A stretch of 37,438 nucleotides of DNA, taken from Gammaproteobacteria bacterium (lineage in GTDB: Bacteria > Pseudomonadota > Gammaproteobacteria > Enterobacterales > Kangiellaceae). Position numbers and translations under genes: made by a program. Where the stretch lies: NCBI GenBank assembly GCA_029880585.1, contig JAOUOC010000005.1, positions 1 to 37,438 on the forward strand. The letters are read 5' to 3'. Below the pieces are notes generated by a model. It worked only from the letters and a program-made list of their open reading frames with translations. It was not told where the DNA came from and made no database searches. Shown in pieces: positions 1 to 37,438 of this stretch (the first letter of the stretch is position 1; every line of letters begins with the position of its first letter).

Positions 1-389
1 GCCCGGATGGCTCAGTAATGATTGTTATTGCCACAGATGCCCCGCTCTCTGATAGAAACCTGACTCGATTAGCCAAGCGTTCAATTCTTGGAATCGGACG
101 CACCGGAGGCATTATGTCTAATGGTTCAGGTGATTATGTTTTAGCTTTCTCAACCGCTGAATCAGTCAGACGAACCGCTGAAAATCGTTCAAATTTGACC
201 GACATCTCTCATATCCCCAATGATTTAATGACGCCTTTGTTTGGAGCCGTTATTGAAGCAACTGAAGAATCAGTCTACAACGCACTGTTTGCAGCTGTTA
301 CCGTTGATAATAAAAATGGCCAATATAAAGCGTTACCTGTTAACAAGACATTAGAAATTATTGAGGGTTATAGGGCGGTTAGTAGATAG
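1..389 (+). CDS. P1-family peptidase (DmpA/aminopeptidase type), 3' part only
   Basis: The gene enters from outside the window. The frame is open from base 3 to the TAG at 387-389 and encodes about 128 C-terminal residues. The segment PDGSVMIVIATDAPLS, then the NGSGDYVLAFSTA stretch and the LFGAVIEATEESVYNALFAA stretch, match the C-terminal half of P1 (S58) peptidases. These are self-processing DmpA-like enzymes, usually about 340-380 residues, that release N-terminal residues from peptides. Catalytic residues further upstream are not in the window. The first ATG (18) lies inside a conserved strand, so it is not the real start. The last ~42 codons are the first unit of a three-copy tandem repeat that continues to 943. 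The protein end looks intact compared with relatives, so the gene itself is probably functional. Confidence 0.85.
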   Translation, partial: PDGSVMIVIATDAPLSDRNLTRLAKRSILGIGRTGGIMSNGSGDYVLAFSTAESVRRTAENRSNLTDISHIPNDLMTPLFGAVIEATEESVYNALFAAVTVDNKNGQYKALPVNKTLEIIEGYRAVSR

Positions 390-400
390 ATATTGGTTGC

Positions 401-484
401 GTAGGTTGGCGGTGAGTTTACGAACCCCAACATTATTGTCTCGTTTTAATCAACCGTTTTGTTGGGGTTTACACCCCAACCTAC
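401..484. repeat. REP-like imperfect palindrome, copy 1
   Basis: The left arm starts GTAGGTTGG and ends AACCCCAACA. The right arm starts TGTTGGGGTT and ends CCCCAACCTAC. The arms are about 25-32 nt, imperfectly complementary and separated by an AT-rich loop. The form resembles the palindromic repeats spread by REP-associated tyrosine transposases, and is here embedded in the tandem unit. It could also terminate transcription of the peptidase gene. Confidence 0.7.
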
Positions 485-627
485 AAGACTGAAGAATCAG
501 TCTACAACGCACTGTTTGCAGCTGTTACTGTTGATAATAAAAATGGTCAATATAAAGAGTTACCTATTAACAAGACATTAGAAATTGTTGAGGGTTATAG
601 GGCTGTTAGTAGATAGATATTGGTTGC

Positions 628-712
628 GTATGTTGGCGGTGAGTTTTCGAACCCCAACATTATTGTTCTCGTTTTAATCAACCGTTTTGTTGGGGTTTAC
701 ACCCCAACCTAC
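628..712. repeat. REP-like imperfect palindrome, copy 2
   Basis: Same structure as the element in the preceding unit. The left arm has a T in place of G (GTATGTTGG) and TTTTCG in place of TTTACG, so it pairs slightly less well. The open frame of this unit continues through the palindrome into unit 3. Confidence 0.7.
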
Positions 713-855
713 AAAACTGAAGAATCAGTCTATAACGCGCTGTTTGCCGCAGAATCAGTTGATAATAAAAATGGGAAGTATAAGGAGTTACCAGTAAATA
801 AGACATTGGAAATTATTGAGGGTTATAAGGCTGTTAGTAGATAGATATTGGTTGC

Positions 856-940
856 GTAGGTTGGCGGTGAGTTTACGAACCCCAACATTATTGTTCTCAT
901 TTTAATCAACCGTTTTGTTGGGGTTTGCACCCCAACCTAC
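856..940. repeat. REP-like imperfect palindrome, copy 3
   Basis: Third copy of the inverted repeat, with GTAGGTTGG at the left and CCAACCTAC at the right. It ends 10 bp before the stop codon of the convergent minus-strand gene at 951, so it may separate the two transcripts. Confidence 0.7.
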
Positions 941-950
941 TAGACTAATC

Positions 951-1397
951 TTATCCACCTATCATATCGTCAATCTCATACGATGTATTTGAGTAGACTC
1001 TTTTGTACTTTCCATCAACAAACTTATAAATCATTACCAGATCAAATTCTTTTAGTATATTCTCTTTTTCACCAGTCTGAATGACAATACCCGAAATAAC
1101 TATTTCTTTAAATCCATCACCAGATATATCAATCAAATCTGATTTTAAATAATCATTTTTAAAATAATATCCTTCATCATGAACATCCCACAAATGTAAA
1201 AAGAAACTATTTTCCAAATACATTGACCCATTTCCCTTGGATGTTTTATTAAAAATTAATTCGACTGATTTTCCATTTCCAATCTCTACGTTAACAACTT
1301 TGTCATACACTTCTTCGTCTTTTAATTCATCTGATAAATCATAAGCATTAATACTTAAACTAAACAAACATAACAAAATACTATTTAAAATTTTCAT
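951..1397 (-). CDS. Small exported protein of unknown function
   Basis: The 148-residue product starts with a clear signal peptide (MKILNSILLCLFSLSINAYD, probable cleavage after NA), so it is probably periplasmic or secreted. The mature part is acidic. Around residue 95 it contains DISGDGFKEIVISG, which resembles the Asp-rich calcium-binding loop seen in FG-GAP/VCBS and dockerin-like repeats. I recognise no family. The start has a GAGGGTG Shine-Dalgarno sequence 2-8 nt upstream. A conserved promoter-like element, shared with two other genes in the window, lies about 80 bp upstream. Function is not inferable from sequence. Confidence 0.7.
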   Translation of the reverse strand: MKILNSILLCLFSLSINAYDLSDELKDEEVYDKVVNVEIGNGKSVELIFNKTSKGNGSMYLENSFFLHLWDVHDEGYYFKNDYLKSDLIDISGDGFKEIVISGIVIQTGEKENILKEFDLVMIYKFVDGKYKRVYSNTSYEIDDMIGG

Positions 1398-1456
1398 TAC
1401 ACCCTCATTTATTATTTAAAAATTAGCGACAATAAACATAACCCGAACAAAACCAG

Positions 1457-1512
1457 CCAGTACACTTTAGGAGATATCCTACACGAATAATAGGTGATTT
1501 CTCAATAATTTA
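1457..1512 (-). promoter_or_regulatory. Shared promoter/operator-like element, copy A
   Basis: On the minus strand a TTGAGA (1500-1505) is followed after 18 bp by TAGGAT (1476-1481), with the spacer ending TATTATTCGTG. The core TAGGAGATATCCTA (1468-1481) has perfect 5 bp inverted arms. The same layout recurs at 2367-2425 and 27831-27889, each time upstream of a minus-strand gene. A predicted start near 1469 would leave a leader of about 72 nt. Confidence 0.6.
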
Positions 1513-1600
1513 TGTTACGAACAGTCTGAATATATTTCTTGATATTATTTATAACTTGAGATTATTTATGCGCTGTTTGATTTTAAACAGGCTTAACTTG

Positions 1601-2338
1601 CTACCACACAACAATACGATTTTTTCCAGCTTCCTTGGCACGGTACATTGCAAGATCCGCTTCATTTAGCAAAACATCAGGGCTTATTTTTTCAGGCGTT
1701 AAAAGACGTAACCCGATACTGGCCCCAACTTTATGAGGCGTATCATTAATAGAAATCTCTTTGGTTAATTCTTTGAGAATTCTATCGGAGATCCGCATTG
1801 CCTCTTTATTTGCTTTAACTTCATCCTTACCTGTCTCGCTTAGCACAACAACAAATTCATCCCCTCCCACACGACTGACAATGTCTTCGTTTCTTGTTAA
1901 AGAGGTTAGGCGAGCAGCAACTTCAATAAGGATCTTGTCTCCTACATCGTGTCCATTACTGTCATTTATTTTTTTAAATCCGTCCAGATCAATAAATAGA
2001 AGTGCGCCATAGAATTTATCCCTTACTGAAAGAGATATCAATTTACCTAGATATTCTGTTAGTAAACGACGATTTGCCAGTTGAGTTAAAGAGTCATGAT
2101 ATGCCATATGTCTGACTTGATGAAGAGCTTCATCACGAGCAATTACATATGGCTTTATTATCCAAAGATAAATTAAAGGTGTTGAAAATGTTACTAATAT
2201 TATTACGTCCAGAATGGCTTCGGCAAATATACCTATATCCAAAGATAAGTTTGCAAAAACAAGCATTATGACCAACTCTAACAAGGCAATAATGGCAATT
2301 ATGCTCAGAATAATATTTTTCTTACTTGGTATTTGCAT
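1601..2338 (-). CDS. Membrane-anchored diguanylate cyclase (GGDEF)
   Basis: The 245-residue protein has two N-terminal membrane segments (about 8-30 and 38-61) and a C-terminal GGDEF domain. The active-site motif GGDEF is at 158-162. An RNED inhibitory I-site (149-152) sits exactly five residues before it, so the enzyme should make cyclic di-GMP from two GTP and be feedback-inhibited. LTQLANRRLL and DLDGFKKINDSNGHDVGD are the other family signatures. There is no recognisable periplasmic sensor domain and the loop between the membrane segments is very short. The ATG at 2338 has no good Shine-Dalgarno sequence, so a slightly different start is possible. The promoter-like element copy B ends about 30 bp upstream. 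Confidence 0.93.
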   Translation of the reverse strand: MQIPSKKNIILSIIAIIALLELVIMLVFANLSLDIGIFAEAILDVIILVTFSTPLIYLWIIKPYVIARDEALHQVRHMAYHDSLTQLANRRLLTEYLGKLISLSVRDKFYGALLFIDLDGFKKINDSNGHDVGDKILIEVAARLTSLTRNEDIVSRVGGDEFVVVLSETGKDEVKANKEAMRISDRILKELTKEISINDTPHKVGASIGLRLLTPEKISPDVLLNEADLAMYRAKEAGKNRIVVW

Positions 2339-2366
2339 AATTTTACTGGATACCGCAACAAATCAA

Positions 2367-2425
2367 GACAGCCTACATATACAAGATATCCTACATGAAT
2401 ATGAGATGATCTCCCAATAAATTTA
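2367..2425 (-). promoter_or_regulatory. Shared promoter/operator-like element, copy B
   Basis: On the minus strand TTGGGA (2412-2417), an 18 bp spacer and TAGGAT (2388-2393) line up with copies A and C. The flanking CTACATAT and GACAG (forward strand) are also shared with copy C. A predicted start near 2381 gives a leader of about 43 nt for the diguanylate cyclase gene. Core: AAGATATCCTACATGAAT. Confidence 0.6.
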
Positions 2426-2550
2426 TCCTATCAGCCCCATATATCAACATATTTCAGAAAAATTATGACAAGTGATTTTATTCAATTAGCTGATATCATG
2501 AAATAATATTGTTTATGTTCAATTTTGTTTAACAAAACACACAGAATTTT

Positions 2551-2579
2551 TTGATTATTGCATAAAATTCAGGCATCAT
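2551..2579 (+). promoter_or_regulatory. Putative infA promoter with GC-rich discriminator
   Basis: TTGATT (2551-2556) and CATCAT (2574-2579) are separated by 17 bp, each matching four of six sigma-70 consensus bases. The following ACGCGCGG is a strikingly GC-rich discriminator in an AT-rich leader, as is typical of promoters under negative stringent control. Not tested; the hexamers are weak. Confidence 0.4.
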
Positions 2580-2592
2580 ACGCGCGGTTTAA

Positions 2593-2832
<240 letters not shown>

Positions 2833-2855
2833 AATCAATCAAAAGATTTGCTCAC

Positions 2856-2898
2856 AAAAAAGCAGACCAGATATATAAAAATATTGGGTCTGCTTTTT
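2856..2898. terminator. Bidirectional terminator between infA and clpA
   Basis: AAAAAAGCAGACC (from 2856) pairs with GGGTCTGCTTTTT (ending at 2898) across an AT-rich loop. The stem carries an A-run on one side and a T-run on the other, so it can end both convergent transcripts. Confidence 0.85.
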
Positions 2899-2928
2899 AG
2901 TTTGTTCCAGAGAGTTGTCGGAAATCTA

Positions 2929-5208
2929 TTATTCCTGAACAGTCATTTCCTGCTTTTTGAGAATCTCAAATGTTAATTTCTCCGCTGACGAGTCAAAATC
3001 AACGACAACCTGTCCGCCATTAGCCAAACGACCAAATAATAGTTCCTCAGCCAGTTCCTTACGGATTTTTTCACGCATAACACGCGCCATTGGTCTTGCA
3101 CCCATTTTTTCATCGAATCCTTGCTCGGCTAACCATGCTCTTGCTTCTTTGGTGACTTCCAAAGAAACGCCTTTATCATCCAGTTGCGTTTGAATTTCTA
3201 CTACAAACTTATCTACTACAGAGACAATAACTTCTGGCGTTAATGACTTAAACCAAACCATAGCATCCAGCCTATTTCTGAATTCAGGGCTAAATACTCT
3301 ATTGATTACCTCAATATTATCATTTTCCTTAGATTGACGATTAAATCCAATCCCTGGCTTTTCCAGTTCAGCAGCACCGGCATTAGTTGTCATAATTAAT
3401 ATAACGTTTGAAAAATCAGTCTTGCGACCATTATTATCAGTCAGAGTACCGTGATCCATAACCTGCAATAACAAGTTATAGACATCAGTATGCGCTTTTT
3501 CAATTTCATCCAGTAAAACCACTGAATAAGGATGTTTGTTAACTTCTTCAGTAAGCAAACCGCCCTGATCATAACCGACATAACCTGGAGGCGCACCAAT
3601 TAACCTTGAAACGGTATGGCTTTCCATATACTCAGACATATCAAAGCGAATAAAAGAAATACCTAGAATTTGCGCTAACTGCTTGGTTACCTCTGTCTTA
3701 CCGACACCAGTTGGGCCTGCAAATAAAAAACTACCAATTGGCTTATCTTCAGCTCCTAATCCTGAACGGGATAACTTGATGGCGTCTGACAAGGTATCAA
3801 TCGCTTCATCTTGTCCAAACACAACCATTTTAAGATGGCCTGCAAGCTTTCTGAGGGCATCCCTGTCAGATGTTGAGACAGTTTTGGCAGGTATTTTAGC
3901 CATTTTTGAAATAATGTTTTCAATATCACCAACTGCAATAGTTGATAATTTATTTTCATCATCACTTAAACGCCTGTTTGCGCCAGCCTCATCAATAACA
4001 TCAATTGCCTTGTCGGGAAGATGTCTGTCATTAATATAACGAGAAGAAAGCTCCACAGCCGACTGCAAAGCCGCATCGCTATATGTAACCTGATGATGCT
4101 CCTCATAGCGGGTTTTTAGTCCTTTGAGGATATTAACCGTATCAATGATGCTTGGCTCTTCAATATCGACCTTTTGGAAACGTCTGGCAAGCGCTCTGTC
4201 CTTTTCAAAAATACCTCGATATTCCTGATAAGTGGTTGAACCCATACATTTTAAATCACCATTAGCTAACAAGGGTTTTATTAAATTTGATGCATCCATA
4301 ACGCCACCTGAGGCTGAGCCAGCGCCAATAATTGTATGGATTTCATCTATAAACAGTAAAGCTTGTGGCTTGGCTTTTAATTCAGCCAGTACGGCTTTAA
4401 ATCTTTTTTCAAAATCACCACGGTATTTGGTGCCCGCAATCAAGCTTCCCAAATCTAGTGAGAAAATTTCACAATCCTGAATAACAGAAGGTACTGATTC
4501 TTCAACAATACGCATTGCCAAACCTTCAGCTATCGCTGTTTTACCTACTCCTGCTTCTCCTACTAACAGAGGATTATTTTTTCTGCGTCTTGAGAGAATT
4601 TGAACAGTTCTTTCCAATTCAAGTTCGCGCCCAATCAGGGGGTCAATTTTTCCGTCTTTAGCCATTTGGTTCAGGTTAAAGGTATAGGATTCCAAAGCTG
4701 TAGGAGCTTTGTTTTTTACTTCTTCACTAGCTGATTCAAAATCAAGGCTTTCAATCTCTGCTTCTTCATCACGAATTTTGGAAATGCCATGAGAAATATA
4801 ATTAACAATATCGAGTCTGGAAATATCCTGCTGCTGAAGTAAATAAACTGCCTGGCTTTCCTGCTCACTAAACAAAGCAACCAGAATATTGGCTCCGGTC
4901 ACCTCCTTTTTACCTGAAGTCTGAACATGAAATACGGCACGTTGTAATACTCGCTGGAAACCAAGTGTTGGTTGTGTTTCAACATGATCTACATCATCAG
5001 GAACGATGCTGGAGGTATCCTGAATATATGCAATCAATTGTCTTTGCAGCATTTCAATGTCGGCACCACAAGACTGGAGTACATTCACAGCTAATGAATT
5101 ATCAAGCAGCGCCAAAAGCAAATGCTCAACCGTCATAAATTCATGACGCTTTTCTCTTGCTTCTGTAAATGCAAGATTTAATGTTAGTTCTAGATCTTTA
5201 CTTAACAT
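2929..5208 (-). CDS. clpA: ATP-dependent Clp protease ATP-binding subunit ClpA
   Basis: The product has 759 residues, the normal length for ClpA. Residues 1-142 are the double Clp-N repeat that docks ClpS. The first AAA+ module has Walker A GEAGVGKT (217-224) and Walker B LLFIDEIH (about 286). The second has GPTGVGKT (about 497) and [11 protein letters not shown], followed by the C-terminal D2-small domain with [12 protein letters not shown]. ClpA unfolds substrates and feeds them to ClpP; clpP is not in this window. clpS lies upstream in the same direction with a 167 bp gap, so the two may be co-transcribed or clpA may have its own promoter. The gene has no visible defects. Confidence 0.98.
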
Positions 5209-5375
5209 AAATTAACCTTGGTTTTATCAATCCAGTTTGCAGCATTCAAATGTTTGTTCGACTTTATTAAATACAATAAATTCAAAGTTTCACGCACCTA
5301 CTACACATGAAAGCTTATATTGTGGTTTATGTCTCACAATTCAAGCAGTAAAACTCATTATGTAACAATCAGCAC

Positions 5376-5696
5376 CTACAAAGACTCCATTGTCGACTTT
5401 AGTGGATGTTGATTAGCTTTTGAATAGGCATTAACCTGATTCACTTTTGTTTCAGCTATCTCAGCTGTATATATACCTGCAACACCACTACCTTCATAAT
5501 GCACTTGCAGCATAATTTTTGTCGCCTCTTCTGTCGTTTTATGAAAAAACTTTCTTAATACGCTAACCACAAAATCCATGGGCGTATAATCATCATTCAA
5601 CAAAAGAACCTGATACATGCGAGGTTCTTTGGTTTCATTCTCAGGTTCAGCAACTGCAACTTCACGTTGTTCGTCAGGTAAATTTTCGTCTACCAT
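5376..5696 (-). CDS. clpS: ATP-dependent Clp protease adaptor ClpS
   Basis: The 106-residue protein has an acidic, probably flexible N-terminus (1-25) followed by the ClpS core: [24 protein letters not shown], with the NDD and the N-degron pocket residues, then [21 protein letters not shown]. ClpS delivers N-end-rule substrates to the ClpA N-domain. It lies directly upstream of clpA and is divergent from cspD, the usual gammaproteobacterial order. Confidence 0.97.
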
Positions 5697-5967
5697 AATC
5701 CTATTCTAGTCAATGGAATTTAAAATGCTGTGTAAATTATCACTATTTTATTAAAAAAGCCCCTAAAATAACCAGTTTTTTATGTAAAAAAGCCAAAATA
5801 GCTACTATCCTTATTTTTATAACAAAAACGGTATTGACTTTTATCCTGATTTATGAGATTCATTGCACGCTCAATCTGTTAGTAGTTTTGGTTATAAGTT
5901 GAATCATTCACATCGACACCCATATACAGATTAGCGTAGACAGTAAGTGAAGGAAAAGGAGTATAAG

Positions 5968-6201
5968 ATGGCTACAGGTACAGTAAAGTGGTTTAATAAT
6001 GCAAAAGGGTACGGATTTATTTGTCCTGATAATGGTGGTGAGGATATATTTGCTCATTACTCCACCATAGAAATGGAAGGCTACAAGAGCCTGAAAGCAG
6101 GACAAGAAGTTAGTTTCGAAACCTGTGAAGGACCAAAAGGTCTTCACGCTCAAGAAATTACACCTGTTAAACCGTCAGAAGAAGAAGCAGTCAAAAGCTA
6201 A
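5968..6201 (+). CDS. cspD: Cold-shock domain protein, CspD-like
   Basis: The 77-residue product MATGTVKWFNNAKGYGFICPD... has the nucleic-acid-binding motifs KGYGFI (RNP1) and DIFAHY (RNP2). A short acidic tail (PSEEEAVKS) extends beyond the ~67-residue core. The ATG at 5968 is chosen over an in-frame upstream start at 5947, because AAGGAGT sits just before it and homologues begin MATGTVKWFN. The position next to clpS/clpA and the extended tail favour CspD (a stationary-phase replication inhibitor in E. coli) over CspA. The symbol rests mainly on synteny. Confidence 0.9.
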   Translation: MATGTVKWFNNAKGYGFICPDNGGEDIFAHYSTIEMEGYKSLKAGQEVSFETCEGPKGLHAQEITPVKPSEEEAVKS

Positions 6202-6217
6202 AGTTTAAACTTTAGCT
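6196..6217. terminator. Perfect 22 bp palindrome between cspD and icd, likely terminator
   Basis: AGCTAAAGTTT is followed immediately by its exact reverse complement. It overlaps the cspD stop codon (6199-6201). On the minus strand it is followed by TTTTG, and on the plus strand by CTCTTGTGCTTT. It probably ends the icd transcript and perhaps cspD. It has no loop and a weak T-tract, so a protein-binding role is also possible. Confidence 0.5.
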
Positions 6218-6244
6218 CTTGTGCTTTACCCCGGGCTTTTAGTA

Positions 6245-8491
<2,247 letters not shown>

Positions 8492-8633
8492 TTAAATGAT
8501 ATATGTAATAAAGAATAGCTTAAAATTCGAATTTTATTGGCAGCGGATTATACGTCAATCTTTAATACATTTCATATCTTCTATACAATTACTAGAACTT
8601 TTTACCAGAGTCGGTAGCAAACCAGGCTGATTT

Positions 8634-9209
8634 ATGTCAACAAATCCAGATTCCTCACGAAAAAAATTAATATTATTTAATAAACCATTTAACACCTTAT
8701 GTCAGTTTTCAGGTGAAAATAATGACAATCTGCTTTCAGATTTCATTAAGATTAAAGACGTATATCCTGCTGGCAGACTTGATAAAGACTCTGAAGGACT
8801 TCTTTTGTTGACAAATGATGGTAGATTACAACATAAAATTAGCCATCCAAAGCATAAAATGCAAAAAACCTATTGGGTACAAGTTGAGGGTATAATCAAT
8901 GAAAAAGCTATCCACGATTTATCCAGTGGAGTTGCTTTAAAAGACGGCATAACAAAACCCGCGATGGCCAGAATTTTAAATCTCGAAAATGAAGACTTTA
9001 CATTATGGGAAAGAGATCCGCCCATAAGGTTTCGCAAAAACATTCCTACAAGCTGGCTTGAACTTATTATCAGCGAAGGTAAAAATCGTCAGGTAAGAAG
9101 AATGACAGCCGCTTGTGGTTTTCCTACACTTAGATTGATCCGAATAGCAATTGGTAATTGGCATTTAAATCAATTGCGTCCCGGTGAATATATCGAACAA
9201 AATTTATGA
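8634..9209 (+). CDS. rluE: 23S rRNA pseudouridine synthase E
   Basis: This is a 191-residue RsuA/RluB/E/F-family enzyme without the S4 domain, as expected for RluE. The catalytic motif AGRLDKDSEGLLLLTNDG has the nucleophilic Asp at residue 50. KTYWVQVEG and SEGKNRQVRRMTAACGFPTLRLIR are the other family blocks. RluE isomerises uridine 2457 (E. coli numbering) in 23S rRNA. The ATG at 8634 has only a weak Shine-Dalgarno sequence, but no better start is visible. The gene is divergent from icd. The reading frame of the next gene could in principle begin inside the rluE end, but that gene has a better start further down. Confidence 0.93.
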   Translation: MSTNPDSSRKKLILFNKPFNTLCQFSGENNDNLLSDFIKIKDVYPAGRLDKDSEGLLLLTNDGRLQHKISHPKHKMQKTYWVQVEGIINEKAIHDLSSGVALKDGITKPAMARILNLENEDFTLWERDPPIRFRKNIPTSWLELIISEGKNRQVRRMTAACGFPTLRLIRIAIGNWHLNQLRPGEYIEQNL

Positions 9210-9255
9210 TTACTGGTCAAAAAGTTTCATTCAAACAGAAGTATTGGAGAATTTA

Positions 9256-9963
9256 ATGAACAAGAGCTCAATAACAAGCTTTATCGCCCTAGCACTTTTT
9301 GTTGCCGGATATTTTTTGAAGAATCCAATAATTTACAATATGGGGATCTTTGCTTTTTCTGGTGCTATTACTAACTGGTTGGCGATCCATATGTTATTTG
9401 AAAAGGTGCCTGGTCTTTATGGATCAGGTGTTATTCCGGCTCGCTTTGAAGATTTTAAAACAGGTATTCATGACATGATGATGGATCAATTTTTTACCGA
9501 GCAAAATATTGATAACTTCCTTAGTGATTCAAAAGATAGTTCAATACATATTGATGTTGAATCACTGGTTAAAAAGCTTGATTTAAATATAGCTTTTGAA
9601 AAACTGGTTGAAGTCATAATGCAATCTTCTTTTGGCAGTATGTTAACCATGTTCGGTGGTCAAAGTGCTATAACTCCCTTACGTGAACCCTTTATTGCGA
9701 ATATGCAGCAAGCTATTGTCGATATGATTTCCAAACCTGATTTTTATCAGGCTCTGGTAAAGGAAATTGAGCAACCTGACATGTTGGGACACATAAAAGA
9801 TAAAATAACAATTATTATACAAAACAGGCTTGATGAACTTACACCTGAACTGGTTAAACAAATCATTCAACAAATGATTAAAAAACATCTGGGATGGCTT
9901 GTGGTTTGGGGAGGTGTATTTGGAGGGATTATTGGCCTCATTTCCGGTTTTGTTCAACTCTGA
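9256..9963 (+). CDS. DUF445-family membrane protein
   Basis: The 235-residue product has two closely spaced N-terminal hydrophobic segments with the motif FAFSGAITNWLAIHMLFEKVPGLYGSGVIP, diagnostic of DUF445 (YheB/YjiN relatives). A helical cytoplasmic or periplasmic middle follows, and a C-terminal membrane helix (about 213-233, glycine-rich). The start at 9256 is preferred over the in-frame 9184 because GGAG lies 6 nt upstream and the earlier start would overlap rluE. The molecular function of the family is unknown. Confidence 0.85.
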   Translation: MNKSSITSFIALALFVAGYFLKNPIIYNMGIFAFSGAITNWLAIHMLFEKVPGLYGSGVIPARFEDFKTGIHDMMMDQFFTEQNIDNFLSDSKDSSIHIDVESLVKKLDLNIAFEKLVEVIMQSSFGSMLTMFGGQSAITPLREPFIANMQQAIVDMISKPDFYQALVKEIEQPDMLGHIKDKITIIIQNRLDELTPELVKQIIQQMIKKHLGWLVVWGGVFGGIIGLISGFVQL

Positions 9964-10013
9964 TTTAAAATGATCGCTAATACATTTTAACTCTTGCCAG
10001 GTGACTTCTATTA

Positions 10014-10027
10014 CTGATTTAAATCAA
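10014..10027 (+). promoter_or_regulatory. Probable FNR/ANR box
   Basis: CTGAT-TTAA-ATCAA differs from the FNR consensus TTGAT-N4-ATCAA at one base. A -10-like TATGCT lies at 10052-10057, which would put the box centre (10020.5) close to -42 to -43, the standard position for class II FNR activation. The downstream genes are the Yip1-like gene and ccoS, and ccoS fits oxygen control. Confidence 0.6.
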
Positions 10028-10138
10028 TAAACAACCTTGAAGAAATAAGATTATGCTGTCATCATATTGCCAATCAGGCTGCTATATGTAATATTTGGTC
10101 GGATTTTAAGTAACCATAGAATAATTGGAGAACAAGAT

Positions 10139-10741
10139 ATGTCTTTAATGAATGCAGTATCTTTATTGTATAACCCGGCAGAAGAATGGAAAAAAATTGG
10201 AGCAAAAAACCCCGGCATATTAAATACCTACCTTGGCTATTTAATCTTTTTTGCTGCTATACCGCCGGTTTCGGCTTTTATAGGAAGCACTTATGTAGGC
10301 TGGACCATTGGTGATGGCGAAACCCATAAACTCACTGTTGAAAGCGCTATGAAGCTCTCTATTATTGCTTATTTTGCAATTCTGGCTGCAGTTTTGGTGT
10401 TATCTGCCTTTGTACAATGGATGGCCAAAACATACGGTGCAAAGCCTTCCTTATCCGACTGCGTCAATTTAACAGCTTATAGTTGTTCACCTCTTTTTCT
10501 GGTTGGTTTGCTAGGCGTATTCCCAATCCTGTGGCTTAATATGCTTACATCGATTGTAGCCATTGCTATGGCGGTAAATCTGCTTTATAAAGGCGTTCCT
10601 ACGCTGATGAATATAAATGAGGAAAAAGGATTTTTATTTGCCAGTTCAATTTTGACGGTTTGTATGGTTGTATTGGTAGGAATGCTGGCGATAACCATTA
10701 TATTTTGGGGATCGGGTTTTAGCCCAATATTCATTTCATGA
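10139..10741 (+). CDS. Yip1-domain inner-membrane protein
   Basis: The 200-residue product has a short cytoplasmic start (MSLMNAVSLLYNPAEEWKKI), as in bacterial Yip1-family proteins, where a 'NP...W..I' motif precedes the first helix. About five membrane segments follow (near 27-48, 73-97, 110-135, 140-160, 170-195). The ATG at 10139 is chosen over 10067 because GGAG lies 8 nt upstream and the family match begins there. It is followed after 22 nt by ccoS and preceded by a probable FNR box. Its role is unknown; the context suggests membrane functions under low oxygen. Confidence 0.75.
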   Translation: MSLMNAVSLLYNPAEEWKKIGAKNPGILNTYLGYLIFFAAIPPVSAFIGSTYVGWTIGDGETHKLTVESAMKLSIIAYFAILAAVLVLSAFVQWMAKTYGAKPSLSDCVNLTAYSCSPLFLVGLLGVFPILWLNMLTSIVAIAMAVNLLYKGVPTLMNINEEKGFLFASSILTVCMVVLVGMLAITIIFWGSGFSPIFIS

Positions 10742-10763
10742 TTATTAGCTTCAAGGATTGATG

Positions 10764-10943
10764 ATGGACGTTATCTATTGGCTAATTCCTCTGTCGATAG
10801 CCATTTTGATTTTGGCTATTGCTATTTTTTTCTGGGCTGTTAAATCAGGACAGTTTCAGGATCTGGATTCTCCAGCTGTTGACATCCTGCTAGATGATGA
10901 TAGTAATCTGATTTCTAAAGAGCATAAAAAAAGCCCTCAATAA
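10764..10943 (+). CDS. ccoS: cbb3-type cytochrome oxidase assembly protein CcoS
   Basis: The 59-residue product has one N-terminal membrane helix followed by FFWAVKSGQFQDLDSPAVDILLDDD, the signature of CcoS. CcoS is needed to insert heme b and copper cofactors into cbb3 oxidase in Rhodobacter capsulatus. AAGGA ends 6 nt before the ATG at 10764; an ATG at 10761 is also possible. The structural genes ccoNOPQ are not in the window. The stop codon lies inside the loop of the transcription terminator. Confidence 0.92.
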   Translation: MDVIYWLIPLSIAILILAIAIFFWAVKSGQFQDLDSPAVDILLDDDSNLISKEHKKSPQ

Positions 10944-10954
10944 GAGGGCTTTTT
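10927..10954 (+). terminator. Rho-independent terminator at the end of ccoS
   Basis: AAAAAAGCCCTC, loop AATAA, then GAGGGCTTTTT. The ccoS stop TAA (10941-10943) forms part of the loop. The A-run on the other side lets the stem also serve the convergent gene that ends at 10983. Confidence 0.9.
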
Positions 10955-10982
10955 ACGAATACAAAAATAACTTTGTATATAA

Positions 10983-11441
10983 CTAGCAGCTTGCCATACT
11001 AACGTTGTATGAACTTCTTATGATTTTACCATTAACATATTGGTAATCACTGTTAGAAGTATTAGACACGCAGTAATCTGTACCAGCCATTGAAAAAGAG
11101 TCATCTCTGGAAATTGAAGACTTAATCAGATGAAGATCACCTTTTTTGTACATGTATCTCCAATCCTGACTAGCTGACGAACCATATACCATTTCACCTT
11201 GATACCAGTATTCATAAACAGTTGTAGTGCTTCCTGAATACATTTTATTGCCAGATGGTGTTGACACAGAATGCCATTTTGATTCTGATGAACTACAATA
11301 TTTGAACATATAAGAATCGTAGCAGCTGTATGGTGCTTTGTAACTGTCACTGTTAACGTTAGCTTTCGCATTTGCCAAACCAGAAGACAAAACTGCAGCA
11401 ACAGCCACTACTCCAGACAATACATTGATAATTTTTTTCAT
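10983..11441 (-). CDS. Secreted Ser/Tyr-rich protein of unknown function
   Basis: The 152-residue product starts MKKIINVLSGVVAVAAVLSSGLANA, a classical signal peptide with an ANA-type cleavage site. The mature part is rich in Ser and Tyr and has four cysteines, the last being the C-terminal residue, so two disulfides are plausible outside the cytoplasm. I recognise no family. The start at 11441 is set by a strong GAGAGG Shine-Dalgarno sequence; an in-frame upstream extension to 11537 lacks one. The gene sits, in reverse orientation, between ccoS and a TauE/SafE-type gene, which are usually adjacent in relatives. This suggests insertion of an accessory gene. Confidence 0.65.
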   Translation of the reverse strand: MKKIINVLSGVVAVAAVLSSGLANAKANVNSDSYKAPYSCYDSYMFKYCSSSESKWHSVSTPSGNKMYSGSTTTVYEYWYQGEMVYGSSASQDWRYMYKKGDLHLIKSSISRDDSFSMAGTDYCVSNTSNSDYQYVNGKIIRSSYNVSMASC

Positions 11442-11463
11442 AATACCTCTCCGAAAATTGAAA

Positions 11464-11498
11464 CTGGAGTTAATAACAGGGATAATATAAAACTCCAG
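11464..11498 (-). promoter_or_regulatory. Inverted repeat around a probable promoter of the secreted-protein gene
   Basis: CTGGAGTT (11464-11471) and AACTCCAG (11491-11498) are exact inverted repeats about 25-55 bp upstream of the start at 11441. Between them, on the minus strand, is TATTAT, spaced 17 bp from a weak TTATCT. This may be an operator over the promoter or a leader hairpin. Confidence 0.4.
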
Positions 11499-11547
11499 CT
11501 GTAAAGATAATTTATCATAAATCTTAAAGCAAACCATTTGCCTTTTT

Positions 11548-12249
11548 TTGAACGAGTTGTTGTTAGGAATGTTAACCAGTGCTCTTTTTTTAGGATTAGT
11601 TGGCTCATCACATTGTTTTGGTATGTGCGGTGGAATTATAACCAGCCTCTCTTTTACAGCTGAAAGTGGTAAAAAACAATATATTATTACTGCTCTGTAT
11701 CATCTTGGCCGTTTGTCGAGCTATACATTTTTGGGTTTGCTTTTTGGCCTTCTTGGTGCAGCCAGTCAAAACCTTATTCCTTTTGTTTTTTTAAAGCTTT
11801 TATCCGCTATTTTATTGATTTTAATGGGGTTTTATATTAGTAAAATCTGGATGGCGATCAGTGTGTTGGAGAAAGCAGGAAAGATTTTATGGGATAAAAT
11901 TAGTCCATTAAGTAAAAATCTTTTGCCTGTTAAAAATTACCGTCATGCCTTATTGCTTGGTGCTTTGTGGGGTTGGCTTCCTTGTGGTCTTGTTTATTCA
12001 ACCCTAACCTACTCTCTTACTCTTGCCAATCCTTTTGAAAGCGCCTTGTTTATGTTGTTTTTTGGCATAGGAACCTTACCTGCAACACTATTAGCTGGCG
12101 CGGCAGGATTAAAACTTAAAACCTGGATTAATCATCCTCTGGTAAGATGGCCTACTGCTATGTTTTTTATCGCCGTTGGTCTGTTTATGGTAATCAATAT
12201 TCTCTACCCTGAATTAATATCATCAGCTCCTCACTCTCATCATCATTAA
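11548..12249 (+). CDS. Sulfite exporter TauE/SafE-family (COG2836-type) membrane protein
   Basis: The product has 233 residues with about six membrane helices. The first helix ends in SSHCFGMCGGI, a His/Cys motif typical of the COG2836 proteins found beside ccoS and ccoI in cbb3 oxidase clusters. ALWGWLPCGLVYSTLTYSL is the second signature. The C-terminus ends HSHHH, which could bind metal. A role in copper or thiol handling for oxidase assembly is inferred from context. The start is uncertain: TTG at 11548 gives MNELLLGMLTSALF, while ATG at 11569 is shorter but has only AGGA directly abutting it. Confidence 0.82.
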   Translation: MNELLLGMLTSALFLGLVGSSHCFGMCGGIITSLSFTAESGKKQYIITALYHLGRLSSYTFLGLLFGLLGAASQNLIPFVFLKLLSAILLILMGFYISKIWMAISVLEKAGKILWDKISPLSKNLLPVKNYRHALLLGALWGWLPCGLVYSTLTYSLTLANPFESALFMLFFGIGTLPATLLAGAAGLKLKTWINHPLVRWPTAMFFIAVGLFMVINILYPELISSAPHSHHH

Positions 12250-12344
12250 ATCAGATAGAACGATTGTTTTATGATTTATTGACGTAAAAACTGAATTATT
12301 TGGACAAAGTTTATCCAGCGACTTTTAAAGTTCAGATAAAGTGC

Positions 12345-12350
12345 TATAAT
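12345..12350 (+). promoter_or_regulatory. trhP: Probable -10 element of the trhP promoter
   Basis: A consensus TATAAT about 93 bp before the trhP ATG, preceded by only a weak -35 (CTTTTA at 12322-12327, 17 bp spacer). Nothing else is visible in the 193 bp gap. Confidence 0.4.
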
Positions 12351-12442
12351 CTGCCACCTTTCGGATATCGTCATTATTCGAATTACATTTGACAATTTAA
12401 CCCCAATGTTTTGACAGCATTAATTATTGACCCGGAATCAGT

Positions 12443-13789
12443 ATGAAATCGCCAGAACTGTTAGCCCCTGCGGGCTCACTCAAACACATGGAATATGCCT
12501 TTGCTTACGGCGCTGATGCCGTTTATGCAGGCTTGCCAAGATATAGTCTTCGCGTTAGAAACAACAGCTTCAATCTAGAAAATCTGGACAAAGGAATTCA
12601 GCAAGCCAAATCAATTGGCAAACAGTTCTTTGTTGCAGCAAATATCGCACCTCATAACAGCAAGGTAAAAACATTTATTAAAGATATTGAGCCTATTATT
12701 CAAATGAACCCAAATGCCCTGATCATGTCAGATCCCGGTTTGATGATGATGGTAAGAGAAAAATGGCCAGACACTGTTATTCATTTATCTGTACAAATGA
12801 ACACAGTGAACTATGCATCCGTCAAATTTTGGCAATCATTAGGTGTAAAGCGCATTATCTTGTCTCGCGAGCTATCTCTTGACGAAGTGGCAGAAATCAG
12901 ACAGGAATGCCCGGATATTGAACTGGAGGTTTTTGTTCACGGAGCGCTATGTATTGCATATTCTGGTAGATGTTTGCTATCGGGTTATTTTAATCATCGT
13001 GATCCTAATCAGGGAACCTGCACCAACGCGTGCAGATGGGGCTATGATGTTCATGAAGCCAGTCAAAATGCAAATGGTGATATTCTACCTATTGAAAAAG
13101 CGGCTCCTCAGTTGGGGATTGGTGAAACCAACGAAAATCTGGTTTTATTAGAAGAAAAGCAGCGACCTGGTGAATATATGCCTATGTATGAAGACGAGCA
13201 TGGCACATATATATTTAACTCGAAAGATCTCAGAGCAATCCAGCATGTCGCCAAATTGATAGAAATCGGAGTAGATTGTCTAAAAATTGAAGGCAGAACA
13301 AAATCCTATTTTTATGCGGCAAGAACATCTCAGGTTTATCGCAAAGCAATTGATGATGCCATTGCCGGTAAAGAATTTGATATGCAACTGATGGAAACAC
13401 TTCAAGGCATGGCAAATCGTGGCTACACTGAAGGTTTCTTTCGTCGTCATGTTCACGATGACTATCAAAATTATCTCAATGGCAGTCCAGAAAGGCACAA
13501 TCAACTCTTTGTTGGTGAAATCATTGAACGAAGAGATAATGAAGTATTAGTCGATGTCAAAAATCAATTCCAGATTGGCGATCAACTCATTTTTATGTCA
13601 CCAGATGGTGACCATAAAATCGAACTTCAATCTATGACAAACCAATATGGCGGCAGCATGGTCATAGCACCCGGATCAGGACACAAGGTCTGGATAAATA
13701 AACCTGAAGGTTATGATGGTAAATTGGGTTTGATTGTTAAAGAAAATGCAACTCAACAAATTAAAGCCAAAACATTTCAACCTGCCTGA
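12443..13789 (+). CDS. trhP: tRNA hydroxylation protein TrhP (YegQ, U32 peptidase family)
   Basis: The 448-residue product MKSPELLAPAGSLKHMEYAFAYGADAVYAG... matches YegQ/TrhP in length and throughout. The U32 signature ELEVFVHGALCIAYSGRCLLSGYFNHRDPNQGTC is present with its conserved cysteines (about 168-197), and CLKIEGRTKSYFYAA lies in the second half. A C-terminal beta-domain follows. In E. coli TrhP is needed, with prephenate, for the oxygen-independent route to 5-hydroxyuridine at position 34 of tRNA, the precursor of cmo5U. The gene is monocistronic, with its own promoter and terminator. Confidence 0.95.
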   Translation: MKSPELLAPAGSLKHMEYAFAYGADAVYAGLPRYSLRVRNNSFNLENLDKGIQQAKSIGKQFFVAANIAPHNSKVKTFIKDIEPIIQMNPNALIMSDPGLMMMVREKWPDTVIHLSVQMNTVNYASVKFWQSLGVKRIILSRELSLDEVAEIRQECPDIELEVFVHGALCIAYSGRCLLSGYFNHRDPNQGTCTNACRWGYDVHEASQNANGDILPIEKAAPQLGIGETNENLVLLEEKQRPGEYMPMYEDEHGTYIFNSKDLRAIQHVAKLIEIGVDCLKIEGRTKSYFYAARTSQVYRKAIDDAIAGKEFDMQLMETLQGMANRGYTEGFFRRHVHDDYQNYLNGSPERHNQLFVGEIIERRDNEVLVDVKNQFQIGDQLIFMSPDGDHKIELQSMTNQYGGSMVIAPGSGHKVWINKPEGYDGKLGLIVKENATQQIKAKTFQPA

Positions 13790-13824
13790 CATAAAAATAC
13801 TTCTTATTTTTCACCCTTTCTAAT

Positions 13825-13862
13825 AATGACGTCATTTTTTTACAATTTGACGTCATTTTTCC
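13825..13862 (+). terminator. Terminator hairpin built from two TGACGTCA palindromes
   Basis: AATGACGTCA (13825-13834), a 13-nt loop, then TGACGTCATT (13848-13857) and a T-rich tail. The two TGACGTCA boxes are each self-complementary and lie 21 bp apart. The hairpin most simply ends trhP, but see the findings for an alternative reading. Confidence 0.6.
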
Positions 13863-13892
13863 TTTTTGAAATAACAAATTTTCAATTTAGTC

Positions 13893-13898
13893 TATAAT
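13893..13898 (+). promoter_or_regulatory. Probable -10 element for the FIST/histidine-kinase pair
   Basis: Consensus TATAAT 38 bp before the start at 13936, in a 146 bp gap. No good -35 at standard spacing, so it may need an activator. Confidence 0.4.
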
Positions 13899-13935
13899 TT
13901 TATACGTATTTCATTTTTGTAATTATGGATATTTC

Positions 13936-15087
13936 ATGGGAAAAGATGCCGCAAACACACCTTTTAATTTTTTTCAATATTTTGATTCCTTTAACAAAGC
14001 CGAAATAGACAATTTCATATCAAGCAGCTTAAAACAAAACCCAACCTATCATTTTTTGGCTTTTGTCGCTGAAAACAATGTAGAAACCATACCTCAACTG
14101 CAAGAATTATTTGCTGGATATGATGTTGATTTAATTGGTGCAGTATTCCCGGAACTAATTGTAGATGCCAATTTTATACAGCAAGGCATTATTGTTTTTG
14201 CTATTAAAAAATCAGCTCATATTCTGGTTGACGAGATACCTCATGACAATATTTCAGTCAAATCGAAAGCAAATGATTTTTCCAGTAAACTCGAATCACA
14301 TTTAAATAGCGATTCAACTTATGGTCTATTTATGATTTTTGATGCTATGTTACCTAACATTGCAACCATTCTGGATGAAACTTTTTTGATTTTTGGTGAT
14401 GAGGTAAATTACATGGGAGTCAATGCTGGAAGTGAAACGTTTCAACCTATCCCCTGCCTGTTTGATAAAGATAAAATTGTCGGCAATGCAATGCTTGCAA
14501 TTTTAATGAACAGCGACAAGCCAGCCGAACTTGAACATGGATATAAAGTGCCTGATGAAACTATTGTAGCAACTTCTACTGACAGCAACTGTATATCCAG
14601 CATTGACTGGAAACCTGCTTTTGAAACATATCGAGAAAAGATCATGCAATACTATCAGGTTGAAATCAACAATGAAAACTTTTACGAATTAGCTGTTCAT
14701 TTCCCTTTTGGTATTATAAGAGCTGATGACGAAATATTAGTCAGAATTCCGGTGATGCTGGACGACAATGAATATCTCTATTGTGTTGGTGAAATTCCTG
14801 AAAATTCGATATTGACACTTTTGGAATCACCGACTGAAGGTTCAACTGACACAATCAATAATTTGTCAGCAAAACAGTCTGCTAACACACAAAACCTTAT
14901 CTTCTATTGCGCTGGAAGGAAAATGCATCTTAAAGAAGGCGCCGAGCAGGAATTGAATGGTTTTTATAATCAAATTGAATCAGGCAATTATGCTGGCGCT
15001 CTAACTTTGGGAGAAATTGGCAGTGTTAACAGAGGCTCCTATCCACTATTTCATAACGCAACATTGGTAACTATCTCTGTAAATTAA
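13936..15087 (+). CDS. FIST-domain sensor protein, NosP-like
   Basis: The 383-residue cytosolic protein (no signal or membrane segment) has a FIST N-terminal domain (about 30-225, with YGLFMIFDAMLPNIATILDE and NYMGVNAGSETFQP) and a FIST_C domain (about 225-375). Its length matches NosP, the heme-binding nitric-oxide sensor of Pseudomonas aeruginosa, and like nosP it sits directly before a hybrid histidine kinase gene. The kinase ATG begins one base after its TAA, so the two are translationally coupled. NO or heme binding is an inference from family and context; other FIST proteins may sense small ligands such as amino acids. Confidence 0.82.
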   Translation: MGKDAANTPFNFFQYFDSFNKAEIDNFISSSLKQNPTYHFLAFVAENNVETIPQLQELFAGYDVDLIGAVFPELIVDANFIQQGIIVFAIKKSAHILVDEIPHDNISVKSKANDFSSKLESHLNSDSTYGLFMIFDAMLPNIATILDETFLIFGDEVNYMGVNAGSETFQPIPCLFDKDKIVGNAMLAILMNSDKPAELEHGYKVPDETIVATSTDSNCISSIDWKPAFETYREKIMQYYQVEINNENFYELAVHFPFGIIRADDEILVRIPVMLDDNEYLYCVGEIPENSILTLLESPTEGSTDTINNLSAKQSANTQNLIFYCAGRKMHLKEGAEQELNGFYNQIESGNYAGALTLGEIGSVNRGSYPLFHNATLVTISVN

Positions 15088-15088
15088 T

Positions 15089-17230
15089 ATGGACGAACGC
15101 AGCAAAAACCTATCCATACTGTTTGATTTAAGTCAGGTTCTCAGTGCTGAAATTACACTGGAGCCCTTGCTTAATCGTTTTTTACAAAGATTGATGTACC
15201 ATACCGGGTACACTAGCGGCATTATTCTGGAAAACCTTGAAATTCCGAAACGAAATAGTCACATTATTCGAAGTGTGATCGGCGACAGACATTTAAGAAA
15301 ATATATTAACAATAAAATTAATATTGAAAAATATTCATCAATTATTGACGATGACCAAAAGCTTCTACTGGCTCTTGATAAATTACCATCAAGGCAAACC
15401 TACAAACAACTCCTTTCACTGAAAATACCAGGCTATGGCATCATCATTTTACTTGGAAATAACCTGTTTAATCATAAACAGGAAATAAAGCCCATGTTGC
15501 AGCCGGTTCTGGCTAACCTGTCAAAATCGATAAAGCTATGTCAACAAAGTGAGGCTTACACACAAAGACTTAAACATGAAGCTGAAGAACTACAGAAACT
15601 ATCCGATATGAAATCTTCTTTTTTGGCCAATATGTCACATGAAATCAGAACACCCATGAATGGTGTTCTGGGAATGCTCGGATTGTTATTGGAAAGCGAC
15701 CTGAATAAAGAACAGGTACATAAGGTTCAGCTTGCACAATCAAGCGCCGAATCTCTTTTAACTCTGATAAATGATATTCTTGATTTTTCTAAAATTGAAG
15801 CAGGTAAACTTGAACTCGAACTAATGGATTTCAGCCCAATCAAATTAATTGAGGAAGTCGCTGAATCAAATGCATTAAAAGCTCAAAGTAAAGGCGTTGA
15901 AATAATTGTTGATGTGACTGAAATCAACGACACACTGGTTATTGGTGATCCGGGAAGAATAAGGCAAATTCTGAACAATCTTATCAGCAATGCGATCAAA
16001 TTTACCAATCAAGGTGAGATCATTGTTAAATCCAGCTTGAAAGCAAAAGACGACGATAATCTGATTTTTGCATTTAGCGTTGAAGATACTGGTATCGGTA
16101 TTGAAAAAACCAAAATTGATTATTTATTTGATTCCTTTACTCAGGCCGATCTGTCAACTACCAGAAAGTACGGTGGAACCGGATTAGGACTTTCAATCAG
16201 TAAAAAATTATGTGAATTAATGGGTGGTGAAATTTGTGCTCGTAGTGAACCAGACAAGGGTTCAACTTTTGCCGTATCAATCACAACACAAAAAAGTAAA
16301 CAGTCCAGAGCAATATTACCCATGATAGATTTATCCAGATTAAATCTGTTAATTGTTGATGATAATTTGACTAACCTTGCTGTGCTTGAGGGGCAGCTGT
16401 CACTTTGGGGTGCAAAAGTGACCAAAGCAACAGGCGGAAAAAAGGCATTGAAAATTTGCGAGCAAGCCTATGCTGATGGCAAATTATTTGATGCCGCTTT
16501 TCTGGATATGCAAATGCCAGAGATGGACGGCAGCGAACTGGGTAAATCAATCTCCTCTGATGAACGATATAAATCTCTAAAACTCATTATGATGACATCT
16601 ATTGCGCAACATAACGATGCCAAATTTTTCGCATCTCTGGGATTTCATGCCTATTTTTCCAAACCAACCAATGTTCAGGATATTCTCTCTGCATTGGCAG
16701 TTACAATAGATAACGGGGAAGCGCTTAAATTGGCAAAACCGCTGGTTACCCACGATTACCTTAAAACACTGGAAAGCAAAAAACAACTCACCAGAAAATT
16801 TTCTGAAGGTCTACCAAAACCTAGAATTCTTATTGCAGAGGATAACCGTGTCAATCAACTGGTCGCCAGAGGGATATTGAAAAGCATTGGACTTGATGGA
16901 GAAGTCGCAGGAAATGGGCTTGAAGTAATACAGGCACTAAAAAGCAGCCCGGTAGAGAATGCCTATGATATTATTTTGATGGATTGCCAGATGCCTGAAA
17001 TGGACGGCTATGAGGCAACCAAACAAATAAGGCAAGGTATTGCAGGAAAGCACAATAAAAATATTTGTATTATCGCCATGACTGCAAATGCAATGCGAGG
17101 TGATATGAACATCTGCATTGAATCAGGTATGGATGACTATTTAGCGAAACCTGTTAATAACCAAAAGCTACTCGAAAGACTTGAATCGTGGACTAATCAG
17201 CGACTTAACAATTCACCGTCAAATTTATAA
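15089..17230 (+). CDS. Cytosolic hybrid histidine kinase with two receiver domains
   Basis: 713 residues. Residues 1-150 look GAF-like (LSQVLSAEITLEPLLNRFLQRL), and a short coiled coil follows (152-172). HisKA has the phospho-acceptor H184 in NMSHEIRTPMNG. HATPase_c has LNNLISNAIKFT, EDTGIG and GGTGLGLSISK. Receiver 1 has DD and D473 (FLDMQMPEMDG) with SKP. Receiver 2 has ED and D632 (LMDCQMPEMDG) with AKP. There is no membrane segment and no HPt domain, so output probably goes through a separate HPt protein. The gene overlaps no other and is coupled to the FIST gene upstream; NahK, the NosP partner, is likewise a soluble hybrid kinase. It is convergent with ispD. Confidence 0.93.
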   Translation: MDERSKNLSILFDLSQVLSAEITLEPLLNRFLQRLMYHTGYTSGIILENLEIPKRNSHIIRSVIGDRHLRKYINNKINIEKYSSIIDDDQKLLLALDKLPSRQTYKQLLSLKIPGYGIIILLGNNLFNHKQEIKPMLQPVLANLSKSIKLCQQSEAYTQRLKHEAEELQKLSDMKSSFLANMSHEIRTPMNGVLGMLGLLLESDLNKEQVHKVQLAQSSAESLLTLINDILDFSKIEAGKLELELMDFSPIKLIEEVAESNALKAQSKGVEIIVDVTEINDTLVIGDPGRIRQILNNLISNAIKFTNQGEIIVKSSLKAKDDDNLIFAFSVEDTGIGIEKTKIDYLFDSFTQADLSTTRKYGGTGLGLSISKKLCELMGGEICARSEPDKGSTFAVSITTQKSKQSRAILPMIDLSRLNLLIVDDNLTNLAVLEGQLSLWGAKVTKATGGKKALKICEQAYADGKLFDAAFLDMQMPEMDGSELGKSISSDERYKSLKLIMMTSIAQHNDAKFFASLGFHAYFSKPTNVQDILSALAVTIDNGEALKLAKPLVTHDYLKTLESKKQLTRKFSEGLPKPRILIAEDNRVNQLVARGILKSIGLDGEVAGNGLEVIQALKSSPVENAYDIILMDCQMPEMDGYEATKQIRQGIAGKHNKNICIIAMTANAMRGDMNICIESGMDDYLAKPVNNQKLLERLESWTNQRLNNSPSNL

Positions 17231-17235
17231 TACAA

Positions 17236-17967
17236 TTATTTATATAGGTCGTTTTCAAGATAAAATTCAGCCAATAATAAATCATCAGGATAAGTTATCT
17301 TGATATTTCTCGAATTACCATAAACAGCACAAACTGAATAACCAGCATTTCTGAGAGCCGTAACCTCATCTGTCACAAGTTTATTTTCAGCAAGTGACCT
17401 ATCTATAGCCTTTTGAAGTTGGTTAAAGCTGGCCATTTGCGGCGTTAACGCTCTTACAATTTTTTTTCTATCCGCAGATTGTTCAATTTTATTGTCTGAT
17501 GTTAATTGTTGTAATGTATCAACAATCTCAGCAACCAGTAAACAGGCTTCCCTGTTAACTTCAAATGCTTCAAACAGCCGTAGCAAGTCTTCAGAAGACA
17601 ACACAGGTCTTGCTGCATCATGAACTAACACACCACAATCAGGATGTAGCTTTTTGTCTGACAGATAATTTAATGCATTAGCTACAGAATTGATTCTTTC
17701 CTTGCCACCTTCCACAGTTATGATTTTACTATTTTTAATATGTTTGAGATGAATGAATTGCTCATCATCAGCTGAAACGACCAAGACGATCATCCCTATT
17801 TTTTCAGAATCAATTAAACGGGATAAAGTTAAATCAAGAATATATTCTTCACCTATTTTACAATATTGCTTGGGCTTGTCAGTTGAAAAACGTTGCCCAA
17901 AACCGGCAGCAGGTACAATGGCAACATATTGTGCAAATTTAGATAAGTCTGACTGATTCAATTGCAT
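17236..17967 (-). CDS. ispD: 2-C-methyl-D-erythritol 4-phosphate cytidylyltransferase
   Basis: The 243-residue product has the nucleotide-binding VPAAGFGQRFSTDKPKQY near the N-terminus (about 17-35), VLVHDAARPVLS (about 112-124) and VTDEVTALRNAGYSVCAVYG. It transfers CMP from CTP to methylerythritol phosphate in the MEP isoprenoid pathway. It follows ftsB with a 4 bp gap. The usual next gene, ispF, is absent: the adjacent DNA carries the convergent histidine kinase. Confidence 0.95.
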   Translation of the reverse strand: MQLNQSDLSKFAQYVAIVPAAGFGQRFSTDKPKQYCKIGEEYILDLTLSRLIDSEKIGMIVLVVSADDEQFIHLKHIKNSKIITVEGGKERINSVANALNYLSDKKLHPDCGVLVHDAARPVLSSEDLLRLFEAFEVNREACLLVAEIVDTLQQLTSDNKIEQSADRKKIVRALTPQMASFNQLQKAIDRSLAENKLVTDEVTALRNAGYSVCAVYGNSRNIKITYPDDLLLAEFYLENDLYK

Positions 17968-17971
17968 CTAC

Positions 17972-18265
17972 TCAGTTCTGTTGTTGTGAAGATTCTCTTG
18001 GTATAACACGGTAAAACATTTCGTCGGGCTTTACCAATCCCACACTTTCTCTTGCTTTACTTTCCAACGCTTTGGGATTTTTTCTTAGTGCATTAATTTG
18101 CATGATCAGCTTTTCATTTTGCGCTTTTAGCAAGTCATTCTCTTCTTGTTGTTGCGCTATTTTCTGTTTTAGCTCATCAATTTCATGATAGCTACCTTCT
18201 CCCCACCAGACACGGTATTGCATAAAAATAATGCTGAGAATGAAGATAGCACCAAGAATTTTCAT
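17972..18265 (-). CDS. ftsB: Cell division protein FtsB
   Basis: The 97-residue bitopic protein has a single N-terminal membrane helix (about 3-20), then a leucine-zipper-like coiled coil (HEIDELKQKIAQQQEENDLLKAQNEKLIMQI) and the conserved LESKARESVGLVKPDEMFY. It forms the FtsQLB divisome complex with FtsL and FtsQ. It sits between eno and ispD, the standard gammaproteobacterial position. Confidence 0.95.
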   Translation of the reverse strand: MKILGAIFILSIIFMQYRVWWGEGSYHEIDELKQKIAQQQEENDLLKAQNEKLIMQINALRKNPKALESKARESVGLVKPDEMFYRVIPRESSQQQN

Positions 18266-18328
18266 ATTATATCCAGAGCCAGCTGATCATTTTAAATTTA
18301 AAGAGCTATAGCTTACTCTTGTTAGTCA

Positions 18329-19618
<1,290 letters not shown>

Positions 19619-19662
19619 TCATAATAATATTTTTAACTAATTTAAAATATAATCACAAAACT

Positions 19663-20496
19663 CTACAGATTATCTTCTATAAAGCCGTTATCTTTTGTCA
19701 CTTTATCCAATGCCTGAAGCGTGCTCAAAAGTTCTTCAATTCTGTGCATTGGCCATGAATTCGGGCCATCACTTTTTGCATTTTCCGGGTCAGGATGTGT
19801 CTCCATGAACAAACCAGCAATGCCTGCTGCGACAGCAGCTCTGGCTAAAACCGGCACATGCTCTCTTTGGCCACCGGATGATGCGCCCTGTCCACCTGGC
19901 AGCTGAACCGAATGAGTTGCATCATAAACTACTGGCGCACCGGTTTGACGCATTACTGCCAAGCCTCTCATATCTGAAATAAGATTGTTATAACCGAAGG
20001 ATGCACCTCTTTCACAAACCATAATTTTGTCATTACCAGTCGCTCGGGCTTTTTCAACGACATTAACCATATCCCATGGCGCCAAAAATTGGCCTTTTTT
20101 GATGTTCACCGGAATGTTTGCCTCACAGACTCTCTGAATAAAATTGGTTTGGCGACACAAAAAAGCGGGTGTTTGCATGACATTAACTACCGATGCAACT
20201 TCATCAATCGGTGTGTCTTCATGAACATCGGTCAAGACTGGAACCTGCAAGTCATTTTTGACTTTATCAAGGATCTGAAGTCCCTTTTCAATACCTGGAC
20301 CTCTAAAACTTTGATGAGAAGAACGATTTGCCTTATCAAATGAAGACTTGTATATAAAATTAATGCCTAATTTTTCCGTTATTTCTTTCAAATATCCGGC
20401 CGTATCCATAGCCAATTGTTCACTTTCGATAACACAAGGACCAGCTATCAGAAAAAAAGGTTTGTCGATACCGACCTCAAACCCGCAAATATTCAT
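19663..20496 (-). CDS. kdsA: 3-deoxy-8-phosphooctulonate synthase (KDO-8-P synthase), metal-type
   Basis: The 277-residue product [27 protein letters not shown]... condenses arabinose-5-phosphate and phosphoenolpyruvate for the Kdo of LPS. Other blocks are [29 protein letters not shown] and [16 protein letters not shown]. The cysteine in IAGPCVIES is the metal ligand of the metal-dependent class (as in Aquifex); the E. coli enzyme has Asn there. The start codon is 3 bp past the pyrG stop, and its AGGAGG Shine-Dalgarno sequence lies within the last pyrG codons, so the two are coupled. Confidence 0.96.
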
Positions 20497-20499
20497 GGC

Positions 20500-22164
<1,665 letters not shown>

Positions 22165-22429
22165 TCAAATAAAGCAACTGGTTGCATTGGCAAATAGTTG
22201 CTGTTCAATTCAAATTGACAACCTCGCATGTCGCAGAAAAAAATGAATTACTAACATGAAAGACAAGCTATCTCAATCAAGTCGGGAACATCATTTATTC
22301 AGATTTAAAACAGTGAATTGCGACAACAAAAGCTTCACTTTGGACGGGAAGACATTGTAACAAAAATAATTTCTCGAAGCACCATTTATATTAGCATTTT
22401 GCGATAAGAGTTATGCGTATTTAAAATAA

Positions 22430-23110
22430 TTAATGAAAAACTTTTTCGGATGGTTCTTCTGCTATGTCTTTTTTATAATCCTTTAAATATTCCATAATAC
22501 TGCTGGCCGATAGTTTGAAGGTCGTCATGATATCCATCCCAAAACTTTTTAAACCTTTAGCAGTCCATTTATTACAGGTATTAAACATATAATAATCGCC
22601 AACAGCCTGATAAAACTGACTATTCCCATAAAGACCTCGCTTGAGTTTGACGATATTTTTTTGTTTATCAAAATAAAAACTCCCTGAAATAAATAAAGCC
22701 AGTGCATTTAGCTCATTATCGGTCAAATACAAAACCGCAGTATCGCTTTGTAGAAATGCCTTTTCTATATCCTCTGACACAGAAACCACGTGCATAACTG
22801 ATTCGGTTGGCCAAAATATCGCTCTTAAGGTCAATCCTGTAGTAATTTCTTTTGCCTGATAAAATCCTTTATCACCCCAACCAATCTCCAGATAAGGCGT
22901 ATTCCCAAATCTATTTTTTAATTCAGGTAATTTTTGATACAGCACTGTGGAAGGAATAACAAATCCGGTATGCCAACCGTGATTTATTACATAAACAAGA
23001 TTATCGCCAGAAGCTGAATAGCTTGCATTATAATGAATAACATCAGGCTTGCTTGAACAGCCCATCAACCCTATAAAAAGGAATATTATTACAATTTGAA
23101 TTTTTTTCAT
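22430..23110 (-). CDS. DUF2459-family lipoprotein
   Basis: The 226-residue product MKKIQIVIIFLFIGLMGCSS has a lipobox (LMGC), so it is predicted to be a lipoprotein. VYVINHGWHTGFVIP and PYLEIGWGDKGFYQA are the signatures of DUF2459 (TIGR02117), and FNTCNKWTAKGLKSFG is conserved near the end. The His and Cys residues recall papain-like or NlpC/P60-like folds, but this is not shown. The start at 23110 has AAGGAAA upstream; the earlier in-frame TTG does not. The gene interrupts the common mazG-pyrG adjacency. Function is unknown. Confidence 0.85.
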   Translation of the reverse strand: MKKIQIVIIFLFIGLMGCSSKPDVIHYNASYSASGDNLVYVINHGWHTGFVIPSTVLYQKLPELKNRFGNTPYLEIGWGDKGFYQAKEITTGLTLRAIFWPTESVMHVVSVSEDIEKAFLQSDTAVLYLTDNELNALALFISGSFYFDKQKNIVKLKRGLYGNSQFYQAVGDYYMFNTCNKWTAKGLKSFGMDIMTTFKLSASSIMEYLKDYKKDIAEEPSEKVFH

Positions 23111-23157
23111 GTTTTCCTTTTGCAAGTTTTAATCTTTAATCTCTAAGCTCTTAGTTC

Positions 23158-23958
23158 TTAGCTCCTCTTTACTCCCTGCCACATCACTTCTAGTTCTTCC
23201 AATGAATACTCATGCAACTGCTTTTCAGCTTTTGATTCAAGTTTATTAAATCTATTGGAAAACTTTTGATTGGCCTTTCGTAATGCTATCTCTGCATCAA
23301 AGCCATAATGTCTTGTCAAATTAACTACTGCAAACAGCAAATCACCGAGTTCTTCTTCTTGTTGCGCATCAGTTTCAGCAGTTTTAACCTCATCACATTC
23401 TTCAAATATTTTATCCCAAACCTGATTAACATGTTCCCAATCAAAACCAATTTTTGCTACCCGCTTTTGTATTTTTTGAGCCCTTTTCAATTCGGGTAGT
23501 GCCTTGGGAATATCATCAAGCGTACCAGATTTGCCTTTTGACTTTCTCTCCTCAACTTTTAGCTCTTCCCAGGCATTTTTAATTTCACTATCAGATAAAT
23601 CATTCTGACTTGAAAAAACATGAGGATGCCTGCTAATTAATTTTTCATTGATATTTTCAACAATCCGATCAAAATCAAACAAACCATCTTCCTTGCCTAA
23701 TTGCGCATAAAAGACCACCTGAAACAACAAATCACCCAATTCTTCTTTTAAACTATCAAAATCTCCTGATTCAATGGCTTCTGCCACTTCGTAAACTTCT
23801 TCTATGGTATAGGGCAAAATTGACTGATAGTTTTGCTTCAGATCCCACGGACAACCACCATCAGGTGCTCTGAGAGACTGCATAATTGCCAATAACTTAT
23901 AAATACCTTTTTGATTATTGATGTCGCAGAGTAATTTATTCTTGTCATCAGCCATCAT
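23158..23958 (-). CDS. mazG: Nucleoside triphosphate pyrophosphohydrolase MazG
   Basis: 266 residues with two MazG repeats. The first has LRAPDGGCPWDLKQNYQSILPYTIEEVYEVAEAI and the EELGDLLFQVVFYAQ motif. The second has EECDEVKTAETDAQQEEELGDLLFAVVNLTRHYGFD. These E..E..D metal ligands hydrolyse NTPs to NMP and pyrophosphate. In E. coli MazG modulates ppGpp under starvation. It follows relA after 37 bp in the same direction, as in many gammaproteobacteria. Confidence 0.96.
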   Translation of the reverse strand: MMADDKNKLLCDINNQKGIYKLLAIMQSLRAPDGGCPWDLKQNYQSILPYTIEEVYEVAEAIESGDFDSLKEELGDLLFQVVFYAQLGKEDGLFDFDRIVENINEKLISRHPHVFSSQNDLSDSEIKNAWEELKVEERKSKGKSGTLDDIPKALPELKRAQKIQKRVAKIGFDWEHVNQVWDKIFEECDEVKTAETDAQQEEELGDLLFAVVNLTRHYGFDAEIALRKANQKFSNRFNKLESKAEKQLHEYSLEELEVMWQGVKRS

Positions 23959-23995
23959 GATCGAACTATCCCTTTTTATAATTTGTTTGATTAAA

Positions 23996-26200
23996 CTATT
24001 TTCTCATTACTGAAATAATATTGTTCAATCTTTCTATTCTACTCATCACTCGAGATATCTTTTCAGAACCAGGCACTTCAAGCTGTAGATAAATTTGCAC
24101 CGTCATATTTTTGCGGTTAACTTGTGTGTTCAATGAAGTGACATTCACCTTTTCTTCAGATAAAACAGCTGTAATATCACCCAATAAACCTTTGCGATCA
24201 TACGCTCTCACACTTAAATCAATAATATAATTGGAATTGAGAGAATCTGTCCACTCAGCTTCAAGTACATTTTGCGGAGAATTTTGCTTTGCCTGTTTCA
24301 AATAATGGCAATCAGTTCTGTGAACTACTATGCCTCGCCCCTGTGTGACATAACCTTCAATTGACTCTCCTGGAACCGGTTTGCAGCAACCTGCAACTTT
24401 AGTTAACAAGTTTCCGACACCTTCGACCAAAATATCACTGGAGGAACTGCGTCTTCCAACATTAGGTTGTTTTTTTATTACCGTATTACGGTCGATTTTA
24501 TCTTTTGCATCTTCGTCAAACTGACGGATCAGATTAACAATATAGTTCAAACCTTGATCGCCGATACCAATCCCTGCGTATAACTCATCTGCTGAGTTGT
24601 AGTTCAGTTTTTTTGCTAATTTAAGATAGTCTGAAAATAGAAGACTTTGTCGACTGAGTTCCTTTTCCAGTATTTGCTTACCAGCTGCAATATTTTTGTC
24701 CTTATCCTGACGTCTAAACCACTGGCTGATTTTATGCCTGGTACGAGAAGAACGAATATAACCATGATGTTCGCTTAACCAGTCTCGACTTGGTGAACTT
24801 TCCTTGCCAGTCATAATTTCAACTTTCTGGCCGGTCTGTAACGCTTGTGTTAGCGGAATTATTCTGCCGTTAACCTTGGCGCCACGGCATCGATGTCCTA
24901 CTTCTGTATGAACGCGATAAGCAAAATCAATAGCTGTAGAGCCTTGTGGTAAATCAATAAGTTTTCCTTGTGGTGTAAAAACGTAGATACGATCTTCGAT
25001 TACCTGATTTTTAAACTCCTCAATAAGATCAACAGATTCAGTTACCTCTTCCTGCCATTCCAGAAGCTGTCTTAACCAGGCAATTTTCTCCTCATATCCA
25101 TCATGAACAGCTTTACCTTCCTTATAGCGCCAATGCGCTGCAACACCTAATTCCGATTCCTGATGCATTTGGTAGGTACGAATTTGAATTTCCAGAGTTT
25201 TACCTTCAGGACCTATTACTGCAGTATGCAAAGAACGATAACCATTTTCCTTCGGCGTAGCGATATAGTCATCAAACTCTTTTGGTATATGTTTCCATAA
25301 ACCATGCACAACACCTAATGCTGAGTAACAGTCCTGAAGCTCATCTACCAATATTCTAACAGCTCGCATATCGTAAATTTCTTCAAAGCCTACCTGCTTG
25401 CGCTGCATCTTCTTCCAAATACTAAAAATATGTTTTGCACGACCTTCGAGATTTGCTTTAACACCAATAGAAGTCATTGATTCTTTTAAAATACTCAACA
25501 CATTATTGATATAGGTTTCTCTCGCGGTACGCTTTTCATCCAGATTTTTAGCAATCGACTTATAATCATCATTCTGCAAGATTCTAAAGGCCAGATCTTC
25601 CATCTCCCATTTGAGCTGACCAACACCCAAACGATTGGCTAGTGGTGCATAAACATCCCTGACTTCATTCGCAATTTGCCTTGCATCACCAACGTCGTGA
25701 TAAGCAGCCTGTCTTAAAAGGTACATACTTTCAGCCAGCTTAATCAAAACCACCTTGACGTCATCAACCATAGCCAAAAGCATTTTTCTGAGATTATCAA
25801 TATGGCTGGAATCTTGTATTTCATCAAAGTCTGCTTGCAAGGAACGTATGGCATTCATGGTTTCAATACCTTCAATACGTTTATAAACTTTTTCACTGCA
25901 ATGCTCTTTAATAGCATCCTTACTCAGTAGTTTTTTATCAATAAAGGTAAAAAGTATTGAAGCTATCAAGGTTGAACCACTGACACGAAGATCGGATAAG
26001 ATGTTTACAATCTCAAATGCCTGCTTGTAGGCGATGGATACTTGCTGACCATATTGATTGGGGATTTCAGCAAGCAGATTCGCCATTTTATCCCACTGTC
26101 CTGAATCGAATTTGGGATTTGCTGCCAATACAGCAGCAGACCACCGTTCAAAACGGTTATCGTTTACGTTAAGTGGAGTGTCTATATTCGCCGGTTTCAC
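23996..26200 (-). CDS. relA: GTP pyrophosphokinase RelA
   Basis: 734 residues. The N-terminal hydrolase-like region lacks the HDxxED metal motif (it reads STLIASILFTFIDKK at about 76-90), so the enzyme is expected to synthesise (p)ppGpp only. The synthetase motif EFDD (308-311) followed by YIATPKENGYRSLHT is the RelA type (EXDD) rather than the SpoT RXKD type. TGS (VFTPQGKLIDLPQGSTAIDFAYRVH), a Cys-containing zinc-finger-like region (KVAGCCKPVPG) and a C-terminal ACT domain follow. RelA binds stalled ribosomes and responds to uncharged tRNA. It is transcribed with mazG and is divergent from a diguanylate cyclase gene. Confidence 0.97.
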   Translation of the reverse strand: MKPANIDTPLNVNDNRFERWSAAVLAANPKFDSGQWDKMANLLAEIPNQYGQQVSIAYKQAFEIVNILSDLRVSGSTLIASILFTFIDKKLLSKDAIKEHCSEKVYKRIEGIETMNAIRSLQADFDEIQDSSHIDNLRKMLLAMVDDVKVVLIKLAESMYLLRQAAYHDVGDARQIANEVRDVYAPLANRLGVGQLKWEMEDLAFRILQNDDYKSIAKNLDEKRTARETYINNVLSILKESMTSIGVKANLEGRAKHIFSIWKKMQRKQVGFEEIYDMRAVRILVDELQDCYSALGVVHGLWKHIPKEFDDYIATPKENGYRSLHTAVIGPEGKTLEIQIRTYQMHQESELGVAAHWRYKEGKAVHDGYEEKIAWLRQLLEWQEEVTESVDLIEEFKNQVIEDRIYVFTPQGKLIDLPQGSTAIDFAYRVHTEVGHRCRGAKVNGRIIPLTQALQTGQKVEIMTGKESSPSRDWLSEHHGYIRSSRTRHKISQWFRRQDKDKNIAAGKQILEKELSRQSLLFSDYLKLAKKLNYNSADELYAGIGIGDQGLNYIVNLIRQFDEDAKDKIDRNTVIKKQPNVGRRSSSSDILVEGVGNLLTKVAGCCKPVPGESIEGYVTQGRGIVVHRTDCHYLKQAKQNSPQNVLEAEWTDSLNSNYIIDLSVRAYDRKGLLGDITAVLSEEKVNVTSLNTQVNRKNMTVQIYLQLEVPGSEKISRVMSRIERLNNIISVMRK

Positions 26201-26404
26201 AAGGTTTGCCTGTAGATCCCAATCTTAAAAGTTATATTTTGTTATTTTTTAATAATTTACTCAGACAGGCATTATAGACAAATAATTCGATTACTCAATT
26301 AATTAAGATTTTTTGACTTAAATTTTGTAATACCCATACAAAATATAGAGTTTTATGAATTCTGTTCTATACTTGCTTAACAAGTCACTTTTGAGGTGTA
26401 GTGA

Positions 26405-27388
26405 ATGACAATGACCGAAAAGTCAAAAGAAGAAATTGTCACACTTTCAATTTGCATTGCTTTCGTTCTTGCCGTCGCACCATTTGCGGTGATCCGAGCT
26501 TTAAATAATGAATGGACAATCGCCATATTTGATGCAGTTTTATGTATTACCATGCTATTGCTTGGCATGTATATTCATTTTACAAAACGAATAGACATTG
26601 CAAGGGTAGTATTTTCATTGATTATACTTTCTGCTGTTATGACCACTATTTATCTTAAAGGACGCGATCAAATTTTATGGGCTTACCCAGCTTTGATCAG
26701 TCTATTTTATGTCGTTTCACCCAAAACTGCTCTCAAATTAACAGCAGCATACTTGTTTATTCTGATACCAATTGTTTACCCAACAATGAACATTTTTCAG
26801 TTAATATCTTTTTCAATAACCTTGTTCATTACAATTTTCTTTTGTTATATCTTTGCCAAACAATCGCTCAAACAACAGGATAAACTCGTCAGTATAAGCT
26901 TAACCGATCCATTGACCAATATAGGCAATAGAAGAGCGCTTGAATATAAATTAGATGAAATACGCAACATACACAAAATTTCAGACATCAACTCCTGTTT
27001 GATTATTTTGGATATCGACAGATTTAAATCTATAAATGATACTTATGGTCATCAAGTTGGCGACAACATTTTAATTCAATTAACCAAAATCATCTCGAAA
27101 AGGATCCGTAATAGTGATGGCCTATACCGATATGGTGGTGAGGAATTTGTCATTGTAATGCCTTATACAGAATTACGTCATGCTCAAATAGTTGCTGAAC
27201 AAATACGGGAATTGGTAGAAAACAACCATATAGCAGACCTAAACGTCACCATTTCATTGGGAGTTGCTGAGTTGATTAATAAAGAATCAAGTAAAGATTG
27301 GGTCAAGAGAGCTGATGATGCCTTGTATAAGGCTAAAAACTCAGGCAGAAACATCTGTTTTCTGGCTGATCATAAAAAAGTTGGGTAA
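26405..27388 (+). CDS. Diguanylate cyclase with multi-helix membrane sensor
   Basis: 327 residues. The first ~155 contain five or six membrane helices with almost no external loops, resembling MASE-type integral membrane sensors but not assignable to a named class. The GGDEF domain follows with LTDPLTNIGNRRALEYKLDE, ILDIDRFKSINDTYGHQVGD, an RNSD I-site (235-238) and the active GGEEF at 244-248, so cyclic di-GMP synthesis with product inhibition is expected. GAGGTG provides a Shine-Dalgarno sequence for the ATG. It is divergent from relA and convergent with the MAPEG gene, whose stop lies 3 bp past its end. Confidence 0.93.
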   Translation: MTMTEKSKEEIVTLSICIAFVLAVAPFAVIRALNNEWTIAIFDAVLCITMLLLGMYIHFTKRIDIARVVFSLIILSAVMTTIYLKGRDQILWAYPALISLFYVVSPKTALKLTAAYLFILIPIVYPTMNIFQLISFSITLFITIFFCYIFAKQSLKQQDKLVSISLTDPLTNIGNRRALEYKLDEIRNIHKISDINSCLIILDIDRFKSINDTYGHQVGDNILIQLTKIISKRIRNSDGLYRYGGEEFVIVMPYTELRHAQIVAEQIRELVENNHIADLNVTISLGVAELINKESSKDWVKRADDALYKAKNSGRNICFLADHKKVG

Positions 27389-27391
27389 TAA

Positions 27392-27796
27392 TTATTCGAA
27401 AAAATAATTAAACCACATAAATAATACAGCTAAAAAATTAAGTGTAAACACCACCCCTCTAAGTCGAATATTATTGGTAAAAATATGAACTGTACTGTGG
27501 ATTATACGACCAAAAATAAATAGCCATGCCAGAAATATAGCTCTGGTAGATATTTCATTGCCATCAAGCATTAGAATCAGGCAGATCACATAGAAGAACA
27601 AAGGCCATTCAAATTGATTTGATAAATTTGCACTAATTTTTGGCTCAATATGAGCCATCGGGTTTGAACCATCTTTTGAACTACCAATTCCCCAAACACT
27701 TGGTGCTCTGACAATTGTCAGTAGAACATATAAAAGTCCCGTCAACACAACATGTGCAAACATTGGATAAAACAGTATATTTTCAGAAACTTGCAT
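27392..27796 (-). CDS. MAPEG-family membrane protein
   Basis: The 134-residue product has four predicted membrane helices. NQFEWPLFFYVICLIL and RIIHSTVHIFTNNIRLRGVVF are typical MAPEG segments (membrane-associated proteins in eicosanoid and glutathione metabolism). Bacterial members are mostly of unknown activity and some bind glutathione. Its upstream region carries copy C of the promoter-like element shared with the first diguanylate cyclase and the small exported protein. Confidence 0.88.
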   Translation of the reverse strand: MQVSENILFYPMFAHVVLTGLLYVLLTIVRAPSVWGIGSSKDGSNPMAHIEPKISANLSNQFEWPLFFYVICLILMLDGNEISTRAIFLAWLFIFGRIIHSTVHIFTNNIRLRGVVFTLNFLAVLFMWFNYFFE

Positions 27797-27830
27797 AGCA
27801 TTCCTCTTTTAACCAGAACTCTAGAAATCG

Positions 27831-27889
27831 GACAGTCCACATATGTAAGATATCCTACACGAATAATGACTGACCTCTCAAGTAATTAG
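27831..27889 (-). promoter_or_regulatory. Shared promoter/operator-like element, copy C
   Basis: On the minus strand TTGAGA (27876-27881), an 18 bp spacer and TAGGAT (27852-27857). The core TGTAAG-ATAT-CCTACA (27844-27859, forward strand) is nearly palindromic. A predicted start near 27845 gives a leader of about 49 nt for the MAPEG gene. It is the best-preserved palindrome of the three copies. Confidence 0.6.
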
Positions 27890-28009
27890 TTTTATCTTTA
27901 AGATAATCACTCTTATGGATAAACGGCTAAAACATTCACCATTCCCACATCACAACAAAACCGTTATACTTTACAGACGATTTCCATATAGCAATCCCAA
28001 GAGAACATC

Positions 28010-28387
28010 ATGCAACTGCAAAAAGAAATCAATCCAAAAATCAATAACATTAAAAGTTATCAATCTGGCGAAATTAATGTCAACAACCAGAGTTACAGCA
28101 CCCCTATTCTATTAAACAACAGCAAGATAGAAAATTTTTTACAGGCGGATAGATTTAACAATCTGGATAGCGCTCAATTACTTGAAACAGTACAAGAATT
28201 TTCTGATGAATTGGATATTTTAATTATTGGTACAGGCGATAAACATCAATTAATGCCTGTCTCAGCCATGCAAGCTTTTATAAAGGCCGGTATAGCACTT
28301 GAAATTATGGCAACAAGGCAGGCATGCCACACTTATCAGGTTCTCAGCTATGAACAAAGAAAGGTTGTTGCCCTGCTATTCCCCTGA
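28010..28387 (+). CDS. Mth938-like (DUF498) protein
   Basis: The 125-residue soluble protein contains DILIIGTGDKHQLMP and the IALEIMATRQACHTYQVLSYEQRKVVALLFP tail, characteristic of the Mth938/NDUFAF3-like family. Bacterial members have no established function; the mitochondrial relative assists complex I assembly. AAGAGA precedes the ATG. It is convergent with dsbC. Confidence 0.88.
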   Translation: MQLQKEINPKINNIKSYQSGEINVNNQSYSTPILLNNSKIENFLQADRFNNLDSAQLLETVQEFSDELDILIIGTGDKHQLMPVSAMQAFIKAGIALEIMATRQACHTYQVLSYEQRKVVALLFP

Positions 28388-28446
28388 GATTGAAATTCAA
28401 GCTCAAGGGAAGATTATAAAATGGGTCAATGTCTCGAACAAATGAA

Positions 28447-29289
28447 TTATTCTCGAGCTTCTTTTTCGTTTAAATATTTTACAAAATCTTCAGCAGGCAT
28501 ATAACCGGCGATCAATTCTCCATCTGCCAAAATAATCGCAGGAGTGCCATTCAAATCCATCTTTCTGGTTAACTCTAAATGATTACTCACAGGTGCTTCG
28601 CACTTTTTATTGCCAAATGTTTGCTGATTTTTCGCCATAGTCATAGCTGTCTGACGGTCTTCAGAACACCAGATAGAAACCATATTGTTGTATGAACCGG
28701 AGCCAACACCGGCTCTGGGATATGCAAGATACCTTACCGTGACCCCCAAATCATTCAGTAAAGGCATTTCTCGATGTAAACGACGGCAGTAGGCACAATC
28801 GACATCTGTAAATATTGTAACAACAAACTTTTCCTGTTTGGATTTAAAAATAATCATTTCAGATTCATCAATATCATCAATGGCTGCTTTTCTTTCCGGC
28901 GCTTTTAATGCGTCTTGCATTTGTTTGGCAACAGCCGTGTAATTAACAGGCTCTGAACCTGAAATATCAATTAAGCTACCCGAAAAAACATGCTTGCCAT
29001 TGGTGCTGATATAGAGCACTTCACCACTGTAAAATACCTGATAAAAGCTTGATAAAGGACTTAATTCAACATTATCGATGGCTATGCCTGTAAACTTTTG
29101 TTCAAGCAAATGCTTGATAATAGCCGGAGATAACGTATTAATTGATGTGTCTTGATGGTATTGATTTGAAGAAATCATTTTTACATCGTTTGATTGTTGT
29201 AATTGCTCTCTTTGATAATTGGCTAAAAAAACTATTGAAGCAACAAGTCCTAAAGAAACAAGAACCCCAATTAATCTGGAAACTTTCAT
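28447..29289 (-). CDS. dsbC: Thiol:disulfide interchange protein DsbC
   Basis: 280 residues. An N-terminal hydrophobic segment (SRLIGVLVSLGLVASIVFLA) exports or anchors it. A DsbC dimerisation domain (about 50-120) and a thioredoxin fold follow, with active site CAYC (C165, C168; E. coli has CGYC) and the cis-proline motif LNGTPAIILADG. It isomerises wrong disulfides in the periplasm with DsbD. A GTG three codons earlier (29298) could also be the start. It lies downstream of xerD with a 119 bp gap, the E. coli gene order. Confidence 0.95.
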   Translation of the reverse strand: MKVSRLIGVLVSLGLVASIVFLANYQREQLQQSNDVKMISSNQYHQDTSINTLSPAIIKHLLEQKFTGIAIDNVELSPLSSFYQVFYSGEVLYISTNGKHVFSGSLIDISGSEPVNYTAVAKQMQDALKAPERKAAIDDIDESEMIIFKSKQEKFVVTIFTDVDCAYCRRLHREMPLLNDLGVTVRYLAYPRAGVGSGSYNNMVSIWCSEDRQTAMTMAKNQQTFGNKKCEAPVSNHLELTRKMDLNGTPAIILADGELIAGYMPAEDFVKYLNEKEARE

Positions 29290-29417
29290 ATTACTCACTT
29301 AAAAAATTAATCTAAATTGCAGAAAAGAAATAATAACACATGATATCAATTTTAAACCAAAAGAATTTCCAAAAGGCATCAAAACTGGCATATTCGGTAG
29401 AAGTAAAATCCCGGACA

Positions 29418-30332
29418 TCACCCTCTAGGATGATGAGCTGCATGAAGCTGTTGTAACCTTTCTTTGGCAATGTGGGTATAAATTTGAGTTGTCGATAAAT
29501 CAGAATGCCCTAATAGAAGCTGAAGCGTTCTCAAATCAGCACCATGACCCAATAAATGGGTCGCAAAAGCATGACGCAAGGTATGTGGAGAAAGGTGCTT
29601 TTTTATGCCAGCAACTTTAGCCTGAAATTTAATTCTATGCCAAAAGGTTTGTCGTGTCATTGACTGCCCTCTTCTTGATAAAAACACATGATCGCTTTGT
29701 TTGCTTCCCAATAATATTGAGCGTGAAGATTTCAAATATTGCTCAATTGAAGATTGCGCCATTTCGCCAAACGGGACTAATCTTTCCTTGTTCCCCTTAC
29801 CAATAATTTTAACAACGCCCTGATTCATGCTGATTTGAGTAAATTCCAACGCAACCAATTCACTCACACGAAGGCCACTGGCATACATTAATTCAATCAT
29901 AGCCTGATCACGACAACCTAAAGGATCTTCCAGATCAGGCGCTGACAAAAGTAATTCAACATCCTCTTCTGACAGGGAATGTGGTAAAGAGCGCGTTAAC
30001 TTGGGTGATTTGATTTTGGCTAACGGATCATAATCAATCAAAGCCAACTCAATAGCATATTGGTAGAATCTTCGTAAACAGGATAATAACCTTGCAGTAG
30101 AACGTGCAGAATACTTTTGTTGATACCGATGTGATAGATAAAGCTGTACTGTCTCATCGCTAACCTTTAGCAGATTAATAGATTGAGGAAAAAGCCAGTT
30201 GGCAAAAAGAGTCAAATCAATTCGATAACTATCAAGGGTATGCTGACTTAGACCATCATGCATCCAAAGGCTATCAACAAATCGGGTGATATGCTGTTCA
30301 TCCTGAGGATTGATTTTTTTTGATGTCGTCAA
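29418..30332 (-). CDS. xerD: Site-specific tyrosine recombinase XerD
   Basis: 304 residues with an N-terminal SAM-like core-binding domain (FVDSLWMHDGLSQHTLDSYRIDL) and a C-terminal catalytic domain. The catalytic residues are visible: Arg in SGLRVSEL, Lys in GKGNKERLVP, HTLRH, GH in LLLGHSDLSTTQ, and Tyr in IYTHI. XerD acts with XerC and FtsK at dif to resolve chromosome dimers. The assignment to XerD over XerC rests on dsbC following it and on sequence character. It starts 13 bp after the queF stop, so the two are probably co-transcribed. Confidence 0.95.
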   Translation of the reverse strand: MTTSKKINPQDEQHITRFVDSLWMHDGLSQHTLDSYRIDLTLFANWLFPQSINLLKVSDETVQLYLSHRYQQKYSARSTARLLSCLRRFYQYAIELALIDYDPLAKIKSPKLTRSLPHSLSEEDVELLLSAPDLEDPLGCRDQAMIELMYASGLRVSELVALEFTQISMNQGVVKIIGKGNKERLVPFGEMAQSSIEQYLKSSRSILLGSKQSDHVFLSRRGQSMTRQTFWHRIKFQAKVAGIKKHLSPHTLRHAFATHLLGHGADLRTLQLLLGHSDLSTTQIYTHIAKERLQQLHAAHHPRG

Positions 30333-30345
30333 ATGATGCCTTTAA

Positions 30346-31194
30346 TTATTGTCTGGATAAACGAAAATTTGCCATATTTTGCTCAAAATTGCTACGCCAG
30401 GGATTAATATCAAGCCCACCTCTTCTTGTATATCTTGCATAAACCGTTAACTTGTCCGGTTGGCAATAATGCATAATGTCGTTGAATATTCTCTCAACAC
30501 ATTGTTCATGAAATTCATTGTGATTTCTGAAAGATACAATGTATTTTAGTAGGCCTTCTTTTTCTATGGATTTCCCTGAATAACGGATATAAACACTTCC
30601 CCAGTCGGGTTGGTGGGTAATTAAACAGTTACTTTTAAGTAAATGGCTGCATAGCGTTTCTGATTTATTTTGATTTGAATCAGTTATTAAAAAATCAGGA
30701 GAATAATCATAGATATCAATTTCTACCAGTTGCTCATCAATACAAATTGCAGGGTAACCATCCTGTTCAGGTATTGAATTAATATTATGAATATCAGAAT
30801 AAACAGCAAACAAATCAACTGAAACTGATTCACCTGCACAATGAGTTAAATCCTTGCTAATCGTATTTTTGACTTCCTCCCAGCCTGTAAATTTAGACTG
30901 ATTAAATGAATTGAAATACAACTTGAGTGATTTTGATTCTATTAAGTTAGGACTGGTTGCCGGAATGATAATTTGACCAATTGCGACTTGTGGTAAACCT
31001 GATTGATTAAGCCAACTTAATTCATAGGCATTCCAGATATCCGCACCACTTAATCCGGAGGTATGTAGATAACCAATCTCATCGCGTTTGTCCTGCCTGC
31101 TAATAGCAAACAACAAATCAGGTTGATAGTTATCAATATATTCTACTTTTTGGCCAAGTGGATTATTGTTACCAGTATTGTCAGATATGTTCAT
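30346..31194 (-). CDS. queF: NADPH-dependent 7-cyano-7-deazaguanine reductase
   Basis: The 282-residue type II (YqcD/long) QueF reduces preQ0 to preQ1 in queuosine synthesis. The QueF motif region SPNLIESKSLKLYFNSFNQ lies in the N-terminal half. The catalytic Cys of KSNCLITHQPDWGS is followed seven residues later by the catalytic Asp. FRNHNEFHEQCVERIF is the C-terminal signature. It is preceded by a DUF1820 gene (41 bp gap) and followed closely by xerD. Confidence 0.96.
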   Translation of the reverse strand: MNISDNTGNNNPLGQKVEYIDNYQPDLLFAISRQDKRDEIGYLHTSGLSGADIWNAYELSWLNQSGLPQVAIGQIIIPATSPNLIESKSLKLYFNSFNQSKFTGWEEVKNTISKDLTHCAGESVSVDLFAVYSDIHNINSIPEQDGYPAICIDEQLVEIDIYDYSPDFLITDSNQNKSETLCSHLLKSNCLITHQPDWGSVYIRYSGKSIEKEGLLKYIVSFRNHNEFHEQCVERIFNDIMHYCQPDKLTVYARYTRRGGLDINPWRSNFEQNMANFRLSRQ

Positions 31195-31235
31195 TGAATG
31201 TTTAATTCTGTTTTTGTAATAAATGTATTAGAAAT

Positions 31236-31577
31236 TTAAGTTTTTGGCTTATCAGTCATCGGTACTGCTCGAAAAGGTGTTACAACATCTCCTTTGGCTT
31301 CAGCAATTTTAGCCGTACCCTGTTTTTCAACTTCATCAATTCTGATAACAGAGTGCATTGGAATATTGGTTTTCAATACGCCTTCAAATTCAGTCTTTAA
31401 TTTCTCTTCAGACGGATCCACAACAAGACTGGTTCGCTCGTTAAACACAATTTGCTCAACTTCTATAAAGCCGTACAGTTGCAACTGATTTACCTTTCTT
31501 GCATAAATCTCATAGGTTTTACCATTGTTGAAAAAGATAATTCTGTACACTGCGTTGCTCGACTTTACATAAAACAA
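31236..31577 (-). CDS. DUF1820-family protein
   Basis: The 113-residue soluble protein contains YRIIFFNNGKTYEIYARKVNQLQLYGFIEVEQIVF, the family's conserved start, and ends PFRAVPMTDKPKT. DUF1820 proteins are small, widespread in Gammaproteobacteria and functionally uncharacterised. It leads the queF-xerD-dsbC transcript. Confidence 0.88.
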   Translation of the reverse strand: MFYVKSSNAVYRIIFFNNGKTYEIYARKVNQLQLYGFIEVEQIVFNERTSLVVDPSEEKLKTEFEGVLKTNIPMHSVIRIDEVEKQGTAKIAEAKGDVVTPFRAVPMTDKPKT

Positions 31578-31692
31578 TTAGTTGATACTTTTATTTTATC
31601 ATATAATGCTAAAAGTACCGCAATCTTAAAATAGTAAATGCAAAATCATTAGATTGAAGCTATCCAATTTAAAGGTAATTACAGGAATTAAC

Positions 31693-32289
31693 ATGCCACC
31701 TTCTTCTCACCCTTCAGCTATAAAAATAAGACAACCTATTCGTTTTGAGGCGCAGCTTGAAGATATCCATCTGCGATTTGAAACCAGCTTTGGAATATTT
31801 TCACCAAAAGAAATTGATGAAGGAACGCGTTTACTGTTAAGGCATTTAAAAATTGAAGATAATTATGATTGCCTGGATTTGGGATGTGGCTATGGCGCTA
31901 TCGGATTATGGATGGCAAAAAAAGCGTGCAATGGCAAAGTTGTGATGCTTGATAAGGATTTTGTAGCAATTGAACACTGCAAGAATAATATTCAACACAA
32001 CAATATCAATAATGCTACCGCAAAACTAAGCAATGGTTTTTCGGAATTGAAAGATGAAAAGTTTGATTTAATTGTCTCTAACATCCCAGCCAAAGTTGGA
32101 AACGAAATGTTATATCTCTTTATTTATGATGCCTTCCACCATTTAAAAGAGAATGGACAATTTGTTGTTGTAACCGTAAATGGGTTAAGACATTTTTGCA
32201 AACGCGTTTTTAATGAGATTTTTGGTAATTATGACAAAATTAAACAGGGCTCAAATTATACAATTTCCGCTTGTAAAAAAATCAATTAA
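31693..32289 (+). CDS. Class I SAM-dependent methyltransferase (MTS/RsmC-like)
   Basis: The 198-residue protein has the SAM-binding motif I CLDLGCGYGAIGLWMAK, the motif II acidic VVMLDKDFVAIE, and motif IV SNIPAK in place of the NPP(F/Y/W) of RNA guanine or adenine N-methyltransferases. The overall order matches the MTS (methyltransferase small) domain of RsmC, without RsmC's N-terminal half. The substrate is unknown; the altered motif IV argues against a simple N-methylation call. The ATG at 31693 has AGGA 6 nt upstream and is preferred over the in-frame TTG at 31654. Confidence 0.82.
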   Translation: MPPSSHPSAIKIRQPIRFEAQLEDIHLRFETSFGIFSPKEIDEGTRLLLRHLKIEDNYDCLDLGCGYGAIGLWMAKKACNGKVVMLDKDFVAIEHCKNNIQHNNINNATAKLSNGFSELKDEKFDLIVSNIPAKVGNEMLYLFIYDAFHHLKENGQFVVVTVNGLRHFCKRVFNEIFGNYDKIKQGSNYTISACKKIN

Positions 32290-32675
32290 TCTAAATATCA
32301 AATACTTATAAAACAATCAAAACAAAATAAATTATTTGACTAAAATACTTGGTTTTATTTTGCCCATTTTGTTGCGAAAAGTATTCCACAAATCCTGTGG
32401 ATAACTTTGGGGAAAAGAATTTCAAAACAGTCGCAATCCCGCAATTTTACTAACCTCGAGATAGATTGACTATTTTTTGTACAGCGCCTTTTTTTTCCTT
32501 TAAAATCAAAAGGTTACAGCTTTGATTATTAAAATCAGTAACTTACAGGTATTGTATTTTTTTTGTGCAGAGCGCAAAAAAATAATTTAAAAAAACTGTG
32601 GATTTTTGTTGACAGTCTACATTTTTATTGTTCCTAAAAGCATTAAAATATTAAAACCCCACTACATTCAAACTG

Positions 32676-32707
32676 TTAAGCAGTTCACAGTTTGAATTAT
32701 GAACAAA
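32676..32707. repeat. Inverted repeat with overlapping inner palindrome
   Basis: ATTCAAACTGT (32676-32686) and ACAGTTTGAAT (32697-32707) pair perfectly across 10 nt. Inside, AACTG-TTAAG-CAGTT (32681-32695) forms a second, mutually exclusive hairpin. No T-run follows, so it does not look like a terminator. Confidence 0.65.
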
Positions 32708-32821
32708 TTGGCTCTAAATATTTGCGCCAAAATCAATTCAAATGAGTGATTCAGTACTACAATAAAAGACTTTTATTGTTCAATAATTATCTACTCTATA
32801 AGGAAGATAACTTAAAGCTTG

Positions 32822-32850
32822 TATTTATATTTTCACAGTTTGGTTATAAT
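32822..32850 (+). promoter_or_regulatory. ttcA: Probable ttcA promoter
   Basis: Consensus -10 TATAAT at 32845-32850 with a weak -35 (TATTTA, 17 bp spacer). Transcription would begin near 32857, 36 bp before the ATG at 32893. This excludes the longer in-frame start at 32746. Confidence 0.5.
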
Positions 32851-32892
32851 GCGAATGTTGTATTAAATTTTGTTATCCCAAAAGAATTATCT

Positions 32893-33819
32893 ATGAATAT
32901 GTCAGCTCTTAATGACTCTAGTGATAAAAAGCTTAAAGTCGACTTTAATAAACTGCAAAAAAGATTACGCCGTAATGTAGGCAAAGCCATCGAAGATTAC
33001 AATATGATTGAAAATGGTGACCGAGTAATGGTTTGCTTATCCGGTGGTAAAGACAGTTATACCATGTTGGAAATTTTACTTAATTTGCAAAAAAGTGCGC
33101 CAATACATTTTGAATTAATTGCAGTTAATCTCGATCAAAAGCAGCCTGGCTTTCCTGAGGAAGTGTTACCAAACTATTTAAAATCACTAGGTATTCCTTT
33201 TCACATTATTGAAGAAGATACTTTTAGTATTGTTAAAGAGAAGGTGCCAGAAGGTAAAACCACCTGTGCTTTATGTTCAAGGCTAAGACGTGGAATCATT
33301 TATTCCTGGGCTCAGGAAAACAGAATTAATAAAATTGCCTTGGGCCATCATCGCGAAGACATAATCGAAACTTTGTTTCTGAATATGTTTTTTGGCGGTA
33401 AGATGAAAGCTATGCCACCTAAATTACTTAGTGATGATGGTAAAAACACCGTTATTCGTCCACTGGCCTATTGTAAGGAAAAAGATATTGCCAGATTTGC
33501 ACAATTAAAAGAATTCCCTATCATTCCTTGCAATCTTTGCGGTTCACAGGAAAACCTGCAAAGAAAGCAAATCAAACAATTATTGTCAGAATGGAATAAA
33601 CAATTTCCTGGCAGAATTGAAAATATTTTCAGCGCGATAAGCAATATTGCTCCCTCACACTTGATGGATCACTCAATTTTTCCTTTCAAGGAAATTGATA
33701 AACAACGGCTATTCGATAAAGAAAGTGAATTACTTTTTGATGATGTAACATTTATGGCTTCTGACAATCAATCTAATAATAAAACAACAGCTGATATTAT
33801 AGATGTAATAAATATATGA
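32893..33819 (+). CDS. ttcA: tRNA-cytidine(32) 2-sulfurtransferase
   Basis: The 308-residue product has the PP-loop [10 protein letters not shown], the CxxC pair in [13 protein letters not shown] and a second CNLCG. The three cysteines hold the [4Fe-4S] cluster that carries sulfur to C32 of t[22 protein letters not shown] is the family block. The ATG at 32893 is chosen because the extension to a GTG at 32746 has no family match and would start before the predicted promoter. The gene overlaps the next one by ATGA, so the two are coupled. Confidence 0.96.
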
Positions 33820-34475
33820 TAGAACTTTATACAGCCTCCACTCCAAATGGACATAAAATCAGTGTGCTTTTGGAAGAGTTAGGGATAGATTATCAAATCA
33901 AACCAGTTAATCTGCTTAAAGGCGAGCAGAAAACTGATTCATTTCTTAATCTGAACCCCAACGGACGTATTCCGGTTATCATTGACAAAAGTAACAATGA
34001 TTTGGTGATATTTGAATCAGGTGCAATTATGCTTTATCTGGCAGAAAAAACTGGGAAATTAATTTCCAGAGAGCCAGTTAAACGGCAGGAAACGATACAA
34101 TGGTTAATGTTTAATGTGAGCGGCATTGGCCCCATGATGGGGCAATGTAATGTTTTTTATCGATATTTTCCTGAAAAAATTCCTGCCGCCATTGATAGAT
34201 ATCAACATGAAGCAGACAGGTTATTTTCAGTGCTTGATAGTCGCCTCTCACAGGTTGAATATCTGGCGCATGATTTGTCAATAGCTGACATAGCCAACTG
34301 GTGCTGGGTAAGAACTGCCAGTTGGTCTGGTATAGATTATAAAAAATATGAGCATTTAAATCGCTGGGTAAATAATTTGTACCAGCGCCCTGCTTTCAAA
34401 AAAGGCATCAAGATCCCTGAACCAGTAGACTCGGATGATATTGCTGAAACTGGCAAGAAAATCATTACCAAATAA
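33816..34475 (+). CDS. Glutathione S-transferase family protein, YfcG/Nu-like
   Basis: 219 residues. The thioredoxin-like N-domain begins [21 protein letters not shown], and NPNGRIPVI and [15 protein letters not shown] are the glutathione-binding blocks. This matches the YfcG/YghU (Nu-class) family, whose members bind glutathione as a disulfide and act as disulfide-bond reductases. The helical C-domain has [11 protein letters not shown]. The start overlaps the ttcA stop by 4 nt. A hairpin terminator follows. Its link to TtcA may concern protection of the oxygen-sensitive cluster or simple co-expression; this is inference. Confidence 0.9.
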
Positions 34476-34487
34476 ATTAAAAAAACG

Positions 34488-34509
34488 AAAAGGCCGATAA
34501 TGGCCTTTT
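34488..34509. terminator. Bidirectional terminator after the GST gene
   Basis: AAAAGGCC, loop GATAAT, GGCCTTTT: a perfect 8 bp stem with an A-rich left flank, between two convergent genes. Confidence 0.85.
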
Positions 34510-34528
34510 CCAGTAATATTATTTGTAT

Positions 34529-34906
34529 TTAAGTATTTTTGGGCATTAAATACCACAAAACAAAAGCGACTAAAAATAAGGCAGGAATATCGCCCATCAT
34601 ATTTGCATGTTCAGTTTCATCATTAATTGCCTGAATCAACATAATACCGGCATGGACAATACTGGACCAAATAGTAAAGTTAATTAAGCTAACATGCTTC
34701 ATCGGTTCAGCTGATGCCATCCATAAGAATACACCTAATGTTGCATAAACTCCCACAATCATTTGTTCATATTCGGGCTGACTAGGTGTCCAACTCCAAC
34801 CATCCGGCCACACCCACATCATCATAGGATAAATACCAAAAATAAATATCACTGCGAATAATTTAAGTGCAATTTGCAAGTACTTCATTTTTGCTTGTTC
34901 GTTCAT
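34529..34906 (-). CDS. Small four-helix membrane protein (DUF6632-like)
   Basis: The 125-residue product has four hydrophobic segments (about 11-31, 48-67, 75-95, 105-122). The patterns IFGIYPMMMWVWPDGWSWTP and GDIPALFLVAFVLWYLMP recall a widespread bacterial family that I believe is DUF6632; the name is from memory and not certain. AAGGAG lies upstream of the ATG. Its only near neighbours are the convergent GST gene and the downstream-oriented receptor gene. Function is unknown. Confidence 0.75.
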   Translation of the reverse strand: MNEQAKMKYLQIALKLFAVIFIFGIYPMMMWVWPDGWSWTPSQPEYEQMIVGVYATLGVFLWMASAEPMKHVSLINFTIWSSIVHAGIMLIQAINDETEHANMMGDIPALFLVAFVLWYLMPKNT

Positions 34907-35049
34907 TGTTTTTTGTCTCCTTGTTATCGTAAATAAACAATCATTATGACGAAATACTGCTTATCAACTGCAAATGACAGTCTTTTACTGTTTAAATAAT
35001 ATACAGCCACTCCTATTATCAATATTTTGAGATATTTTACAACAATAAA

Positions 35050-35072
35050 TAAAAAGCCACCCTCAGGTGGCC
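35050..35072 (-). terminator. Terminator of the TonB-dependent receptor gene
   Basis: On the minus strand GCCACC, loop TGAG, GGTGGC, then TTTTTATTT. It lies 20 bp past the receptor stop codon. Confidence 0.85.
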
Positions 35073-35091
35073 AGGTCATACAAGAAAATAT

Positions 35092-37371
35092 TCAGAATAT
35101 GTAGCGCATACCCAAAGTAATATTTCTACCAGTTCTGGGCGCCAGATCTTTTAGGAAAGAACTATGGTCACGCGCTTCTTCATCTAGCAAATTATTACCT
35201 TTAACAAATATGAACAGTTCTTCTTGATCCAGTTGCATACGATAAGTTGCGTCTATTCCTACCATTTCAAATCCATTTGTAGGCAATTCATTCTCATACA
35301 AATTATTTTGAGATCTATAAGATAACCATGAAAAATTAATACCCAAATCACCACTGATATAGTTGATTAAAGCGCCCGTTTTAACTGGCGGTATACGTGG
35401 CACATTTTGTCCATCTTCAAATTCTGCTTTTACAACATCAGCAATAATTTCCAGACTTATTTCATAATCAGCCTGTTTGCTAATGGGCATTTCCATTTTT
35501 AGTTCAACACCTTTAAAATCTGCATGCTGTTGCTCATAACAGACTAACTGCAAGCCTTCTAGCAAAGCATCTGCTGCCGCATCAGCCGTTACACAGGCAG
35601 ACGTAGCATCTTTGTTTGCAGCAAAAATAAAATCATCAAAATGATTGAAATAAAAATTAATTTCACCAGTTAAATACGAATTGTCGAAGCGGTAGCTAAA
35701 ATCAACATTATTTGCTGTTTCTTCTTTTAAACTGGCATTGCCAATCTCAAAAGTTTGCGTTGTGGCATGTGGCCCATAAGAATAAAGATTTTCAACTGAA
35801 GGAAAGCGACTTGCGTGTGAAAAATTAAATGCCAATCGACTTTCATTTTCAGTTGTATAAACAAAGCCGGTAGAAAAACTGAATGCACTATCATTATAAT
35901 CAGCCCCTCCTAACACCTCTATTTTTTGTGACTCATATCGACTTCCAATTTCAAACTTATGATGTCCTAATCTTTTTTCTTCTATCCAGAATATTGCTGA
36001 TGTTTTGGTTGTAGAAGGAGGAACAAATGATTCATCACCTATGGCAGAAAAATCTCTTTGACCTGATTGCCATCCAATAACACCTTCCCAGGTTTCTGAC
36101 GATCCTTGCTTGATATATCCTCTTAATTCCCAGGCCTTATTTTCAAACTCTGTACCCGGAATACCATCTTCAACTTCAACATGATAATAATCTGTATAGC
36201 CAACACCAATAAACAGTTTATTAATAAAATCATTTATATTTTCAAAACCGGATTGGATATCATAACGGGTCTGTTCCATATCAACTCTGACCCCGGCTTC
36301 TGCAATTAAGGGATCTACTTCATGAGCATGGCCAGGTACGCCATATTCCTTATTATTATGATTTATTGATAATCCGACATATCCATCGTTTAATAATTTC
36401 GTGTAACCAATGGAACCACCTTGTGTTTGATAGTCACTTTGATGCAATTCACCTTCTACTTCTTCCGGAACATAAGGCACCTGATTTTCAACAGCTTCCA
36501 GTTTTTGTAAAGTAACAGATTCAGCTGCAGATGGAATGGCTATCTCATCTGACTTGCTATAAAAACCATCAAAATGCCAATTGCTATTATTATTGCCAAG
36601 GTCTAATGCAAAAACCCCTGTTTTTTCACCTGTTGCTGAATCACCTATTCTGAGTTCAACTCCGCCAGATATAGCGTCCTGATTTTCAGCAAAAATCTTC
36701 TTGTCGGTAATATTAACTACACCGGCAATTGCACCACTACCATACAGTAATGTAGCAGGACCTTTAATAATCTCAATACTATTAGCCAACAGTGGCTCAA
36801 CACCAACATCATGATCAGGGCTAGCTGTGGATGCATCCTGAACGCTCATTTGGTTATTGGTAATCATAACACGACTACCGGACAACCCCCTGATCACTGG
36901 ACGAGAAACAGCTGGGCCAAATGATGAGACACTCAAACCAGGTTCATCATGTAATACATCTCCCAGAGTGGTAGAACGTTTTAACGTCATTTCATCATCC
37001 GAGATTAAAACAATGGGATTTGGCATATCAACTGCTGTATGCTCGAGAGGATTAGCTCGTATTACCATTTTTCTTTCTTTTTCTTCTTCTAATGTTAAGA
37101 CGATTACCTGATCTTCCTCACCAACCTGTATTTCCTGATGAAAATGAGCTGATGCTCCACCTTTAACATCGAGTGTGTAGTGCCCTGCATCCAATTGCAC
37201 TTCAAAATATCCATTTTCATCAGTGATAACTTCCTGATTAGTATCTGTGATTAGAATGCGAATATGAGCAAGATTTTCCCCTGCCTGATTTTTAACATGA
37301 CCATTTACTTTTGCTGCGCTAACAGCTGACGAAAAACCTGTGATCGCCAAAACGAATAAAACAAATTTCAT
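35092..37371 (-). CDS. TonB-dependent outer-membrane receptor, ZnuD-like
   Basis: 759 residues. A signal peptide (MKFVLFVLAITGFSSAVSAA) is followed by a carboxypeptidase-regulatory-like domain (about 21-95, VNGHVKNQAGENLAHIRILI). The plug comes next (about 110-235, with PVIRGLSGSRVMI and EIIKGPATLLYGSGAIAGVVNI), then a 22-strand-type barrel ending GRNITLGMRYIF. DASTASPDHDVGVEPLLANSIE and YGVPGHAHEVDP resemble ZnuD zinc receptors, but the long His-rich loop of neisserial ZnuD is missing. Zinc is therefore the leading guess, with other metals possible. The start at 37371 has AGGA 8 nt upstream, and an in-frame ATG at 37431 would add 20 residues before the signal peptide. Confidence 0.92.
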   Translation of the reverse strand: MKFVLFVLAITGFSSAVSAAKVNGHVKNQAGENLAHIRILITDTNQEVITDENGYFEVQLDAGHYTLDVKGGASAHFHQEIQVGEEDQVIVLTLEEEKERKMVIRANPLEHTAVDMPNPIVLISDDEMTLKRSTTLGDVLHDEPGLSVSSFGPAVSRPVIRGLSGSRVMITNNQMSVQDASTASPDHDVGVEPLLANSIEIIKGPATLLYGSGAIAGVVNITDKKIFAENQDAISGGVELRIGDSATGEKTGVFALDLGNNNSNWHFDGFYSKSDEIAIPSAAESVTLQKLEAVENQVPYVPEEVEGELHQSDYQTQGGSIGYTKLLNDGYVGLSINHNNKEYGVPGHAHEVDPLIAEAGVRVDMEQTRYDIQSGFENINDFINKLFIGVGYTDYYHVEVEDGIPGTEFENKAWELRGYIKQGSSETWEGVIGWQSGQRDFSAIGDESFVPPSTTKTSAIFWIEEKRLGHHKFEIGSRYESQKIEVLGGADYNDSAFSFSTGFVYTTENESRLAFNFSHASRFPSVENLYSYGPHATTQTFEIGNASLKEETANNVDFSYRFDNSYLTGEINFYFNHFDDFIFAANKDATSACVTADAAADALLEGLQLVCYEQQHADFKGVELKMEMPISKQADYEISLEIIADVVKAEFEDGQNVPRIPPVKTGALINYISGDLGINFSWLSYRSQNNLYENELPTNGFEMVGIDATYRMQLDQEELFIFVKGNNLLDEEARDHSSFLKDLAPRTGRNITLGMRYIF

Positions 37372-37391
37372 TTCAATTTCCTGATAAATTG

Positions 37392-37420
37392 TTAATAACT
37401 GGTACAAAAATGATGTACAA
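37392..37420 (-). promoter_or_regulatory. Putative receptor-gene promoter with overlapping palindrome
   Basis: On the minus strand TTGTAC (37415-37420), a 17 bp spacer and TATTAA (37392-37397). The palindrome GTTAATAAC (37391-37399, imperfect centre) covers the -10 and could be a repressor site such as a metal regulator's half-operator. No full Zur or Fur box is visible. Confidence 0.45.
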
Positions 37421-37438
37421 AGAATAATCAAATCAGAA

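Follow-up and report, generated by a model that had tools for sequence, protein, structure and literature searches.

Three promoter-like upstream elements in a Kangiellaceae genome are probably solo copies of a transposase-linked repeat family

Three similar elements, A, B and C, lie upstream of unrelated genes in the window, that is, the whole 37,438-nt stretch of gammaproteobacterial DNA (Kangiellaceae) that was analysed. We conclude, with a probability of about 0.8, that they are singlets, solo representatives of a ~65-nt repeat family linked to a RAYT-type (IS200-like, Y1) transposase. Other members lie just 5' of RAYT-type transposase genes and face away from them. The transposase presumably recognises the repeats as single-stranded DNA, and non-autonomous copies would thereby spread through the genome. 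This reading places an upstream element shared by unrelated genes within a transposase-linked family of repeats, for which a profile is now available.

Three copies upstream of unrelated genes

A first-pass annotation of the sequence had described three minus-strand copies of an element combining TTGRGA, exactly 18 nt, TAGGAT and GATATC. All were found as described, in the same orientation. The genes had been called an exported protein, a diguanylate cyclase and a MAPEG protein, which agrees with a signal-peptide-like start seen by eye, a GGDEF domain and a MAPEG family assignment for the three open reading frames (ORFs). The copies and their downstream ORFs are:

1447..1512, minus strand: repeat copy A, with TTGAGA at 1500-1505, TAGGAT at 1476-1481 and a degenerate outer end GTGTACTGGCTG
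951..1397, minus strand: 148-aa ORF downstream of A, its N-terminus resembling a signal peptide by eye
2358..2424, minus strand: repeat copy B, with TTGGGA at 2412-2417, TAGGAT at 2388-2393 and outer end GTAGGCTGTCT
1601..2338, minus strand: ORF downstream of B, 245 aa, GGDEF (diguanylate cyclase) protein
27823..27888, minus strand: repeat copy C, with TTGAGA at 27876-27881, TAGGAT at 27852-27857 and outer end GTGGACTGTCC
27392..27796, minus strand: ORF downstream of C, 134 aa, MAPEG family protein

The copies do lie upstream of the ORF starts, at distances slightly shorter than the 30-60 bp proposed: 50, 21 and 27 nt, measured from the nhmmer edges of the copies at 1448 (A), 2360 (B) and 27824 (C). 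The 148-aa ORF gave no Pfam match at E 0.001 and no NCBIfam match at 0.01. Diguanylate cyclase relatives were found at 9 loci in the genome contigs searched (28-40% identity). When 20 relatives were searched for the MAPEG protein, the best matches came from outside the genus (56% in G010 and 54% in G009). A second GGDEF gene (26405-27388) adjoins the MAPEG gene on the opposite strand.

Alignment of A, B and C showed ~66 nt of similarity, with 38 of 69 columns invariant, mostly outside both hexamers. Allowing up to 3 mismatches, the window contains 3 matches to the 17-mer TATTCRTGTAGGATATC, against 0.20 expected. A 33-mer core, also allowing up to 3 mismatches, occurs in the draft genome of the same organism (hereafter the own genome; 2.93 Mb, that is 2,931,353 bases in 384 contigs, 92% complete) only at A, B and C, and in none of 60 relatives. 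Exact 17-mer matches at 4 loci in viral contigs were judged to be chance, since by eye TTGRGA was not at the right place, and a 1-mismatch match on contig C296 was discarded because TTGRGA was likewise missing. Rfam at gathering thresholds gave no match in the window, and megablast of window positions 2600-27000 against plasmids gave none. An integron attC site and a group II intron were set aside as readings on judgement.

A wider, diverged repeat family

A first, sequence-only profile was built from A, B and C alone and run on the own genome and 40 relatives. In the own genome it found C216 (E 1e-6), C354 (4.6e-6), C162 (1e-5) and C243 (0.006), and five copies besides A, B and C lie on other contigs. 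Two of the 40 relatives had matches below 1e-3 (G002, best E 1.4e-5; G015, best E 8.6e-5), while the other 38 had no match below this value. At E <= 5, matches appeared in 26 of the 41 genomes and were mostly noise. A wider profile was then made from 21 sequences, which themselves match by construction; at E <= 0.5, weak matches included, it gave 16 matches in the own genome (G000), 37 in G002 and 107 in G015. The genome scan that the first-pass annotation had suggested reveals a wider and diverged repeat family, of which A, B and C are members and which is dispersed in these genomes.

These data bear on two other origins of the three copies. This AT-rich sequence contains many promoter-like matches, and A, B and C might be ordinary sigma-70 promoters that resemble one another by chance. 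We regard this as scarcely credible: the invariant columns fall mostly outside the hexamers, none of 100 shuffles reached three 17-mer matches, and the rarity of the 33-mer and the first-profile matches speak against it as well. Duplication within one contig, in place of transposition, is quite unlikely too. It would account for the presence of all three copies on one contig, for a 33-mer core exclusive to them and for pairwise identities of 65, 69 and 74%; pairs that include another own copy reach 45-68%, so the ranges overlap. However, the likeness of A, B and C is limited to ~60-70 nt, and the five further own copies are on other contigs. Membership of A, B and C in the dispersed, transposase-linked family remains our preferred reading.

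Association with a RAYT-type transposase

In relative G015, two repeat-containing units share 1310 nt at 93.5% identity, and the similarity stops at the outer edge of the repeat. Such units encode a protein of 321 aa, which scores above the cut-off of the Pfam Y1_Tnp model (26.2 bits, cut-off 23) and below that of the NCBIfam model for REP-associated tyrosine transposases (REP_Tyr_transpos; 37.3 bits, cut-off 80). Matches to this transposase were present in all 9 genomes searched. The own genome contains a single match at E <= 0.001 (C354:7969-8394, E 1e-54), truncated by the contig end; this fragment scores 21.1 bits with Pfam, below the cut-off of 23, and has no NCBIfam match. The C354 repeat copy lies 74 nt 5' of this gene, in divergent orientation. 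Only diverged singlets and this one cut transposase gene were found in the own draft genome.

Across 8 genomes, 63 transposase starts were counted. At least 23 of them are preceded, at a distance of 57-92 nt, by a listed repeat, which is divergent in all 23 cases; the other 40 starts have no repeat among the matches listed, including 11 of 11 in G004. On the 3' side, a listed repeat was seen within 900 nt of at least 7 of 49 transposase ends, pointing outward in 5 of the 7. Because so few 3' ends carry a listed repeat, a two-sided element, bounded by repeats at the 5' and the 3' side alike, is unproven. We infer that the transposase mobilises the repeats; the repeat would be the end of the element.

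The starts without a listed repeat and the sparse 3' repeats count against the preferred reading, as does a strong repeat copy in G002 (C225:20705-20761, equivalent to L175:10706-10762) that is enclosed by a transposase-like match on the opposite strand. G015 contains 45 stretches matching the transposase (e.g. L163, L155 and L151). Several are nearly identical, while many are incomplete or interrupted by stops, which suggests that the transposase spread recently in G015 and has been decaying there. No model match at E <= 1 was obtained in the regions upstream of 5 homologous transposase genes from Pseudoalteromonas, Shewanella, Photobacterium and Catenovulum. By eye, in the stretches of L209, L210 and L211 upstream of position 701, GGGTGTCTG or GGGTGTCTA is seen ~60-80 nt upstream of the homologous transposase genes of Pseudoalteromonas and Shewanella, and a GACA-type inverse near the start codon of the Pseudoalteromonas genes. 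These sequences are possibly an end signature of this transposase group.

Inverted doublets in one relative

Within the stretches fetched around repeat matches, 23 cases of neighbouring copies no more than 30 nt apart were counted. Of these, 21 are inverted, with outer ends outward and gaps of 5-24 nt, and all 21 come from G015. When aligned, most G015 doublets have the inverted ends AGACAG...CTGTCT, and the doublets measure roughly 130-150 nt. The first-pass annotation had held that hits in both orientations would point to a mobile repeat and not to a control element; a dispersed, transposase-linked repeat is indeed what was found, which in relatives occurs in both orientations to gene starts and in inverted doublets.

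The inverted doublet seen as a unit in G015 has no counterpart among the own copies: no second arm was detectable within 150 nt of any of 10 own-genome copies (best E 0.96), so the window copies are singlets. Five own single copies were also folded, with z from 0.35 to 1.81, no better than shuffles. A classical REP is a palindromic unit with a 5' GTAG foot and a hairpin. TGTAGGAT is present here, but no hairpin beyond shuffles was found, and membership in the classical REPs therefore fails.

Promoter-like geometry of the own copies

The copies had been proposed to be a regulon element or to represent the promoters of an alternative sigma-factor class. The motif TTGAGA-N16-19-TAGGAT has 7 matches in the own genome and none in the reversed control; the repeat family accounts for 6 of the 7. 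The 8 other genomes together have 12 matches against 11 in the control. The many promoters outside one family that a sigma-factor class would show genome-wide were not seen, and neither such a class nor a regulon of broad extent is supported.

The geometry itself stood up better. TTGRGR-N17/18-TAGGAT is present in 8 of 10 own-genome copies. The mean best forward promoter score, computed with a weight table and approximate shuffles, was 7.9 for own copies (n=10), 5.7 for doublet arms (n=42) and 4.8 for other singlets (n=41), with shuffles at 4.6-4.9; the own copies were found by profiles seeded with A, B and C, whose hexamers these profiles favour, and part of their excess may be search selection. 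Simple ORF calls (at least 60 aa) place an ORF downstream of 9 own copies. Eight of these face the start of that ORF at a distance of 21-209 nt, whereas the ninth (C277) faces a gene end; the tenth copy (C222) extends to the contig end. Among the eight, 6 sit between divergent genes, where both orientations would fit, so that only A and C216 are informative. A dedicated promoter scan showed no excess: in the region of A and B it gave 7 predictions where 7.6 were expected and did not pick up B itself, and around C it gave 5 where 3.5 were expected. The own repeats are thus a small set with promoter-like cores and no genome-wide promoter class. Promoter use of A, B and C is possible, but we would give less than even odds that TTGAGA-N18-TAGGAT in the own copies now drives the adjacent genes.

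A stronger regulatory claim would make A, B and C the promoters or operators of a small regulon, each a sigma-70-type promoter with a regulator site in the conserved part downstream of it, and with the likeness to transposase repeats secondary. The hexamers in 8 of 10 copies, the score of 7.9 against 4.9 for shuffles and the orientation of 8 of 9 copies towards ORF starts fit this idea, as does the fact that in C243 and C264 the first profile recognises just the half that carries both hexamers. We nevertheless consider it unlikely. A profile made from three hexamer-bearing copies preferentially finds copies in which these are retained, C243 and C264 in particular, and the six copies between divergent genes would fit in either orientation. 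The target of C264 is a mere 69-aa ORF, the C162 copy overlaps with a called ORF of 89 aa, and scanning six of the 8 downstream ORFs revealed no evident common function. In addition, the promoter scan showed no excess around A, B and C, and the conserved outer end is identical to that found before transposase genes. A related idea is that the transposase has been domesticated: the repeats would be co-regulated promoters of unrelated genes, and the sole RAYT-type protein of the genome would be the regulator that binds them. We hold this to be very unlikely; if true, it would be a natural case of a system made of a promoter (REPIN) and a transcription factor (RAYT), which its proponents themselves call speculation (PMC8049555). 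The reading as transposase-linked solo repeats leaves a smaller question, and the own genome offers a small case for asking whether such repeats turn into promoters.

Comparison with known systems

TIRtrons, or TIRYT repeats (Di Nocera et al. 2013, PMC3733652), combine a RAYT-type tyrosine transposase gene with adjoining long repeats that are also dispersed as singlets and dimers. Both features were found here: a RAYT-type Y1 tyrosine transposase stands beside the repeat, and the repeat is dispersed as singlets and dimers. In contrast, the TIRtron motif GGGGWSAS given in that work occurs in none of the 21 repeats aligned here, and TIRtron repeats are described there as flanking both sides of the gene, whereas here they were listed at 5' starts (at least 23 of 63) more than at 3' ends (at least 7 of 49). 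The transposase and the dispersal agree, and the repeat works like a TIRtron/REPIN system; with its two-sided boundary only putative, it is a candidate for strict TIRtron membership.

REPINs (Bertels and Rainey 2011, PMC3116915) share the inverted doublets and the link to RAYTs, and an inverted-doublet architecture is described both for them and for the dispersed TIR families of TIRYT genes (PMC3733652). They differ from the present family in that the arms here are ~60 nt, single copies fold no better than shuffles, and few copies, all singlets, were found in the own genome. Singlets are regarded as decayed remnants in the REPIN work (PMC3116915). REPs are reported mostly in unidirectional and convergent positions (PMC3733652), against which the share of divergent positions among the own copies is unusual, albeit in a small number.

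Subclass 2.3 of the TnpA(REP) proteins (PMC6006769) resembles the transposase studied here, which is 321 aa long, multi-copy in relatives and has homologues in Pseudoalteromonas; placing it in this subclass is a guess that draws on length, copy number and taxa. The subclass is reported, in the account given there, without adjoining REP-like structures, whereas here a repeat adjoins the transposase. Multi-copy 321-aa transposases of RAYT type, resembling that group, are thereby tied to a dispersed, doublet-forming repeat. Mobile promoters of prokaryotes (cited in PMC8049555) are likewise short dispersed sequences assumed to be promoters; here, the transposase link is visible and the promoter is only putative.

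A separate repeat family in the window

Three inverted repeats of a different family from A, B and C are located at 397-490, 626-717 and 853-945 of the window. They have GTTGGGG/CCCCAAC cores, end in CCTAC and are REPIN-like; two begin with GTAGG and one with GTATG. They are part of a 228-nt tandem triplication in which the 3' end of an ORF at 18-389 is repeated as well. At another locus (L172), minus-strand fragments at 104-129 and 443-467 carry only the outer end TCCATAAGTGGACTGTCCGGTTTT and sit beside GTTGGGG-type repeats, so that the two repeat families adjoin there.
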